A stretch of DNA of 64,000 nucleotides from Alicyclobacillus hesperidum (GTDB lineage Bacteria > Bacillota > Bacilli > Alicyclobacillales > Alicyclobacillaceae): NCBI RefSeq assembly GCF_900107035.1, contig NZ_FNOJ01000002.1:124001-188000 (forward strand). Reading direction: 5' to 3'. The position numbers and the translations under genes were made by a program. Under the pieces are notes generated by a model, which saw only the letters and a list, made by a program, of their open reading frames with translations, was not told the origin of the DNA and ran no database searches. Each line of letters opens with the position of its first letter. The first letter of the stretch is position 1. Positions 1 through 64,000 of the stretch are shown piece after piece.

Positions 1-482
1 TTTGTCTGCAACACGAGTGCCGTTATGTGGAAATTTCCAATGGGACCGCGCCGCTGTCGAATGAAGAGAAAGGTCGCTGGATTGCACACTTCGCCGAGCG
101 CTTTAAAGTTCTCAGCGAAGTGGGCTACAAAGATGTCAATCAATCGTTGATGCTGCCTCCCAATCGCTGGATTCAGTTTATTCAAGAGGACCTTGCAGCG
201 GGCGCCAGCTATGTCATTACCGAAGCTCGAGAATCCGGCACAAGTGGCATTTGTCGCGAAAATGGCGAGTTGCGCTTTGGGCTCATTGAAGAAATTCTCG
301 ATGCCAATATCGAGATCGAAAAGCTTGTCTTTGAAGCGCCAAACAAGTCGTTACAAACTCACTTTATCGAGAAAGTTGGAAGCAACGTCAACCTTGCGAA
401 CGTGCCGTTTGCCGATATCATTCCACTCGAGACGTTGCGACTCGGACTGCGTTCCGATACTTTCATGTTGTTTGAAAGCTGA
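1..482 (+). CDS. comA: Phosphosulfolactate synthase (ComA/YitD family), 3' part
   Basis: The frame is open from the left window edge (first full codon at base 3), so the N-terminus lies outside the window and about 159 residues remain. The family adds sulfite to phosphoenolpyruvate to give phosphosulfolactate. This is the first step to coenzyme M in methanogens and to sulfolactate, a spore constituent, in Bacillus. Visible family features are EISNGT at the cut end, VITEARESG in the middle, VFEAP, and a C-terminal GSNVNLANVP...LETLRLGLRSDT block. A GTG at base 27 is only an internal valine codon, because the conserved sequence continues upstream of it. The VOC protein gene follows 37 bases downstream and may be cotranscribed. 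A spore role would fit the germination operon nearby. Confidence 0.85.
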   Translation, partial: CLQHECRYVEISNGTAPLSNEEKGRWIAHFAERFKVLSEVGYKDVNQSLMLPPNRWIQFIQEDLAAGASYVITEARESGTSGICRENGELRFGLIEEILDANIEIEKLVFEAPNKSLQTHFIEKVGSNVNLANVPFADIIPLETLRLGLRSDTFMLFES

Positions 483-519
483 ATCCCGATTCCCTGCACG
501 CCCTGAAGGAGGACTATGC

Positions 520-918
520 ATGCGCGATCCCCATAACGTGTTTCACTTGGCGATCCCTGCCCGCGATCTCGATGAAACGTACGACTTTTATGTTACGAAG
601 CTTGGATGTAAACTCGCACGCCGCTATGCGGATCGAATTACGTTAGACTTTTTCGGCGACCAAGTGGTTTGCCATCTCTCAGACAATTTTGATCGCGACG
701 TGAAGATGTATCCGCGCCACTTTGGTGTCACGTTTAGAGACAAGCGGCAATTTGATAACCTGTACAAGTTGGCGAAACAACGCGAAATCCCGTTTTTCCA
801 AGACCTGTCGAGGCGTTTTCAAGGAATGATCGAAGAGCATGAAATGTTTTTCCTGCGCGATCCATCCAATAACCTGCTCGAATTCAAGTATTACTACGAT
901 GAGCGCATGATGTATTGA
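520..918 (+). CDS. VOC-superfamily (glyoxalase/dioxygenase-like) protein
   Basis: This is a 132-residue single-module vicinal oxygen chelate protein. It starts with VFHLAIPARDLDETYDFY, the beta-alpha start of a VOC half, and ends with MFFLRDPSNNLLEFKYY. Likely metal ligands are the early His in FHLAI, the His in PRHFG and the Glu in LLEFK. The ATG at 520 is preceded by AAGGAGG at 506-512, which fixes the start; the longer open frame from 193 overlaps comA out of frame and is not coding. The substrate cannot be told from sequence. A dimer would supply the full fold, and glyoxalase, dioxygenase or resistance functions are all possible. Confidence 0.75.
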   Translation: MRDPHNVFHLAIPARDLDETYDFYVTKLGCKLARRYADRITLDFFGDQVVCHLSDNFDRDVKMYPRHFGVTFRDKRQFDNLYKLAKQREIPFFQDLSRRFQGMIEEHEMFFLRDPSNNLLEFKYYYDERMMY

Positions 919-924
919 ACCACA

Positions 925-948
925 GCGCCAGCCTAGCTGGGCTGGCGC
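925..948. terminator. Hairpin between convergent genes
   Basis: A perfect 9-bp stem (925-933 with 940-948, GCGCCAGCC arm) and a 6-base loop sit between the VOC stop (918) and the gerAB stop (950). There is no clear T tract on either side, so termination strength is uncertain. The convergent position supports a bidirectional terminator. Confidence 0.55.
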
Positions 949-949
949 C

Positions 950-2038
950 TCATGACGGGCGCCGCAAGCGCGACTGTTGCACGCGCGCAAGAATAAGTAA
1001 GCCAACACACGCGAACACGGGAATCATGATCCACCAAACGATGACCAGCACGGGCCAGGCATCATTGACGCTCACGACTTCCACCGAGGTGTGAAACAGC
1101 CAAAAGCCAAACACGACAATGCAGGCTCCCACGGCAGGGACAACCGTCCGGGCTTCGAGCGCGGGCCAAATGCGCTGCAAAGCCGTGCAAATCACATACA
1201 GGTTGATGCCAATTTTGATGACAATGGTGGGCAACCATAACCCGACAATTGGCAGATCAAAGCGATCCAGAAAGTCAGTTAACCGAATTTCGCGAACCGC
1301 TTCATACGCGGGGTACATAAGGTGGCCTGCCAGTGTACTGCTGAGATTGAGCTGACATATCATGAGCACAAACTCGAGCAAACCACAGGAAATCAATATC
1401 GCCATACAGGACTGACGAAACGTAAAATGCTGGTTCGAGAACATCATGGGCAAAATCATGATGTTGCCAATTGGGGTCAACGCATACCACACCCCCACCA
1501 TCGGGCGAATCATCCCTTTTTCAAAAAACGGTTGCATATACTGCCAGCTTAAGTCCGGAATGAGGAGCAACCCGGCGCACAAAGCCACAACGATAAACAG
1601 CGGTATATACAACTCCGCCATGCGCCCGACAATTTCAATTCCTCCGCGCACCATGAACACACACGTCGCTGCGATGAGCGTTGCAATCAAAATGGACGGC
1701 GTTCTGGGCAAGAAGACGACGTTTACAAAATCTGTCCCAAGCCGCAGGTCCTTGCCCATGTCAAGCGCCAGTAACAGTACGTACGCACCAACCAAACACT
1801 TCCCAAGCCACCCGTACTTTTCGACAATGAGCGTCAACAGGTCTTTGCCTGGGTGAGCATGCAAGGTGCGGTTGACGACCCAGAGTACGCCAAGCATGAT
1901 CAGCGCACACGTGGGCACGCCAATCCACGCGTCTTGCCTCGCCAAGCGCAGGATTTGACCAGGCCAGGTGACAAGCGTCGCCGAGAATACATAACAAAGG
2001 CCCATGATGACAATCTGGCGCGACGAAGCCGTTTCCAA
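950..2038 (-). CDS. gerAB: Spore germination permease, GerAB type
   Basis: A 362-residue integral membrane protein of the GerAB/ArcD/ProY endospore permease family (APC superfamily), with about ten hydrophobic segments and hardly any soluble domain. In the germinant receptor this subunit binds the germinant in the inner spore membrane, together with the A and C subunits. It opens with SSRQIVIMGLCYVFSATLVTWP, typical of the first helix, and has the expected family length. It is the last gene of the operon, starting 6 bases after the small D-like gene. The germinant is not predictable from sequence. Expression should follow the forespore-type promoter near 5130. Confidence 0.88.
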   Translation of the reverse strand: METASSRQIVIMGLCYVFSATLVTWPGQILRLARQDAWIGVPTCALIMLGVLWVVNRTLHAHPGKDLLTLIVEKYGWLGKCLVGAYVLLLALDMGKDLRLGTDFVNVVFLPRTPSILIATLIAATCVFMVRGGIEIVGRMAELYIPLFIVVALCAGLLLIPDLSWQYMQPFFEKGMIRPMVGVWYALTPIGNIMILPMMFSNQHFTFRQSCMAILISCGLLEFVLMICQLNLSSTLAGHLMYPAYEAVREIRLTDFLDRFDLPIVGLWLPTIVIKIGINLYVICTALQRIWPALEARTVVPAVGACIVVFGFWLFHTSVEVVSVNDAWPVLVIVWWIMIPVFACVGLLILARVQQSRLRRPS

Positions 2039-2044
2039 CTCAGC

Positions 2045-2251
2045 TCACCCCGCAAATGAGAACTTTGGGATCCACGCAAACGACGTATGTGTGAACATTA
2101 AGGTATTCGAGAGCACCCACATGGTTGCTGCCGACAATAGACAAACAGTATAGATGATGCGGGTGACTCGATTGCTCTTTTTCCACTCGTGCCACTGAAC
2201 GAACAACAAGCCTCCAACTAGACCGACTGCCTGGAGCAATAGCAAAATCAA
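2045..2251 (-). CDS. Small two-helix membrane protein, germinant receptor D-subunit-like
   Basis: 68 residues with two hydrophobic segments (about 1-18 and 31-52) joined by a basic loop (WKKSNRVTR). Its start overlaps the gerAC stop by 4 bases (ATGA) and gerAB begins 6 bases after its stop, so it is translated as part of the operon. Small two-helix proteins encoded inside or next to ger operons are known in Bacillus as D subunits that modulate receptor sensitivity. Size, topology and position agree, but no sequence motif defines the group, so the assignment rests on context. Confidence 0.65.
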   Translation of the reverse strand: MILLLLQAVGLVGGLLFVQWHEWKKSNRVTRIIYTVCLLSAATMWVLSNTLMFTHTSFAWIPKFSFAG

Positions 2252-3447
2252 GACTGTAGCTCCTCCTCTGGTATCCCCACGGGTGACGTCGCATTGCCGC
2301 TATTGCGAATCTCTACCTGCGCATCGATTTGAACTGGAATGTTTGGATAGAACTCGTCTCGCCAGTTGTGCTTAACGCGATGCCAATACCCTGGATAGTT
2401 TCGATAAACACGATTACAGATGCCAATCGGATCCGCGTGCAAGCGTTGTAGTTGATCGACTGCAATGCGCATATCATCTGTGACGGCTTGACTTGCCTGT
2501 CGTTCGAGACTGGCAAGATTCTGACTGCGCTCATAGGTCAGATTGGATGTATTTTCACTTAATGTCCCCGTTACCCGCGCTTGAATCTGGCAGACCATTC
2601 GGCCATCCTGTGTCGGTTTCACCGTCGTTCGCACATGGTAGCTCGTCACCATCACCGAAACGAAGCCACTGCCGTTTTTCGCAGGTATCGTAATGAGCGG
2701 CCGTCGAAATTCACCCATCGCCCATAAAACGCCGTCCGCGGCACGGCCTGACAACATCGCAACCAACTTTTTCTTCTGGAAGATAGCTAGCCCGTTCAGT
2801 TTTAAGTTGGTCTGTGCATCACCTGCATCTCCAGGTTTCGTCGTCGTCCATGATACAACCGGCATGATGGGATCTTGTCCTTCAGCCAGTAGTGCTTCTG
2901 TGACCCGTTTTACGGTTCGCGGGTGGATCATCGATTCGTTGGCCAATTCCCGTAAAAACTCGGCTGGGGTCTTCTCCATGGTTGCTTGCGCATTCAACAA
3001 ATCTGCCGCAGGCCCTGAACTGACAAGGAGATAGGTCGTCATGCGATTTTGTGGTATGCGGCTCATGACGTCAATCGGTGACGCAATATTCTCTCTCGCC
3101 AAATCTTCGCCGAAGACGAAAACGCGCATATGTGAAAAGTACAATTGCCTCGACATGGCATTTTGTTGCTTCGCGTTCGCCGCCCGGAAGGTATCACCAA
3201 TCGTCGAGTCGAGAAAATAGGCCTTATTCCCACTCGACCCACCGCCGCCCCCTTTCTGACCAACGTCGGAGATTTTGCCCGGTAACGGCACCTGAATGGT
3301 GACTCGATAGTGGTTATCCTGAGTGATATCGGCGGCGGCCGCGGTGACAAAGGCAATGTCGTTGATTTCGCGCCTGTCCCAACAGCCGCTCGTCAAAGGC
3401 ACCAGAAACAACGCACAGACGAAGGTCATTGCCACTTTGGCCTTCAT
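2248..3447 (-). CDS. gerAC: Germinant receptor lipoprotein, GerAC type
   Basis: A 399-residue Ger(x)C protein. The N-terminus is a lipoprotein signal with lipobox LTSGC (Cys22), followed by the family signature CWDRREINDIAFV. The middle carries QNRMTTYLLVS and PRTVKRVTEALL, and the C-terminal domain has the long-helix pattern of GerBC structures (LQRLHADPIGICNRVYRNYPGYW). It is anchored on the outer face of the inner spore membrane and is needed for receptor function. The start overlaps the gerAA stop by 4 bases (ATGA), which indicates translational coupling. The order AA-AC-D-AB differs from the usual A-B-C. Confidence 0.9.
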   Translation of the reverse strand: MKAKVAMTFVCALFLVPLTSGCWDRREINDIAFVTAAAADITQDNHYRVTIQVPLPGKISDVGQKGGGGGSSGNKAYFLDSTIGDTFRAANAKQQNAMSRQLYFSHMRVFVFGEDLARENIASPIDVMSRIPQNRMTTYLLVSSGPAADLLNAQATMEKTPAEFLRELANESMIHPRTVKRVTEALLAEGQDPIMPVVSWTTTKPGDAGDAQTNLKLNGLAIFQKKKLVAMLSGRAADGVLWAMGEFRRPLITIPAKNGSGFVSVMVTSYHVRTTVKPTQDGRMVCQIQARVTGTLSENTSNLTYERSQNLASLERQASQAVTDDMRIAVDQLQRLHADPIGICNRVYRNYPGYWHRVKHNWRDEFYPNIPVQIDAQVEIRNSGNATSPVGIPEEELQS

Positions 3448-5111
3448 CGGGCTCCCCCTCGCGAACCGGATCGCTTATCCGGCCCTGGCATCTGACGTTC
3501 CGCCATACGCTTACGGTTGTGATGCGCAAAAGACGATGGACGAAAGACCATTTTCCACCATGGCGGTCTGAAGAACAGATCTTTGACTTCCTTGCGTTTG
3601 TACGGTGCGAGTCCTGAAAGATACGGAACCCCGAAGGATCGCAACTTGCAAAGGTGAATGGAAATCCACATGACACCGATGACAATGCCGAACATACCGA
3701 GTACCGCCGCCAGAAGCATCATCGGGAATCGCAACAAGCGGATGGCAATGGCGGCATTGTAACGGGGCAATGTAAACGAAGCGATACCCGTGATGGCCAC
3801 AATAATCACCATCGGCGCGGATACAATCCCTGCCTCAACGGCCGCCTGCCCGATAACTAAAGCACCAAGAATGCTGACAGCTTGTCCTACCGCCTTGGGG
3901 AGTCGAATCCCTGCCTCGCGCAACGCTTCAAAAGTGAGTTCCATGATCAAAGCTTCAATAATCGCCGGAAAGGGAATGCTTTCACGTGCGGCCGCAACAC
4001 TCATGACAAGACTTGTCGGCAACATGTCCTGATGATACGTGGTCACCGCAATATACATAGCTGGCAAAAAAAGCGCCAGAAAAAGAGAAATATAGCGCAG
4101 GACACGCACCAAATAGACAAGAAAAAACCGCTCATAATAATCTTCGCTGGCCTGTACGAACTGCCACCACGTCACCGGAGCAATAAGCACAAATGGAGTC
4201 CCCTCGGTGAAGATGGCAAAACGTCCTTCTAACAACTGTGCGGCAATCGTATCCGGTCTTTCCGAATACTGAAACTGTGGAAATGGCGACATGGGCTGAT
4301 CTTCAATAAGTTCCTCAATGTAGCCACTCTCCAAAACGCCGTCGATCTCGATGCTTGAAATGCGCCGTTTGGCCTCCGCAATGACCTTTGGATCCGCCAG
4401 ATCTTCAATGTAAACGAGCAAGACCGCCGTCTTGGTGTACGTGCCCAATGTAAACGAGTGCGCCTTAAGTTGTGGCGTCCGAATCTTGTGACGCAATAAT
4501 GCTATATTGACCGACAGATCTTCCGTGAATCCTTCGCGTGGCCCACGGACGACCGATTCCGTTTCTGGCTCAGAAATGCTGCGACGTTCTGGCCCAGAAG
4601 TCGATAACAAGACGGCCTGCGACACGCCGTCGACAAATAAGGCGGCCCGACCATCCACAATGCCATCGATAGCCTTCCGAAAGGTATCTGCTCGACCGAC
4701 CCGCGCCAGGAGAACACCTTCGTCGCGAATCTTGTCAGGCGAAAGCCAATCTATGACATGTTCATCGCTCGCTTGAAAATCGTATATGAGAGGACGAAGT
4801 GCTTCCTCGCTTAAATCGGCAGGATTGACCAGTCCAGAAAGATACAACATGCAGGCATCCCGCTTATGGCCCACACACAAATGACGAACTTGCAAATCCG
4901 AGCAATCGGAGAAGACTTTGAGCATCATGGTCAGGTTGTCGTGCAAATGGTCCGAAATGGGAATCTCGCAGGAGGCCGCGTATGACGAACCACCCTCTAT
5001 TTCCAGAGGTGTAGACGCATCAAGTTCCGTTCCCTGCTGTTCCGGGCCACGCACCGATTCCGTCGGGCGTCTACGACGTCTGCGAATCAACACTCGTCCG
5101 CTCACATTCAC
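3444..5111 (-). CDS. gerAA: Germinant receptor subunit, GerAA type
   Basis: 555 residues. The family has an N-terminal soluble domain and a membrane part with about five to six helices. Recognisable family stretches are DQPMSPFPQFQYSERPD, EGRFAIFTEGTPFVLIAPV and LTFEALREAGIRLPKAVGQ, followed by ALVIGQAAVEAGIVSAPMV. The N-terminus is unusual, with a run of six arginines near residues 9-14. The tail is basic (PFRPSSFAHHNRKR). It forms the receptor with GerAB and GerAC in the inner spore membrane; A subunits are now thought to form an oligomeric ion channel. The start is supported by GGAGGAAGG directly upstream, at 5113-5121. Confidence 0.92.
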   Translation of the reverse strand: MNVSGRVLIRRRRRRPTESVRGPEQQGTELDASTPLEIEGGSSYAASCEIPISDHLHDNLTMMLKVFSDCSDLQVRHLCVGHKRDACMLYLSGLVNPADLSEEALRPLIYDFQASDEHVIDWLSPDKIRDEGVLLARVGRADTFRKAIDGIVDGRAALFVDGVSQAVLLSTSGPERRSISEPETESVVRGPREGFTEDLSVNIALLRHKIRTPQLKAHSFTLGTYTKTAVLLVYIEDLADPKVIAEAKRRISSIEIDGVLESGYIEELIEDQPMSPFPQFQYSERPDTIAAQLLEGRFAIFTEGTPFVLIAPVTWWQFVQASEDYYERFFLVYLVRVLRYISLFLALFLPAMYIAVTTYHQDMLPTSLVMSVAAARESIPFPAIIEALIMELTFEALREAGIRLPKAVGQAVSILGALVIGQAAVEAGIVSAPMVIIVAITGIASFTLPRYNAAIAIRLLRFPMMLLAAVLGMFGIVIGVMWISIHLCKLRSFGVPYLSGLAPYKRKEVKDLFFRPPWWKMVFRPSSFAHHNRKRMAERQMPGPDKRSGSRGGAR

Positions 5112-5129
5112 CTTCCTCCATCCAAAGAA

Positions 5130-5160
5130 TAATATGTAAGTCCAAACAGTATTTTATCCA
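5130..5160 (-). promoter_or_regulatory. Sigma-G-like promoter of the gerA operon
   Basis: On the minus strand TGGATA (5155-5160) is followed after 18 bases by CATATTA (5130-5136). This is close to the forespore sigma-G pattern (TGAATA...CATACTA). Transcription would start near 5123, leaving only about 12 bases before the ATG at 5111, just enough to contain the GGAGGAAGG ribosome site. The assignment fits the known forespore expression of ger operons. Confidence 0.6.
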
Positions 5161-5172
5161 TAGACATAACGA

Positions 5173-5206
5173 AGCTGGCCTTGGTGCCCATGCACCAAGG
5201 CCAGCT
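5173..5206 (-). terminator. Strong hairpin downstream of htrA
   Basis: A perfect 15-bp stem (5173-5187 with 5192-5206) has a 4-base loop. It lies between the htrA stop (5262) and the gerA promoter. No long T run follows on the minus strand, but its position and stability suggest it insulates the germination operon from htrA transcription. Confidence 0.65.
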
Positions 5207-5261
5207 CTACCACGATCCATATGTTCTTCTGCAAAGCTTTCGTGACCAAACACGTTAGCTC

Positions 5262-6587
5262 TTAATACCCAAACGGGCTTGTCGAGTTAAAGGGATCTGG
5301 CATCACACTGCCGCCGCCCGACGAGAACGGATCCTGTCCGGAATTGCCAGCCGCTTGATTTTGACTCGAAGCACCAGACGCAGTGGTATTCGGCGACTCT
5401 TCCGAACCGATTTTCACATGAAGCGTCTTCTTTTGGCTGCCCCGGTATACGACGATTGGCACCGTCTCGCCCGGCTTAAGCGTGAACAATTCGGTCCGCA
5501 GATCCGCAATCGACTGAATGGTCTTTCCGTCGATGGAAATAATCACATCGCCCGTTCGCAAACCAGCATTCTTCGCGTTGGACGAATCGACCTTCTCAAC
5601 ATACACACCGTAATTGACCGGAATGTTTCCTGGCAAGTAGCCAGATGGTATGCTCGACAAATCGATGCCTTCAATGCCAAGAGCCGGGTGCAAAGCATGC
5701 CCTGTGCGGATAATTTGGTCCGCAACGTTCAGTACTTCGTTGGACGGAATCGCAAAGCCCATCCCCTCGAAGTCCTGCTCGACAATTTTACTGCTGTTAA
5801 TGCCGATGACCTGCCCCGCTGCGTTCAGCAAGGGCCCACCGCTATTGCCGGGGTTGATGGCGGCATCGGTCTGAATGACAGATTGATAATCCAGTGTCGT
5901 GTCCGAAGTTGGTTCCTCGACGGGCATCATGCGCTGATCACCACTCACGATACCCGAAGTCACGGTGTCTGCAAAATCAAGCCCCATCGGTGTCCCAATG
6001 GCAATGGCCGGTTCGCCGACCTGAATGTCATCCGAGTTCGCAAACTGCGCAGGCTGAATGCCCGGGAATGTCGATGCCGGGACTTTCAACACCGCAAGGT
6101 CTGTGTACGGGTCCGTACCGACCACCGTAGCCCGCACCTGCTTGTTGGTGTTGAGGACAATCTCGACCTTCGATCCGCCCTGTACAACGTGGTTGTTCGT
6201 CACGATATAAGCATTGTTGCCATTCTTGTAAAAGTAGACGCCAGACCCGATGTCAGATTCCTGAGTCTGTGATTGCTGTGTAAAGAAGTCACTGGTCGTC
6301 GTGTAGTTGACGACAGCAACGACATCAGGCTCAACCTTTTTGACAACCTGCGTAATATCGTCATTTATATTGACGCTCACAGACATCGGCTTACTCGCTG
6401 ACGAAGTCGAGGTCGGCAACGAAGATTCCGAAGCCAACGGTGTTTGTGCGTTTCGCACCATCGGCATGAGAGCGAGCGTCGCGCCTGCACCGACAAGCGC
6501 CGAGACAACCACGGTTGCGGCCCACTTCAGCGCACCAGCAGACTCGCGAAAGAAGCCGTTGCCCTGCCTCGAACGATAATAGCCCAT
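5262..6587 (-). CDS. htrA: HtrA/DegP-like membrane-anchored serine protease
   Basis: 441 residues. One N-terminal membrane segment (about 22-45) is followed by a Ser/Thr-rich linker, a trypsin-like S1C domain and one C-terminal PDZ domain. The catalytic triad is visible as the His in VTNNHVV, the Asp in DPYTDLAVL and the Ser in NPGNSGGPL. The PDZ part contains GLRTGDVIISIDGKTI. A Gly/Ser-rich tail ends the protein. The family degrades or refolds damaged exported proteins at the outer face of the membrane. In many Bacillales htrA lies beside the walRK/yycHI genes; here it stands alone between the hopanoid array and the ger operon, 80 bases downstream of hpnE. Confidence 0.93.
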   Translation of the reverse strand: MGYYRSRQGNGFFRESAGALKWAATVVVSALVGAGATLALMPMVRNAQTPLASESSLPTSTSSASKPMSVSVNINDDITQVVKKVEPDVVAVVNYTTTSDFFTQQSQTQESDIGSGVYFYKNGNNAYIVTNNHVVQGGSKVEIVLNTNKQVRATVVGTDPYTDLAVLKVPASTFPGIQPAQFANSDDIQVGEPAIAIGTPMGLDFADTVTSGIVSGDQRMMPVEEPTSDTTLDYQSVIQTDAAINPGNSGGPLLNAAGQVIGINSSKIVEQDFEGMGFAIPSNEVLNVADQIIRTGHALHPALGIEGIDLSSIPSGYLPGNIPVNYGVYVEKVDSSNAKNAGLRTGDVIISIDGKTIQSIADLRTELFTLKPGETVPIVVYRGSQKKTLHVKIGSEESPNTTASGASSQNQAAGNSGQDPFSSGGGSVMPDPFNSTSPFGY

Positions 6588-6667
6588 TCCTGTTCACACC
6601 TTTCGACGTCAAGTCAGCTTTGATGCCTTTAGTATGCATCGTAAACCTTGAAACCGTATCGAAAAGG

Positions 6668-8029
6668 TCAGACCAAGAATGCTTGGCGTGATCGCAATAA
6701 GGCCAAAGCCGCCGTCTCGCCGCTACGCACCGCCCCTTCGAGACAGGCAGGCCAGTCTGTGCGCGTCCAATCCCCGGCCAAGAAGAGGCCTGTAATTGGC
6801 GTCACCGTTTGCGGGCGCAAATGCCACGTACCAGGTTCGGCGAGGAACGTCGCCTTCGGCTGCCATACGACTTTCGCGGCGAGCAGTTTGGCATCGCGTG
6901 CGTCTTTGCACGCTTTGCCGATGGCCTCTTGCACGCCACGGATGATTTCTTGATGCGTCCAATCTCGGAATCGATCCGCAGCCGAGATCGAAACGGATAA
7001 CCAGCGCCCGTCTTGTCCCGAATCGGGAAGCAAGCGACCGCGGTTAAACACGAACATGCCATCAAAGTCGGTTGCGGCAAACACGTCCTCGGCCAAAACT
7101 TGACGGTCATAGTTGAGAAACACGTTGAGGATGGGGCTCCAACGCAATTTTGCAATGCCGTGAAACGGCTCTTTCCCTGCCCACTCGTCTGGCAACACGC
7201 GGAGTAAGGCATCATGCGGAACCGTAGAAACGACTTGCTCCGTCGCGACGAACGAACCGTCGCGCAGAGATAGACCACACACCTTGTTCTTTGCAACTTG
7301 CACTCGTTCCACATACGTCGAATAGCGGATGGTCACACCCCGTGCAACCAAGCGATCGATGGCGTCGCGCGCGAGATCGCCAAGGGGCCTCGTAAACAAT
7401 CCTAGCCGCGCGGGCTGCCACCCGCGCATAAAGCCGATGTGAAACGAATGGGCGGCCAAACCAGCGCTGATCTCACCAGCGTGGCCGTTTAAAATCGCCG
7501 TCCCAACCAAATCCCACACCAAACGAATGGCTGTATCCGATTGTCCTGTGCTCTGAAGCCACTTGGCGAAACTTACGGCATCCAGCTTTTCGGCCCGTGG
7601 TCGCATAAAGGCCAGCGCACCCGCAAGCGTCGACGCGCGCTCGCTCGGAGACAAGTGCCTGTAGGCCAACAGCGCGGGCAACAAATGCAGCGGCCCGACA
7701 AGGCGTTTGCTGGCGATGCGAGACATCTGCCCATCGTGGTAGACAGGGATGTCAAGCAAAGGCTGTAACCGATAGCCGCTACGCACGTCGAGGCGCTTCA
7801 ACAACGCGATGAATCGATCACAGCACCCTAACAGCACGTGTTGACCGTTGTCTAATGCGAGTCCAGTTTCGCGATCGACAAAGGAAAACGCGCGCCCTCC
7901 TGGATAGGGCGTGCGTTCGAGTAGCACAATGCGTTTGGGATTTATCCCTTTGGATAGTAAGGCCTCGGCAGTTGCAATCCCTGCCCATCCCGCACCGATG
8001 ATGACTATACTGTCGCTGATGCGTTCCAT
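6668..8029 (-). CDS. hpnE: Hydroxysqualene dehydroxylase HpnE
   Basis: 453 residues from ATG 8029; a GTG at 8041 would add four residues and lacks a ribosome site. This FAD amine-oxidase-like protein reduces hydroxysqualene to squalene, the last step of the HpnCDE route. Visible are the dinucleotide-binding start VIIGAGWAGIATAEALL, an acidic residue after the second strand (LLERT) with PGGRAFSF, and the family signature DNGQHVLLGCCDRF. The C-terminus has GLFLAGDWTRTDWPACLEGAVRSG, the second FAD contact. The start overlaps the end of hpnD by 25 bases. It is the last gene of the hopanoid array. Confidence 0.93.
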   Translation of the reverse strand: MERISDSIVIIGAGWAGIATAEALLSKGINPKRIVLLERTPYPGGRAFSFVDRETGLALDNGQHVLLGCCDRFIALLKRLDVRSGYRLQPLLDIPVYHDGQMSRIASKRLVGPLHLLPALLAYRHLSPSERASTLAGALAFMRPRAEKLDAVSFAKWLQSTGQSDTAIRLVWDLVGTAILNGHAGEISAGLAAHSFHIGFMRGWQPARLGLFTRPLGDLARDAIDRLVARGVTIRYSTYVERVQVAKNKVCGLSLRDGSFVATEQVVSTVPHDALLRVLPDEWAGKEPFHGIAKLRWSPILNVFLNYDRQVLAEDVFAATDFDGMFVFNRGRLLPDSGQDGRWLSVSISAADRFRDWTHQEIIRGVQEAIGKACKDARDAKLLAAKVVWQPKATFLAEPGTWHLRPQTVTPITGLFLAGDWTRTDWPACLEGAVRSGETAALALLRSRQAFLV

Positions 8030-8865
8030 AACACACCCCACACCAAGCGCAATTTACGCGAACTGGATAAGGCAATTCGGCGATCAAACACATTGAACCG
8101 ACTCTCTTCTATCTTCGTCAATAATTCGCGATACATGAGAAACAGCATGCGCAAACAGCGAAGACTGTCCTCCTCAACCAGCGGGAACAGCCCTTTGGCT
8201 CGTTCATAATACATCTCAGCCCGCTCGGCCTGCTCGCGCATCAACGCCAAAAAGCCAGGGGTCAGACGTTTTAATCGTAAATCTTCAATTGTATAACCAT
8301 GCCTGGCGAGCTCTTCAGAAGGCAAATACACGCGATCGCGCTCGATGTCCTCGCCAAGATCGCGAAGGATGTTGGTCAACTGCAACGCGCGCCCCATGTC
8401 CCGCGCCAAGGAAAGGGCTTTGGGATCGCGATAGCCAAAGATGTGTACACACATGATGCCGACCGTTCCTGCAACGTAGTCGCAGTACTGTTCAAGCTCC
8501 GCCATGGTTTGCAGGCGAACTGCGCGCATATCGATACGCATGCCCTCCACCATATCGCGAAACGGCTTTAGGGGTAGTTGAAACCGCCGGACGGCGTCGC
8601 CTAATGCCAAGACGACCGGATGGTCTGAACTTTGATAGTCATCGGCAAAGGCTTGCTCGGCGATACCTTCCGCCATCGCGAGATGCGCCTCGGCTTCCTC
8701 ACCCTCGTAGTCATCGACTGCGTCGTCACAAATGCGACTCCAGGCATAAATGGCATACATCGCGAGGCGTTTGTGCATGGGCAACAGACGCATGCCGTAA
8801 TAAAACGAGCTTCCAGCTTGGCGGGTCAGCTTGGTGCAGTGTTGATAGGCCTGGTCGATGTTCAT
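8005..8865 (-). CDS. hpnD: Presqualene diphosphate synthase HpnD
   Basis: 286 residues. The enzyme condenses two farnesyl diphosphates head-to-head into presqualene diphosphate. The two Mg-binding aspartate motifs are RICDDAVDDYE (near residue 50) and NILRDLGEDIERDR (near 170). The start is ATG 8865, overlapping the hpnC stop in ATGA, which places it far downstream of the longest open frame (9081). HpnC, the close paralogue, is encoded immediately upstream. The two are told apart by the fuller first DDxxD motif here and by the usual order hpnC-hpnD-hpnE. Confidence 0.93.
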   Translation of the reverse strand: MNIDQAYQHCTKLTRQAGSSFYYGMRLLPMHKRLAMYAIYAWSRICDDAVDDYEGEEAEAHLAMAEGIAEQAFADDYQSSDHPVVLALGDAVRRFQLPLKPFRDMVEGMRIDMRAVRLQTMAELEQYCDYVAGTVGIMCVHIFGYRDPKALSLARDMGRALQLTNILRDLGEDIERDRVYLPSEELARHGYTIEDLRLKRLTPGFLALMREQAERAEMYYERAKGLFPLVEEDSLRCLRMLFLMYRELLTKIEESRFNVFDRRIALSSSRKLRLVWGVLWNASATV

Positions 8866-9743
8866 CCGGGAGCCACCCCTCGTTGCGCGAACCCCATGAA
8901 GGCCCGCATCGCAATACGTAGCTTTTGGCCGCTTGTCACCACAGGTCGACGTACAAACGGATCGTAATCTTGGCGGCGCAACGCTTCCAGAACAGCTTCG
9001 CCGCCAAGCCGATAAAGGCGCAATTGCAGCCCGAGTCGATGCGGTACCAAACGCTCCAGGCGAGCCCCCTGCGTAAACCACTCGGCTGTGCGCTCGACCT
9101 CAAACTTGATGCAGGCACGCACGCCATCTGTCATTCGAGCCTGGCGGATGTCTTCCAAAGAGGCCCCGAATGACTCGAGATCCGCCTTCGGTACGTAGAT
9201 CCTACCATTCTTCAGATCGCGATGAATATCTTGAAGATGATTCGCGACTTGTAAGGCTGTGCATGTGTAATCGGACAATGCGGCACGCTCCTCGTCACAG
9301 CAGCCAAAGACGCCAAGCACGAGACGGCCCACGGGATCCGCCGAATACCGGCAATAATCCCGTAGGTCGTCCCATGTCTCGTATGTCGCTTGGCGCTGAT
9401 CTCGCCGATTGGCTTCAATCAGACGCAGGAACGGATCCATCGGCAGCCCGCACGCTTCGATCGTGTGTTGCAAAGCTCGAAAAACGGGCGTCTGCGGCGT
9501 GCCACCGTACGCTCGCCGCAGTTCTTCTTCGTACGCATCGAGGGCCGCCAAACGATCCCCTTTCAGTTCGTCACCGAGATCGTCCACGCCGCGACAAAAT
9601 GCATAAATAGAGCAAAAGTGCGGACGAAGCTCGCGCGGGACGAAGAGCGAGACGACTGAAAAATTCTCGTAATGACTGGCCGTCAAGCGCGCACACACCT
9701 CGAAATCAGCTCGCAAACCGACTGGGACCGACTGCATCGCCAT
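8862..9743 (-). CDS. hpnC: Hydroxysqualene synthase HpnC
   Basis: 293 residues of the squalene/phytoene synthase fold. HpnC converts presqualene diphosphate to hydroxysqualene. Characteristic are ENFSVVSLFVPRELRPHF near the start, the first acidic motif RGVDDLGDE, and the second motif QDIHRDLKNGRIYVP. The ATG overlaps the shc stop by one base (TAATG), and the stop overlaps the hpnD start in ATGA. The coupled translation suggests that the three squalene enzymes are made in similar amounts. Confidence 0.92.
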   Translation of the reverse strand: MAMQSVPVGLRADFEVCARLTASHYENFSVVSLFVPRELRPHFCSIYAFCRGVDDLGDELKGDRLAALDAYEEELRRAYGGTPQTPVFRALQHTIEACGLPMDPFLRLIEANRRDQRQATYETWDDLRDYCRYSADPVGRLVLGVFGCCDEERAALSDYTCTALQVANHLQDIHRDLKNGRIYVPKADLESFGASLEDIRQARMTDGVRACIKFEVERTAEWFTQGARLERLVPHRLGLQLRLYRLGGEAVLEALRRQDYDPFVRRPVVTSGQKLRIAMRAFMGFAQRGVAPG

Positions 9744-11644
9744 TACCTCGTCAACCTGCCTAAGGCGTCTTTGTAGCGACCGAGTGCCATAACGGGAAAG
9801 ATGTGTCGATAAAGGGTATAGCCCAGGTAAAAGTCTCCGGGGAAGCCCGTTCCGGTGTAGTACGGCTCATCCCAACCGCCATCCGACCGCTGCGTGCGCA
9901 CGAGGTATGCGACGCCGCGCGAAACCGCGTCCGCTTGCACACGCCCACCGGCAATCAAGGCCATGAGCGCCCAAGCGGTCTGTGATGGCGTGCTCGGCCC
10001 CACCCCGGCAAAGCGTTCGTCGACATACGAGCGACAGTCTTCGCCCCAGCCGCCGTCCTCATTCTGGTGTGCGACCAGCCAGTCGAGTGCCTTCTGAACA
10101 AAAGGTTCCTTCATATCGACGCCGACCGATTTTAAAGCTGGCACCACAGCTCCAATGCCATAGATGTAATTGACGCCCCAACGCCCATACCAAGAGCCGT
10201 CAGGCTTCTGTTCGCGCTTCAGATAATTCACTGCCCGCGCGACGACTTTCCAAGCTTCGTCATAGCCAAAACTGCCGAAGCATTCCAGGACGTGTGCGGT
10301 AACGTCTTCTGAAGGCGGATCGATCACTTCACCAAAATCGCAGAACGGAATGCGATTGGGAAGCTCCTTGTTGTTGTCGACGTCGTACGCCCCCCAGCCG
10401 CCATTCGAACTCTGCATCGCCGTCAGCCAGCGGAAGCCAGCCGTCATGGCATCGCGCCGTTCCGCCTCGTTCGGCAGTTTGAGGCCGTTCAACGCCCAAA
10501 CGACAACCGCCGTATCGTCGACGTCTGGATAATGTGGATTGTCAAACTGGAATGCCCAGCCACCTGGCTTCGCGTTTGGCCGCCGTACTGCCCAGTCTCC
10601 CTTCGTGGCAATGCGATGGTCGAGAAGCCACTTCCCCGCTTTGACCAGAGCGGGCTCGTCTGGAGCTAAACCGGCTGCTCGCAGCGCGAGAATGGAAAGT
10701 CCTGTATCCCATACCGGGGAAATCGAGGCTTGGAACATCCATCCTCCGTATTCCAACTCTAGTCCATAGAGTTCGAGTCCCTCCCACCCCTTGATAAACG
10801 CAGGATGGTTGGTCATATTCATGACTTTTAGGGCAAGTAAGGCATAAAACCATGGCGGCTGAATGCCACCCCAACTGCCATCGCCAGCCTGATGTTCGAT
10901 CAGCCATTCGATGGCACGTTGCTCGGCAGCCTTGCGAAATGGATGAAACGATCCATTCTGGTATCCTTGCAGTAACTTGTCGATGGATAAAAAGAGGCTT
11001 GAATTGCCACCTTTGGCCGCACGCCGACGGGGAGGCACGTTGGTCTCAAACAACTCAGGCACCTTGGCGTGCGCAGGCAACGGGAATACCGCCCGGCGGC
11101 TCATCACAATGGTGAGTGCGACAATTGTCGGCCTCGCCCACGAACCGAAATCGTAGATATTCAAAGGCATGTTCTTGCCCAAGAACATGATTTCAGGCGG
11201 AACGACAGGCAACTTACGCCACGGATACTCGCCGACCACAGCCAGCCATAAGCGCGTGAATACGCGGGCTGATTCAATCCCACCCTGACTTTGAATAAAA
11301 GCCAGCGCCTTCTGCATACGTTCATCGTCAGGGGATAACCCAATATACTTCAGAGCAACATAGGCCTCGATGGTCGTGTCGAGGTCTTGTGGTCCGCCTG
11401 GGTACTGCGCCCACGTGCCATCCTCTCGCTGCTCATGCAAAAGATATGTCTTAATCTTCTCAAGGCGCCCTTTGTCCACCTTGCCCAGACAGTGACAGAG
11501 AAGCACGTATTCAGCTTCCATGGTCACGTTGCTGAGCAAAGGCCCCCACCAATATCCTTCTTCATGCTGGCGGCTCAACAGGTACTCGACGCCGTTGTCG
11601 AGCGTCTGCATATAAGCTGGAATTTCAGCTAGTTGCTTGGTCAT
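9743..11644 (-). CDS. shc: Squalene-hopene cyclase
   Basis: 633 residues. This membrane-associated cyclase turns squalene into hopene and hopanol. The catalytic motif DVDDTAVV lies around residue 375. Several QW repeats are readable, for example QSSNGGWGAYD, QKPDGSWYGRWG, QNEDGGWGED and QRSDGGWDEPYY. Long stretches match what is known of the A. acidocaldarius enzyme (EGYWWGPLLSNVTMEAEYVL, PPWFYALLALK, IPFCDFGEV), and the length is within two residues of it. This is the best taxonomic marker in the window. It sits between hpnA, 28 bases upstream, and hpnC. Confidence 0.98.
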   Translation of the reverse strand: MTKQLAEIPAYMQTLDNGVEYLLSRQHEEGYWWGPLLSNVTMEAEYVLLCHCLGKVDKGRLEKIKTYLLHEQREDGTWAQYPGGPQDLDTTIEAYVALKYIGLSPDDERMQKALAFIQSQGGIESARVFTRLWLAVVGEYPWRKLPVVPPEIMFLGKNMPLNIYDFGSWARPTIVALTIVMSRRAVFPLPAHAKVPELFETNVPPRRRAAKGGNSSLFLSIDKLLQGYQNGSFHPFRKAAEQRAIEWLIEHQAGDGSWGGIQPPWFYALLALKVMNMTNHPAFIKGWEGLELYGLELEYGGWMFQASISPVWDTGLSILALRAAGLAPDEPALVKAGKWLLDHRIATKGDWAVRRPNAKPGGWAFQFDNPHYPDVDDTAVVVWALNGLKLPNEAERRDAMTAGFRWLTAMQSSNGGWGAYDVDNNKELPNRIPFCDFGEVIDPPSEDVTAHVLECFGSFGYDEAWKVVARAVNYLKREQKPDGSWYGRWGVNYIYGIGAVVPALKSVGVDMKEPFVQKALDWLVAHQNEDGGWGEDCRSYVDERFAGVGPSTPSQTAWALMALIAGGRVQADAVSRGVAYLVRTQRSDGGWDEPYYTGTGFPGDFYLGYTLYRHIFPVMALGRYKDALGRLTR

Positions 11645-11672
11645 CCGACAACCCCCTTACACGTCAGTTCTG

Positions 11673-12674
11673 TCATTTCGAGACAGGCGCCATACCTGCT
11701 TCGCGAAACCATGTAATTGCCCGGCGCAATGCGTCTTCGACCGAGGACTGCGGCATGCCGAGCTCCTGCACGGCTTTTGTCGCGTCAAAATACATCGGTT
11801 CCCGTGCCAATTTGACACCTGCCACCGGCGCCCGTGGCGCCCGGCGCAACAAGCGCGACAACATGTAGTCGTCCACCACAGCCACCGACATGGCGACCCA
11901 GAACGGGATTTTTGCCCGCGGCGCGCGGCGACCAGAGAGGCGCGCCACCATGGCGACAAGATCGCCAAAGTGCATATTGCGATGGCCAAGAATATAGCGC
12001 TCACCGCGCCGCCCACGCTCATAGGCAAGGAGATGACCCAAAGCGACATCCTCCACAGCGACTAAGTTCAGCCCTGTTTCGACGTATGCAGGCATCCGTC
12101 CAAGCATCGTGTCGAGGACAATTCGCCCTGTGGGCGTCGGCTTTACGTCGTACGGTCCGACTGGTGTCGAGGGATTGACGATCACGATGTCCATGCCTGA
12201 CGCCGCCGCATCCATCGCCAGTCGTTCCGCCAACACCTTCGTTTTTTTGTACGTACTGTACACCTTGTCCGGATCGTTAAAACCGTCCTCTTCCGTCGCC
12301 GGCTTTCCATCGTGCCGCAATTTCACGGCAGCGGTCGAGCTCGTGTAGACGAGCCTTGGCCCGCCCGCGCGGCGCACGGCGTCGATTAGCCTACGCGTCC
12401 CCTCGACGTTCGCCGCGTACATCACAGCGTCATCCCGGCGATCCAGCGAGTAGTGTGCGGCCACGTGAAAGACGGCATCAGAGCCGCGCACCGCTGCCTC
12501 AATGCCCGCACCTGTCGCGAGATCGCCTACGCAAATGTCTGCGCCAAGGGCGATAAGCGCCTGCGCCCGCTCGGGATCGCGCACGAGTGCCCGCACCTGG
12601 TGCCCACGTTCGCGCAAAGCGGCGACGACATGGTAGCCGACAAATCCTGTGCCTCCTGTCACCAGCGCAAGCAC
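11673..12674 (-). CDS. hpnA: Hopanoid-associated sugar epimerase/dehydratase HpnA
   Basis: 333 residues of the extended SDR family. The NAD(P)-binding motif TGGTGFVGYHV is at the N-terminus. TSSTAAV and the catalytic YSTYKKTK (Tyr-x3-Lys) follow, then VNPSTPVGPYDVKPTPTGR. The family is tied to hopanoid clusters, but its exact reaction is not established. The start is GTG 12674, preceded by GGGAGGGA six bases upstream; upstream codons of the open frame overlap hpnG. Its 5' end overlaps the 3' end of hpnG by 16 bases. Confidence 0.9.
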   Translation of the reverse strand: MLALVTGGTGFVGYHVVAALRERGHQVRALVRDPERAQALIALGADICVGDLATGAGIEAAVRGSDAVFHVAAHYSLDRRDDAVMYAANVEGTRRLIDAVRRAGGPRLVYTSSTAAVKLRHDGKPATEEDGFNDPDKVYSTYKKTKVLAERLAMDAAASGMDIVIVNPSTPVGPYDVKPTPTGRIVLDTMLGRMPAYVETGLNLVAVEDVALGHLLAYERGRRGERYILGHRNMHFGDLVAMVARLSGRRAPRAKIPFWVAMSVAVVDDYMLSRLLRRAPRAPVAGVKLAREPMYFDATKAVQELGMPQSSVEDALRRAITWFREAGMAPVSK

Positions 12675-13291
12675 GCCAGTTCCCTCCCGATCTGCTGCAA
12701 AATCCGACGCGCGCGCAGAGCGTGCAACGGCAAACGCAACGCATGCCCCCAAGTCCCGGGGTGCCAGGACGGCAGTTGGTCGGACGCGGTGTCAAGCACG
12801 ACGCGAATGGCGTAAAACGGAACACCGTGCGATCTCGCCGCCTGTGCCCAGGCAAATGTCTCCTGGTCCACCCAGCGGGCTCCCACACGAAGTGCCAGTT
12901 CGCGCTTGTCCGCAGGCGACGCAGCGATGCGCTCAACCGAAGCGATGCCTTGGTCGGCCCGCACGCCCACCCCGACTTTGTGCGCGGCCATCTGCACGGC
13001 TTCTAATAAGCGCTCCGGCAAAGGAGCGATCCGCTCGACGACACCGGCATCCGAAACCGCCGTTTGTGGCAACGCAATCTCGCCGCGCCGCGCGTCCGCG
13101 GAAAGTGCCCCGCACACACCCACACCCAACGCAAATGCAGGGCGAGCAGCCGCAAATGCCTGTTCTGCAGTGGCACGGCCGCGCGCTGGACCCACTCCCG
13201 TTGCGATCACGCCCCAATCCAGGGCGGATCGCAAAGGATGGAGGGCATTTGCTTCAAACGCAAGTGCGGTCAAAACCAGTCTGGAAGCCAT
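12659..13291 (-). CDS. hpnG: Hopanoid nucleoside phosphorylase HpnG
   Basis: 210 residues of the MTA/SAH nucleosidase-phosphorylase fold. HpnG removes adenine from adenosylhopane to give ribosylhopane on the way to bacteriohopanetetrol. Seen are GVGPARGRATAEQAF (phosphate/ribose loop), GVCGALS, an acidic residue in WVDQETFAWA and the Asp in VLDTASDQLP. It is short for the fold but normal for HpnG. It lies between hpnH and hpnA, the expected place. The GC content looks higher than in the flanking genes. Confidence 0.87.
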   Translation of the reverse strand: MASRLVLTALAFEANALHPLRSALDWGVIATGVGPARGRATAEQAFAAARPAFALGVGVCGALSADARRGEIALPQTAVSDAGVVERIAPLPERLLEAVQMAAHKVGVGVRADQGIASVERIAASPADKRELALRVGARWVDQETFAWAQAARSHGVPFYAIRVVLDTASDQLPSWHPGTWGHALRLPLHALRARRILQQIGRELACLRW

Positions 13292-13297
13292 TTTTCG

Positions 13298-14308
13298 TTA
13301 TGATGCGAAGAACCAACGCACAAGCTTCCAGGTATCCGCCGGCGACACAGCCTTGACCGCAGACATCTCGTAGCCGCTGTGCATCATGCAGCTCGCGCAA
13401 CGCGGGTTCTCGCCATAGCCAAACTCGTCCCAATTCGTCTTTTCCATCATCTCTTGGAACGAATCATAGTGATCGTCCGTCAATAGATAGCAAGGACCTT
13501 TCCAACCTTTTGGGTTGCGGTTCGGCATCGCCCATGGCGTGCAGCGCAAGTCTTTTTTGCCTGTGAGGAAGTCGAAGTAAATTGGCGTATCGTAGAAGCG
13601 GATTTTGTCGCCAGCGTGTTCGAGGATTTCCGAAACCAGCTGATTGACTTCTTTGCGGTGGAGGAAGATATCACTGTGCGCGGAATCCACCTCTTCGTAG
13701 GTGAACGCGGGCGACACAATGCAGTTGTCGACTCCAAGATCCATCAACTCTTGGAGCAGTTCGGCTGTGTCCTTGGCACTTGCGCCCTTATACAAGGTCG
13801 TATTGGTCGCAACGCGAAAGCCTCGCTCTTTCGCTGCCTTGATGCCTTTAATCACGATGTCGAAGACGCCAGCCCGCTCGACCATGCGGTCATGGTGCTC
13901 GCGTTTGCCATCCAGGTGAAACACGAACGTGAAGTTCGGATGTGGCTTCAATTTGTCGAGCACGCGATGCAACAGGATACCGTTAGTGCAGAGCATCACG
14001 AGCTTTCTGCGCGCCAGCATGCCGTTGACGATATCGACAATCTCGGGGTGGACAAGCGGTTCGCCGCCTGCAATGGAAACGGCGGGTGCGCCGCACTCCT
14101 CGATCGCCTTAAAGCAATCTTCCGCTGTCAGGCGCAGTTTGAGCACTTCTTCGCTTTGCCTGATCTTTCCGCAACCGGTACACGTCAGGTTGCAAATTTC
14201 CGTCGGCTCGAGCATCAACACCATGGGATAACGTTTGACGCCTTTGACCTTGTTCTTGGCAAGGTACTTGACCATGTCTACCGTCGCCGACAACGACTGT
14301 CTTGCCAT
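13298..14308 (-). CDS. hpnH: Radical SAM hopanoid side-chain enzyme HpnH
   Basis: 336 residues. HpnH joins a 5'-deoxyadenosyl radical to diploptene, giving adenosylhopane, the first step of C35 hopanoid formation. The cluster-binding motif CNLTCTGC is at about residues 38-45 and is followed by SIAGGEPLVHPEI, a SAM-binding stretch. C-terminal cysteines (CASC) are also present. The start MARQSLSATVDMVKYLAKNKVKG is family-like. With hpnG directly downstream, the cell should make extended hopanoids and not only hopene. A 107-base gap separates it from fni. Confidence 0.95.
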   Translation of the reverse strand: MARQSLSATVDMVKYLAKNKVKGVKRYPMVLMLEPTEICNLTCTGCGKIRQSEEVLKLRLTAEDCFKAIEECGAPAVSIAGGEPLVHPEIVDIVNGMLARRKLVMLCTNGILLHRVLDKLKPHPNFTFVFHLDGKREHHDRMVERAGVFDIVIKGIKAAKERGFRVATNTTLYKGASAKDTAELLQELMDLGVDNCIVSPAFTYEEVDSAHSDIFLHRKEVNQLVSEILEHAGDKIRFYDTPIYFDFLTGKKDLRCTPWAMPNRNPKGWKGPCYLLTDDHYDSFQEMMEKTNWDEFGYGENPRCASCMMHSGYEMSAVKAVSPADTWKLVRWFFAS

Positions 14309-14415
14309 CCTAATCCCCTCCTAGTCAATCCGCTTCGACGAATGAGAAGATAGAAATGAATCCTGTCTGAGGGAACAATATCCCATATTCGGGGTCAGAA
14401 GCAAATTCCGGGCAA

Positions 14416-15528
14416 CTACATGTCACCCACAATCGCGATGCCGCCGCGCTGCTGCAAGCTCGTTACGTACGCCTGCCTGCCTCGCGCCGCAAGCCATTCG
14501 CGGAGCTTCCCGGTCACGACAACTGGCTTCTTCCGCAAATCTGCCCAGGTTCGGCACCCGGTCAAAACAAGCAACGTGCGTATCCCAGCATGTAACTCTT
14601 CCAAATAGCGATCCAATGCCGCCTCGCCATCTGGCTGACCTAGCAAACGCACGAGCGGACCGGCAATTCCGACCGCCTTCGCCCCCATCGCCATCGCCTT
14701 GACGATCTCGTCGGCTGTACGCATCCCACCGGACGCAAAGACGTCGGCGCGATCGCCCACAGCGTCCATCACTTCGGCAAGCGACGCAGCCGTCGATAGT
14801 CCCCAGCTTTGCCAAGAATCCGCAAGTTGTAAGCCTCGTCGCCACGCCTCGACCGCAATGAAATTTGTTCCCCCGCGACCGCCAACATCAATTCCCCGCA
14901 CACCGCACTCGACAAACTGAACTGCCTGCTCGGCCGCAATGCCCTGGCCGACTTCCTTGGCAATCACCGGTACGCCTACGCCTTGCACCACATCCACAAG
15001 TTTCGCGAGCGCACCGCGAAAGTCGCGATCTCCTTCGGTCATGAACATCTCCTGGGCGACATTCCAATGCACCTGCAGCAACTGTGCTCCCACGATGTCG
15101 ACAGCCGCCTTCGCAGTTTCCACGTCCGTGCCCATGCCGACGTTCGCGATCACGACGCCATCTGGGTACACTTCCCGAACGACGCTGTACGTGTATGCGA
15201 CTTCAGGCGAACGCACACCAGCGGTACCGGAACCCAAAGCCATGGCCAGCCCATGCCGACGAGCGGCTGCGGCAAGTTTACGATTGAGTTCATAGACCTC
15301 GTCTGCGCCACCGGTCATGGCGTTCACCACAATGGGAGACGGAAGCGTCACGCCACACACTTCGCTCGCGATGGACACCTCGTCCACTGCCAACTCTGGT
15401 GCACAGCACGGAACGAGGGACACGTCCTCGAACCAGTTGGTGCTCGCCGGGTTGTCGCCGAGCGCGCGCACCGCAGCGACGTGCTCGACCTTGCGGCGCT
15501 GCCGCAGATCTCCAACCACCTTCGCCAT
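14416..15528 (-). CDS. fni: Isopentenyl-diphosphate delta-isomerase, type 2
   Basis: 370 residues of the FMN-dependent TIM-barrel isomerase, which interconverts IPP and DMAPP. Family stretches include RRKVEHVAAV, VNAMTGGADEVYELNRKLA, the active-site region LQVHWNVAQEMFM (usual form LQLHLNVxQE), and the phosphate-binding DVGGRGGTNF plus ASGGMRTADE. It lies 44 bases downstream of dxs and upstream of hpnH, so it supplies both building blocks of farnesyl diphosphate for the squalene enzymes. Placement inside a hopanoid array suggests coordinated flux control. Confidence 0.93.
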   Translation of the reverse strand: MAKVVGDLRQRRKVEHVAAVRALGDNPASTNWFEDVSLVPCCAPELAVDEVSIASEVCGVTLPSPIVVNAMTGGADEVYELNRKLAAAARRHGLAMALGSGTAGVRSPEVAYTYSVVREVYPDGVVIANVGMGTDVETAKAAVDIVGAQLLQVHWNVAQEMFMTEGDRDFRGALAKLVDVVQGVGVPVIAKEVGQGIAAEQAVQFVECGVRGIDVGGRGGTNFIAVEAWRRGLQLADSWQSWGLSTAASLAEVMDAVGDRADVFASGGMRTADEIVKAMAMGAKAVGIAGPLVRLLGQPDGEAALDRYLEELHAGIRTLLVLTGCRTWADLRKKPVVVTGKLREWLAARGRQAYVTSLQQRGGIAIVGDM

Positions 15529-15572
15529 GTTCCGTCTCCTTCTTTCTGTCGCGAACAGGGCCGTAGCCGTGC

Positions 15573-17468
15573 TTACGTCCCTACTTTGTCCAATATATGC
15601 GTCGACTTCCCTTTATGACCTAAAAGTTGCAACGCATCCGCTACAATTCCGTCGGCATCCAAGCCCAACCTGTGCAATACCTCGTCGCGTCCCCCGTGTT
15701 CGACGAATGTGTCTGGCACGCCTTTGCGACGCATCGGAACGACAAGACCGCGATCGATGAGCAATTCGGCAACGGCCGAACCTGCGCCACCTGCCAAGGC
15801 CGCTTCCTCCACCGTCAAGATGGGTCTTCCCGTTTTACCCAATTGCACAATGAGCTCTTCATCGAGCGGTTTGACAAACCGCAAATTGACGACCGTCGAT
15901 TCGATTTGATAATCATCGGCAAGCGTGCGGGCGGCCTTCAGCGCCGGATCGACCATCGAACCGAGTGCGATAATCGTCAAATCCGCCCCCTCGCGAAGCA
16001 CCTCCGACTTCCCCCATGGCAAAGTCTGCAGTGTTTCATCAAGCGGCACGCCCAATCCGTCTGCGCGGGGATAGCGAACAGCAACCGGCCCATCGTGCTG
16101 GCTGGCTGTATACAGCATATGCCGCAACTCGTTTTCATCCTTTGGCATCATGACCGCCATGTTCGGCACCGTGCGCAGATACGCGACATCGAATACGCCC
16201 TGATGCGTCTCGCCATCGGGGCCAACAATGCCAGCGCGATCGACCGCGAGTAAGACAGGCAAGTTTTGGATGCAGATGTCGTGAATGGTCTGGTCGTACG
16301 CGCGTTGCAGGAAAGTGGAGTAGACCGCAAAAATCGGACGCTTGCCAGCAGCCGCCAAACCTGCACAGAACGTGCCCGCGTGCTGTTCCGCAATTCCTAC
16401 GTCAAACGTGCGCGTGGGAAACTCTTTCTGAAATTTCGTCAAGCCACTCCCCGACAACATTGCAGGCGTCACGACCACGATGCGCTCATCGCGGCGTGCC
16501 AGTTCGGCCACCGTCGCCGCAAATACATTCGTGTACGAAGGTGGTTGATTGCCCTTCACAGCGCTCGGCCACGCATGCCACTTGTCTTCCGAACTCTCCG
16601 CCTGTGCATACCCCTTGCCTTTTTGTGTAAGCGTATGAATGAGGACAGGGCCGCGAATCTCCTTCGCGCGCTCAAAAACAGAAATCAATTGAGGCAAGTC
16701 GTGTCCGTCGATGGGTCCAATATACTTAAAGCCAAACCCTTCGAAAGGCGTGATCGGCAACAGCATATGGCGTGCGGCGTCCTTGGCTCTGTCGAGGACT
16801 TTGGTCACCTTCGCGCCAACACCGCTCAATTGTTTAAGAATGTGGTCGATATCCGCCTTGGCCTTGGCATAGCTCGGATCTGTGCGCAAGCGGGTCAGGT
16901 ATTTGGACACAGCCCCAACATTATTGGAAATGGACATCTCGTTGTCATTGAGGACGACAATTAGGTCGAGCCCAAGATCACCCGCGTGATTCATCGCCTC
17001 CAGGGCCATGCCTCCCGTGAGTGCACCATCGCCGATCACGGCAATGACATGATGGTTTTCACGGCGCAGATCGCGAGCCACCGCCATGCCTACAGCCGCC
17101 GAGATGCTGGTGCTGGAGTGACCTGCACCGAACGGATCATGTGGGCTTTCACTCCGCTTTAAAAAGCCCGCTAGGCCACCTAGCTTGCGCAAGGTCGGAA
17201 ACATGTCTTTGCGGCCGGTCAAGATCTTGTGTACGTATCCCTGATGACCAACGTCCCACAAAATCTTGTCTCGAGGACTGTCGAACACCCGGTGCAGAGC
17301 CAAGGTCAATTCGACCACGCCCATATTTGCGCCGAAGTGGCCGCCCGTCCTCGAGATGGACGACACCAGGAAATCGCGGATTTCCTGAGCCAGCGTCACC
17401 AGTTGCGACTCCGTCAGTTGCTTCAAATCTTTTGGGTCTTGAATCGAATCCAGTAACGTAATCAACAC
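15573..17468 (-). CDS. dxs: 1-Deoxy-D-xylulose-5-phosphate synthase
   Basis: About 631 residues. This thiamine-diphosphate enzyme condenses pyruvate and glyceraldehyde 3-phosphate, the first step of the MEP pathway. Domain I has SRTGGHFGANMGVVELT and VIGDGALTGGMALEAMNHAG (TPP/Mg motif). The middle has YIGPIDGHDL, and the transketolase pyrimidine domain has DVGIAEQHAGTFCAG. The start is uncertain: the family sequence begins at LLDSIQDPKDL, so GTG 17468 or the TTG next to it is preferred. A TTG pair near 17501 has a better AGGAAGG site. It is the first gene of the isoprenoid/hopanoid array. Confidence 0.95.
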   Translation of the reverse strand: MLITLLDSIQDPKDLKQLTESQLVTLAQEIRDFLVSSISRTGGHFGANMGVVELTLALHRVFDSPRDKILWDVGHQGYVHKILTGRKDMFPTLRKLGGLAGFLKRSESPHDPFGAGHSSTSISAAVGMAVARDLRRENHHVIAVIGDGALTGGMALEAMNHAGDLGLDLIVVLNDNEMSISNNVGAVSKYLTRLRTDPSYAKAKADIDHILKQLSGVGAKVTKVLDRAKDAARHMLLPITPFEGFGFKYIGPIDGHDLPQLISVFERAKEIRGPVLIHTLTQKGKGYAQAESSEDKWHAWPSAVKGNQPPSYTNVFAATVAELARRDERIVVVTPAMLSGSGLTKFQKEFPTRTFDVGIAEQHAGTFCAGLAAAGKRPIFAVYSTFLQRAYDQTIHDICIQNLPVLLAVDRAGIVGPDGETHQGVFDVAYLRTVPNMAVMMPKDENELRHMLYTASQHDGPVAVRYPRADGLGVPLDETLQTLPWGKSEVLREGADLTIIALGSMVDPALKAARTLADDYQIESTVVNLRFVKPLDEELIVQLGKTGRPILTVEEAALAGGAGSAVAELLIDRGLVVPMRRKGVPDTFVEHGGRDEVLHRLGLDADGIVADALQLLGHKGKSTHILDKVGT

Positions 17469-17814
17469 CTCGATTGCACCAGAGTGTACAACAGACAACA
17501 AGCCGCAGGGGCCTTCCTGTGCACGCGGCGATCCGGTCTTCGAGGCTCCACCCCCAATCAAAGTTGGTCGAAGGAAAAATGACAAATTATAAAATTCCTC
17601 AACCTCAAGCGTACCAAATTCTGAGGTGTGCCCGCAATCGTACAACTAAATTTTTCGTGTACCTGAACAACTGAGTTTGGCCAAAGGCAAACCATTGCCA
17701 CCCATGTATGCCGCTTACGAATCCGAAACGAAAATCAAACAAGAAAGGCCCACGCTGTCTTGTATGTCATGTACTATGCGAATATGCGGCAAATCGGGCA
17801 ATGCGGCTCTATGC
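17469..17814 (-). other. Upstream region of dxs, no gene
   Basis: No convincing coding sequence is seen in these 346 bases. The minus strand contains a good -10 box TATAAT (17586-17591) without an obvious -35 at the right spacing, and an AGGAAGG at about 17511-17517. It probably carries the promoter and leader of the dxs-hpnE array. No riboswitch was recognised. Confidence 0.4.
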
Positions 17815-18351
17815 TCAGCGAAACAGTCCAACAATCGCCCAGCCCCCATAGGCGATGATAAACGTAGAACTGACCATGCCGATGAGAATGCTGGTCACTA
17901 CCAACGTCGTGTTCCATCTCAGCAAATAGCCGATGGCCATACAAACGTATGCGCCTAAGATGGGGCACAAGGGAATGAGGATCCACACCCCGAAGCGTCC
18001 ATACTTTTGAGATAGACGCTCAGCCTTCTGTAATCGCTTGCGGGCCCATTTCCACCTCTGTACGATCTCGCCGAAGGCAAACATCATAATCGGCAACGAG
18101 ATAAGGTTAGCAAGGATAGAAATCACAGCGCCTATAAACGGGTGAAAACCAAGCGGAATACTCGCTGCTGCAGCTGGTTGTGCTTCGAGTACAATCGACG
18201 TACCAATTAAAGACAAGGTCGGGACGATACTCCGCTGACTAATTCCAACTCCTAGCGCGGCGGCAAAAAACAGCAAGGCCACGGCAACACCATACATGAG
18301 TCCGCGTACAAACGTGGAACGAACTGCAGTTGGACCCATTTGCCGCCCCAT
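17815..18351 (-). CDS. Small multidrug export protein family (COG2426-like) membrane protein
   Basis: 178 residues with about five hydrophobic segments. The chosen ATG at 18351 has GGGGGA seven bases upstream; an ATG at 18357 would be too close to that site. The stretch GFHPFIGAVISILANLISLPIMMFAF and the RFGVWILIPLCPILGAYVCM region resemble the small multidrug export family. Actual transport of drugs is poorly supported for the family, so the function is unknown. It lies alone between dxs and the cupredoxin-like gene. Confidence 0.6.
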   Translation of the reverse strand: MGRQMGPTAVRSTFVRGLMYGVAVALLFFAAALGVGISQRSIVPTLSLIGTSIVLEAQPAAAASIPLGFHPFIGAVISILANLISLPIMMFAFGEIVQRWKWARKRLQKAERLSQKYGRFGVWILIPLCPILGAYVCMAIGYLLRWNTTLVVTSILIGMVSSTFIIAYGGWAIVGLFR

Positions 18352-18498
18352 GGACATTCCCCCATTCTTTCGCCATCTATTGTACCATTTGCTGGCGCTC
18401 ATTTCGCTCAACACCTGTCATCCCATGGCACGCTGCAACCTGCGCGTGCCCCTCTTATGAGAATGCGCACCAAAGGCATTCCTTATCAATGAAAGCGA

Positions 18499-20175
18499 TT
18501 AAGTTGTGGGCTGGGCCGATGCGGGTGGCGCACTCCAAATCGAGCCGTCGAACGATGTATGTACGCCGATCTCGTTGAGGATATTGACCAAATCGTTCAC
18601 GCAGACATATGGGGCTTTGCTGCCCACATCCGGATCGTTTGCAGTTTCTACGTAAACATTCCCCATAAGTGTTCCGTTCACTATAAAATGTGCCATACCA
18701 TCGATGGGAACTTGGTGCTGGATGGCCCCTGCAAAAGGCGTGTGAATGGCTACATTCAAACCATTCATCTGACTCGACACACCGAGGACATTCATCCAGC
18801 CAATCGCGCTTTGCAATGGCACAAACAAGGCCTTTCCTATTTTCTGAACGGGCATCGTGGTCGAGAGATCACCGGCAATGACAGATATCCTGTTGCTCGC
18901 CGGTAGCACGGTCACGGTCATTGCGACATGATATACACCGTCAATTGGACTTGCAAAGTGATAGACCCCAGCGGCATCAAACGTAAGCGAATAGCCGGTG
19001 TCGCTCGTCAACACATTCGAACTGGCACTCCCTGCACCGTCGAACGCATGGCTGCCGCTCGCTGTTGGGACCATCAGCATTGAAGTAGACCCCGCCGTGT
19101 TAGTCGCTTCGTACGCCACCGCATGTATACCATGTACACCAACTTCCCTCCAGACGACCGTATCGCCGACATGTAGGGTCAACGATTTGGGTGCACAGCC
19201 AGCATAGGCATAAGCGGGCGCCGTGATGGAGCACGCCGCAACCGGTTGCATCTTTGCGTTTTCCACGACGTACTCCCAAACGCCTTGCGGGACGCCAGCG
19301 GATCGAACCACCCCCTGTAACTCCCCCCGCCCGCGGCTATCCGCAGTGGCGTAAAGCGTGGAGGTCCCCGGAACCAACGGCCCTGTCACACTTGCATAGC
19401 GCAACTCCCCCACGTATTGACCGCCAGGTTGCAGCCCAGTCAGGCTCACCGCGATGCTATACGCACTGCCGTTTGGCACACTCGCATCAAGTTGCGGCGT
19501 CAGCGTGACACGCCCCCGGACGGAACTTTTACCCAATGGCTGAAGCGGCGTTTGCACGCCTTCGACATCTGGCAGATCGACATCCTCGACATAGGTCAGC
19601 GTGCCATTCGCATTGTCGATCACCTTGGCCCGCGTCTTGGCCAACTCCTGTTCCCCGGCCGCAATGTCGACCTCTGCCTCGTGCGCCGCCACAGCGTTAT
19701 ACGAAGACGCATCGGTGGGATACGGCGTTCCTGTCGGCTGGACAATCACGACACCCTCCATACCTGGATGCAGCGGATCAAAACAGACATAAGTGCCCGG
19801 TTTGACAAACGTTAAATGATACGGAGCCGTCGCTAATATTCCAGATGCCACGGCGTGCACACCATCGTATACGTCGCCACCCAAAGCGTGCAACGAACTC
19901 GTCCACGGTGGCGGCGCGAGCTTGCCTTGCGGGGGAATGTAAATCGCTTGCCCGACGCCTGAAAATGACACGGTGTCGCCGGCGTCGATGGTGATGGTAT
20001 TAGGTAGAAAAGCCGCCGCAAAGACTCCGTCCGCCGCTTGTACGCCTGCCTGCATTGCCCAAGTAACCGGAAGCGGCGAATGGATGGCAGCAAGCGCGAG
20101 CGGTGCCGGTGAAATCATCATGAAGATGCCTAACGCAACCGCAATGATGTGACGAATCCGATCTATACGGCGCAA
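18499..20175 (-). CDS. Secreted protein with two cupredoxin-like domains and a copper-amine-oxidase-type stalk domain
   Basis: 558 residues. TTG 20175 is preceded by GGGGGGAAAG. The signal peptide runs to about ALAA (residue 29). Domain 1 (about 50-155) is plastocyanin-like: PNTITIDAGDTVSFSG, then GTYVCFDPLHPGMEGVV, which supplies Cys, His and Met copper ligands. A CHRD-like middle part (about 165-320; LTPQLDASVPNGSAYSIAVSL) follows. Domain 2 (about 335-440) has the same strand pattern (SLTLHVGDTVVWREVG), but the C-terminal loop reads YHFASPIDGVYH, so the copper Cys is missing. The C-terminal 100 residues resemble the copper-amine-oxidase N-terminal/stalk domain of Gram-positive surface proteins. 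It may be an extracytoplasmic copper or electron-transfer protein; its partner is unknown. Confidence 0.7.
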   Translation of the reverse strand: MRRIDRIRHIIAVALGIFMMISPAPLALAAIHSPLPVTWAMQAGVQAADGVFAAAFLPNTITIDAGDTVSFSGVGQAIYIPPQGKLAPPPWTSSLHALGGDVYDGVHAVASGILATAPYHLTFVKPGTYVCFDPLHPGMEGVVIVQPTGTPYPTDASSYNAVAAHEAEVDIAAGEQELAKTRAKVIDNANGTLTYVEDVDLPDVEGVQTPLQPLGKSSVRGRVTLTPQLDASVPNGSAYSIAVSLTGLQPGGQYVGELRYASVTGPLVPGTSTLYATADSRGRGELQGVVRSAGVPQGVWEYVVENAKMQPVAACSITAPAYAYAGCAPKSLTLHVGDTVVWREVGVHGIHAVAYEATNTAGSTSMLMVPTASGSHAFDGAGSASSNVLTSDTGYSLTFDAAGVYHFASPIDGVYHVAMTVTVLPASNRISVIAGDLSTTMPVQKIGKALFVPLQSAIGWMNVLGVSSQMNGLNVAIHTPFAGAIQHQVPIDGMAHFIVNGTLMGNVYVETANDPDVGSKAPYVCVNDLVNILNEIGVHTSFDGSIWSAPPASAQPTT

Positions 20176-20272
20176 GCGCTTTCCCCCCCGTGTTATGACT
20201 GTTTATTCGGAAGCTTAACACGCGTCGACTTCTTTGAATATTGTCTCAAACTGCCTTGTCCACAAGATAGGT

Positions 20273-20301
20273 TTGGCTTTTCAATCCGATTTCAACATAA
20301 T
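20273..20301 (+). promoter_or_regulatory. Candidate sigma-A promoter of the acyltransferase gene
   Basis: TTGGCT (20273-20278) and CATAAT (20296-20301) are separated by 17 bases. Transcription would begin near 20308, at the first possible ATG, which supports the downstream TTG start at 20344. Confidence 0.4.
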
Positions 20302-20343
20302 GTTCGTATGATACAAGGAAGCCATCGAAAAGGGGGACTGTGC

Positions 20344-21528
20344 TTGGCGCGGCGGTATTTGCATGAGATTGACCTCATGCGCGCATTTGTCATCCTCGGT
20401 GTATTATCCGTGCATACGACGTCTTTTTTTAATGTGCTCAACAACGACATGACACCCGGCTTTTTAACGCTTGGCGCACTGATTACGACCATGCATTACA
20501 CGCGTGAGACGTTCATGTTCGTCACGGGACTCGTCTTATTTATCACGTATTATCGAAACCCATTTAATCCACTGGTGTTTTGGAGAAAGCGCTTTTTGCT
20601 GATTGCCATTCCCTACATCATATGGACACTTGCCTATATTGCATTCGTGGGTTTGTTAACGCCCGGCTTCGACTGGTCGTGGTCCGTCCTTTGGCCTGCC
20701 ATCGAACACAATTTACTGACCGGAAACATGTATTTTTTATATTTTCTTGTTGTATCCATGCAACTCTATATCGTATTCCCCTTTCTGCTGTACATGTTAA
20801 GAAGGTGGGAAAAGTACCATATTCACATTCTCATCGCGAGCTTTGTCCTGCAAATTAGTTTGATGTGGTTAAACAAGTACGCGCTTGGCAACGTCAACAC
20901 AGCAAATTTGTCAAAAGTGCTCTATGATCTATACCAATATCGCGATCGAAACATTATCATGTATCAGTTCTGGTTCATTTCCGGTGGCATCCTTGCTTGC
21001 CATTATGATCGCGTGGCGGCTTTTATCTATCGACATCGCCGTGCGCTATTCGTGTCCCTGGGAATTGGCGTGTGCCTGGTGTGGGGGTATTACTTTTTGG
21101 AACGCTTGGCCGTTGGCGAGAGCGAGGGTTCGGCGGAACTTGTGCTACAACCCATCATGGTTCCATACAGCCTGCTCGTGACATTGGTCTATTGGTATGC
21201 TGGCATGTCTTGGGCCAAACGAATGGGCCGCCCTGGGTGGCGCCCGTTCAGCAAATTCGTCAAGGTTGCGGGCAACACGTCGTTTGGCATCTACCTGGCC
21301 CAACCGTTCCCGTTATACCTGATGGAACTGACGGTCAACCATATTGATGGCCTTGGTATTCCGACGTGGCTCCACTACGCCCTGCTGCCGGTTTCCATCT
21401 TATTTGTCTATTTCTCATCGATGCTCATTTCGTATATCTTTGGCAAAATCCCGCTTCTCACGTATACAGTCGGCAGGCGTACACAATGGCGCCGCCACAA
21501 ACACGAAGCAGTTCAGCATGCAGCATAA
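20344..21528 (+). CDS. Acyltransferase 3 family membrane protein (OafA/YrhL-like)
   Basis: 394 residues, about ten membrane segments. It begins with RRYLHEIDLMRAFVILGVLSVH, in which the RxxxIDxxRxxxxxxVxxxH pattern is the signature of the acyltransferase 3 superfamily. RETFMFVTGLVLF and FGIYLAQPFPLYLM are later landmarks. The family moves acyl groups to sugars or peptides at the membrane. Start choice: TTG 20344 lies about eight bases after AGGGGGA (20331-20337), whereas ATG 20308 has no ribosome site. The gene looks more AT-rich than its neighbours. It faces an Aas-like acyl-ACP synthetase gene across a shared terminator, and a joint role in surface acylation is only a guess. Confidence 0.8.
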   Translation: MARRYLHEIDLMRAFVILGVLSVHTTSFFNVLNNDMTPGFLTLGALITTMHYTRETFMFVTGLVLFITYYRNPFNPLVFWRKRFLLIAIPYIIWTLAYIAFVGLLTPGFDWSWSVLWPAIEHNLLTGNMYFLYFLVVSMQLYIVFPFLLYMLRRWEKYHIHILIASFVLQISLMWLNKYALGNVNTANLSKVLYDLYQYRDRNIIMYQFWFISGGILACHYDRVAAFIYRHRRALFVSLGIGVCLVWGYYFLERLAVGESEGSAELVLQPIMVPYSLLVTLVYWYAGMSWAKRMGRPGWRPFSKFVKVAGNTSFGIYLAQPFPLYLMELTVNHIDGLGIPTWLHYALLPVSILFVYFSSMLISYIFGKIPLLTYTVGRRTQWRRHKHEAVQHAA

Positions 21529-21535
21529 AACATTA

Positions 21536-21558
21536 GGGGGCCAAGGCACTTGGCCCCC
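21536..21558. terminator. Bidirectional terminator hairpin
   Basis: A perfect 10-bp GC-rich stem (21536-21545 with 21549-21558; GGGGGCCAAG arm) with a 3-base loop lies between the convergent acyltransferase and Aas-like genes. Weak T-rich flanks. Confidence 0.75.
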
Positions 21559-21567
21559 GTCGTATGA

Positions 21568-23517
21568 TTACCTCACATCCGCCAAGATCAGGCTGCGCAA
21601 CGATACGTAGTCCGTCTTCCCGCTTCCAAGGAGAGGAAACTCATTGATGGTGCGCAACTCACTTGGCACATGCATCCGAGAATAGCCTGATTCCTCGACA
21701 ATCTTACGCATCGGTGCCAACGTCAAACCAGCGACCGTCGTGATCAGCAAAATTCGCTCTCCTCGCACCTCGTCAGGTACCGTGACCGCGGCAAAATCGG
21801 GGCTGTCATAAGCGCGAGCTGCCAACTGTTCCACAAGATTAAGAGACACCATTTCACCTGCAATTTTCGCAAAGCGCTTGAGGCGCCCAATAATCGTGAC
21901 AAAGCCATCATCGTCCACCGTGACGACGTCCCCAGTGTCATACCAACCACTCTGTTCCACGTATCCCTGGCCGTGCAATAAGTAGCCCTTCATCACGTTC
22001 GGGCCTTGCACGTGCAGCACACCACCCTCTGGAATTCCATCGACGGCAAGAAGACGATAGGAAATGCCGGGCAAAAGTCGCCCAACCGTCCCCTGGCGAT
22101 GGTTGATGGGTGTATCCAAACACAGGATAGGCGACGTCTCAGTTGCACCATATCCCTGCATAATTTGCAACTGGAACTTTTGCAACCAAGCGCGCTCGAC
22201 TTCGGGTTTCAATCGCTCAGCCCCGACGACCGCATAGCGTAGCGATGCAAATTGTTCAGGTGTGGCGTTTTGTCCATATTTCTCCAAAAACGATGACGTC
22301 CCAAAAAGAATGGTGGACCGTTCTTCCCCTGCCAATTCGGGAATTCGTTTGTAGTGCAAGGGCGATGGGTATAAGTAGGTCTGTATTCCGGCCAGGAGCG
22401 GCAACAAAGCTCCGGCTGTCAGACCGAATGAGTGAAACATTGGCATCGCGTTCAACATTCTATCCTGCGTTCCAAAGTCGATAACCGATCTGGTTTGTTG
22501 AACGTTGGCATAAATGTTCTCGTGAGACAGTACCACTCCACGCGGCTTGTATTCACTGCCCGACGTAAATAAGACCAGTTCGCGCAAGCCCTTGCTCGCG
22601 CGTGCCCGGCGCTTCCATGCGAGCAGTCCTTGCACTTTTTCGAACACGGAAATACGGTTGCGCACATCCTCCATTTCGTGAACGGACAGACGGACACTCA
22701 GCGCTGCCTCGACATCTTGCAACTGACCTTTTTGAATAAATTCGCGCGATGTTAGGACTGTGCGTAAATCGGCCGTCTCGCAGGCATCGAGAATCGTCTG
22801 AATTCCACTTGAATAGTTGAGCATCACAGGTGTGATCCCCGCATAAAACAGCGCGAAGAGGACGACCACTTGACCAATGGAGTTGGGCAATAACACTCCA
22901 ACGCGCTCCGTCCTGGCAAACATGCGACGAAACGTCGTCCCGAGTACATACGAGTTCAGCAGGATCTCGCGGTATGTGGCCTTACCGCTGATATCCTTGC
23001 AAATCACGCGCTCCTCTCCATAGTACCTGGCGGAACGAACCAGCTCATCGAACAAATTGACCTCCGTATCATCTCGTCTACCAAGATAACTCATCAACAG
23101 AAATTCCTGTAACTCGTCGAGCGTTTTGCGCGCATCTGTCAAAGGCAAAGCCTCACCCATACTCGGAAGGCGCGTATGTCCATACACAGGAATCAGCGGA
23201 ACTTGGCGGCGAAATGCATAGCTTGCTACCGCCTGAAACGTCGCTTGATCCGTATCAAGGGCGACAAAGACGGGTTTTCCGTCTTTTAGATTGCGGATGA
23301 GTGGCGCAAACGAGCGCGGCTCCGCGGCGTGTATGAGAACCGTCCCCCTGTTGCGCAGGAATTCTCGATAGCGCGCCTGTACCATCTCGTTCACACAGAT
23401 AAGCACATCTCGAGGTACTGCCTCTAACACTCTGCGAAAATCTGTGTGAATCGTTACGTTTAATAAGTAGATTGCACATCTTTCCGTGCGAAACGGCATA
23501 TCCGATAACGCTTTCAT
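21568..23517 (-). CDS. Aas-like acyl-ACP/acyl-CoA synthetase with degenerate acyltransferase domain
   Basis: 649 residues from ATG 23517 (AAGGAG six bases upstream). The C-terminal 480 residues follow the AMP-forming domain of Aas closely: GVLLPNS, FTSGSEYKPRGVVLSH (P-loop), MFHSFGLTAGALLPLL, YLYPSPLHY, GYGATETSP, GWYDTGDVV, GRLKRFAKIAGEMVSL and LLGSGKTDYV with the catalytic lysine. Such domains activate fatty acids and load them on ACP or CoA. The first 150 residues align in position with the PlsC-type acyltransferase of Aas but lack the HxxxxD motif and read VFVALDTD where FPEG is expected. Acyl transfer to lysophospholipid is therefore unlikely, and a fatty-acid scavenging synthetase is the best call. 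Confidence 0.8.
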   Translation of the reverse strand: MKALSDMPFRTERCAIYLLNVTIHTDFRRVLEAVPRDVLICVNEMVQARYREFLRNRGTVLIHAAEPRSFAPLIRNLKDGKPVFVALDTDQATFQAVASYAFRRQVPLIPVYGHTRLPSMGEALPLTDARKTLDELQEFLLMSYLGRRDDTEVNLFDELVRSARYYGEERVICKDISGKATYREILLNSYVLGTTFRRMFARTERVGVLLPNSIGQVVVLFALFYAGITPVMLNYSSGIQTILDACETADLRTVLTSREFIQKGQLQDVEAALSVRLSVHEMEDVRNRISVFEKVQGLLAWKRRARASKGLRELVLFTSGSEYKPRGVVLSHENIYANVQQTRSVIDFGTQDRMLNAMPMFHSFGLTAGALLPLLAGIQTYLYPSPLHYKRIPELAGEERSTILFGTSSFLEKYGQNATPEQFASLRYAVVGAERLKPEVERAWLQKFQLQIMQGYGATETSPILCLDTPINHRQGTVGRLLPGISYRLLAVDGIPEGGVLHVQGPNVMKGYLLHGQGYVEQSGWYDTGDVVTVDDDGFVTIIGRLKRFAKIAGEMVSLNLVEQLAARAYDSPDFAAVTVPDEVRGERILLITTVAGLTLAPMRKIVEESGYSRMHVPSELRTINEFPLLGSGKTDYVSLRSLILADVR

Positions 23518-23603
23518 ACTCATCTCCTTGTGATCCCTACGGCGATATGTGGCACCAGTTTAGCACGCCTGTACGCAATTCGACACACTGAATTTCTCCG
23601 CAC

Positions 23604-23612
23604 TGGTATAAT
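23604..23612 (+). promoter_or_regulatory. Extended -10 promoter of the M3 peptidase gene
   Basis: TGGTATAAT forms a perfect extended -10 element 54 bases before the start codon at 23666. The -35 region is weak, as is common for extended -10 promoters. Confidence 0.55.
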
Positions 23613-23665
23613 TGTCTAAGGCTGATCTTCGCGATCGCGCTGAATAGCGAAACGGAGGAATCCCA

Positions 23666-25360
23666 ATGAAATTTTCTGAAATGACGTACGAACGGCCAAA
23701 CATGGGCGACATCTCGTCGCAGATGAAAGAGCGTATTGCTGCATTGTCGCGCGCTGAAACGGCCGACGAACAACTCGAACAGATTGCGGCCATCAACAAT
23801 CTTCGCAATCACTTTATGTCAATGGCTGAGCTTGCATCCATTCGCAACTCCATTGATACGCGCGACGAATTCTATAAGGCTGAGAAGGAATACTTTGATA
23901 CGGTATCGCCAGAGATGGAAGCTATTGAAACCGAGTTTCGTGAGGCCTTGTTAGCTTCACCGTTTCGCGCGGAACTGGAAAAACACCTGGGCGCCCAACT
24001 ATTTAAGCTTGCTGAGGTGCAAAAGCGGTCATTTGGCAACGCCATTGTAGCGGATATGCAGGAGACAAATCGGCTGGTGACGGAATACAACGCACTGGTC
24101 GCAAGTGCAAAAATCCCATTTGAAGGGAAGGATTTGACACTCAGTCAAATGGGACGTTATCTGAATGCGCCGGATCGCCATGTCCGACGATCGGCTAACG
24201 AGGCGCGTTACGCCTTTTTCGCGAAGCACGAAGAAGATTTTGATAGACTTTACGACGAGATGGTGAAATTGCGCACGCGCATGGCTCGCCAACTCGGCTA
24301 CGACAACTATGTGCAGATGGGCTACGACCGCATGAATCGAACCGACTATGGCCCAGCGGAGACGAGGCGGTTTCGCGACCAAATCAAGCGACACATCGTC
24401 CCGCTCGCGGAATCACTGCGCGAGCGACAACGGCAGCGCCTCGGCCTCGACAAACTGCAATATTACGATCTCGCTCTTCACTTCCCAACGGGCAATCCGG
24501 AACCAAAGGGAGATCCCAGCTGGATTGTCGAGAACGGGAGGCGGATGTATCGCGAGCTATCTCCCGAGACAGACGCCTTTTTCAAGTTCATGGTCGACAA
24601 CGAACTGCTTGATCTGCAGAGCCGCGACGGCAAACGTGTCGGAGGTTACTGCACCATCATCCCGTCCGCCAAAGCTCCATTTATCTTCGCAAATTTCAAT
24701 GGAACAGCGCATGATGTCACCGTGCTTACGCACGAAGCAGGTCACGCGTTCCAAGCGTTTGAGTCGCGCAATCTACCGTGTCCGGAGTACTATTTCCCGA
24801 CGTCGGAGGCGGCTGAAATTCATTCGATGAGCATGGAGTTCTTTACGTGGGATTGGATGAATCTGTTCTTTGAAGAGGATACAGAGAAATTCAAATTTTA
24901 TCATTTGAGCACTTCGGTGTTGATGATTCCGTACTTTGCAGTCGTCGACGAGTTCCAGCACTTCGTCTATGAAAACCCGACGGCTCCCCCACAGGAGCGC
25001 AAGGCGTACTGGCGAGAGTTGGAACGCACCTACTTCCCAAGCCGTACGTACGAGGAAAACGAATACCTCGAACGCGGTGGCTACTGGCACCAGCAACTCC
25101 ATATTTTCAATTACCCGTTTTACTACATTGATTACGGCCTGGCACAAGTCTGTGCACTGCAGTTCTGGACCAAAATACAGTCCAACAAAGAACAGGCGTG
25201 GAAGGATTATCTCCACCTGTGTCAATTGGGCGGCAGCCGTTCCTTTGTCGAGCTCGTACAAGCCGCGAATCTACGTTCACCCTTTGATGAGAACTGCATT
25301 GAATCCATGATTGGCGACATCGCCAATTGGTTGGACAGCGTCGACGACAACGCCCTGTAA
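23666..25360 (+). CDS. M3-family oligoendopeptidase (PepF-like)
   Basis: 564 residues of a zinc metallopeptidase that cleaves short peptides in the cytoplasm. The zinc motif is HEAGHAFQAF (around residues 356-365) with the third ligand expected in TSEAAEIHSMSMEFF. Earlier family stretches are LGYDNYVQMGYDRMNR and PFIFANFNGTAHDVTVLTHEAGH. ATG 23666 follows GGAGG by eight bases. There is no signal peptide. Length is normal for the YjbG/PepF group without the long N-terminal lobe of PepO or Dcp enzymes. It probably recycles peptides; it stands alone in its orientation. Confidence 0.9.
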   Translation: MKFSEMTYERPNMGDISSQMKERIAALSRAETADEQLEQIAAINNLRNHFMSMAELASIRNSIDTRDEFYKAEKEYFDTVSPEMEAIETEFREALLASPFRAELEKHLGAQLFKLAEVQKRSFGNAIVADMQETNRLVTEYNALVASAKIPFEGKDLTLSQMGRYLNAPDRHVRRSANEARYAFFAKHEEDFDRLYDEMVKLRTRMARQLGYDNYVQMGYDRMNRTDYGPAETRRFRDQIKRHIVPLAESLRERQRQRLGLDKLQYYDLALHFPTGNPEPKGDPSWIVENGRRMYRELSPETDAFFKFMVDNELLDLQSRDGKRVGGYCTIIPSAKAPFIFANFNGTAHDVTVLTHEAGHAFQAFESRNLPCPEYYFPTSEAAEIHSMSMEFFTWDWMNLFFEEDTEKFKFYHLSTSVLMIPYFAVVDEFQHFVYENPTAPPQERKAYWRELERTYFPSRTYEENEYLERGGYWHQQLHIFNYPFYYIDYGLAQVCALQFWTKIQSNKEQAWKDYLHLCQLGGSRSFVELVQAANLRSPFDENCIESMIGDIANWLDSVDDNAL

Positions 25361-25367
25361 AATATGG

Positions 25368-25392
25368 CGCCGCCGCTTCCTTAGCGGCGGCG
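25368..25392 (+). terminator. Terminator of the M3 peptidase gene
   Basis: A perfect 10-bp stem (25368-25377 with 25383-25392; CGCCGCCGCT arm) with a 5-base loop lies 7 bases after the stop codon. The right arm also encodes the final arginines and stop of the small gene on the other strand. There is no T run on the plus strand. Confidence 0.6.
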
Positions 25393-25578
25393 TGCCATCC
25401 ACCAAAAGCCAACGACGATTGCGATCAATAATATAAGAAGAAACGGGATATGCCGAGCGATGGAGTAACCTATGCCCCAGCCGAGGCCATGCACAACACC
25501 CCGAGCAAATTCGTGACCAAATCCTGACCCAAAACTGGAGTACATGTGATGGGAAAATCCATAGGACCGAATTAGCAA
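25381..25578 (-). CDS. Small single-span membrane protein, function unknown
   Basis: 65 residues from a TTG, or 54 from ATG 25545; neither start has a strong ribosome site. A Gly/His-rich N-terminal half (SSFGSGFGHEFARGVVHGLGWG) is followed by one membrane helix (about 43-60, PFLLILLIAIVVGFWWM) and a basic end (ARRR). Clear helix boundaries and a positive-inside tail argue for a real gene. No family is recognised. Its last codons coincide with the terminator of the convergent M3 peptidase gene. Confidence 0.45.
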   Translation of the reverse strand: MLIRSYGFSHHMYSSFGSGFGHEFARGVVHGLGWGIGYSIARHIPFLLILLIAIVVGFWWMARRR

Positions 25579-25679
25579 CTAGCTATCCACTCCATTCCAA
25601 ACCAACTTCGCGTCATTCATACAAGAAATCCAACCAAATCCGGCCTACTGGATGCTAGATGTCGACAGAAGGCAATCCC

Positions 25680-26070
25680 CTATGAAACCTTCGCCGCGCT
25701 TGCACAGGTATGTGTGCCGCGGTCTGCTCGGCAGCGGTGCGTGCCGCCACCCGCGCTCACCAATGCGCAGATCGTAAAGGAAGAGCAGGCAGCCGTCAAT
25801 ACATGAATGAGGGTGATACCGACAAATCTCTCCATCCCCCGTCTATCCAGTCCGGGAGTGTCCATCCTACAAGCACGGCCGCACCGCCGAACACCACGAT
25901 GACCAGTTCGTGTCCCAACGCATACAAAAGCGACAGCATAAACCCTCGCCGCCGCGTCGCTGCCGCCCTGAAAAATCGGTGATTGCCGCAATGGGATCCC
26001 AATCTACCCCATACCGAAACCCGAGTGTTCCTCCAAGCCACATCCTCGCCAGTCACATCATGTGCGTCAT
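25680..26070 (-). pseudogene. Decayed HoxN/NicO-like nickel-cobalt transporter
   Basis: An ATG at 26070 behind AAGGAG starts a reading frame stopped by TGA at codon 6. The same frame then continues with LGFRYGVDWDPIAAITDFSG, which mirrors the nickel/cobalt permease signature (RHAxDxDHI) with both key His lost. After a frameshift the next frame reads RRGFMLSLLYALGHELVIVVFGG and WTLPDWIDGG (25796-26056 frame). After a second shift MERFVGITLI appears in the original frame and then sequence without family likeness. At least one stop and two frameshifts make it a remnant. The short open frames called here are pieces of it, not genes. Confidence 0.65.
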
Positions 26071-26086
26071 GCCGCTCCTTCCCCTT

Positions 26087-26758
26087 TCAACCCATCGCCC
26101 GCGCGCTGGCCCAGTCGATCACGTCGACGACCGTGCGCAAACCCAGCTTTTCGCACATCTCCATCTCCCGGCGCCAAACTTCGGCGGTCATGCGCACATC
26201 GGCGTCTGCCTGATGGCGATGTTTCACCTCGACGCCAAGCCACGCACAGACTTCCTCCAGTGTCGGCGTTCGCGAAATGCGAGCCAACGCCTGTGCCACG
26301 ACCGCCGTGTCGATGGCGATGGGGCGAAGTTTGAGCCGCCAAAGCAGCCGCGCTTGGCGCTGCAAAAATGACAGCTCGTGCCGCGCGTGGTGCGCAATCC
26401 ACACGCGGCCAACGGCCATCCCGAGGACGTGGCGAAGGACACGCTCGAGCTCTTTGCCGGAATGCAACGCTTCCGGCGTCAAGCCTGTCAAACGCCAGAC
26501 GGTGTCCGAAACGCCGGCGAGATCGTCATGCCGGACGAGTTCGTAGTACATCTCGCTCAACCCCTGGCGCCCGGTCATACACGCGGCCGCCACCGACAAG
26601 ATGCGATCCGCCTCTGCCGAGAAGCCTGTCGTCTCGAGATCGACAACGAAGTAATCGGTGGCAGCCAGAGGCCGCTCCCACAGGCGGGCCGCTGGATCAA
26701 CCAAGCCAAGCGTGAGTTGGTCCGACTCCTCCTTGCGCGCGGTAAAAAACCATTTCAT
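26087..26758 (-). CDS. DEDDh 3'-5' exonuclease (DNA polymerase III epsilon-like)
   Basis: 223 residues. Exonuclease motif I is VVDLETTG (about residue 35). Motif II falls in WIAHHARHELSFL, where the usual Asp seems replaced by Glu. Motif III is HRHQADADVRMTAEVW, with the DEDDh histidine. ATG 26758 has a GAGGGGG site and overlaps the stop of the DUF294 gene (ATGA); an upstream open frame is ignored. Proteins of this kind proofread or trim DNA or RNA. Fusion or pairing of DUF294 nucleotidyltransferases with such exonucleases is a recurrent theme, but the substrate is unknown. Confidence 0.82.
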   Translation of the reverse strand: MKWFFTARKEESDQLTLGLVDPAARLWERPLAATDYFVVDLETTGFSAEADRILSVAAACMTGRQGLSEMYYELVRHDDLAGVSDTVWRLTGLTPEALHSGKELERVLRHVLGMAVGRVWIAHHARHELSFLQRQARLLWRLKLRPIAIDTAVVAQALARISRTPTLEEVCAWLGVEVKHRHQADADVRMTAEVWRREMEMCEKLGLRTVVDVIDWASARAMG

Positions 26759-27780
26759 CGCGCCCCCCTCGGCTTTCGGAAACGCCGGCAAACCAACTGT
26801 TCCAATCGTTTAGCAGTACGCAAATGAACTTGCAAGCAATCCCGCCACGCTTGTGGCATTCGTCCTTTTTCCATACGTTCTGCGTTTGTGCCCGACCTGG
26901 CAGCCTGGGCGTGCAATCGAGCGCGCAGCCGCCAACCGAACCACAACGCATCCCTGACCGCCGCGGCAAACACCGGTTCCATCATCTTCGCCTGTGTGAG
27001 CTCCTCGACGCGCGCCATGGTTGCCACCGCTTGCACATCCCCGGCAATGGCGAGCAGGCGGATGGCGTGGACGATGGGCGCTAGCAACTGCTCTTTGACG
27101 TCAAAGAATTCTCCTTCCGCCGCGGCCTGCCACTTGACGCGACCGAACGGATGGAGGCCAACCGTGCGCCGGATGCCCAAGTGCGCCATTTGCCAGAGAA
27201 AAAAGGGCGACGCGGCGAGGAGGGACCGCACGGTGACAGTGATGCCCTGCCACGGTTCACAAGGGGACAGCGGCGTCGCGTCCATCGCCATGAACAGGTA
27301 GCGCGCGCTCTTCCAATCAGGAAAGGCGTAATACTGTTCGATCCGACTGTACCAATCGGCGGGCGTGCCAAACCATCGCGGATTCGGGCCCATGACGTTG
27401 CCCCGGCACGGCTGGAAGCCGAGGGCTGTCATCGTGCGGACGAACTGCTGCAGCGGACCGACCGCCTGTGCGAAGGAAACGGTCCCGTCGCTGACAATGG
27501 CAAAGTCGAGGTCGCTGTGCGGCAAGTCCTCGCCGCGCGCTGCCGAGCCAAGCCGAATGTACGTGAGCCCACGCCGAATCGAATCAGGTACAAACGTCTG
27601 CCAGCCAAATGCGAGTAGTTGCTCGCGCTGCTGTTGGTAGGCGTGCAACCATCGCGAGAAGGGAGCGTGATCGAACGGCGATTCGGTATCTTGTAGAACC
27701 GCGTCCGACCACGCTGCGCCAACATTGGCGGCACGCGCGACCTCCAAATTTGGAACTTTGACAATCACCGGCAACTTCAC
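26755..27780 (-). CDS. DUF294-type (GlnD-like) nucleotidyltransferase
   Basis: 341 residues from GTG 27780, preceded by AGGAGG. The nucleotidyltransferase core is IRLGSAARGEDLPHSDLDFAIV: a GSxxRGE loop followed by the DLD metal-binding pair, as in the N-terminal domain of PII uridylyltransferase GlnD and DUF294 proteins. A helical C-terminal half follows (FFDVKEQLLAPIVHAIRLLA, matching the DUF294 C-terminal domain). No CBS domains precede it, unlike many DUF294 proteins. It is coupled to the exonuclease (ATGA) and divergent from glnA with about 115 bases between, so a nitrogen-linked target (PII or GS modification) is a testable guess. Confidence 0.8.
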   Translation of the reverse strand: MKLPVIVKVPNLEVARAANVGAAWSDAVLQDTESPFDHAPFSRWLHAYQQQREQLLAFGWQTFVPDSIRRGLTYIRLGSAARGEDLPHSDLDFAIVSDGTVSFAQAVGPLQQFVRTMTALGFQPCRGNVMGPNPRWFGTPADWYSRIEQYYAFPDWKSARYLFMAMDATPLSPCEPWQGITVTVRSLLAASPFFLWQMAHLGIRRTVGLHPFGRVKWQAAAEGEFFDVKEQLLAPIVHAIRLLAIAGDVQAVATMARVEELTQAKMMEPVFAAAVRDALWFGWRLRARLHAQAARSGTNAERMEKGRMPQAWRDCLQVHLRTAKRLEQLVCRRFRKPRGAR

Positions 27781-27894
27781 GGGCAGACCTCCTGGAAACG
27801 CTCGGCTTACGGCCACATCTGTGCAAACATGACAAATTGCATTATGATGAACCCAAATGGAGCGGCCAAAAGGCCAGGCGCGGAGGAATCGAAG

Positions 27895-29223
27895 ATGAAA
27901 CGCCAGACAACTGCGGACGACCTGACATCCCTGGCGCAAGCGGCAGGTGTCCGCTTTGTCCGCCTGCAATTCGCGGATCTGTTCGGTACGGTCAAAACGG
28001 TCGAAATACCTGTCGCCAGTCTTGCGCAAGCGTGTACAGAAGGCGTGCTGTTTGACGGTTCGTCGATTCACGGCTTTGCCCGCGTCGAGGAATCTGACAT
28101 GTACCTGTGCCCCGACACGGGTACTTGGGTCCTGCTGCCCTGGCTGGACGAAACCGGCCGCCCACTTGCTCGGATGATTTGCGACATCAAACTACCTGAT
28201 GGCTCTCCTTTTGCGGGCGATCCGCGGGCCATCCTGAAACGCGCCGTCGCCGACGCGCAAGCGTGCGGTTTCGAAACTTTGTCGCTCGCGAGCGAATTGG
28301 AATTTTTCCTGTTCCCGCTCGACAACGACAGCCAACCCGTTCTCGTCGTGGACGATCGCGCTGGCTACTTCGGTAACGACCAAGAGCAGGCTGCTGCTCG
28401 CTGTCGCCTTGACATGGCAAACGCACTGGCGAAGCTCGGCATCCCGCTCTTCGGCACGCACCATGAGACCGCGCCGTGCCAACACGAAATCGACATCGCG
28501 CCGCTACCGGTCGTGCAGGCGGCAGACGCACTGGTCACAGCCAAAATCGCGATGCGCACCGTCGCGCGGGAACACGGCCTGTACGTGTCGTGGATGCCAA
28601 AGCCCTTTGCCAGTTTTGCCGGTTCTGGTCTCCACGTGCGCTTTCAAGCGAAACGGGCCGGTATGGATGATTTTCGAGATGTGCTCTGCGACGGTACCGT
28701 TGGTTGCGGTAGCAGTTTTATCGCAGGCCTAATTGATCACGCCGCGGCGCTCACCGCGATCGCCAATCCCCTGGTCAACAGCTACAAACGGCTGCAACCG
28801 GGATCCGAAGCACCGATCTACGCATTTTGGTCGACGCGGCATCCGATGCCGTTCGTGCGAGCCGCGATGGACGCCAACGGCGCCGTATCGATTGAACTCC
28901 GGTCCCCTGATCCGAGCTGCAATCCCTACCTGGCATTCGCCGCAGCCATTGCCGCCGGGACGGACGGCGTCCGCCGCCGCCTGACCGCGCCCCCTGCGCT
29001 GTTCCAGTCGGCAACGGCCATGACGGCGGAAGAACGTTTTTTGCGTTCCATCCCACGCCTCCCAATCAATCTCGAAGATGCGCTAGCCTTCCTGGAAGAA
29101 GACGAAACCATCCGCGCTTGCCTCGGAGAACACGCGGTCACCCATTACGTCGGTGCGAAAGCCGCCGAGTGGGAGGCGTACAGCAGAACGGTTCATGCTT
29201 GGGAGCACGAGCAGTATCTCTGA
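27895..29223 (+). CDS. Glutamine synthetase type I, divergent paralogue
   Basis: 442 residues. GGAGG is nine bases before ATG 27895. Fold landmarks are LFDGSSIHGF, ASELEFFLF, HHETAPCQHEIDI (Glu ligands), NSYKRLQPGSEAP and ELRSPDPSCNPYLAFA. Substitutions against the Salmonella enzyme numbering: the NRS arginine (Arg339) is Pro in STRHPMPFVR; the second His of GSGMHCH is Arg in GSGLHVRF; Arg355 is Ser. Arg321, Glu327, Arg344, Glu357 and Arg359 equivalents remain. It could be a low-activity glutamine synthetase or a gamma-glutamyl-amine ligase. amt lies convergent and DUF294 divergent. No GlnR box was found in its short upstream region. Confidence 0.8.
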   Translation: MKRQTTADDLTSLAQAAGVRFVRLQFADLFGTVKTVEIPVASLAQACTEGVLFDGSSIHGFARVEESDMYLCPDTGTWVLLPWLDETGRPLARMICDIKLPDGSPFAGDPRAILKRAVADAQACGFETLSLASELEFFLFPLDNDSQPVLVVDDRAGYFGNDQEQAAARCRLDMANALAKLGIPLFGTHHETAPCQHEIDIAPLPVVQAADALVTAKIAMRTVAREHGLYVSWMPKPFASFAGSGLHVRFQAKRAGMDDFRDVLCDGTVGCGSSFIAGLIDHAAALTAIANPLVNSYKRLQPGSEAPIYAFWSTRHPMPFVRAAMDANGAVSIELRSPDPSCNPYLAFAAAIAAGTDGVRRRLTAPPALFQSATAMTAEERFLRSIPRLPINLEDALAFLEEDETIRACLGEHAVTHYVGAKAAEWEAYSRTVHAWEHEQYL

Positions 29224-29249
29224 ATGTGAGCGGTCAGCCCTCTGCACCG

Positions 29250-30638
29250 TTACGAATCATGCCCGAACGTTTGGCCAGAGGCTCCGAAATATTTTGGCAG
29301 TTCGCTCGCGGTCAAAGTCTCCGGGTATGCCGACTCGCGGTGTAAGGCGAGATCGAGACCCATGATCTCCTCTTCCTTGGTCACCCGAATGTCTATGAGT
29401 TTGTCGACCACCCAAAGTAGAATGAACGTGCCAATACCGGAGAACAGCCAGGTCGCAACGATTCCCGTCAACTGCAGCATCACCTGATGCGCATTGCCAT
29501 GGATCAACCCATTGGCACCCGCCGAATTCACGGTGGTCGAGGCAAATATGCCGGTCGCGAGCGCCCCCCATGTGCCGCCGATGCCGTGGCCACCGAACGC
29601 GTCCAGAGCGTCGTCGTAGCCTAATTTCGACTTCATAAACGTCGAGGCAAGATAACAAATCGCGCCGCCAAGAAGTCCGAGTACAATCGACCAGCCGGGT
29701 GAGACGAAACCGGCTGCCGGAGTGATTGCGACCAGCCCTGCGACAGCTCCGGCGCAAGCACCAACGAGTGTAACATGACCGGTGCGCAGTTTCTCGGCAA
29801 TCATCCAACCGACCGCAGCCGCGGCTGTGGCGGTATTCGTCGCAAGAAACGCCTCGGCCGACAGATAGTTGGCGGCAAGAGCACTGCCTGCGTTAAAACC
29901 GAACCAGCCGAACCATAGAAGTGCAGTACCAAGCAAGACGAACGGCACATTGTGCGCTTTAATCTCCCCCGACCCATGTTCTGCACGACGGCCGAGATAC
30001 AAAGCGGCCACCAGCCCCGCAACACCCGACGAGATGTGGACGACAGTCCCTCCTGCAAAATCCAATACGCCGAGCGTGTGCAACCAGCCACCTGCGCCCC
30101 ACACCCAGTGCGCCAGCGGATCGTAAATGATGGTTGCCCATAGGACAATAAAGACGACAAACGATGCGAACTTGACGCGCTCTGCCAAGCCGCCGACAAT
30201 GAGCGCCGGTGTGATGATGGCGAACATCATCTGGAAAATACTGAATACCATATTCGGGATGGTACTAGCATAGTCGGAGTCTGGAGCGGCGCCGACCCCC
30301 CGCATCATAAACCAGCTTAGGTTGCCGATGATGTGGTGGACATCCGGCCCAAAAGCCAGGCTATAGCCAATAACAACCCACTGCAATGAAACCACCAGGA
30401 TGACGGATACAACCTGTAGCATCGTCGTAATCACGTTTTTGGTGCGAACGAGGCCACCGTAGAAAAATGCCAAGCCGGGCGTCATGAGCAATACGAGTGC
30501 GGAGGATGCGAGAATCCAAGCAGTGTCACCCGAGTTGATGGGCGTCGTAGTGGCAGCAAAACTGGTGCTTGGGAACAGAATGATGCCCAAGCATGCGGAT
30601 AGAATCCAAGGCCATTTTGACCCAAGCCGCGTCTTCAT
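29250..30638 (-). CDS. amt: Ammonium transporter
   Basis: 462 residues, with a cleavable or first-helix signal (about 8-28, ending SFAA) and eleven expected membrane helices. It moves ammonium/ammonia into the cell under nitrogen limitation. Family motifs: FYGGLVRTKNV, DPLAHWVWG with the first pore His, DFAGGTVVHISSG, and DAFGGHGIGGTWGALATGIFAS with the second pore His. The ATG at 30638 is chosen because GTG 30650 directly abuts AAGGAG. No glnK gene follows; glnA is convergent, 26 bases away. A perfect TnrA/GlnR box lies upstream. Confidence 0.95.
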   Translation of the reverse strand: MKTRLGSKWPWILSACLGIILFPSTSFAATTTPINSGDTAWILASSALVLLMTPGLAFFYGGLVRTKNVITTMLQVVSVILVVSLQWVVIGYSLAFGPDVHHIIGNLSWFMMRGVGAAPDSDYASTIPNMVFSIFQMMFAIITPALIVGGLAERVKFASFVVFIVLWATIIYDPLAHWVWGAGGWLHTLGVLDFAGGTVVHISSGVAGLVAALYLGRRAEHGSGEIKAHNVPFVLLGTALLWFGWFGFNAGSALAANYLSAEAFLATNTATAAAAVGWMIAEKLRTGHVTLVGACAGAVAGLVAITPAAGFVSPGWSIVLGLLGGAICYLASTFMKSKLGYDDALDAFGGHGIGGTWGALATGIFASTTVNSAGANGLIHGNAHQVMLQLTGIVATWLFSGIGTFILLWVVDKLIDIRVTKEEEIMGLDLALHRESAYPETLTASELPKYFGASGQTFGHDS

Positions 30639-30673
30639 CTCCGTCTCCACTCCTTATCCTGAATTTTTTCATA

Positions 30674-30726
30674 ACATTACATAGAAGGCGGGGTGGTGTC
30701 AACGAATTATGTAATGTTTTCTAACA
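30674..30726 (-). promoter_or_regulatory. amt promoter with TnrA/GlnR box
   Basis: On the minus strand TTGACA (30697-30702), 17 bases and TAATGT (30674-30679) form a sigma-A promoter. At 30710-30726 lies a 17-mer that fits TGTNA-N7-TNACA exactly (TGTAA, seven bases, TAACA). Its centre is about 51 bases upstream of the expected start site, the known activating position for TnrA at the B. subtilis amtB (nrgAB) promoter. Activation under nitrogen limitation is therefore expected. Confidence 0.8.
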
Positions 30727-30825
30727 TAAATGAAAATAACGTTTTACCAAACGGATGAGTAAGGGGGTTTTTCGAGTATTTATTGCAATAAACTTTACAT
30801 CACGTAGGGTGAGACTTCGTATAAA

Positions 30826-30866
30826 AACCGAGTCTGCCGAAAGCCACAGCTCCAGCAAACTCGGTT
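30826..30866 (-). terminator. Intrinsic terminator of codA
   Basis: AACCGAGT (30826-30833) pairs with ACTCGGTT (30859-30866), with a further GC pair inside, and a run of T follows on the minus strand (30822-30827). It lies 33 bases after the codA stop. Confidence 0.75.
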
Positions 30867-30898
30867 ATCGGGTTTCCTGCCGTTTTCACATGTGAACG

Positions 30899-32242
30899 TC
30901 AAACTCTAGGTTCTGATGCCGACACTGGCGATCCAGTATGCATACGAAAGTCGACACCATATCCGCCTTCTCCAACCACCCCATCGCGCGACGTCCAATA
31001 TACGCGGCGCTTGACCGGATCCGTTTTCGCCACCACCATGCCATGACTCATGACGAGCTCGGCAGGTGGCATGCGCCGCAGGAGATCCCACTTGTCATCC
31101 GCATCGACGAGCAACAACGACGCAGGCTTCCCGACCTCAATGCCATACCGGTCCTCAATCTGCAACGTCTTCGCGGATCGATACGTCACCATATCGACAC
31201 AGGCCATAGCCTCTTGACGCCCAGTCATCTGCCCGACATGCATAGCCATGTGTGCTACCTGAAGCATGCTTCCAGTACCAAACGAGTACCATGGATCCAT
31301 GATATCGTCGTGGCCAAGGCACACATTGATGCCCGCCTGCCATAACTCTTTTACACGCGTAAATCCGCGCCGTTTCGGATAACTGTCAAAACGCCCCTGT
31401 AGTGTAATATTGATTAGTGGATTGGCAATAAAATGGATATCTGCCTTGCGCAGAAGTCCGAACAATTTATAGGCGTATGCGTCGTTGTAGCTGCCCATGG
31501 CCGTCGTGTGACTTGCCGTGACGCGTTGGCCCATGCCCCGCTCCAACGCTCGTGTCGCAAGGACCTCGACAAACCGCGACTGCTCGTCGTCGATCTCGTC
31601 ACAGTGCACGTCCACCAAGCGATCATATTTTTCGGCGAGATCGAAACACGCGTCGATCGAGCGAACGCCGTACTCTCGCGTATATTCGTAGTGCGGAATG
31701 GCACCAACGACATCCGCACCTAAGCGCAGGGCTTCTTCCAAAAGTTCGAGTCCGCGACCATTCTGATACGAATAGATGCCCTCCTGGGGAAACGCGACGA
31801 TTTGGATATCGACAACACCGCGGACCTTCTCCCGCAACTCCAGCAAGGCCTGCAACGCAGTCAAGGTCGGATCCGTCACATCGACATGTGTGCGAATGTG
31901 CAACGTGCCTTGTGCCATCATCCACTGCAAAGCCTCGTCGACTCTCGTCAGTACGTCCTCTCTTGTCAAGTACGGCTTGCGCTCGCTCCAGCGCTGAATG
32001 CCTTCAAACAGGGTGCCACTTTCATTCCAACGCGGTTGTCCCGCCGTCAACACGGAATCCAGGTGGATATGCGGCTCGACAAACGGCGGCATGGCAAGCA
32101 GTCCCCTGCCTTCTATCACCTGACCGCTGTATGTTCGCGTTCCTGCGGTCACAATCTCCGCAATATGACCACCCTGAACGCCGATATCAAAATTCCCTTC
32201 GCGCCCCATGATACGAACATCCGAAATCCAGACGTCAGACAT
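30899..32242 (-). CDS. codA: Cytosine deaminase
   Basis: 447 residues of the amidohydrolase superfamily that deaminates cytosine to uracil. The metal site begins with PFVEPHIHLD; further ligand or substrate residues are in FPQEGI, VDVHCDEIDDEQSRF, TASHTTAMGSYN and CLGHDDIMDPWY. The likeness to E. coli CodA is continuous over the whole length, so substrate assignment is fairly safe. It is divergent from codB, its usual partner permease, with 276 bases between, and ends at a clear terminator. Confidence 0.95.
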   Translation of the reverse strand: MSDVWISDVRIMGREGNFDIGVQGGHIAEIVTAGTRTYSGQVIEGRGLLAMPPFVEPHIHLDSVLTAGQPRWNESGTLFEGIQRWSERKPYLTREDVLTRVDEALQWMMAQGTLHIRTHVDVTDPTLTALQALLELREKVRGVVDIQIVAFPQEGIYSYQNGRGLELLEEALRLGADVVGAIPHYEYTREYGVRSIDACFDLAEKYDRLVDVHCDEIDDEQSRFVEVLATRALERGMGQRVTASHTTAMGSYNDAYAYKLFGLLRKADIHFIANPLINITLQGRFDSYPKRRGFTRVKELWQAGINVCLGHDDIMDPWYSFGTGSMLQVAHMAMHVGQMTGRQEAMACVDMVTYRSAKTLQIEDRYGIEVGKPASLLLVDADDKWDLLRRMPPAELVMSHGMVVAKTDPVKRRVYWTSRDGVVGEGGYGVDFRMHTGSPVSASEPRV

Positions 32243-32518
32243 GCGGCCACCTCCTCCGTACAGAGAGACTTTGTCCAGCTCATCCTAACACTGCGCACAA
32301 GCTAACCACAAATGCCACCCTCCCCAGATATCTACATAAGGCCTGCGGCAACCGGAAAACATACTTTGGCCGACGCGTTTGACCAACACGAAATTTGGCC
32401 TCGACGTCAGATTGATTACCATCCGATATTGACGACTCGTACGGGCATTGTCATAGTAACAGCGTCCAACGATTGAATGAGTTGGAATAAAGACAGAATG
32501 GTAAGGAGGCGTTTCCAC
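32243..32518 (+). other. codA-codB divergent intergenic region
   Basis: 276 bases with no gene. A possible codB promoter is TTGACG (32429-32434), 16 bases, TCATAG (32451-32456), which is weak. No purine riboswitch consensus, PurR pair or TnrA box could be recognised on either strand. Confidence 0.35.
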
Positions 32519-33910
32519 ATGTCGTACGCGGATACATCTGATACCTACGGCTCGGAGGTATTACATGTCGAGCCACATGGAATCGATCCGATTCCCCAAT
32601 CAGAGCGTCACGGCCGGGTCAGCAGCTTGTTCACACTCTGGTTCAGCGCAAACCTGGAGTTTGCCACATTGACGACCGGAGTTCTTGGCGTTGGCGTATT
32701 CGGACTGTCGTTTTGGCAAGCAGCCGTTGCCATTGTCATAGGTACGGTCGTGGGTGCACTCGCCATCGGTTTCCTCACGACATTCGGCTATCGTTGGGGC
32801 TTGCCACAACTGATTCAGTCGCGAGCTGCATTCGGCTACTTCGGCAATTTTTTGCCTGGAATACTCAATTTCCTCTGTGGGATCGGCTGGTACACGGTCA
32901 ACACGGTTCTCGGCGTCTACGCCTTGCAGTGGTTACTACCCATCGGCTTCCTACCAAACCTGATCATTATGATCATCCTGCAAGCCATTATCAGTATTTA
33001 CGGGCACAACATGATTCACTGGGTCGAACGCGTAGCAGTACTGATTTTGCTGGTCATCTTTATTTTGGTCAGCGTTTATGCGTTTCCACATATTCATTTC
33101 AACATCGCGGAGAATCCGCATGCTTCCGCGTTCTCTGGCACTTCCGGTTCCATGATTTTGTCAATTGCGATCTCGCTCTCCTACATGATGGGATGGATGA
33201 CCTACAGTTCAGACTATAGCCGTTACTTCCCGCGGGATACGAAATCAACGAAGGCTTTCGCCGCTGCGTTTTGGGGCAACGTCATTCCGGCAGTTTGGCT
33301 CGAGTTGCTCGGTACAGGGCTATCGACTTTCACATCCGTCAGCAAGCCGACCGACCTGGTGTCTGGCATCCTGCCACACCCACTCGCCATTGTGACCATG
33401 CTGGCGATCATTCTCGGAACCATCACCGCAAACGTCATCAACATCTACTCGGGATCCATCTCACTCCTTTCCATCGACGTGGGCATTGTTCGGGCAGTTG
33501 CACCGAAGCGTTGGGTTGCGGCACTCTTGGTTGGCATCCTGGGCGGCATTCTGTCGTACGTCGGCGGCCAGTCTGGTTACTACCAAAATTATAGCAACTT
33601 CTTGTTTGTTCTTGCATACTGGATCAGCCCCTGGGCCGCCGTCGTCATTGGCGATTACCTGCTCGTCCGCCGCCACCGGGATGAGATTGACGATTTTTAC
33701 GATAAGAACCGGCCGCTGCGTGTAGGGTTTTGGGCATTTCTAATTGGTTTTGCCTGTTCCATACCCTTCTTCAACCAAGTCATGTATACCGGATACTTTG
33801 CGAAACACTATCCGCAAATCGGCGACATCTCCTACTATGTGAGCTTCGTTGTCGCGTTTGTTCTGTACGCACTATTTGCAAACCGACAAACCGCCCAAGT
33901 CAGACCGTAG
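32519..33910 (+). CDS. codB: Cytosine permease, NCS1 family
   Basis: 463 residues with about twelve membrane helices. AAGGAGG nine bases before ATG 32519 sets the start. NCS1 landmarks are FTLWFSANLEFATLTTGVLG, QLIQSRAAFGYFGNFLP and YSSDYSRYFPRDT. It imports cytosine by proton or sodium symport and feeds codA. The NCS1 family also carries hydantoins, allantoin and thiamine precursors, but the codA neighbour makes cytosine most likely. Confidence 0.9.
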   Translation: MSYADTSDTYGSEVLHVEPHGIDPIPQSERHGRVSSLFTLWFSANLEFATLTTGVLGVGVFGLSFWQAAVAIVIGTVVGALAIGFLTTFGYRWGLPQLIQSRAAFGYFGNFLPGILNFLCGIGWYTVNTVLGVYALQWLLPIGFLPNLIIMIILQAIISIYGHNMIHWVERVAVLILLVIFILVSVYAFPHIHFNIAENPHASAFSGTSGSMILSIAISLSYMMGWMTYSSDYSRYFPRDTKSTKAFAAAFWGNVIPAVWLELLGTGLSTFTSVSKPTDLVSGILPHPLAIVTMLAIILGTITANVINIYSGSISLLSIDVGIVRAVAPKRWVAALLVGILGGILSYVGGQSGYYQNYSNFLFVLAYWISPWAAVVIGDYLLVRRHRDEIDDFYDKNRPLRVGFWAFLIGFACSIPFFNQVMYTGYFAKHYPQIGDISYYVSFVVAFVLYALFANRQTAQVRP

Positions 33911-33917
33911 ACACGAT

Positions 33918-33950
33918 AACAGGCGCCCGCACGACTCACGGGCGCCTGTT
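33918..33950. terminator. Bidirectional terminator between codB and the aldo/keto reductase gene
   Basis: A perfect 12-bp stem (33918-33929 with 33939-33950; AACAGGCGCCCG arm) with a 9-base loop sits between the convergent stops at 33910 and 33964. Confidence 0.75.
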
Positions 33951-33963
33951 GTACAGAACTGTA

Positions 33964-34938
33964 TCACCAAATCGGCACGAATCCCTCGATTTCGTGCAGG
34001 ACTTCATCAATCTCACGCAAGGTATCCGGTGTCAACTCTAACTCCACCGCCTTGACGTTCTCTTCCACCTGCGCGATTCGGCTTGCCCCAATGATCGCCG
34101 ATGCAACGTTTTGCTGGCGCAATGTCCAGGCAATCGCCAATTGCGACAACGAGGCCCCCAGCGACTTTGCGATGTTCTCCAGTTTAACCACACACGTCAG
34201 CACATCGTCGCGCAAATAACTACGAATCCAGTGATTTGTATGATCATTTGCAGCCCGGCTTTCACTAGGCACTTGACTACCTGGACGGTACTTACCGGTG
34301 AGAACGCCTTGCGCTAGCGGTGAAAACACAACCTGCCCGACGCCTAATTGTGCACAGGTCGGCATGACTTCCTTCTCGATATAGCGGACGAGCATATTAT
34401 AAATCGGTTGGTTCGAAATAATCGGGTGGAGATTGCGTTTATCGGCTATTGCAATGGCTTGTCCAATTTGGGCCGCCGACCATTCGCTGACGCCTGCATA
34501 CAAAATTTTGCCTGCTCGAATCAGATCGTCCAACGCATACAGTGTCTCTTCCAACGAAACGGTGGGATCGAAGCGATGGCACTGATATAGATCGATGTAA
34601 TCGACACCTAACCGTTGTAAACTCGCCTCACACTGTTCGATGATGTGTTTACGCGACAGGCCGCGGTCGTTAGGCCCATCTCCCATGGGAAAGTATACTT
34701 TCGTCGCAAGGACATACGACGCTCTCGGATATTTCCGCAATGCTTCACCAACGACCAACTCGGCTTGACCACGGTTGTATGCGTTGGCCGTATCAAAAAA
34801 GTTGATACCGAGTTCATAGGCGCGATCGATACAGGCGATAGCCGTTTCGCGCTCCGTAGCGTTTCCGTATGTCAACCAACTGCCGAGGCCCACTTCACTG
34901 ACGCGTAGCCCACTATTTCCAATTTGGCGATACCTCAT
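33964..34938 (-). CDS. Aldo/keto reductase
   Basis: 324 residues of the AKR barrel fold, closest in pattern to the YghZ/Kv-beta branch. It reads MRYRQIGNSGLRVSEVGLGSW at the start. The catalytic tetrad is in FFDTANAYNRGQAE (Asp and Tyr), VLATKVYFP (Lys) and LYQCHRFDP (His). NADPH-binding residues are expected in SPLAQGVLTGKYRPG and IIGASRIAQVEENV. The physiological carbonyl substrate is unknown; the group often detoxifies aldehydes such as methylglyoxal or phosphorylated sugars' by-products. It is monocistronic. Confidence 0.9.
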   Translation of the reverse strand: MRYRQIGNSGLRVSEVGLGSWLTYGNATERETAIACIDRAYELGINFFDTANAYNRGQAELVVGEALRKYPRASYVLATKVYFPMGDGPNDRGLSRKHIIEQCEASLQRLGVDYIDLYQCHRFDPTVSLEETLYALDDLIRAGKILYAGVSEWSAAQIGQAIAIADKRNLHPIISNQPIYNMLVRYIEKEVMPTCAQLGVGQVVFSPLAQGVLTGKYRPGSQVPSESRAANDHTNHWIRSYLRDDVLTCVVKLENIAKSLGASLSQLAIAWTLRQQNVASAIIGASRIAQVEENVKAVELELTPDTLREIDEVLHEIEGFVPIW

Positions 34939-35101
34939 GAGATCACCCTCTCGAAAGCGTGCATGTGATTTTCATATTGTAAACGGTGACGCAAGAATCC
35001 GAAAACATTGCTTCTCTCAGCATAGCGTGCTACGTTCGTAAATGACGTCAAATACCGATGGCAATTGTCCCCGTGCCCTCAGCTTAAAGGAGCCTATGTC
35101 C

Positions 35102-35761
35102 ATGATTCGAGGCATCGTGTTCGACTTCGATGGAACTTTGATCGACACCGAATCTGCCTGGTACACCGCCTTTTGCGATCTCTACCAGCAACATCGGGTA
35201 GAACTTCCACTTTCCTTGTATGCACAGTGTATCGGGACAAGCAATGACGCATTCGACCCAGTCGCACACCTGATCGCATCTGCAGAAATACCCATCACCA
35301 AAAGCGAGATCGAGCAGTTTATTCAGCGCCGTCACAATGAGCTTATGCGTGAAAAAAGCTTACGACCCGGAGTGAAGAAAACCATAGAAACGGCTCGTAC
35401 ACTGGGTCTCTGCATTGGTCTTGCAACGAGTTCACATCGGGCATGGCTCGATCCGTTTCTCGAACGTCTGGGCATCGCGGATGCCTTCGATTGCATCCGC
35501 ACCGCAGATGATGTCAAACGCGTCAAACCTGACCCAGCCCTCTACGAACTCACCCTTGCCTGCCTGGGACTAAAGCCAGATGAGGCTGTTGCCATTGAAG
35601 ATTCTCCGAACGGCGCCCTCGCGGCCGTGCGTGCCGGAATGCATGTGCTATGTATTCCAAACGCCGTCACTTGTGAGCTTCCGTTCCCCGAAAATTGCAG
35701 CCATGTATCGTCTTTGGACGAGATCGATTGGCCAACCTGGCTGCAAGAACGCAATGTGTAG
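35102..35761 (+). CDS. HAD-superfamily phosphatase (beta-phosphoglucomutase-like)
   Basis: 219 residues. Motif I is VFDFDGTLIDTE, with a C1-type cap helix bundle after it; motif II is ATSSHR; motif III Lys is in VKRVKPDPALY; motif IV is AIEDSPNGALAA. It hydrolyses or shifts a phosphate on a small metabolite such as a sugar phosphate. ATG 35102 is nine bases from AAAGGAG; an ATG at 35096 is too close. No neighbouring gene hints at the substrate. Confidence 0.88.
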   Translation: MIRGIVFDFDGTLIDTESAWYTAFCDLYQQHRVELPLSLYAQCIGTSNDAFDPVAHLIASAEIPITKSEIEQFIQRRHNELMREKSLRPGVKKTIETARTLGLCIGLATSSHRAWLDPFLERLGIADAFDCIRTADDVKRVKPDPALYELTLACLGLKPDEAVAIEDSPNGALAAVRAGMHVLCIPNAVTCELPFPENCSHVSSLDEIDWPTWLQERNV

Positions 35762-35775
35762 GATTCGTGGCGATG

Positions 35776-35803
35776 CAAAAACCCGGCCGCATATGCCGCC
35801 GGG
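35776..35803 (-). terminator. Intrinsic terminator of the Opp-type operon
   Basis: A nine-position stem with one mismatch (35782-35790 with 35795-35803) around ATAT is followed on the minus strand by a T run (35777-35781). It lies 15 bases after the oppF-like stop. Confidence 0.75.
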
Positions 35804-35817
35804 CTTTGCCTGCTTCT

Positions 35818-36774
35818 TCAGTTTGCCAAGTGACATGTGACCGAGTGCTGACTGCCAACCAATTTACGCTCTGGTTTCTTTTGACGACAAACGTCAGTTG
35901 CAAAGGGACAACGCGGATGGAATGTGCATCCGCTGGGCGGGTTAAATGGCGACGGTATTTCGCCCTGAATCGATGTCAGCGCCTGGCGTTTGTCCGCGTC
36001 TTCTGGCATCTTCAAAATGGACTGCAGCAACACCTGGGTATAAGGATGCGTCGGGTTGGCGAACAACTCTTCGGCCGGACCCTGTTCCACCACTTCACCG
36101 AGATACAACACGGCTACTTGGTCACTGAGGTATTCGACTACGGCCAGATTGTGCGAAATGAAGATGTACGTCAGATTGAAGTCCTTTTGCAGTTCTTGCA
36201 ACAATTGAATGACCTGAACCTGAATCGACACGTCCAACGCCGAGATGGGTTCGTCGCATATAACCAGCTTCGGATTTAACGAAAGCGCACGGGCGATGCC
36301 AACGCGTTGCAACTGGCCACCTGACAACTCATGAGGAAACGCGTACTTCACCACGGTTGACAAGCCAACGCGTTCAAGCAGTTCGTCGACGCGCTTTTGC
36401 CGCTCTGCCTTGGTTCCGATATTGTGAATCGCCATTGCGTCCTCAATTGCAGCGCCTATCGTCATGCGTGGACTCATGCTAGCTTGCGGATCCTGAAAGA
36501 TAATCTGCATATCTCGGCGCAAAGGGCGCATCTGTTTCGGCGACAGCTTTGTGATGTCCTGGCCGTTAAAGACGATACGCCCCTCGTTGGCATCGAGCAG
36601 GCGAAGCACTAACCGTCCAAGCGTCGATTTGCCTGAACCACTTTCGCCGACGAGTCCCATCGTCTTGCCCGCGTCCAGCTGGAACGACACTTTTTCAACC
36701 GCATGCAGTTCTCGACCTTGCACGCGAAACCGCTTGGATACTTCCTCAACTTGCAGCAATGGACTAGATGGCAT
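35818..36774 (-). CDS. Opp/Dpp-type ABC transporter ATP-binding protein (OppF-like)
   Basis: 318 residues. Walker A is [15 protein letters not shown], the signature ELSGGQLQRVGIARAL and Walker B KLVICDEPISALD. The C-terminal oligopeptide/dipeptide transporter extension holds CTFHPRCPFATDVC, including Cys residues that can bind a cluster in this family. ATG 36774 is preceded by GGAGGAGG and overlaps the oppD-like end by 11 bases. The ATPase pairs with OppD. The context with Cel9A raises the possibility of oligosaccharide as substrate. Confidence 0.92.
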   Translation of the reverse strand: MPSSPLLQVEEVSKRFRVQGRELHAVEKVSFQLDAGKTMGLVGESGSGKSTLGRLVLRLLDANEGRIVFNGQDITKLSPKQMRPLRRDMQIIFQDPQASMSPRMTIGAAIEDAMAIHNIGTKAERQKRVDELLERVGLSTVVKYAFPHELSGGQLQRVGIARALSLNPKLVICDEPISALDVSIQVQVIQLLQELQKDFNLTYIFISHNLAVVEYLSDQVAVLYLGEVVEQGPAEELFANPTHPYTQVLLQSILKMPEDADKRQALTSIQGEIPSPFNPPSGCTFHPRCPFATDVCRQKKPERKLVGSQHSVTCHLAN

Positions 36775-37750
36775 GAGCGAGGACCTCCTCCGCACGATGG
36801 CATGCGACATGGTGATTGGGACTGATTTCCCGCAGTGCCGGTAACTCAGACCTGCATCGCTCTGTGGCAAACGGGCAACGCGATGCGAAGGAACAACTCT
36901 TGGGCGGTTCAGTGAGCGTCGGTGCCATGCCAGGAATCGGCGACAATTGGCGATCGCGCTGGCCTATTTCGATAATGGAATTCTTTAATCCCATCGTGTA
37001 CGGGTGAGCGGGTTGGAGCAGAAACTGACGAGTGTCTGCCATTTCCATAATCTGTCCAGCATACAGAACGATGATCCGGTCGCAGAAGTTGGTCGCGACA
37101 CCGAAGTCGTGCGTGATCATCGCAATGCTCATCTGCTTTTTTCTACGTTGTTCTTGCAACAGGGCAAGAATCTGCATTTGAACGGTCACATCAAGTGCCG
37201 TCGTCGGCTCGTCCGCAATCAGCAGTTGCGGTTCACAAGCGAGCGCGATCGCAATCATAATGCGTTGGCGCATTCCTCCTGAAAACTCATGTGGATAATT
37301 GCGAAAACGCGCTTTGGGCTCAGGAATGCCCATTTCATGCAAGAGTTGCAACGTGCGTTCAAACGCCTCGCGGCGTCCAGCGTATTGATGTGTCAACATG
37401 GATTCCATGATTTGATCGCCAATCCGCATGACTGGGTTCAAACTCGTCATCGGATCCTGAAAGATGACACCGATGTCGCGCCCGCGAATATCCTCCAATT
37501 GCCGGGGGCGCATTTTGAGAAGATCATGCCCCTGAAACTTTGCAGTTCCCGCCATAATCTTTCCGTTTTCCCGAATAAGGCCGAGGGCGGACATCAAGGT
37601 CACCGATTTGCCGGATCCGCTTTCGCCCACGATGCCAAGAGCTTCGCCTTCGGCGATGGAAAAGCTCACGCCGTTGACGGCGAACACCTCGTCTTCACCG
37701 CGATCGAACTGCACGCGTAAATCGTCAATTGCCAATAATGCCTCTGCCAT
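36764..37750 (-). CDS. Opp/Dpp-type ABC transporter ATP-binding protein (OppD-like)
   Basis: 328 residues. Walker [15 protein letters not shown], signature [16 protein letters not shown], Walker [13 protein letters not shown] and the C-terminal extension [14 protein letters not shown] are all present. It starts two bases after the permease stop, so translation is coupled. It forms the ATPase heterodimer with the next gene product on the inner face of the membrane. Confidence 0.93.
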
Positions 37751-37751
37751 C

Positions 37752-38642
37752 TCACATGCCTCCTTTCGGATTGAACGCTTCTTGTAAGCCGTCGGCTACA
37801 AATAGGAAGGATAGCAGCGTGATGGCGAACACACCGGCAGGGAAATAGAGCAACCAGGGGAAGCCAAGGATATTAGCCCCTGCCTGGGCTAGCATATTAC
37901 CAAACGATGGCATAGGTGGATTTAGCCCCATGCCCACAATGCTCAATCCTGCTTGCGCAGTCAAATCGTACGGAATGCCAAAAGCCAGTGACACCACCAT
38001 GCTTCCGACGACGTTGGGAAACATGTAGCGACGCGCAATGTGCCACTGCGGCGCTCCCAGGGCGCGAGCCGCTTCCACCATCTCGCCATTTCGCATGGAG
38101 AGGACCAGCGAACGAATGAGACGGGCATAACCCGCCCAACCAGGGACACCGATGGCGAGAATCATCGGGAAGATGCCCTTGCCGAGCAGTACCACGAGAA
38201 TGAGGGCGAAAAAGAACGACGGCAACGCAAACATGAAATCGACGGCACGCATGACAATCATGTCGATGATGCCTCCGGACAAGCCCGCCCATAAGCCCAG
38301 CACAATGCCAATGAGGAAACTTACGCAGGTCGCGCCAAGCGCAATCTCAAGCGCGTATCGAACGCTGTACAAGATTTGACTGAAGACGTCGTACCCCACC
38401 GTGTCTGTACCGAACAAGTGCTGCCACGATGGGCCGGAATGCATGTGTAGAAAATCCGCATAGGTATAACTGTACGGCGCAATCCAAGGGCCGATAATCC
38501 CTATTATGAAAAAGAGGATGACCCAGCCGAGTCCGGCCACCGCAAAACCATTGCGACGATATCGCTGCCACGCGCGGTACATCGGCGAATTCTTCCGTGC
38601 CCGGCGCACTGACTGCTGGGATTGTGATACGGCAATTGCCAC
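37752..38642 (-). CDS. Opp/Dpp-type ABC permease (OppC-like)
   Basis: 296 residues. GTG 38642 follows AGGAGGA. An N-terminal OppC-N segment (RAWQRYRRNGFAVAGLGWVILFFIIG) is followed by about five helices. The EAA loop is EMVEAARALGAPQWHIARRYMFPNVVG, the docking site for the ATPases. HLFGTDTVGYDVFSQILY is typical of the family. Forms the channel with the OppB-like subunit. Confidence 0.93.
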   Translation of the reverse strand: MAIAVSQSQQSVRRARKNSPMYRAWQRYRRNGFAVAGLGWVILFFIIGIIGPWIAPYSYTYADFLHMHSGPSWQHLFGTDTVGYDVFSQILYSVRYALEIALGATCVSFLIGIVLGLWAGLSGGIIDMIVMRAVDFMFALPSFFFALILVVLLGKGIFPMILAIGVPGWAGYARLIRSLVLSMRNGEMVEAARALGAPQWHIARRYMFPNVVGSMVVSLAFGIPYDLTAQAGLSIVGMGLNPPMPSFGNMLAQAGANILGFPWLLYFPAGVFAITLLSFLFVADGLQEAFNPKGGM

Positions 38643-38689
38643 GTGAACATTCCTCCTATCCCGGCTTTGTCACCTGCGCAACGCGGCAC

Positions 38690-39655
38690 TCACTGCAATT
38701 TGACTCTTGGATCCATCACCGCGTATATGACGTCAACAGCCAAATTCGTCAACATGATGGTTGCGCCCAAAATGAAGACCGCCGTGATGGCCAATGGGAA
38801 GTCAAAGTTTGTGAACGCCGTCGAAATCACCTTGCCGAGACCGGGAATGGCAAAGATGTTTTCAACCCATACAGCACCGACCACCGAGAATGCAAACTGA
38901 GGACCTATCACGGTGATGAGCGCGGTGAGCGAGTTCTTTACTCCATGTTTAAGAACAAGAGGCCAATACTTGACACCCTTCGCTTTCGCAGTGCGAATAA
39001 AATCCTGCCGCATGGTTTCGATCAGGCTACCTCGCATGTAGCGGGCTACCACACCGATGTTTCCTGCAGCGAGCGATACCACGGGCAACACAGCTTCCGG
39101 CACGGTTCCCCATCCTGTAACAGGAAGCACGTTTTGCCACTCCACACCAAAGAGCAATACGAAGATAACCGCCAAGACGAACGACGGAATAGCCTGGCCG
39201 AACATAGAAAGAGTCGTAACCAAGTAATCAACCCACGTATTTCTCTTAATTGCAGCAATAATACCCATAGGTATGCCCACAACTACCGACAAAACCACCG
39301 ATGAAAAAGCTAGAATCACGCTGATAGGCAGAGCCGTCTTCAGCTGGGACATGATGCTAAGCGTCGGATTTTGCATTGAATTACCAAAGTTAAGTGTAAA
39401 AGTATGCCACTCGTAGAGAAGCACCTGATGCCAGAGTGGAAGATTGAGTCCATACCTGAGCTGAAACTGCTCCATGAGTTTCTGGTAGGCAGCCGGATCC
39501 TGAGCCGCAAGCGGAGCGAGCGACGACGCAAGCTGCGTCGTGTTCATGAACCCTCCCGGCGAGCAATACATCATGATATACGAGATGGCAATCACAGCCG
39601 CGAGCGTGATCACAATAGCCACAAAGCGCTTGGCGAAAAATTTGGCATAGAACAT
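38690..39655 (-). CDS. Opp/Dpp-type ABC permease (OppB-like)
   Basis: 321 residues from ATG 39655 (AAGGAGG upstream). Six membrane helices are expected. The EAA loop is DFIRTAKAKGVKYWPLVLKHG. The long external part after the first helix (LASSLAPLAAQDPAAYQKLM) and LPLWHQVLLYEW are common in the dipeptide permease group. It follows the binding-protein gene by 59 bases. Confidence 0.93.
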   Translation of the reverse strand: MFYAKFFAKRFVAIVITLAAVIAISYIMMYCSPGGFMNTTQLASSLAPLAAQDPAAYQKLMEQFQLRYGLNLPLWHQVLLYEWHTFTLNFGNSMQNPTLSIMSQLKTALPISVILAFSSVVLSVVVGIPMGIIAAIKRNTWVDYLVTTLSMFGQAIPSFVLAVIFVLLFGVEWQNVLPVTGWGTVPEAVLPVVSLAAGNIGVVARYMRGSLIETMRQDFIRTAKAKGVKYWPLVLKHGVKNSLTALITVIGPQFAFSVVGAVWVENIFAIPGLGKVISTAFTNFDFPLAITAVFILGATIMLTNLAVDVIYAVMDPRVKLQ

Positions 39656-39714
39656 CGCCGGCCTCCTTCCGAAGCGCCCGTGGGCAAAGCCCACGGGCCG
39701 TCTTTACGCCACGC

Positions 39715-41829
39715 TTACTTCGTGGACAGGTACTGGAATTGATAGAAGTTGCCCCATGCCCACGGGTTTGGTTGAGCACCCGTCACAGTCGAGCGCTCCA
39801 GGTAGTAGGTTTGGTTGTAGTACAAAGGAATGACCCATCCCTGCTGCATGAGCGACGTCACGAGTTTACCTGCCCAAACGGCAGCTTGAGACGATTGCAT
39901 GCTGTTCTGCTCATAAGCCTGCCACATGCGCCATTCGCGCTCTTGTGCGGACTCCTGCGTATCCCAATACACCTGCAAATCAAGCGCGCCGGTATTGGTT
40001 CCACCGAGTGTCGTCGTGGCCGACTCAGGCGCAACAAACTCCCACGCAAGGACATATGCGCCATGCTTTGCGCTAGCAGTCTTCGCGGACTTCCACTGCG
40101 CGACAATCGAGTTCCACTGCTGTTGCAACGACGGAGTACCCGGCGGGCTTAGGATAGCGCGCCACTGTGCGGGTTGTTCCTTCGTCCACTTCTCAATGAT
40201 AGGAATGTCCTTTTCGACTTCCTTCTGAAGTGGGATCCAGTCACTCCAGCTCACACCGGTATTCGCATTCTGCGGATTTCCGTACTTCTGGACCGAGGTG
40301 GGATCATACGGTGTGTTGTACCACGGCAGAACGTGTTGGACCTGCTGCGGCGTCCATCCATAGTCGCCCGGGAAGTAGATGCCCTGACTTGCCTGAATAT
40401 CCATGTTTGCAGGTTCGAACCAGTTCACAGCACCAGCAGCGACCACAAATCCAGGTTGAATCCCCTTAAGCGGCCCTTCCCACACAAGTGCACTGTAATC
40501 GGTCTGGTTTTCCTGGATGATCTTCGTTTGAATACCTAGGTTTTGTTGCAACTCTTGAGAAATAGCTTCTGCTACGGGTACGCCTTGTTGGTTGACATCT
40601 GGTACCGGAGCATATAAGTACAACACGGGCAAACCCTTGCCGTTTGGATAACCAGCTTCCGCAAGCAGTTTCTTGGCCTGTGCCACGTTTTCAGGCAACC
40701 CAGTCTCGTACTTCTCGGCTGGCCAACCTGGGGTCGCGAACTTGTTTGTCACACCACCCATGTTGTTAAGCACGTCTTGAACAATGGGTTGGCGCTGCAC
40801 CGCCATAGCTATCGCTTGACGAACCTTTGGATTGTAGTACGGCGACGAAATAGCCGAGTGATCCCATTCCAAGTACTCAATGCTATAGTCGGGCGCAGTA
40901 TGCAGTTCTTTGCTGAGATTGTGCGTCTTGATATATTGGAAATCCGACGAAGAACCTACTAACGCGACATCCAATTTGCCCGCCATGAAATCTTCAACGG
41001 CAACCGTTGTACCCGGAACCAGGTTGATGACTTTCGCGTTGCCGTGGTTGACTTCACCCGGATGACCGACATATTTCGGATTCGGAACCAAGGTTATCGT
41101 GCCGTTTGGTGTAAACGATTTCACGATGTATGGACCATCGCCGACAAAGTTCTGTGGTAAATACCAATCGGTCGGATGCGCATCCACGATCTTCGGGTCA
41201 AGCGGCATGGACCCTGAGACGGCGAGTTCGCCCAAGATATAATGAGGCGTGGTCGTCGTAATCTGTAATTCATAGTTGTTTACAACCTTGATACCAACCT
41301 GACTTGCCGGTACGGCACCAGAGTGATATTGATACGCATTTTTGACATTGTTCAGAACGCTTGCCCAAAGTTGCGCCTGTGAGTTGGACGGATTCAACTG
41401 CCGCATCCAAGCGTAGTAGAAGTCCTGGGCCGTGACGGGATCGCCATTTGACCAACGCGCATCCTTACGCAAATAGATGGTCCATGTAAGCCCGTCCTTG
41501 GACAGAGAATACCCGGATGCAATCTTCGGTACAATCTGATTTTGTTGGTTGTACCCGTAGAGACCTTCGAGGATAGTACCCTGGTCTACAAGAATCTGCG
41601 CCGCCCATTGCGAAGGATCCAGCGACGAGATGCCCGGAGGTGACGGATATGTGATGGTCACCGAGCCACCCGCATTGGAAGCCGCGTGTACGAGCACCGA
41701 TGCCGATCCGCCGGCGTTATTCGCCGTGTTATTTTGACCATGCACAGACGTCGCGCAACCAACGAGGCCACCGCTCGCCATGAGTACAGCTACCGGAATT
41801 TGCCATTTCCTTGTCTTTCGCTTGCCCAT
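39715..41829 (-). CDS. Family 5 extracellular solute-binding lipoprotein of the Opp-type operon
   Basis: 704 residues, larger than a typical OppA (about 540-600). Lipoprotein signal with lipobox GLVGC (about residue 24). ATG 41829 has AAGGAG eight bases upstream. SBP family 5 features are LTWTIYLRKDARWSNGDPVTAQDFYYAWMR and FVGDGPYIVKSFTPNG, with KVRQAIAMAVQRQPIVQDVL later. The extra length is in the C-terminal third (near IIEKWTKEQPAQWRAILS). Family 5 binds peptides but also cello-oligosaccharides and other sugars in thermophiles. It is the first gene of the five-gene ABC operon and is preceded by the duplicated promoter cassette. Confidence 0.9.
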   Translation of the reverse strand: MGKRKTRKWQIPVAVLMASGGLVGCATSVHGQNNTANNAGGSASVLVHAASNAGGSVTITYPSPPGISSLDPSQWAAQILVDQGTILEGLYGYNQQNQIVPKIASGYSLSKDGLTWTIYLRKDARWSNGDPVTAQDFYYAWMRQLNPSNSQAQLWASVLNNVKNAYQYHSGAVPASQVGIKVVNNYELQITTTTPHYILGELAVSGSMPLDPKIVDAHPTDWYLPQNFVGDGPYIVKSFTPNGTITLVPNPKYVGHPGEVNHGNAKVINLVPGTTVAVEDFMAGKLDVALVGSSSDFQYIKTHNLSKELHTAPDYSIEYLEWDHSAISSPYYNPKVRQAIAMAVQRQPIVQDVLNNMGGVTNKFATPGWPAEKYETGLPENVAQAKKLLAEAGYPNGKGLPVLYLYAPVPDVNQQGVPVAEAISQELQQNLGIQTKIIQENQTDYSALVWEGPLKGIQPGFVVAAGAVNWFEPANMDIQASQGIYFPGDYGWTPQQVQHVLPWYNTPYDPTSVQKYGNPQNANTGVSWSDWIPLQKEVEKDIPIIEKWTKEQPAQWRAILSPPGTPSLQQQWNSIVAQWKSAKTASAKHGAYVLAWEFVAPESATTTLGGTNTGALDLQVYWDTQESAQEREWRMWQAYEQNSMQSSQAAVWAGKLVTSLMQQGWVIPLYYNQTYYLERSTVTGAQPNPWAWGNFYQFQYLSTK

Positions 41830-41968
41830 TGTATTCACTCCTTATCCACACCACTTGTCTTTGCTAACGCTTTCATAGACCCCCGTACTCAGTCAGGCTC
41901 CTTCTGCATCGCCAGGTCTGGCTGCTTAACCCCCCCATTCCCACTTCGTTGCCTAGGAACCAAGGTAC

Positions 41969-42064
41969 CCAAATCGATTTGCACTAGGACAAAAAGATTC
42001 GGTTCCTACCAACAACATAAAATCGGCCCAACCCAAAATCAATAGTCCTTTTATGTGGTTATTG
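41969..42064 (-). promoter_or_regulatory. Promoter/palindrome cassette, proximal copy
   Basis: On the minus strand TTGATT (42037-42042), a 17-base spacer and TATGTT (42014-42019) make a sigma-A-type promoter. Downstream, 32 bases past the -10, lies the perfect 12-bp palindrome CAAATCGATTTG (41970-41981). The centre TCGA resembles LacI-family operators, and the position downstream of the start site suits a repressor acting as a roadblock. Confidence 0.6.
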
Positions 42065-42102
42065 TCTTTGGTGAGCCCGAACGCAGCAAGCACGCATCGA
42101 AT

Positions 42103-42191
42103 CCAAATCGATTTGTGCTTACAGATTCGTTGATGATTCAAACATAAAATTGGCGCAGGACGAAATCAATAGTCTATTTCGTCAATTATTG
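42103..42191 (-). promoter_or_regulatory. Promoter/palindrome cassette, distal copy
   Basis: A second copy with the same elements: TTGATT (42164-42169), 17 bases, TATGTT (42141-42146), and palindrome CAAATCGATTTG (42104-42115). A shared GAATC precedes both palindromes on the minus strand. The copies differ in the spacing from -10 to palindrome by seven bases. Confidence 0.6.
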
Positions 42192-42202
42192 CTTTTCTCT
42201 TC

Positions 42203-42252
42203 ACTCTTCTTGTCCTGGTTTGTTGAAGGTCACAAACCAGGACAAGAAGAGT
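42203..42252. repeat. 21-bp perfect inverted repeat
   Basis: Arms 42203-42223 and 42232-42252 are perfectly complementary around an 8-base loop. It lies 51 bases downstream of the cel9A stop and just upstream of the distal promoter. Neither strand has a clear T run after it, so it may be a terminator of unusual form or a protein-binding palindrome. Confidence 0.75.
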
Positions 42253-42303
42253 CCAAAATCACAAGCTGGTGCAGGTAGGCAAAACAGGCCGTGTAACGAG
42301 CGT

Positions 42304-43917
42304 TCAGACACCCACAAAATGAGAAACCACAAAGACGGCTGGCGAGTTCCAGTAGACAGCCACTTCATTGGTCGAATAACTTTCTTCGTGATCGAGAAAA
42401 CATCGTGCTGCAGGCTGGTTCTGCAGACGCTCGCGAGCTACTGTATCTTGCAAATTGCGATTGGGGCCGCCGGCCAACATGCCTGGCACAGGAGCCTCGA
42501 CTGCATCAGCCACCGATGGACGATGGTGAGGATGAAGAAGCGGCTTTCTCCCATACCCTGAAACGTAGCACTGTTGTAAGGCATTTTCGCCCAGCATGTA
42601 ATGAATAGTCTGTAAAGCTCCGTCGACGTACAGATCGGAAGGTTCCAGTGCGTATGCAATCAGCAAGTGCATGCCACGATTTAACAACACCATGTTGCTT
42701 CCCCAAATGTAATCGTGCTCCGCGAGCGGAATGCCAAATGCCGTACATGCACCAAGGCTGACCAACCTATCCGCCTCTGTCAGCCAAGCTTTGCGCAGAT
42801 GTTCCCAAACCTGCGCCTGCGTAACGGCACGATCCGCCCGCAAATACGCGATTGTGCCGTAACCGCCAACGTCAGCCCAGCCTAGCTCAGTCAGGGAAAA
42901 CCCTCCAGTTGCGAAGGCCTGCAAGCATGCCTGATGATAGCGATCTTCTCCCGTCGCTTGCAAAAGCGAAGCCGCTGCCCAGTAGTGTTCATCGCTCAGC
43001 TTCTTATCGCCATACTCGCCTGTGGCTACGCCATCCGGATTGTGAAACGGTTCGGCGTCATGACTCGTGCACCATTCGTAGGCCCGCGCAGCAGCGTTCA
43101 AACATCGGGTTGCAAAATCCGCATCAAACGCCCGATAGATGCGAGCCGCATGGGCAAGTGCAGCCGCGAATGTCGCAGTAGCTGCGTATGAAATAGGCGA
43201 GAGCACCAGTTCCCCACGATCGTCCTCAGGCATCGTTGACAAAGGAGGGAACCGATAAGTTGTGACCTTGTGATAGACGCCTCCCGTCTGCTCATCCTGC
43301 ATACGCAACATCCATTCGAGTTCAAAGCGAACCTCACTAAGCACGTCAGGCAAGCCGGCTCCCGACTCTGGGATACCGACCGGGCTCATAAATGCCTTCG
43401 GATAGAATTCATAGGCGAGCAACAGATCCGCAACCGCTTTCGCCGCCGGCACAACGTATTTCCCGTAGTCCCCAGCGTCATGCCATCCGCCGTGACAGTC
43501 GATACGCCGCGATGGTTCGGCATACACATGTGCCTTTTCCACGTGACAAGCGGCATGCGAGAATTCGCCGGCGTGCTCAGCAGACAACTCGACGCCACAG
43601 CGCTGAAAGTAGAAAAACTTCTGTAAGCCTTTATGCAGATTGGCATACACGTCAGGATGAATGGCCAAAGAGACCGATTGTCCTATGCCCGGCACTGTGA
43701 GTTGATATGTGCCGACTTCGATGACGTCACTGATGTCGCCGATGTACACCTGCATTCCGGTTGCCTTGTCATCTCCGACTGCCTGCAATTCGCCAGCGAA
43801 AACCTCGCTACCATCCGCCCGGAAGACGGCAAACGAACCTCCGCAACCGCTTACATAGAAACGTTTCCGATCCTGTGGACGATAGCCCAACTGGTTTATA
43901 TGTATTGCTGCTTGCAT
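42304..43917 (-). CDS. cel9A: Glycoside hydrolase family 9 endoglucanase, cytoplasmic
   Basis: 537 residues from ATG 43917 (GGAGG five bases upstream), the same length as the characterised A. acidocaldarius Cel9A. An N-terminal Ig-like domain (about 1-90, HINQLGYRP signature) precedes the (alpha/alpha)6 catalytic domain. Catalytic Asp residues lie in HDAGDYGKY (147 and 150) and the acid Glu near 518 in STNEVAVYWNSP; PHHRPS is the family His motif. No signal peptide is present, so it acts inside the cell on imported cello-oligosaccharides. The ABC operon lies directly downstream. Confidence 0.93.
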   Translation of the reverse strand: MQAAIHINQLGYRPQDRKRFYVSGCGGSFAVFRADGSEVFAGELQAVGDDKATGMQVYIGDISDVIEVGTYQLTVPGIGQSVSLAIHPDVYANLHKGLQKFFYFQRCGVELSAEHAGEFSHAACHVEKAHVYAEPSRRIDCHGGWHDAGDYGKYVVPAAKAVADLLLAYEFYPKAFMSPVGIPESGAGLPDVLSEVRFELEWMLRMQDEQTGGVYHKVTTYRFPPLSTMPEDDRGELVLSPISYAATATFAAALAHAARIYRAFDADFATRCLNAAARAYEWCTSHDAEPFHNPDGVATGEYGDKKLSDEHYWAAASLLQATGEDRYHQACLQAFATGGFSLTELGWADVGGYGTIAYLRADRAVTQAQVWEHLRKAWLTEADRLVSLGACTAFGIPLAEHDYIWGSNMVLLNRGMHLLIAYALEPSDLYVDGALQTIHYMLGENALQQCYVSGYGRKPLLHPHHRPSVADAVEAPVPGMLAGGPNRNLQDTVARERLQNQPAARCFLDHEESYSTNEVAVYWNSPAVFVVSHFVGV

Positions 43918-44106
43918 AGTCGCCTCCATATCGCCCATTCGCCGTAAGCTTATTTTGGTGATTCCTTCGCTATCATACACGTGATAGCAAGCAAAGGAAA
44001 TATATGAATGCATACTTGCACATTCACAAAGGGCGCAACCGCACCCAAACCAGGTTTGCAGTCCCGCCCTTGCGAAACACCACGCTTTGTTTCCGAGCTA
44101 TCTGCC

Positions 44107-45066
44107 TTAGCCGATTTCGACCATGCGCTCGAGGGCAATGCGCGCCCGCTGCGCCGTTTCCACAGGCACCGAAATGATCGTGCGCATCTCGACGAGAGAC
44201 GCAAGCACCTTTTCCAAAGTGATCATTTTCATGAACGGACAAATGGCCTTGCGATTGGCCGGAATGAACCGTTTATGCGGATTCTGTCGTTCCATTTGAT
44301 GCAGGATTCCCACTTCTGTGGCCACGATGAACTCGTCCTGCCCTGACGTTTTCGCTCGCTCCAACATGCCGCTTGTCGATAGCACATGTGTGCGATCCGC
44401 CGGCAATTGCCCTTCTGCGAGTAGATACATATTGGAAGTTGAACACCCGCATTCTGGGTGGATCAAAAGTTCAGCCTGCGGATGCGCAGCCAAGGTATCG
44501 GCGATATCTGCCGGAGCGATGCCCGCATGGACGTGGCACTCACCGAGCCAAATATGCATGTTCTCGCGCCCTGTCATCCGCTTGACGTACGAACCGAGAA
44601 ACATGTCTGGGCAAAAAAGCACTTCTTTGTCAGTAGGAATGCTGCGTACAACGTCGACTGCGTTAGCCGATGTGCAACAGTAGTCGCTTTCTGCCTTCAC
44701 TTCCGCAGATGTGTTGACATACGAGACAACCACCGCACCCGGGTGCTCCGCTTTCCATGCCCGCAATTGATCAGCCGTGATCGAATCGGCCAAGGAACAG
44801 CCAGCCTCTGCATCTGGCAGGAGTACCGTTTTATCTGGATTTAAAATAGCCGCGGTCTCCGCCATGAAGTGGACGCCACAGAGGACAATCACATCTGCCG
44901 ATGTCTTTGCGGCAGCACGCGCCAATGCCAGCGAATCGCCGAGCACGTCAGCGACGTCCTGCACCTCGGGCAGCTCGTAGTTATGAGCAAGGATCAGCGC
45001 GTTGCGCTTCTCTTTCCAAACGCGGATTTGTTCCAACAACGTACCTTGTTCGACTGTCATCGCCAT
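44107..45066 (-). CDS. nadA: Quinolinate synthase A
   Basis: 319 residues. NadA condenses iminoaspartate with dihydroxyacetone phosphate to quinolinate using a [4Fe-4S] cluster. Family features: [36 protein letters not shown] (first cluster Cys), [10 protein letters not shown] and HPECGCS (second Cys region), STSGM, and the late Cys in KAICPFMKM. It overlaps the nadB end by ten bases and closes the nad operon. Confidence 0.95.
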
Positions 45067-46589
45067 CCGTATACCGTCTCCTCACTTCGAATGGTTGTAC
45101 TTCTCGACTTCGCAATCTCGCTGCTATGCGCAAAGGCGAGCTTTGGCATGGGGTAATCCGACCGAAAGTGGGCACCGCGGCTTTCCTCGCGTGCCATGGC
45201 CAGTTGCGAAATCAACCATGCCACGCACGCAACTGCCGATTGCGGCCGCTGCCTAGCGAGATCGAGCAATGTATGGTGTGCTGCCAACAATCCGGTACCC
45301 GTTCGCTCGATCCCGACGCCATTCCACATTGCCTGCTGCACTTGTGACAAGACCGCCTCCGATTCGACGGCACAAATCCGCGATTCGACATCGGCCTCGG
45401 GCAATCTCGGCGCGCATGGCGCATCGCGCATGGCTTCCGCGAACAATTTCGCCATGACGACGCACTCCAAAAGCGAATTGCTCGCTAGGCGATTCGCGCC
45501 ATGAACCCCGGTACACGCAACTTCTCCCAAGGCAAACAGGCCGGGAACCGAGGTCTCGCCGTTCATTCGTGCGATCACGCCACCCATCATGAAGTGCGCT
45601 GCGGGCGTGACAGGGATCGGCGACGTGATCGGATCAATCCCGATTTCCGAAAGCCGACGCGAAATGTTTGGAAACCGCTGGTCAAAATGAGAAACGCCCG
45701 TCGCATCGAGAAAGACGGGGCCCCTTTCGCGCTGTGCACGATAAATTTCTCGTGCCACGACGTCGCGCGTTCGCAGATTGTCGCTGCGGTTCGCGAAGAG
45801 CGGTTTGCCGCACGCATCGACAAGTTGTGCGCCCGCCCCACGCACCGCCTCGGAGATGAGCAATGCGTCGCGGCTTCCATCGTTGACTACAGTCGGATGA
45901 AACTGTATAAATTCGAGATTACCTAGAACCGCTCCTGCGTGATACGCCAAAGCCAATCCTTCACCTATCGCCCCGGGTGGATTGGATGAATATGGATACA
46001 ACCGTCCAGCTCCTCCGGTTGCCAGAACAACGGCTTTGCGAGCCCGCCAAAACGTCGTCTCGCCATCGCAGTTGGCGACAACGCCAATGGCCCTACCGCT
46101 AACGTCCTTCACCACGGCCTCGACGAAACTGCCTGTGCTCATTCGCACACGTCCGTTCTCCGCCAAAGCGCCTGCGAGCGACTGTACGACCACGCGTCCT
46201 GTAGCGTCGCCATCGGCATGGACGATCCGCGAACGACCATGCCCGCCCTCTAAACCAAGGCGCAGTTGACCTTTGCTATCGCGATCGAAGGAAACGCCTG
46301 TGCCCACCAACCATGAGATGGCCTGCGGCGCCAGATCCGTCAACGTTCGCACGGCAGCGGGATCAGACAAGCCTGCCCCTGCAGCCAAGGTGTCTTCCAT
46401 ATGCCAAGCCGCGCGATCGGCCGGGTGAACACTGGCCGCAATGCCACCTTGCGCAAAATATGAATTGGTGCCTGCGATTCCCGTCTTGCTTAACACGACG
46501 ACATCGCTGTGTTCCGCGGCCGCCAATGCTGCCGCCATGCCAGCAAGCCCAGCACCGATGATGACGATGTCCGCCGTGTCCTGATTCAT
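45057..46589 (-). CDS. nadB: L-aspartate oxidase
   Basis: 510 residues. The FAD enzyme oxidises aspartate to iminoaspartate for NadA. It shows [26 protein letters not shown], an active-site stretch [64 protein letters not shown] and the C-terminal helical domain. It overlaps nadC by four bases (ATGA) and nadA by ten. Confidence 0.96.
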
Positions 46590-47452
46590 GGCTGATCCCC
46601 CACTCGCAAAGCCGTGAACGGCTCGATGTCGAGGCCCACATCAATGCTTCGTGCCGCGTGCGTCAAAGCACCCATCGAAATGTAATCCACCCCTGTCGCC
46701 GCGACTTCTGGCAAACGCGATAACGTCATGTTGCCAGATGCCTCGAGTGTCACCCGCCCTTCCGACATGGCAACGGCCTGTGCAAGCTGGCTCGTCGACA
46801 TGTTGTCTAGGAGAATCATATCGGGCTCAGCTGCCAGAGCCTCTACCAACTGCTCCAAGGTATCGACCTCGACTTCGATTTTCTGTGCAACGCCCGCATG
46901 CGCACGCGCGCGCTCAATAGCCACGCGTACACCACCGGCCATTGCGATGTGGTTGTCCTTGATCAAAACCATATCGTCCAAGCCATGGCGGTGATTGCAG
47001 CCGCCGCCAACCGCCACCGCGTATTTCTCAATGCTGCGCCATCCGGGTGTCGTCTTGCGCGTGTCGAGCAACCGAGTCTTCGTTCCGGCGATCAGATTTG
47101 CGGCATCGCGCGTCTTTGTCGCAATCCCGGTCAGCCGTGCCAAGAAGTTCAAGGCTGTCCGCTCTGCGGTCAAAATGGAACATGCCTTGCCAACAATCTC
47201 ACAAACCGCCTGCCGATCCGCCAGGTCATCCCCATCGTGAGCCAAGTACGTAAATTGCAATGCGGGATCGACCGTGTGGAATACGCGTTTAGCGAGTGGC
47301 AAGCCTGCAATGCGACTGGGCTCCTTCACCCACACGACAGCACGGGCCTGTAGCGCCGGATCCACTGTGTACATCGTGGTGCAATCGCCTCGCCCGATGT
47401 CCTCGGCCAACGCCAAGCGAATGAGCTGTTCTGTATGAAAGTCGATCTGCAA
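46586..47452 (-). CDS. nadC: Nicotinate-nucleotide pyrophosphorylase (carboxylating)
   Basis: 288 residues from TTG 47452, which has GGGGAGG eight bases upstream. The longer open frame from GTG 47539 would add 29 residues without family likeness. Quinolinate and PRPP are converted to nicotinate mononucleotide. Landmarks: LAEDIGRGDCTT, ERTALNFLARLTGIAT, LLDTRKTTPGWRSIEKYAV, GGGCNHRHGLDDMVLIKDNH, and VTLEASGNMTL. First gene of nadC-nadB-nadA, an order different from B. subtilis nadB-nadC-nadA. Confidence 0.95.
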   Translation of the reverse strand: MQIDFHTEQLIRLALAEDIGRGDCTTMYTVDPALQARAVVWVKEPSRIAGLPLAKRVFHTVDPALQFTYLAHDGDDLADRQAVCEIVGKACSILTAERTALNFLARLTGIATKTRDAANLIAGTKTRLLDTRKTTPGWRSIEKYAVAVGGGCNHRHGLDDMVLIKDNHIAMAGGVRVAIERARAHAGVAQKIEVEVDTLEQLVEALAAEPDMILLDNMSTSQLAQAVAMSEGRVTLEASGNMTLSRLPEVAATGVDYISMGALTHAARSIDVGLDIEPFTALRVGDQP

Positions 47453-47499
47453 CGCTGCAGCCTCCCCATCTTCACAGTTACGAGTGTCTGACTCTTTAC

Positions 47500-47526
47500 T
47501 AGGTGTATATACAGTAGCATACACAG
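47500..47526. promoter_or_regulatory. Inverted repeat in the nadC upstream region
   Basis: GTGTAT (47504-47509) and ATACAC (47520-47525) flank ten bases, 50-75 bases before the nadC start. In Bacillus the nad genes are repressed by the niacin-responsive regulator NiaR/NadR. This may be such an operator, but the consensus was not matched base by base. Confidence 0.3.
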
Positions 47527-47570
47527 ATTGGTTTTGCACTATGGAACCATTTGGATTTTAAGAAGATCGG

Positions 47571-47598
47571 TTGACAATCTCTATACATCGTGTAAGCT
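47571..47598 (+). promoter_or_regulatory. Candidate promoter of the radical SAM gene
   Basis: A perfect -35 TTGACA (47571-47576) is followed after 16 bases by the weaker TAAGCT (47593-47598). The start codon is at 47645. Confidence 0.4.
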
Positions 47599-47644
47599 TC
47601 TATTCAGAACATATGTTCGCTTTTGTGCGGAAGGGTGTTACGCC

Positions 47645-48589
47645 GTGTTGGAGGCTCCGCAATACGTTGACATCGCGGTGAAACAGGCGGTTCATCGGGT
47701 GCAAGCACCTAGTATGCCATTCGCGTGGTCGCTTAATCCATATCGAGGATGTTCGCATGGTTGCGCATTTTGCTATGCGCGGTCCACGCACAGCTTCCTT
47801 GGATTTGCCGCCGATGATACATTTCGCAAACACGTCATGGTCAAAGCGGCTATACCAGAAGCTTTGGAGCGGCAACTTGAGACGAAATTGCGGGCCTGTG
47901 GTGGCAATCTTGAACGTCTGTCTACATCGTTTGGCACACTGGCCATCGGCACCGCAACAGACCCTTATCAATCCATTGAAGCGAAGCGGGAAATCACGAG
48001 AAGTTGTCTGGAGGTACTTGCAAAATACCAAATTCGGACGACCATCACTACGAGATCGCCTTTGATTCTACGAGATGTCGATATTTTGAAACGAATGCGG
48101 TTGGAATCCGTTCAATTGAGCATTCATACGCTGGATGGAGACATTTGGAGGGCATTCGAACCAGCGACACCCGCCCCCAAAACAAGGCTTGCCACCGTGC
48201 GCAAGCTTGCAGAACACAAGCTGCCGGTTGGCGTTTTCCTCGCCCCCATCTTGCCTTATATCAGTGACGACGAGGCTCAAATGCATAGCGTGATCGAGGA
48301 GGCTGTCGCACACGGAGCACACTTTGTGATGCCTTCCATACTGCGCCTGGCGCCGGAAGTCAAACCTTGGTTCTTCGACGTCCTCCGCCATACGTACCCG
48401 CACCTGCTGGAGCAGTACGAAAAGTTGTACAAGACGCCATACGCACCACCGTGGTACCGGCGCCAGATCATCGCCAAGGCTACTGCCATGGTGCGCAGTT
48501 TGGGCGCAAACATCGAACCTCTACCATCGACGCAATCGGTCGCCAGGACATGTGAGCCGCAAAGTCGGCAACTTACGTTGCCGATTTGA
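47645..48589 (+). CDS. Radical SAM protein, SplB/Rv2578c-like family
   Basis: 314 residues from GTG 47645 (GGAAGG ten bases upstream); the frame is open further upstream but without family likeness. The region LNPYRGCSHGCAFCYARSTHSF carries the CxxxCxxC cluster motif and is typical of the uncharacterised radical SAM group related to spore photoproduct lyase. TSFGTLAIGTATDPYQSIE and TTRSPLILRDVDIL are also family stretches. A conserved C-terminal repair-enzyme Cys is not obvious, so DNA repair is not claimed. It is convergent with thiF. Confidence 0.82.
   Translation: MLEAPQYVDIAVKQAVHRVQAPSMPFAWSLNPYRGCSHGCAFCYARSTHSFLGFAADDTFRKHVMVKAAIPEALERQLETKLRACGGNLERLSTSFGTLAIGTATDPYQSIEAKREITRSCLEVLAKYQIRTTITTRSPLILRDVDILKRMRLESVQLSIHTLDGDIWRAFEPATPAPKTRLATVRKLAEHKLPVGVFLAPILPYISDDEAQMHSVIEEAVAHGAHFVMPSILRLAPEVKPWFFDVLRHTYPHLLEQYEKLYKTPYAPPWYRRQIIAKATAMVRSLGANIEPLPSTQSVARTCEPQSRQLTLPI
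48562..48587. terminator. Hairpin overlapping the end of the radical SAM gene
   Basis: TCGGCAAC pairs with GTTGCCGA (48565-48584) around TTAC, extended by A-T pairs. The last codons of the radical SAM gene lie inside the stem. It sits between convergent stops (48589 and 48627) and may serve both. Confidence 0.5.
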
Positions 48590-48626
48590 AGTCGCGCTTT
48601 ATGAAAATGGATGTTTTTGTCGGAAT

Positions 48627-49646
48627 TCACATGCCTATGTATTGAGCATACAGACTGCGGGCCCGGGCAGGATCGTCCGTGCCATGAACCAAGGCGCGGC
48701 CGTCTGGAAACACGCTAATGGCAATCTCACCCTGCTGCCAACGGAGCAAGTGTTCATTCACACGCACTTCGCCAAGCGCCCGCAGGCGATCGGCGAGTCG
48801 GTCAAGTGACAATGGGCGGCTGGTGGTTGGACGCACCTGAACAGTCTGCCTGCCACATAGCGAAACGGTCAACGCGCCTCTACTGCCCGCCAACGCTTGA
48901 AACTCTCGATTTACGCAACACGGACACTGTAGGCTGGGCTCTCCGAGGGCGGTTTGATGAAACTCATTCTGCCACACGTCGACCTGGAAGATGGCGTCGC
49001 TCAGCGCGTCCAGATTGCCTGTCAAATACTTAAGGATCTCGGCGACCTGATAGGACGCGACCATCGCCACCACGGGTGCAATGACGCCCACCGTTTCGCA
49101 TGTGTCGTGTCCACCCCCGGCATCTGGCCCGAGCAAACAAACAAAACAAGGCGTTTGCCCAGGCCGGAAAAACGCCGCCGTGCCATGCGAACTGACGGCT
49201 CCCGCGTACGCCCAAGGCAGGCCGTGTTTAACAGCAACGTCGTTCAACAGGTATCTCACCTGAAAATTGTCCGATCCATCCACAATTACGTCGACATCGG
49301 CCAACAGTGACTCGGCGTTCCCGGCATGGACATCATCGACCACCGGCTCGACCGTGATATCGCTGTTTGCGGAACGCAGAGCCTCCGCCGCGGCAATCGC
49401 CTTCGGTCGCCCCGCCCTAGCGTCTGCCTCCGTGTACAGCGACTGCCGTTGCAAATTGGACGGCTCGATAACATCGCGATCGATCACGCGCACATAGCCG
49501 ATCCCCGCCCGCGCCAATTGGGCTGCTGACACAGTGCCAAGCGCACCCATGCCGACAATTGCGATGCGAGCGGCGCGCAACCGTTCCTGTCCCACGCCCC
49601 CGATGGGACGAAATCGAATTTGCCGCGAATACCGTTCGTCGTTCAT
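48627..49646 (-). CDS. thiF: ThiF/MoeB-type ubiquitin-like-protein adenylyltransferase
   Basis: 339 residues. ThiF adenylates the C-terminal glycine of ThiS so that sulfur can be added. ATP-binding GMGALGTVSAAQLARAG, the RQ pair in NLQRQSLYTEADA, and DGSDNFQVRYLLND are visible. Zinc-binding cysteines are in PCFVCLLG and QCPCCVNRE. About 90 C-terminal residues (from the CPCC motif on) form an extra domain that the short E. coli ThiF lacks. Last gene of the tenI-thiO-thiS-thiG-thiF operon; MoeB activity on MoaD is possible too, which could serve the nearby molybdoenzyme. Confidence 0.92.
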   Translation of the reverse strand: MNDERYSRQIRFRPIGGVGQERLRAARIAIVGMGALGTVSAAQLARAGIGYVRVIDRDVIEPSNLQRQSLYTEADARAGRPKAIAAAEALRSANSDITVEPVVDDVHAGNAESLLADVDVIVDGSDNFQVRYLLNDVAVKHGLPWAYAGAVSSHGTAAFFRPGQTPCFVCLLGPDAGGGHDTCETVGVIAPVVAMVASYQVAEILKYLTGNLDALSDAIFQVDVWQNEFHQTALGEPSLQCPCCVNREFQALAGSRGALTVSLCGRQTVQVRPTTSRPLSLDRLADRLRALGEVRVNEHLLRWQQGEIAISVFPDGRALVHGTDDPARARSLYAQYIGM

Positions 49647-49687
49647 ACCGTGCCCCCTTTGTCAACCTAGTGAGTTTATCCTTTCTT

Positions 49688-50485
49688 TCACGATTGCACG
49701 GCTGTAGCATCAGCTCCGATTCGTCCGACCTCTGGGCTACTCGGTGATGCAACGGCGGAACGTGGAATCCTGCCGGCCTGCCGCGCTAGCCAGCCCGCCT
49801 CCACAGCCATCGCCATAGCGCGCGCCATGGCGATTGGATCGCCAGCCTTTGCAATGGCCGTATTCACCAATACGGCATCTGCACCCGTTTCCATGGCAAG
49901 TGCCGCATCCGACGGGGCACCGATGCCCGCGTCGACGACGACCGGGACGCGCCTTGCGACTACATCCACGATTCGCGCAATACGCTCGAGACTTTGGAGT
50001 CCTTGCCCGGTGCCAATGGCGGAAGCAAAAGGCATGATGGTGGCACAGCCCACATCCAGCAGGCGACGTGCCACTGTGTGATCGTCTGTCGTGTACGGCA
50101 GGACCACGAACCCCTCCTTTACCAGTTGTTCCGCCGCCTCCACCGTTGCAATCGGATCAGGCAGTAGGGTACCGTCATTCGGGATGACCTCGAGCTTCAC
50201 CCAGTTCGACAACCCGGCAGCGCGCGCTAAGCGCGCCGTGCGAATGGCCTCTTCGGCGGTGTGGCAGCCCGCCGTATTAGGAAGAAGCGTATATTGATGC
50301 AAATCGATATAGGACAGTATGGACTCCTCGCGGGCATCCAAGTTGACACGCCGCACTGCAACCGTGACAATTTCGGCACCGGAAGCCATAAGTGCCTCCC
50401 GCATCTGTGGCAATGATGCATACTTTCCTGTGCCCACCATCAATCGTGATCGAAACGACTTGCCTGCAATCGTCAGCTGGTCCAT
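49688..50485 (-). CDS. thiG: Thiazole synthase
   Basis: 265 residues from ATG 50485, which has AAAGGAGG upstream. ThiG makes the thiamine thiazole ring from deoxyxylulose phosphate, dehydroglycine and ThiS thiocarboxylate. Landmarks: [43 protein letters not shown], the Schiff-base Lys in [10 protein letters not shown], and [31 protein letters not shown]. It uses DXP, the product of dxs encoded elsewhere in the window. ThiS lies 47 bases upstream. Confidence 0.96.
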
Positions 50486-50532
50486 CGTCGATATGCCTCC
50501 TTTGTTTATGTTAATCATGTCAAGCGTCTTGC

Positions 50533-50742
50533 TTAGCCCCCACCGACAAAGCGCACCACTTCGAGCACGTCACCTTCTACGAGCACGGTTTGTGCGAATG
50601 CGCCGCGATCGAGCACCTGTTGATTATGTTCGACGGCTACGCGCTCCTCCGCTAGATTCAACTGCATGAGCAGTCCGTCGACCGTGATCCCAGTTGGCAC
50701 GTCTATCAACCGGCCATTGACAATCACTTGCACGCGAATCAC
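50533..50742 (-). CDS. thiS: Sulfur carrier protein ThiS
   Basis: 69 residues, a beta-grasp protein ending in Gly-Gly-Gly (VRFVGGG), which is adenylated by ThiF and carries sulfur as thiocarboxylate. Family-like are [11 protein letters not shown] and [12 protein letters not shown]. The start overlaps the thiO stop by four bases. Confidence 0.93.
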
Positions 50743-51863
50743 CTCCCTATTTGCACGGTCTGTGCAGCATGAAACGGCTGCCAGCGCTCTGGCCAGCCCC
50801 GGCCTGTGGCAGCCGCTGCCACCATCTGCGCCGTAACGGCTGAGAGTAAAATGCCATTGCGAAAGTGACCAATGGCAATCATGAGTCCCGGCAGCCCTGG
50901 CAACTCGCCGATGCGTGGTTCACCGTCGGGCGAACCGGGGCGCAATCCGGTCCAACTCTGCAGAAATTCCGCATGGCTCAATCCTGGTGCGATCTCGCGC
51001 AAGGCTTCGCTCAATGCCGAGATGCCTCCAATCGTGACATCGCGGTTGAAACCCGCGTCACGCTCCTCGGTTGCTCCGACAACAACTGTGCCATCTCGTT
51101 TTGGAACAAGGTACGTGCCGCCGACGTAGACCGTACGCCGCAAGGAGACCCCAAACGGCGGGCGGATCGACAGCATTTGCCCTTTCACCGGTTGAATCTC
51201 CCAGGTATAGCCCAAGGGTCGCAGCAACGAGGAAGACCAGGCACCAGCCGTAAGCAGTACCTTGTCTGCATGGAAACGATCCGTTGCGGTTGTCACCACA
51301 AAGGTTCCACCAGTCTCGGGTGAAATGGCCGATACAGGGGATCCCTCGCGCACGTCACAGCTCATGCCAACCGCTTTGGCCAACGCTTTTACCAGGCGTG
51401 GCGCGCTTACATTGCCGTCGTCCGGCAAGAATAATCCTCCGTACACAGGGCGAATGACCGGCTCTGCTGCTTGAACCTCCGATGCGTCCATCCACACAGC
51501 CGAATCACCTGCCTGCCTCTGCCAATACGCTCGTTCGTGAAGTAACGTCGCGTCCGCCTCTGTGTACGCGAGTTGCAAAATCCCGTTTTGGACGAGTTGT
51601 GCATCAATGCCCGTGAACTCCAGTAACTCTGCGACATAAGTAGGATACAAGGCGCGGCTCTCGCGACAGAGTTCATAAAACGACCCTGCGCGATGCGCTT
51701 CCAGTTGTGCACCGAGCATGCCTGCTGCGGCACTGGACGCCTCACCACCCAAACGCCCTTTGTCGACGACGAGCACTTTCATGCCGGCCTGGGCTAGACG
51801 CCAAGCACTCGCCATGCCAATGGCACCGCCCCCCACGACAACCACATCGTAGCCAGCGGTCAT
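50739..51863 (-). CDS. thiO: Glycine oxidase ThiO
   Basis: 374 residues, FAD-dependent. It oxidises glycine to dehydroglycine for ThiG. N-terminal VVVVGGGAIGMASAWRLAQAG, then GGEASSAAAGMLGAQLEAH, and C-terminal WTGLRPGSPDGEPRIGELPG and IAIGHFRNGILLSAVTAQ are typical. ATG 51863 overlaps the tenI stop (TGATG). Presence of ThiO indicates the aerobic route, not radical ThiH. Confidence 0.94.
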   Translation of the reverse strand: MTAGYDVVVVGGGAIGMASAWRLAQAGMKVLVVDKGRLGGEASSAAAGMLGAQLEAHRAGSFYELCRESRALYPTYVAELLEFTGIDAQLVQNGILQLAYTEADATLLHERAYWQRQAGDSAVWMDASEVQAAEPVIRPVYGGLFLPDDGNVSAPRLVKALAKAVGMSCDVREGSPVSAISPETGGTFVVTTATDRFHADKVLLTAGAWSSSLLRPLGYTWEIQPVKGQMLSIRPPFGVSLRRTVYVGGTYLVPKRDGTVVVGATEERDAGFNRDVTIGGISALSEALREIAPGLSHAEFLQSWTGLRPGSPDGEPRIGELPGLPGLMIAIGHFRNGILLSAVTAQMVAAAATGRGWPERWQPFHAAQTVQIGR

Positions 51864-52549
51864 CACCTATCCCCCCTACCAATCGTCATCGTTGGGAAAG
51901 CAACCTTTGGCTCTGCGTTCGCATCCTCCATCGCCTCTTTCAGCCGCGCCGCCGCGTCGCGAGGACTGTCGGCGGACAGTACCGCACCAATCACTGCGAT
52001 CCCGCTACACCCAGTCGCCAGCACATCGCGAACGTTGTGCGTATCGATGCCACCGATAGCAATAACCGGTATCGAAACAGTCTCTACTACGTGCGCCAAC
52101 GCGCGCAGTCCCTGTGGTGGAAGCCCAGGATGAGATGCACTCGGGAAGATGTGGCCAAACGTGACATAGTCCGCACCCGCGCGTTCCGCCGCAACGGCCT
52201 CAGCAACGGCATGGACAGAGCACCCTACGAAAAAGGAAAGGTTGAGCCGCTCGCGAACATCATGCACGATTGTCACAGGAAGCGACTTAGCTGCCAAATG
52301 CACACCATCCAGATCCGCCGCGATCGCGATATCGACACGGTCATTGACAAACAGTTGCGGATGGCAATCCCTGTCGGCTAATGCCGCACGCAGCTCTCGA
52401 ACCAGATCATACGTGACGGAAGCGGGTGCTTTTTTATCCCGCACCTGCAGCACGTCCGCACCACCCGCGGCCGCCTCGGCAAGCGCCGGAACCAATGGAA
52501 CCGCTCCGTTGCGGGTTCTGTCACTTAACACGTGTAAAACAGCCGCCAT
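51863..52549 (-). CDS. tenI: Thiazole tautomerase TenI (ThiE-like fold)
   Basis: 228 residues of the thiamine phosphate synthase fold, with LQVRDKKA, LFVNDRVDIAIAADLDGVHL and VIAIGGID. Against ThiE, the loop reads VTFGHIFPSASHPGLPPQGL, with His after Gly as in B. subtilis TenI, where that His is catalytic, and not the ThiE GPIFPT pattern. With thiO directly downstream, as in tenI-thiO-thiS-thiG-thiF of B. subtilis, aromatising tautomerase activity is the better call. ThiE remains an alternative. The RBS GAGGTGA follows a terminator immediately. Confidence 0.78.
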   Translation of the reverse strand: MAAVLHVLSDRTRNGAVPLVPALAEAAAGGADVLQVRDKKAPASVTYDLVRELRAALADRDCHPQLFVNDRVDIAIAADLDGVHLAAKSLPVTIVHDVRERLNLSFFVGCSVHAVAEAVAAERAGADYVTFGHIFPSASHPGLPPQGLRALAHVVETVSIPVIAIGGIDTHNVRDVLATGCSGIAVIGAVLSADSPRDAAARLKEAMEDANAEPKVAFPTMTIGRGDR

Positions 52550-52563
52550 ATTGTCACCTCGAC

Positions 52564-52595
52564 AAAAAAGCCGTACCCAAAGAAACGGGTACGGC
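52564..52595 (-). terminator. Intrinsic terminator directly before the tenI ribosome site
   Basis: GCCGTACCC (52570-52578) pairs perfectly with GGGTACGGC (52587-52595). On the minus strand six T follow (52564-52569), and the ribosome-binding sequence begins four bases later. It ends ppaC transcripts, but its position also makes it a possible attenuator of the thi operon. Confidence 0.85.
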
Positions 52596-52666
52596 AGGTT
52601 TCCACTTTAAACCTCACAAACGCATCCTGAAGCCAAATCTATGCAATTGCCAAAAACGTCATACCA

Positions 52667-53596
52667 TCATTTCGAAAGGACGTCAGTCAGTACCGGTACA
52701 ATTTGTTTCTTGCGCGAAACGACACCCTTCAAAAGCGCTTGATGATCGACCAATGTCACGCCATAGGCCTGTTCGACCGCATTGGCTGCCTTGCCGAGCG
52801 CGATGCCCACCGAATCGTTATTCAAAATGTCGGTGACGACGAAGAAGAACAGATCCAGTCCCTTTTCCGCAATCACGTTCTCCAAGGCCGCTTCCAACTC
52901 TGCTTTGCGCGAAAGGACGTCGTTCACGTCGACCGCGTTGACTTGCGCGATCTCAACCTTGTAGCTACCCATCTGAAATTCTTTCGCGTCGAGTGAAATA
53001 AGTTCTGCGATAGTTTTCTGACTGAGGTCCGCACCTGCCTTAAGCATCTGCAGCCCATACTCTTCCAGATGCACACCAGCCTTGGCTGCTAATTCCCGCG
53101 CTGCAGTGACATCTTGCTCCGTGCAGGTAGGCGACTTAAGCAACAACGTATCGGAGACGATGGCGGAAAGCATCAGACCCGCCATCTCCTTGGGCACGTC
53201 GACCCCGTGCTCTTTATACAACTTGTTCAGGATGGTCGCCGTGCAACCAACCGGTTCCGCACGATAATATAGTGGGTTGGCCGTCTCAAAGTTGGCGATC
53301 CGGTGGTGGTCAATCACTTCGGCGACCTCCACCTGTTCAATATCTGCAGCGCTCTGTTGACGCTCGTTGTGATCGACCAAGATCACCTGCTTGACCTCGT
53401 TGGCGACAGTCTCGACGAAACGCGGCGCAGCGACGCCGAAATGATCCAGGACGAACTGCGTCTCTGGGTTGGGATTGCCTAGTCGCACCGCCTCGACGTC
53501 CTCGCCCAGTTGCGCCTTTAAATGTGCATAGACAATTGCCGACGTAATGGCGTCCGTATCTGGATTTTTATGACCAAAAACGAGCATCTTTGCCAT
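52667..53596 (-). CDS. ppaC: Manganese-dependent inorganic pyrophosphatase (family II)
   Basis: 309 residues. It hydrolyses pyrophosphate in the cytoplasm. DHH-family motifs: [11 protein letters not shown] (motif I), VDHNE (II), VIDHHR (III) and the SDT of AIVSDTLLL (IV). The C-terminal DHHA2 domain closes with [13 protein letters not shown], which holds the substrate-binding Ser-Arg-Lys-Lys. No CBS insert is present. It is followed by the terminator before tenI. Confidence 0.97.
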
Positions 53597-53680
53597 ACCT
53601 CAATACCCCTTCACGTTATGTAGTAAGCACTAACGTAGAGTATATCAGTTTTAAGCCTATCTCTGCATTATCAATGACCA

Positions 53681-55225
53681 TTAACCATTCGGTTCGGGCT
53701 TTGCGGCCACACTTTCGGTATACGAGGAATTCGCCCCTTGAAATCGAGATTTCCCCATCCAAAGGATGGCCAGCATGGTCACCCCAGCCGGAATCAGGTC
53801 CCAAAGAAATGTGGTATGCAGGGACGCATTCATCGCATGGGCTAGCTTCTCGACAACAGGACCGGGAATCTGACTTCTTGTCGCAGGCGTGAGGATAGCC
53901 CTCGGGTCCATGCCTTGAAAACGACTGGAATACATACCCACAGCATGAAAGGCAGTGGCCACTTCCCGTTGAAACGCATGCTTTTGCACCACGCCATAGA
54001 TGACGATGCCAACCGCCATGCCCAACTCGCGCACAAACGCGTTCGTCGAACTAGCAGCACCGCGATTCCGGGCATCAAAGTCGCCCATTGCAGCCATACC
54101 AATCACCGAGAAAAACGGCCCGATGCCAAAGCCCACCATCAACATCTCGAGCAACAACTGCCAAGTTGGCGTTGCGGCGTCCAAGCGGCTGAGAAGGTAG
54201 ATACCTGCACAGAAAAGCACACAAAACGGCCACAAGACATTTCGATACGTTGTCCGTCCCGCAAGTTGCCCGGCAAACGGCGCCGTAAACGAAGACCCGA
54301 GCATCATCGGCAACAACTCTAGCCCAGCTGTCATCGCCGATCCGCCGCGAACCCCTTGGATATAGATAGGAACGTAGACAACCGCGACAATGTAGGCACT
54401 GCCACTTAAGATGCCAACCACGTTGCTACTCGCAAAAGCCCGTTTGCGGAACATGTGAAAAGAAACGACCGGTTCGCGAGCTCGCCGCTCATTGACGAGG
54501 AAAACAGCAAACAGAAGTATCGCCACGACAAACCCACCGATGATTTCGGGCGAGTTCCACGGATACTCCGCACCGCCAAATTCGAGAGCAAACATAAAGG
54601 CCGCGACTGCCGGCACAAGCGTGATGATGCCCAACCAGTCAATCACCTGCTTGCCATGTCGCTTCGACTCGTGATAACCCAAGGTGACAAGTACAAAGGA
54701 GACAATTCCAATCGGCACGTTGATATAAAAGACCCACCGCCAGCTCATGTGTTCCGTGATATAGGCGCCCAACAATGGACCAAAAATGCTGGCAATGCCG
54801 AACACCGCTCCGAACATCCCGGAAAATCTGCCCGATTGCTCCGGTGGGACGATGTCGAAAATGATGGTAAACGCGATCGGCATCAATGCACCACCGCCAA
54901 CCCCTTGAATAGCGCGGTACAACGCCAGTTGATCCATGTTCTGAGCAGTGCCGCAAAGAATGGAACCGAGCAGAAAGGCAATCAATCCAAATGCAAAAAA
55001 ACGCTTGCGCCCGTACATATCAGAAAGCTTTCCGAAAATCGGCATACCTGACATCTCGGTCAACATATACGCAGCTGTAATCCAGACGATTTTGTCCAAG
55101 CCACCAAGATGGGCGACAATGTTTCCGGTCGCGGTGGCCACAATTGTATTGTCCATGGCCGAAACGAAAATGCCGAGCAGAAGTCCCGCGATCACAAGGC
55201 ACAGGCGCGATCGCTCACTGTTCAT
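53681..55225 (-). CDS. MFS multidrug transporter, DHA2 (EmrB/QacA) family
   Basis: 514 residues with about fourteen membrane helices, the DHA2 layout. ATG 55225 lies seven bases after GGGAGAG. Motif A is GKLSDMYGRKRFF; motif D1-like sequence is SAMDNTIVATATGNIV; motif C-like is GPLLGAYITEHMSWRWVFYINVPIG. It exports hydrophobic compounds by proton antiport. No regulator gene adjoins; bactofilin genes lie upstream. The substrate is unknown. Confidence 0.93.
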   Translation of the reverse strand: MNSERSRLCLVIAGLLLGIFVSAMDNTIVATATGNIVAHLGGLDKIVWITAAYMLTEMSGMPIFGKLSDMYGRKRFFAFGLIAFLLGSILCGTAQNMDQLALYRAIQGVGGGALMPIAFTIIFDIVPPEQSGRFSGMFGAVFGIASIFGPLLGAYITEHMSWRWVFYINVPIGIVSFVLVTLGYHESKRHGKQVIDWLGIITLVPAVAAFMFALEFGGAEYPWNSPEIIGGFVVAILLFAVFLVNERRAREPVVSFHMFRKRAFASSNVVGILSGSAYIVAVVYVPIYIQGVRGGSAMTAGLELLPMMLGSSFTAPFAGQLAGRTTYRNVLWPFCVLFCAGIYLLSRLDAATPTWQLLLEMLMVGFGIGPFFSVIGMAAMGDFDARNRGAASSTNAFVRELGMAVGIVIYGVVQKHAFQREVATAFHAVGMYSSRFQGMDPRAILTPATRSQIPGPVVEKLAHAMNASLHTTFLWDLIPAGVTMLAILWMGKSRFQGANSSYTESVAAKPEPNG

Positions 55226-55251
55226 GCAAAACTCTCCCTTCACATCGACAC

Positions 55252-55860
55252 CTACGATCCACGCTGCTCACAAGATGCCACGTGCGCCCGAGGATGACAT
55301 GCATACTCCGTTTTATACTCGATCTTGTCGATGTCGCACCCAAGGCCGATGCGGATTCTGTCTCCGCGTACGATATGCGCCTTCGTGTATGTCAACATCA
55401 CGTCGTCTCCCTCAATCACGTCCGCCGTCAGCACGTGCCGCATACGTCCAAAAAACGGTTTTTTCAGAGAAACGCGCAGCGAGCCACAGCCAATCTCCCG
55501 AACGTGACAAGGCCCGTACAGACGCACATCGATGGTTCCTGCATTTAATAAGCCATCGATGGAAAACGCGCCGCGCGACAAAAACTGCTCCACTTCGCAG
55601 TCGCCGTGAACGGTCAATTCCCCCATGACGCGAACACGCTGGCCACGCAATTGGCCACCAACATCCATTTGCCCCATGATGTTGGCGAATCCCACCTGCA
55701 CATTGGCGTGCGTTTGAAACATCCCCATGACGCGCAACGATTGGCACTCCATATCGCCGGTCGAAACAGCTTCGCCCATCACGCTAATATGGTTATACGA
55801 TCCGCCGGTTATGGTGGAACTACCCATGACGCGCCAATTTTTTACCGGTTCGGCCTGCAT
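55252..55860 (-). CDS. Bactofilin-like protein (YhbE/YhbF type), shorter paralogue
   Basis: 202 residues, ATG 55860 (GTG 55869 possible). A beta-helical core of short repeats rich in Val/Gly/Met (SVMGEA, RVMGMF, NIMGQM, RVMGEL: a VMG step about every 18-20 residues) fits the bactofilin fold. A C-terminal segment (EIGCGSLRV, VIEGDD, RGDRIRIG, IEYKTEY) is shared with the next gene. In B. subtilis the yhbDEF locus encodes two bactofilins needed for flagellar hook-basal body assembly. The same order is seen here. Confidence 0.78.
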   Translation of the reverse strand: MQAEPVKNWRVMGSSTITGGSYNHISVMGEAVSTGDMECQSLRVMGMFQTHANVQVGFANIMGQMDVGGQLRGQRVRVMGELTVHGDCEVEQFLSRGAFSIDGLLNAGTIDVRLYGPCHVREIGCGSLRVSLKKPFFGRMRHVLTADVIEGDDVMLTYTKAHIVRGDRIRIGLGCDIDKIEYKTEYACHPRAHVASCEQRGS

Positions 55861-55910
55861 CGCAATCACATCCTGTATTCATCTTTCGCGGGACACATGG
55901 TCGCCTACAC

Positions 55911-56717
55911 TTACAATTGCACGATCTCGCCGACCCTCGCACCGTGTTGCCGCTTGAATTCCTCGCGATATTCAACTCGTTCCACATAAACGCCATGACC
56001 AACTGTAATCCGATTGCCGCGAATTCGTTTGGCGACGACATTCTCCACATAAATATGGTCGCCCTCGATCATATCGACCACCAATTTATGTCGACGTGCA
56101 AAAAAGCCATGCCCCCGCTCGATGCGCAAATCCGTACAACCAATTTCCTGTACTCCAGATTTAGCATGCAGACGAATATAAATCTTTTCCGCGTTGATAA
56201 GTCCTGAACTGTGCAACTGTCCTCGACACAAAAATTCCTCAGCTTCACACAAGCCGCCTAAACGAAGCACACCATTACAGTCGATGCGTTCCGCCCGTAC
56301 ATCCTTTGTCAACTGAGCGACTCCGCGCACCTCAATCTCGCGCGCAACACATCCCGCCCCAACGTGCGTGCGTCCGTGTATGTGGATGACTTCTGCGTGA
56401 ACCCCATTTTGCAGCCGAGAAGATCCATGCATGCGAAGCGTCTTCTGCACGTGACAAAGGCCACTTATGTGCATAGATCCATGGATGTCGGCCGAACCAG
56501 CCGCAACATCGCCGAAAACGTCCGCCTTTCCATGAAACGCAGCCGTTTCGGTTCGGAGATTGCCATGCACTCGAACAACGCCGTGCGCTACACATTGCTC
56601 GCACACTAAGTCGCCGTCAATGGTGCTTAGACCCTCAAGGTGTACCATTCGATAGATACCACCCATAGCCGATCCATTGCCGGACAAATGGAGATCATGA
56701 GCCGCCTCTGTTTGCAT
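55911..56717 (-). CDS. Bactofilin-like protein (YhbE/YhbF type), longer paralogue
   Basis: 268 residues from ATG 56717 (GAGGGGG upstream); the open frame from GTG 56732 overlaps the yhbD stop. A beta-helix pattern of short G/H-rich repeats (VRVHGN, ADIHGS, LRMHGS, IHIHGR, IEVRGV) is followed by the same C-terminal block as the neighbour (EIGCTDLRI, MIEGDH, RGNRITVG, VEYREEF). The unusual richness in His and Cys on the turns could bind metal, which is not known for the family. Confidence 0.78.
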   Translation of the reverse strand: MQTEAAHDLHLSGNGSAMGGIYRMVHLEGLSTIDGDLVCEQCVAHGVVRVHGNLRTETAAFHGKADVFGDVAAGSADIHGSMHISGLCHVQKTLRMHGSSRLQNGVHAEVIHIHGRTHVGAGCVAREIEVRGVAQLTKDVRAERIDCNGVLRLGGLCEAEEFLCRGQLHSSGLINAEKIYIRLHAKSGVQEIGCTDLRIERGHGFFARRHKLVVDMIEGDHIYVENVVAKRIRGNRITVGHGVYVERVEYREEFKRQHGARVGEIVQL

Positions 56718-56728
56718 GCTGCGCCCCC

Positions 56729-57352
56729 TCACAATAACCTTAGCTTGACATCTTCAATGCACTCGCTCACATCCGCGTCAAACACTAATTTTGCATCCGG
56801 ATCGATGACGAACTGGCCATCCGCACTTTGAACCACCCAGACGGACACCCCGAGCTTACGAACACAGGCAATCCGCATCCGAAAGTCAGAAAACATTGTT
56901 ATGCTCTGCTCCAGAGTTCGCAAGGCATTTCGGGCTTCGTCCAAACCCACATTTCCACTTGCAAGTGCGCGATGAACAACGCTTGCAAACACCACGTCCC
57001 GAAATGAGCAAACCTTCGTATTCGGATGCTCAAGCCGGTAGACGCGCCACGCCTGCTCCGACACGATACTCCTTTTCACCATGTCTTCACCGCAGAGCGC
57101 GATCTCCGCCGGATCCGGAGAAAATCTGCGAGCAAGCTCATCGAGCGATAAATCGTCCTTTAATTGCTTAATCTGCTCGATCCGGCTGAGTATCTTTTCC
57201 CGCGGGAAAAAGGTCTCCTGGCCTGTAAACGTCGATTTGCGGATAAACCATCCCTCTGGAATCAGGTCCTTTCGCTTCCATCGGTACAATTGACCATATG
57301 AAATCCCCGTTAAATCGAGCAACTCCTTTTTTGAGATCAACTCCTGTTCCAC
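56729..57352 (-). CDS. yhbD: MerR-like DNA-binding protein of the bactofilin locus (YhbD, DUF4004)
   Basis: 207 residues. The first 60 residues form a winged-helix MerR-type head (SKKELLDLTGISYGQLYRWKRKDLIPEGWF, then FFPREKILSRIEQIK). The rest is the YhbD-specific part (LSLDELARRFSP, SEQAWRVYRLEH). It precedes the two bactofilin genes by 11 bases, as in Bacillus. Likely a regulator or structural partner of the bactofilins. Start ATG 57352. Confidence 0.82.
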   Translation of the reverse strand: MEQELISKKELLDLTGISYGQLYRWKRKDLIPEGWFIRKSTFTGQETFFPREKILSRIEQIKQLKDDLSLDELARRFSPDPAEIALCGEDMVKRSIVSEQAWRVYRLEHPNTKVCSFRDVVFASVVHRALASGNVGLDEARNALRTLEQSITMFSDFRMRIACVRKLGVSVWVVQSADGQFVIDPDAKLVFDADVSECIEDVKLRLL

Positions 57353-57432
57353 ACCACCATCTCCTGTGCGAGATCATCGTAACATAACATTGTTACACAC
57401 ACAACAAAAATCTGCACATCAGTTTCCAAGCT

Positions 57433-57456
57433 AAAAAAACCCGCCATTTCGGCGGG
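57433..57456 (-). terminator. Intrinsic terminator of the orphan binding-protein gene
   Basis: CCCGCC (57440-57445) pairs with GGCGGG (57451-57456) around a 5-base loop, followed by seven T on the minus strand (57433-57439). It lies 41 bases after the stop at 57498 and upstream of yhbD. Confidence 0.88.
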
Positions 57457-57497
57457 CTGAGGATCTTCACAATAGCACCACATAATCGGTGGTACAA

Positions 57498-59279
57498 TTA
57501 TTTGTTCGAAACGGTCCAGTATTGCATTTCCGGAACACCAGTTGCACCGTTGTAGTACGGTAGAACGTTGTGTACGTTCGGCGCCACGACAGCCAAGGTT
57601 GCGACATTGACACCCCAGAGGAACGGCAACTGCTTAGCCGTGTACATTTCGTATTGGTAGAAGTGCTGCATGGTTTCTTGCTGTGTTGCATACGGAACGT
57701 GGGTAGCGTTGATCAAAGCATCTTCCTCTTTATCGCTATAGCCAGTGCCCGAAGGCGCACCCGTGTTGAACAAACCTTCGCCGGACGGATAGAAGCCCGG
57801 TCCGTTGTATACCCAACCGGAACCCGTAGCTAGATCCCACGTGTAGTCTTTCGGGTTGCTCGTCTTCGAAAGGAACGTCATAAATTCCTCGCCCTTAAGC
57901 GACACTTTGACCCCGATTTGCGCCCAGTCCTGTTGCATCAACTCGGCTGCGTCCAGCGAAGACTGATTGCCCGTCACATACATCAACGTCAGGTTCAGCT
58001 TCTGATTACCCTTCGTCATCACACCATTGACAAGCTTCCAACCGTGCGATTCGAGCAGTTGCTTCGCCTTCGTTGGGTTGTACGGATAAAGGTTGTTTTC
58101 CGCCGGATCATAGAACTGCGTTCTCGGCGTACCCGGAATTGGGCCCGACAGCGGTTCAGCAAATCCTTTGTAGATGCTCTTCGCAATCGTGTTATTGTCG
58201 ATGCTCATCTGCAGTGCCTGACGGACATACAGTTGATCGAAGACACTCGCGTGTGGTGCACCCGAATACATATTCATCTCCGTCCAGAAGATACCAAACG
58301 GATACTCTGGAGTGATGCTGTCACCGAGCGAGGTCAGCGCAGATTCAGATCCCAACTGGGATTGATCCAGATAACCAACGTTGATTTGACCGCTGCGCAG
58401 AGCCGCGAATTCAGCAGCATTGGAACCTTCGTACTGGAAGACAATCTTGCTCACCGTGCTCTTATGTCCGGCATAGCTGGGGTTCGGCGCAATGACCCAA
58501 TCCTGGCTCGACTTCGCGCTGACCGGCTTAAACGGACCGTCAACAACCTTGTCAAACATCAAGTTGGTTGCATTGGCACCCAAGTACTTGATTTCATCCT
58601 CAATGTTGCTCTTGACATCCATATAGGAAGCCGGGAGCGGCGTCAATTGGACAATGCCGTTGTATTCAAACCACTGTTGGTTGGCCGGTTGCTTCAAAGT
58701 GATCGTAACCTCATACTTCCCTGTGGCCTGAACGCTCTTGATGCCATCCGGAATATCGCCTGTGCCGACGCCTACAAACGGCCAAGGAGCTGGGGCGTTT
58801 TTCGCGGAGGCCGCCTTAATGACGTTCCAAGTAAACAAAACGTCCTTCGATGTTACAGGTTGCCCGTTCGACCATTTCCATTTCGGATTTATGAAAATAT
58901 GGTACACGGTTCCTTGTTTGTTGTAGGTGATCTTCTGAGCTATCGAATTATTCCAGTTGATTGAGTAGTCGTTGTTCAGCTGTAACATTGGAATATAGAG
59001 CTGATCGACCAACTGTGAATTGTAGAGTGAGTCGTTTGCCGCATTGAAGATTGGCAAAAACCACGTCAGATTTGTAGCAGGCGGCAACGCAAATTCGATC
59101 ACGCCGCCAGTCGCCGTGCTCGCTGCCCCTGTTGTCGCCGTGTTGGTTGCGCTCTGATTGGCTGGCGTTGAATTGCCGGACGCGCTGCTAGCGCCGGTCG
59201 TTCCACATCCAGCGACCCCCAAAACAACAGCAGCCGCCGCAGCCGCAGACATGAGAACTCGTTTCTTTTTCTGCACCAT
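57498..59279 (-). CDS. Orphan family 5 peptide-binding lipoprotein
   Basis: 593 residues from ATG 59279 (GGGAGG upstream). Lipoprotein signal with lipobox GVAGC (about residue 25), then a Ser/Thr/Ala-rich linker to about 58. SBP family 5 features: YHIFINPKWKWSNGQPVTSKDVLFTW, FEYNGIVQLTPLPASYM, VRQALQMSIDNNTIAKSIYKG and GFAEPLSGPIPGTPRTQFYDP. No permease or ATPase genes adjoin, so it must share a transporter encoded elsewhere or act as a sensor. A single promoter and strong terminator make it monocistronic. Confidence 0.9.
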   Translation of the reverse strand: MVQKKKRVLMSAAAAAAVVLGVAGCGTTGASSASGNSTPANQSATNTATTGAASTATGGVIEFALPPATNLTWFLPIFNAANDSLYNSQLVDQLYIPMLQLNNDYSINWNNSIAQKITYNKQGTVYHIFINPKWKWSNGQPVTSKDVLFTWNVIKAASAKNAPAPWPFVGVGTGDIPDGIKSVQATGKYEVTITLKQPANQQWFEYNGIVQLTPLPASYMDVKSNIEDEIKYLGANATNLMFDKVVDGPFKPVSAKSSQDWVIAPNPSYAGHKSTVSKIVFQYEGSNAAEFAALRSGQINVGYLDQSQLGSESALTSLGDSITPEYPFGIFWTEMNMYSGAPHASVFDQLYVRQALQMSIDNNTIAKSIYKGFAEPLSGPIPGTPRTQFYDPAENNLYPYNPTKAKQLLESHGWKLVNGVMTKGNQKLNLTLMYVTGNQSSLDAAELMQQDWAQIGVKVSLKGEEFMTFLSKTSNPKDYTWDLATGSGWVYNGPGFYPSGEGLFNTGAPSGTGYSDKEEDALINATHVPYATQQETMQHFYQYEMYTAKQLPFLWGVNVATLAVVAPNVHNVLPYYNGATGVPEMQYWTVSNK

Positions 59280-59415
59280 TTGTACCTCCCAGAAAATCGT
59301 CATACCAATCTGTAAACTAATTTAACAATTCACTCTCCGCACAATCCGCCAATTTCATCGGAAGACGCGGATAGTTCAGATAAACCTAGCTCATTGTAAA
59401 CTTTCGCGAATAGTT

Positions 59416-59444
59416 TTGTAAAGATCGTACTGCATTTTCGTCAA
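59416..59444 (-). promoter_or_regulatory. Candidate promoter of the orphan binding-protein gene
   Basis: TTGACG (59439-59444) and TTACAA (59416-59421) with a 17-base spacer on the minus strand, about 140 bases before the start codon. The long leader (about 130 bases) holds no recognised riboswitch. Confidence 0.45.
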
Positions 59445-59504
59445 GGCAAAGAATTTCGTCTGAACTTTCGTAAAATAACCATACATAGACCTGTATATAT
59501 ACAC

Positions 59505-59534
59505 ACTGCGGCCGGCATTTTCCCCGGCCGCAGT
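59505..59534 (-). terminator. Hairpin downstream of the DinB-like gene
   Basis: An 11-bp perfect stem (59505-59515 with 59524-59534; ACTGCGGCCGG arm) with an 8-base loop, eight bases after the stop at 59542. The following minus-strand sequence is AT-rich (TATATATAC) and not a T run. Confidence 0.65.
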
Positions 59535-59541
59535 ACACACA

Positions 59542-59985
59542 TCAAAGCCCCAAAAGTTTCTTCACAAGTGGTATCTGACCGCGATGATGGGCCGTGTGAG
59601 CAACCGTGTAGGCGATGAGTTGCCGTTTGTTGACCTCGCCAATACCGAGTTTTGCCCCAAACTGCGCAAGATCCGCTTCCGATAAAGCCTCAAGTGCATG
59701 TTTGGCAAACTCCAGGTTATCAGCCCACAATGCCTTGATTTTGGGAACATCCCACGACTCGGCTCGAAATGGAGCACCCGCATCGAGCTCAGGAACTTCT
59801 CCTTTAACTTGCGCAAAGAAGCGGCGCTCGACCAACGCAGTATGCTCGACAATCGAGGCGATATTGTTCAAGTTTTGCTGTGGCTTTTTCAGCCAATCGT
59901 CATCCGATAACCCTTCCAGCATCTTGTCGACGCTTGCGTGTACGTTTGCGAGCAGTTGATACAGATCGGCAACTTCCTGAATCAT
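59542..59985 (-). CDS. DinB-family four-helix protein
   Basis: 147 residues from ATG 59985 (GGCGGAAGG upstream). The putative metal-binding His triad of the DinB/YfiT fold is in SIVEHTALVE and HTAHHRGQI near the C-terminus. Members act as thiol-dependent S-transferases or are of unknown function, and some are damage-induced. No LexA box was recognised upstream. The function here is unknown. Confidence 0.82.
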   Translation of the reverse strand: MIQEVADLYQLLANVHASVDKMLEGLSDDDWLKKPQQNLNNIASIVEHTALVERRFFAQVKGEVPELDAGAPFRAESWDVPKIKALWADNLEFAKHALEALSEADLAQFGAKLGIGEVNKRQLIAYTVAHTAHHRGQIPLVKKLLGL

Positions 59986-60107
59986 GTCCTTCCGCCTCCA
60001 AAGCAAACAAAATTGTAGGGTGCGGGGCGTGTCATCATGCCATCCCCCGACAGCTCACATACCACCCCACGTATGCATCGTACATCAATTCAGGCCTAAG
60101 ATCTTCC

Positions 60108-60596
60108 TCACTGACCTTCCACGGTGAGCCCGCGTCCAATTCCTTCAAGTGTCCCAAGCAAAAACGCAACAGCGCGATTGACGTCGGGCTTGGACAAAGT
60201 TCGCGCCAACTCCAGGAAGCTTACCTTCCTGCCACTAGCGAGGCGCCTGTGCCCTTCCCCAACACCTGCTGCCAACGCCTGCGTCAAGGTGCGTACCACT
60301 TGCGGATCGAGCCCGCCTAACAGTTCGATGCATGTCATCGCATTTTTGATAGCACCGAGAACTCCAGGCTTCCTCACTTGTTCGAGAACAATCTCTGCAA
60401 TTTGCTGTTTGGCACCAAATAGGCCATGTGCCAGATCCATGAGGCCACTTTGTTGGAGATCATCGAGTATGGTGAGTGCCGCTGCCAGCGACTGTCCATG
60501 ACGAGCAACATCAGTCTGCAACTGACGCAGTGCTTCCACAACGCTCTCCTCTTCACTGATGGTTGGGCGCTCAACGGCTTGAATCGGTTGTGCCAT
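60108..60596 (-). CDS. DUF1641 protein linked to formate dehydrogenase
   Basis: 162 residues, mainly helical, with SLAAALTILDDLQQSGLMDLAHGL and LGGLDPQVVRTLTQALAAGVGEG, which match DUF1641 (B. subtilis YjgD/YrhD). It overlaps the end of the fdh gene by 26 bases in another frame. DUF1641 genes regularly follow this type of formate dehydrogenase gene, so the protein is likely an accessory or small subunit, though its biochemical role is not known. Confidence 0.87.
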   Translation of the reverse strand: MAQPIQAVERPTISEEESVVEALRQLQTDVARHGQSLAAALTILDDLQQSGLMDLAHGLFGAKQQIAEIVLEQVRKPGVLGAIKNAMTCIELLGGLDPQVVRTLTQALAAGVGEGHRRLASGRKVSFLELARTLSKPDVNRAVAFLLGTLEGIGRGLTVEGQ

Positions 60597-63561
60597 CTTG
60601 CATTCTCTCCTTTACCAGCCGCTCCACAGAAACATAACCCGGGCGCTTCCACTTGCGCCAAACCTCCACGCCCTGTTGCGGGCGGCGCTTCCCGTAACGC
60701 GGACGTGGCTTGTCCAGCGGGCGTCGGCCGCGCCGTTGTAAGACTTCCAAGCGCACATAGGTCTCCTTATACGCAGGCGTATGGGTGCGCAAGTCGACCG
60801 CTGGACCAGTCAGCAAGTTAACAGCCGACTGTTCACTTACCGTATTCATCGGTAGATAGATCTCTTTTCCATACACGCGATCCGTCACCATGACCCGTAC
60901 CTCAACCTGGCCATGTGGCGATATCAAGCGCACCAGTGCACCATCCTCAATGTTTCGTTCAGAAGCCAGTTCCGGCGAGATCTCGACAAACGTGTCAGGC
61001 ACCTTATGCGTGAGACCTGCTGATTGGTTGGTCATGTTCCCTTCGTGAAAATGTTCTAGCAAGCGCCCATTATTGAGATGTAAGTCGTATACGGCATCCG
61101 GCGTGTCCGGAACAATCCAGTTGGCTCGCGCCAACTTGGCCCTGGCATTGGGGTGCGCAAATCGATCTTTGTACAGCAAAGGCGTACTCGTTCCATCTTC
61201 AGCTACCGGCCAAATTTGGCTTGCGTAACCCTCCAGACGGTCGTATTGAATCCCTGCAAAGAGCGGCGCGATCGACGATGCCTCCGCCATGATGTCCGAT
61301 GGATGTGCATATGCCCAGTCAGCGCCAAGGCGATTCGCAAGGTCCATAATGATTTGCCAGTCTGGTCTTGCGTCCCCCAAAGGTGGAAGCACTTGATAAA
61401 GTCTTTGCACACGCCGCTCAGTGTTTGTAAATGTTCCCTCTTTCTCTAGACTGGGACTTGCAGGCAAAACGACGTCGGCAAATTGTGCCGTCTTTGATAA
61501 AAAGATGTCCTGCACGACAAAGAATTCGAGCTGACTTAGCGCCGCATGCACGTGGTTGGCGTTCGCATCAACCCACGCCATCTCCTCGCCCATCAGGTAC
61601 ATGGCACGCAACTCGCCGCGCACAATCGCATCGAGCATCGCCTGATTATCCATGCCAGGCCGCTCCGGTAATTCCACTCCCCACACGGCGCCTAACCGCT
61701 TGCGGGCAGCCGCATCGCTGACGAGTTGATACCCGGGTAACCAATTTGGCAATGTCCCAAAATCGCATGCCCCTTGCACGTTGTTATGACCGCGTAAAGG
61801 GAAGGCCCCTGCCCCCGGACGCCCATAGTTTCCGGTTACGAGAAGGAGGTCACTGATCGCCGCGCTGGTCTCGCTGCCCCCGCGCTGTTGTGTGACGCCC
61901 ATAGCCCACAGAATGGCGACGCCGTCCGCATCACGAATCATCTCAGCCATCCGTATCAAAGTCGGAACTGGAATCCCTGTAACTTGTTCCGCGTATTGCA
62001 AGGTATAGTCGCGGAGAGATTCCACATACGCTTCAAAGCCGTCGACGCGATTGCGGATAAACGCTTCGTCGTGCCACCCTTCGTCTATGATGTAGCGCGT
62101 GATAGCCGACAACCAGACGTGATCCGTACCGGGGTTAGGGCGAACGAATAAATCAGCGCGATCGGCCATCTCGTGGCGACGCAAATCTACCACTATCAAT
62201 TGTTGCCCATGCAGCTTGTGTGCGCGTTTGACTCTCGTCGCCAACACGGGATGTGCTTCTGCCGGATTGGCCCCGACGATGATGACAAGACCTGCTCTTG
62301 CGATATCGTCAATTGTCCCCGAGTCTCCCGCCAAGCCCACGGTGCGCAGGAGCCCGTCAGTCGCTGGCGACTGGCAATAGCGCGAACAGTTGTCGATATT
62401 GTTTGTGCCGATCACGGCTCGCGCAAGTTTCTGCATCAAGTAATTTTCCTCATTGGTGACCTTGGAAGACGATATAAAACCAAGTGCGTCGGGGCCGAAT
62501 TCATCGCGAACCTTCCGAAACTTGCTCGCGATCAGATCCAAGGCCTCATCCCAACTGGCCTCGTAGAAGCTGTCTCCCCGCCGAATAAGCGGTTTTGTAA
62601 GGCGCTCTCTGCTATTGACAAAATCCCAGCCAAATTTTCCTTTCACACACGTGGATATACCATTTACAGGAGCATCGATGCTCGGCTCCACCTTCAAGAT
62701 ATCGCGCCCCTTCGTCCACACATCAAAGGAGCAACCGACCCCGCAGAATGTGCAAACGGTCTTGGTCTTGCGGATCCGCTGTTCCCGCATGGCAGATTCC
62801 ATTTCTGAGATCGCAAAAATGCCACCATAGCCTGGTTCAACCGCTTTGATCAAATCAATCATAGGCGACAAAACGCGATCCGGGATGCCTGATAAGTAGC
62901 CTGCTTTGCCAAGCATCGACTGTTCCATGAGCGCATTGGTCGGACACACAGTCACACAATGGCCACACGATACACAGGAGGATTGGTCGATGGGAACATC
63001 CTCATCCCAAATGACGCGCGGCATCTCGCGCTCCCAGTCGATAGACAACGTCTCGTTAACCTGCAAGTTTTGGCACGCCTCTACACAACGCCCGCATAAG
63101 ATGCATTGATCTGGATCGTAACGATAAAATGGATTTGAAAGATCTTTCTCGTACCCTTTTGGTCGATACGGATAAGCCTGATGCTCAATGCGCATCAACT
63201 CCGCTGTGTTATGCAGCACACAATTTCCGTTGTTGTTATCGCAGACCGTACAGTACAGCATGTGGTTCTCCAGTATCCGATCCATCGCTTCTGTACGCGC
63301 TGATCTGGCTAACGCGCTCGATGTTAATACGCGCATGCCCGCCCTGACCGCGGTAGCACAGGCCCTCACCAATTCGCCGTCGACTTCCACCATACACGTG
63401 TCACACGTTTGAATCGGTCCAAGTTGCTCGTGATAACAAACGTGTGGGTGTTCGATGCCAGCGTCCATCATCGCCTGCAAAATCGTTTTGTCCGTCTTCG
63501 CTTCGATAGCTCGTCCGTCAATCTCGACCGTGCAGACACCTGTATCCAGCGATTGCGCCAC
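60571..63561 (-). CDS. Formate dehydrogenase-like molybdopterin oxidoreductase, multi-cluster alpha subunit
   Basis: 996 residues from GTG 63561 (GGAGGGG five bases upstream; the open frame to 63696 runs through the leader hairpin and is not coding). Domains: [2Fe-2S] ferredoxin (1-80), His/Cys cluster domain with YCTVCDNNNGNC, two [4Fe-4S] sites CILCGRCVEAC and CVSCGHCVTVC, the molybdoenzyme [4Fe-4S] motif CTFCGVGC, catalytic domain with Cys in NCSRYCQSP in place of selenocysteine, and the C-terminal dinucleotide-binding domain. The layout matches YjgC/YrhE of Bacillus. Formate is the likely but unproven substrate, with NAD or quinone as acceptor via partners not seen here. Confidence 0.92.
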   Translation of the reverse strand: MAQSLDTGVCTVEIDGRAIEAKTDKTILQAMMDAGIEHPHVCYHEQLGPIQTCDTCMVEVDGELVRACATAVRAGMRVLTSSALARSARTEAMDRILENHMLYCTVCDNNNGNCVLHNTAELMRIEHQAYPYRPKGYEKDLSNPFYRYDPDQCILCGRCVEACQNLQVNETLSIDWEREMPRVIWDEDVPIDQSSCVSCGHCVTVCPTNALMEQSMLGKAGYLSGIPDRVLSPMIDLIKAVEPGYGGIFAISEMESAMREQRIRKTKTVCTFCGVGCSFDVWTKGRDILKVEPSIDAPVNGISTCVKGKFGWDFVNSRERLTKPLIRRGDSFYEASWDEALDLIASKFRKVRDEFGPDALGFISSSKVTNEENYLMQKLARAVIGTNNIDNCSRYCQSPATDGLLRTVGLAGDSGTIDDIARAGLVIIVGANPAEAHPVLATRVKRAHKLHGQQLIVVDLRRHEMADRADLFVRPNPGTDHVWLSAITRYIIDEGWHDEAFIRNRVDGFEAYVESLRDYTLQYAEQVTGIPVPTLIRMAEMIRDADGVAILWAMGVTQQRGGSETSAAISDLLLVTGNYGRPGAGAFPLRGHNNVQGACDFGTLPNWLPGYQLVSDAAARKRLGAVWGVELPERPGMDNQAMLDAIVRGELRAMYLMGEEMAWVDANANHVHAALSQLEFFVVQDIFLSKTAQFADVVLPASPSLEKEGTFTNTERRVQRLYQVLPPLGDARPDWQIIMDLANRLGADWAYAHPSDIMAEASSIAPLFAGIQYDRLEGYASQIWPVAEDGTSTPLLYKDRFAHPNARAKLARANWIVPDTPDAVYDLHLNNGRLLEHFHEGNMTNQSAGLTHKVPDTFVEISPELASERNIEDGALVRLISPHGQVEVRVMVTDRVYGKEIYLPMNTVSEQSAVNLLTGPAVDLRTHTPAYKETYVRLEVLQRRGRRPLDKPRPRYGKRRPQQGVEVWRKWKRPGYVSVERLVKERMQDGTTDSSR

Positions 63562-63599
63562 GGTGACCCCTCCAACATAGAAACCCAGATTTCTGTGCA

Positions 63600-63657
63600 A
63601 CAAAAATAAAAACTCCACCAAAATCCACGCCAAAGCAGGCTTGAATTTCGGTGGAGT
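63600..63657 (-). terminator. Terminator-like hairpin upstream of the formate dehydrogenase gene
   Basis: A long stem (63612-63627 with 63642-63657, three mismatches) is followed on the minus strand by a T-rich run (63600-63611). It lies 39 bases before the fdh start and about 70 bases after the DUF2294 stop. It could end the DUF2294 transcript or act as a leader attenuator. Confidence 0.7.
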
Positions 63658-63729
63658 AGCAAAAAGCACAAGCGGTACTTTTAGACCAATCCACATAGAG
63701 ATTCTGTTGATAGGATCAATTTATCACAC

Positions 63730-64000
63730 TCAGGACGGCGAGTCGAGTCCAAGTGCTCGATCAAATACGTAGACCGTTACGGCCATGTCGAGATCGACAT
63801 CAAAATCACAGAACAGCGTGACGAGCGACGCCCCGACCAACTGCTCGACGTGTGACTTTACTTTTTCATCTTTGTAAATTTCCTTGATAAACGTCGTTCG
63901 CAATTCGCGGACAAGCCGACGTCCCTCTTCCGACCTGACTGCGAACTTCTCGACGCTTGTCAGATTGCCTCTCAGTTCGCAAATCGCCCAAGGACCGACA
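63730..64000 (-). CDS. DUF2294 protein, partial (N-terminus beyond window)
   Basis: An open frame from the right edge gives about 89 residues ending at TGA 63732-63730. It reads ELRGNLTSVEKFAVRSEEG, LVRELRTTFIKE, and ends in a strand pattern LVTLFCDFDVDLDMAVTVYVFD. This matches DUF2294, a family found near formate dehydrogenase genes in Bacillales, often in tandem pairs. The frame has no entry among short gene calls because its start is missing. Function unknown. Confidence 0.65.
   Translation of the reverse strand, partial: VGPWAICELRGNLTSVEKFAVRSEEGRRLVRELRTTFIKEIYKDEKVKSHVEQLVGASLVTLFCDFDVDLDMAVTVYVFDRALGLDSPS

Follow-up and report, generated by a model that had tools for sequence, protein, structure and literature searches.

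Upstream of an ABC importer operon in Alicyclobacillus hesperidum, a short intergenic region carries the same promoter-like arrangement twice, each time followed by the same palindrome. What do the two cassettes do, and which protein would act on them? A first-pass annotation of the window (the whole stretch of 64,000 nucleotides that was analyzed) had proposed that a LacI-family-type regulator acts there on tandem promoters. Both cassettes are on the minus strand, flanked by a GH9 endoglucanase gene upstream and the gene of a solute-binding protein downstream. The genes and predicted elements of the region, in the order in which they are read, are:

42304-44013, minus strand: GH9 endoglucanase gene, the upstream neighbor, read in the same direction; the product resembles solved endoglucanases
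42164-42169, minus strand: P1 -35 box TTGATT, inside the conserved 12-mer GACTATTGATTT (42163-42174)
42141-42146, minus strand: P1 -10 box TATGTT, after a 17-base spacer
42118-42129, minus strand: putative auxiliary-operator remnant of P1, CGAATCTGTAAG, 14 bases upstream of the main operator
42104-42115, minus strand: predicted operator O1, exact palindrome CAAATCGATTTG
42037-42042, minus strand: P2 -35 box TTGATT, inside GACTATTGATTT (42036-42047)
42014-42019, minus strand: P2 -10 box TATGTT, after a 17-base spacer
41990-42001, minus strand: putative degenerate auxiliary operator of P2, CGAATCTTTTTG, 20 bases upstream of O2
41970-41981, minus strand: predicted operator O2, exact palindrome CAAATCGATTTG
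39715-41838, minus strand: SBP_bac_5, family-5 extracellular solute-binding protein, first gene of the operon; likely start ATG at 41829
38690-39694, minus strand: ABC permease of the Opp/Dpp type, BPD_transp_1, assigned by profile
37752-38642, minus strand: second ABC permease ORF, assigned by position and sequence; orthologs in the same place
36764-37750, minus strand: OppD-like ABC ATPase, assigned by profile
35818-36870, minus strand: second ABC ATPase ORF, OppF-like, assigned by sequence and position; orthologs in the same place

A family-5 solute-binding protein (SBP), a BPD_transp_1 permease and an Opp-like ATPase together identify the operon as an Opp-type importer, and the order of the GH9, SBP, permease and ATPase genes is largely common to relatives. 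By family and neighborhood, the GH9 gene is the counterpart of Aaci_2475 of A. acidocaldarius. The solved proteins closest to the importer SBP are named as peptide binders. The GH9 neighbor, together with an operator that the importer has in common with the endoglucanase gene celB, suggests that the substrate is a sugar.

The cassettes are as the first-pass annotation had described them in their main parts. The window has exactly two copies of TTGATT-N17-TATGTT, both on the minus strand, and the 12-bp palindrome is exact in both cassettes (41970-41981 and 42104-42115), with no other exact copy in the window. The annotated offset of 134 bases holds for the palindromes; the promoters repeat at 127 bases, because copy 1 has 25 bases from the -10 box to the palindrome and copy 2 has 32. 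Aligned locally with each other, the cassettes score 40, against 28 for the best of 2000 mononucleotide shuffles. Under Markov models of orders 1 to 4, a window is expected to hold 0.012-0.021 exact copies of CAAATCGATTTG and a genome 0.5-0.9. No enrichment is seen among looser matches: allowing up to two mismatches, the window has 8 where 4.3 are expected, a count that 7 of 100 shuffles reached.

The hexamers of P1 and P2 each match the sigma-A consensus at four of six positions (8 of 12 in total, with a 17-base spacer), and a sigma-A consensus scan (at least 9 of 12, spacing of 16-18) called no promoter at the cassettes; the promoter reading therefore rests on conservation in eight relatives. 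Close SBP homologs, at 69-99% identity, are encoded by A. tengchongensis (G005), A. acidocaldarius (G002), A. sendaiensis (G008), A. mali (G013), A. sacchari (G011), A. acidiphilus (G004), genomes G009 and G014, and, in part, a metagenome bin (G034). In all of these except A. acidiphilus, which has the SBP and the promoter and lacks the palindrome there, the exact palindrome stands behind the conserved promoter. Across 11 aligned cassettes the -10 box is TATGTT in nine, TATTTT in A. acidocaldarius and TATCTT in A. acidiphilus. The metagenome bin carries the same pair of CAAATCGTTTTG and CAAATCGATTTG at the importer promoter as the A. acidocaldarius group; its contig seems to be A. acidocaldarius DNA foreign to the bin, with a leader nearly identical to that of A. 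acidocaldarius, and it was left out of the counts of independent genomes for this reason. GACTATTGATTT is kept in 10 of the 11 cassettes, with GACAATTGATTT in the eleventh (A. acidiphilus), which is more than a -35 box requires; with the CAATAA upstream of it, it may mark a second protein site.

The relatives also bear on how the duplication arose. Members of the A. acidocaldarius group (G002, G009, G008, G013 and G014) have a single cassette with two operators 20 bp apart, CAAATCGTTTTG, which begins 12 bases after the -10 box, and CAAATCGATTTG. A. sacchari has one promoter and the exact palindrome only, and tandem cassettes were seen only in A. hesperidum and A. tengchongensis. Since the -10 box is 32 bases from the palindrome in all six single-copy relatives measured, copy 1 has lost 7 bases. 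In copy 2, CGAATCTTTTTG aligns without gaps to the CAAATCGTTTTG of the acidocaldarius group with two differences; CGAATCTGTAAG of copy 1 differs from it at five positions when aligned with the 7-base deletion, a likeness that is weak in itself. The first-pass annotation had also placed GAATC in both cassettes. Two copies do occupy matching positions, but there are three rather than two between 41820 and 42260; by alignment, the two position-matched copies are the left half of a predicted degenerate second operator that is intact as CAAATCGTTTTG in five relatives.

Over a 59-base promoter block, copy 1 is 68% identical to copy 2 and 81% identical to the A. sacchari promoter. In the stretch downstream of the -10 box, the likeness is between copy 2 and the acidocaldarius group on the one hand and between A. 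sacchari and copy 1 on the other. On the simplest reading, the duplication would predate the split of A. sacchari, which would then have lost copy 2. That one of the two copies is a decaying duplicate, with a single functional promoter, is a real though lesser possibility: a single promoter suffices in relatives, the lone cassette of A. sacchari resembles copy 1, and copy 1 is without 7 bases of the auxiliary operator. Against this, the -35 box, spacer, -10 box and palindrome are intact in both copies, and between A. hesperidum and A. tengchongensis the same block is 100% identical in copy 2 and 98% in copy 1, although these genomes are too close for the figures to weigh much. We favor the reading in which both promoters are used.

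Conserved sequence downstream of an expected start site could also act as RNA, in the form of a riboswitch, attenuator or T-box. The window contains no Rfam match at gathering score, the leader folds with a z score of only -1.2 and holds no terminator-like site, and the same motif recurs in a different context in the region between celB and a lacI gene. The riboswitch, terminator and RNA-leader readings were rejected on the first three of these grounds, and an RNA element is extremely unlikely. Farther upstream, between the GH9 gene and P1 (42203-42252, minus strand), there is a perfect 21-bp stem with an 8-base loop and a fold z score of -7.1. It is not a classical intrinsic terminator, as neither flank has a T-run. 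A. sacchari has a weaker form of it, and the aligned leaders of the acidocaldarius group have no counterpart; protection of an mRNA 3' end is a guess at its role.

A palindrome that was frequent and randomly placed in the genome would speak against a regulatory role, as the first-pass annotation had pointed out. The counts do not bear this out. The 2.86-Mb A. hesperidum genome holds three exact copies: the two in the cassettes and a third within a Gfo/Idh-type ORF of contig C19. Among 15 genomes of the genus there are 27, of which 10 lie in the importer promoter (two each in A. hesperidum and A. tengchongensis; one each in A. acidocaldarius, G009, A. sendaiensis, A. sacchari, A. mali and G014). 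Sixteen of the remaining 17 are within ORFs, four in the same Gfo/Idh-type ORF (A. hesperidum, A. tengchongensis, A. sendaiensis and A. sacchari) and 12 in other ORFs of at least 161 aa. The last, in genome G007 (L280, G007:C1:3312710), is outside any ORF of at least 90 aa and has a 2-mismatch copy 12 bp away. A reversed-pattern control gave no exact copy in A. hesperidum against three for the palindrome, but it is not a fair background, since it contains CTA/TAG steps, which are probably rarer; Markov estimates and a scan of the class were used as backgrounds instead.

At up to one mismatch, A. hesperidum has 21 sites, four of them in the two promoter regions proposed here as a regulon. Eleven of the other 17 are inside gene-like ORFs of at least 300 aa, and six are outside such ORFs: L204 (in a doubtful 407-aa ORF), L208, L209, L223, L227 and L206. 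The L206 site (L206:944-967, G000:C32 at about 23455, where G000 is this genome) is a copy of CAAATCGATTTA immediately ahead of the ribosome-binding site of a gene for a Zn-dependent dehydrogenase, possibly a single-site third target of the same regulator. A copy of AAAATCGATTTG that precedes the main site by 1.7 kb in A. acidocaldarius, G009, A. sendaiensis and A. mali was considered as a second operator of the importer locus and rejected, as it lies inside the start of the GH9 coding sequence (KSIFYNQIGY); this placement was read directly in A. sendaiensis and, with one more change, in G014, and was inferred from the same distance in the others.

A scan for LacI-family helix-turn-helix (HTH) domains found none in the window, where the first-pass annotation had seen no regulator gene. 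Elsewhere, 12 LacI-family HTH loci were found in A. hesperidum and 12 in A. acidocaldarius. Among these 24 loci, only one ortholog pair has two tandem near-palindromes upstream of the gene. In A. hesperidum this lacI is on contig C30, outside the window, and is preceded by AAAATCGATTTG and CAAATCGATTTA, each with one mismatch, which are separated by 14 bp and lie 153-167 bases upstream of the start codon; about 0.0015 sites at up to one mismatch are expected per 200-bp upstream region. The A. acidocaldarius ortholog likewise has two tandem sites 14 bp apart, with two mismatches each. At seven other LacI-family loci, the 3 kb of sequence contain just one 2-mismatch site, which at L158 is about 240 bases upstream of the gene. 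Another LacI gene, which G009, A. mali and G014 carry some 13 kb away from the importer, was set aside: its product is like an A. acidocaldarius protein (L166) with no near-palindrome in its 3-kb locus.

The C30 protein (337 aa) matches the N-terminal LacI HTH profile PF00356 with 51.5 bits (cut-off 27) and the periplasmic-binding-protein-like effector domain PF13377 with 123.5 bits (cut-off 26.5). Its gene is divergent from celB, which encodes a secreted endoglucanase. A promoter TTGACA-17-TATAAC points toward celB in nine of nine genomes with a lacI ortholog, with GATAGC in place of TATAAC in genome G010. Directly after the celB promoter, twin operators 14 bp apart are present in A. hesperidum, A. 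tengchongensis, A. sacchari, A. acidocaldarius, G009, A. mali and G014, most with one to three mismatches to the 12-mer. The region is cut by a contig end in A. sendaiensis. In G010, which has no celB match at 1e-30 and no close SBP, only the first site is left, with three mismatches. CelB of A. acidocaldarius (G002) is 959 aa long, as in the published type strain; the A. mali match is divided in two (query 356-958 and 1-357, G013:C17:44365-47249; L253 and L258), as if split by a frameshift or an assembly error. Just after the candidate lacI, at the same locus in all nine genomes (L172-L180), there is a gene matching A. hesperidum glpP, a glycerol-3-phosphate responsive antiterminator, whose expression may be tied to that of the regulator.

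A paired pattern, AAATCGWTTT-N2-12-AAATCGWTTT, was drawn from these sites, and the test was where else it occurs. It is present in 9 of 41 genomes of the family, and every match is in the celB-lacI region or the importer promoter, which supports the LacI-family-type reading of the first-pass annotation, as do the retention of promoter and palindrome at orthologous importer loci and the tandem 1-mismatch palindromes before one lacI. Within the family, by computation, paired operators are confined to two loci. In A. hesperidum, A. tengchongensis and A. sacchari only the celB-lacI region matches; with a degenerate auxiliary operator, their importer promoters do not fit the pattern. A scan of 398 genomes of the class gave 19 with a match, namely 8 of the 14 in the genus, the metagenome bin and 10 of 383 others, which were taken as background. 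Two matches in another family of the class (L268, G256:C2:629233; L269, G414:C1:1001589) have paired AAATCGATTT 22 bp apart and possibly belong to another LacI-type regulon with a similar motif.

The candidate regulator is also distributed with the sites. Orthologs of at least 75% identity were found in 9 of 15 genus genomes, namely all eight with operators and G010. The six without such an ortholog (G001, G003, A. acidiphilus, G006, G007 and G012) have no paired operator, and five of them hold 13 exact single palindromes, 12 in ORFs and one (that of G007) not. A. acidiphilus has no LacI match above 36%, though a celB homolog is present, and the metagenome bin, which carries the importer site, has no match to the LacI at 1e-40. 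Among the nine orthologs, the first 60 residues vary at zero to four positions, and identity over the remainder drops to 71%. More distant paralogs are present in G014 (56%), A. mali (52%), G009 (62%, partial) and G019 (51%).

A regulator of another family, such as GntR, TetR or DeoR, could bind the palindrome and the LacI adjoining celB be a bystander, given that the scan for sites at regulator genes covered LacI-family loci and that a perfect 12-bp palindrome is not unique to LacI proteins. This is unlikely. Tandem sites lie between lacI and celB in the seven genomes where both sides are present, and have decayed in G010. The operator is even and palindromic with a central CG, as CAAATCGATTTG at the importer and as central-CG near-palindromes before lacI and celB; the closest solved relative of the C30 protein is PurR, which aligns over nearly the full length (E 1e-49) and through the hinge motif ARSL. 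These observations argue for the C30 LacI as the protein that recognizes the palindrome.

Published expression data exist for A. acidocaldarius, whose Aaci_0048 (celB) and Aaci_2475 neighborhoods hold the same genes as here. In the sections available from that study (PMC5901876), CelB is an extracellular endoglucanase acting on cellulose derivatives and xylan, and its gene was down 5.6-fold on xylose and 2.8-fold on glucose. Aaci_2475 fell about 2.8-fold when xylose or glucose was added to arabinoxylan cultures, and on the microarray the oligopeptide-type transporter adjoining it was highly down-regulated on xylose. The same sections propose no operator or specific regulator for either locus. 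The co-regulation of celB, Aaci_2475 and the transporter is consistent with a shared regulator but weak and not specific, since 13 of 19 glycoside hydrolase genes on the array fell whichever sugar was added.

The decrease on glucose and xylose would also fit CcpA acting at the palindromes as cre sites, the more so as CcpA is itself a LacI-family protein that prefers a central CG. When both palindromes are aligned on the central CG, though, the outer half-site bases differ: the TG and C at the outer positions of the consensus TGNAANCGNWNNCW for cre, as given in the available part of PMC5483248, are absent. A separate CcpA-like protein, encoded on contig C38, is the closest to CcpA among the A. 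hesperidum LacI proteins scanned (383.6 bits to TIGR01481, cut-off 442), and its 2.7-kb locus has no near-palindrome; the C30 LacI reaches only 135.9 bits. Three exact sites in a genome are also few for a global regulator. CcpA in place of a dedicated regulator is thus very unlikely, and we return to the C30 LacI.

The arrangement has counterparts in known systems. In the parts of a survey of LacI/GalR-family regulons that were available (PMC4052901), 72% show autoregulation, about 20% of operons have more than one site, and intersite distances peak at 13, 22 and 32 bp. An even palindrome with a central CG, tandem sites, autoregulation and a divergent regulator gene are features that the present system would share with the local sugar regulons of that survey. 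It differs in that the spacings of 14 bp (celB-lacI) and 20 bp (importer) are near the peaks rather than on them, apparently with one regulator, that the conserved core spans 10-12 bp rather than the 16-22 nt of the surveyed motifs, and that the promoter is duplicated along with the operator. GlyR3 of Clostridium thermocellum (celC-glyR3-licA) is a functional analogue, a LacI-family repressor beside cellulase genes that is released by a beta-glucan disaccharide from a site near the celC start. Its site, TGAACGCGCGTACA, differs from CAAATCGATTTG, glyR3 is part of the celC cluster, and the sections available of that paper (PMC5483248) describe no importer with duplicated promoters. Among the matches listed in literature searches, no title concerned the decamer AAATCGATTT in a bacterial sugar operator, and no title or opening of an abstract described the present operator, though Eckert and Schneider 2003 may mention the divergent regulator; PMC8579813 and PMC9820247, as far as their text was available, contain no match to it.

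Collectively, these data make it likely that a dedicated, autoregulated LacI-type repressor controls the duplicated importer promoter and celB until an oligosaccharide arrives. The two cassettes would be duplicated copies of one repressible promoter of the Opp-type importer, which most likely takes up cello- or xylo-oligosaccharides. The C30 LacI would bind CAAATCGATTTG, which each promoter has in its initially transcribed region, as well as the weaker site one to two turns upstream, and would thereby block initiation or early elongation; O2 may in addition be a roadblock for transcripts that start at P1. Repression rather than activation is favored, since at both loci the sites are downstream of the -10 box. 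An oligosaccharide freed by secreted CelB would release the repressor, and CelB, the importer and the repressor gene would then be induced together. Counting against this proposal are the weak hexamers, the mismatches of most operators at celB-lacI, the exact palindromes in five genus genomes that lack the candidate LacI, the 7-base difference in the distance from the -10 box to the operator between the two copies, the degenerate auxiliary operator at the importer in A. hesperidum, the celB homolog of A. acidiphilus in a genome lacking the candidate LacI, and the importer site of the metagenome bin without a LacI match, which is read as bin contamination.

A more specific version, in which one LacI-type repressor serves two different spacings of paired sites (14 bp in the celB-lacI region, 20 bp in the importer promoter), promoter and operator were duplicated together, and O2 both represses P2 and blocks the road for P1, is somewhat unlikely as a whole. 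If true, it would constitute a naturally evolved two-stage switch and would offer a direct test of LacI dimers binding sites about 13 bp apart, an arrangement described in the available part of PMC4052901 as hard to reconcile with structures.

In its general form, the control proposed here is well supported but of an ordinary kind, and the promoter duplication is specific to the lineage. What had been an anonymous repeat becomes a concrete regulator-operator pair that can be tested, for the use of plant polysaccharides in an industrially interesting thermoacidophile genus, and two natural operator geometries, as well as a single-copy and a duplicated promoter, can be compared within one regulator system. 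At the level of the operator, it would explain how celB and a distant importer can be induced together.
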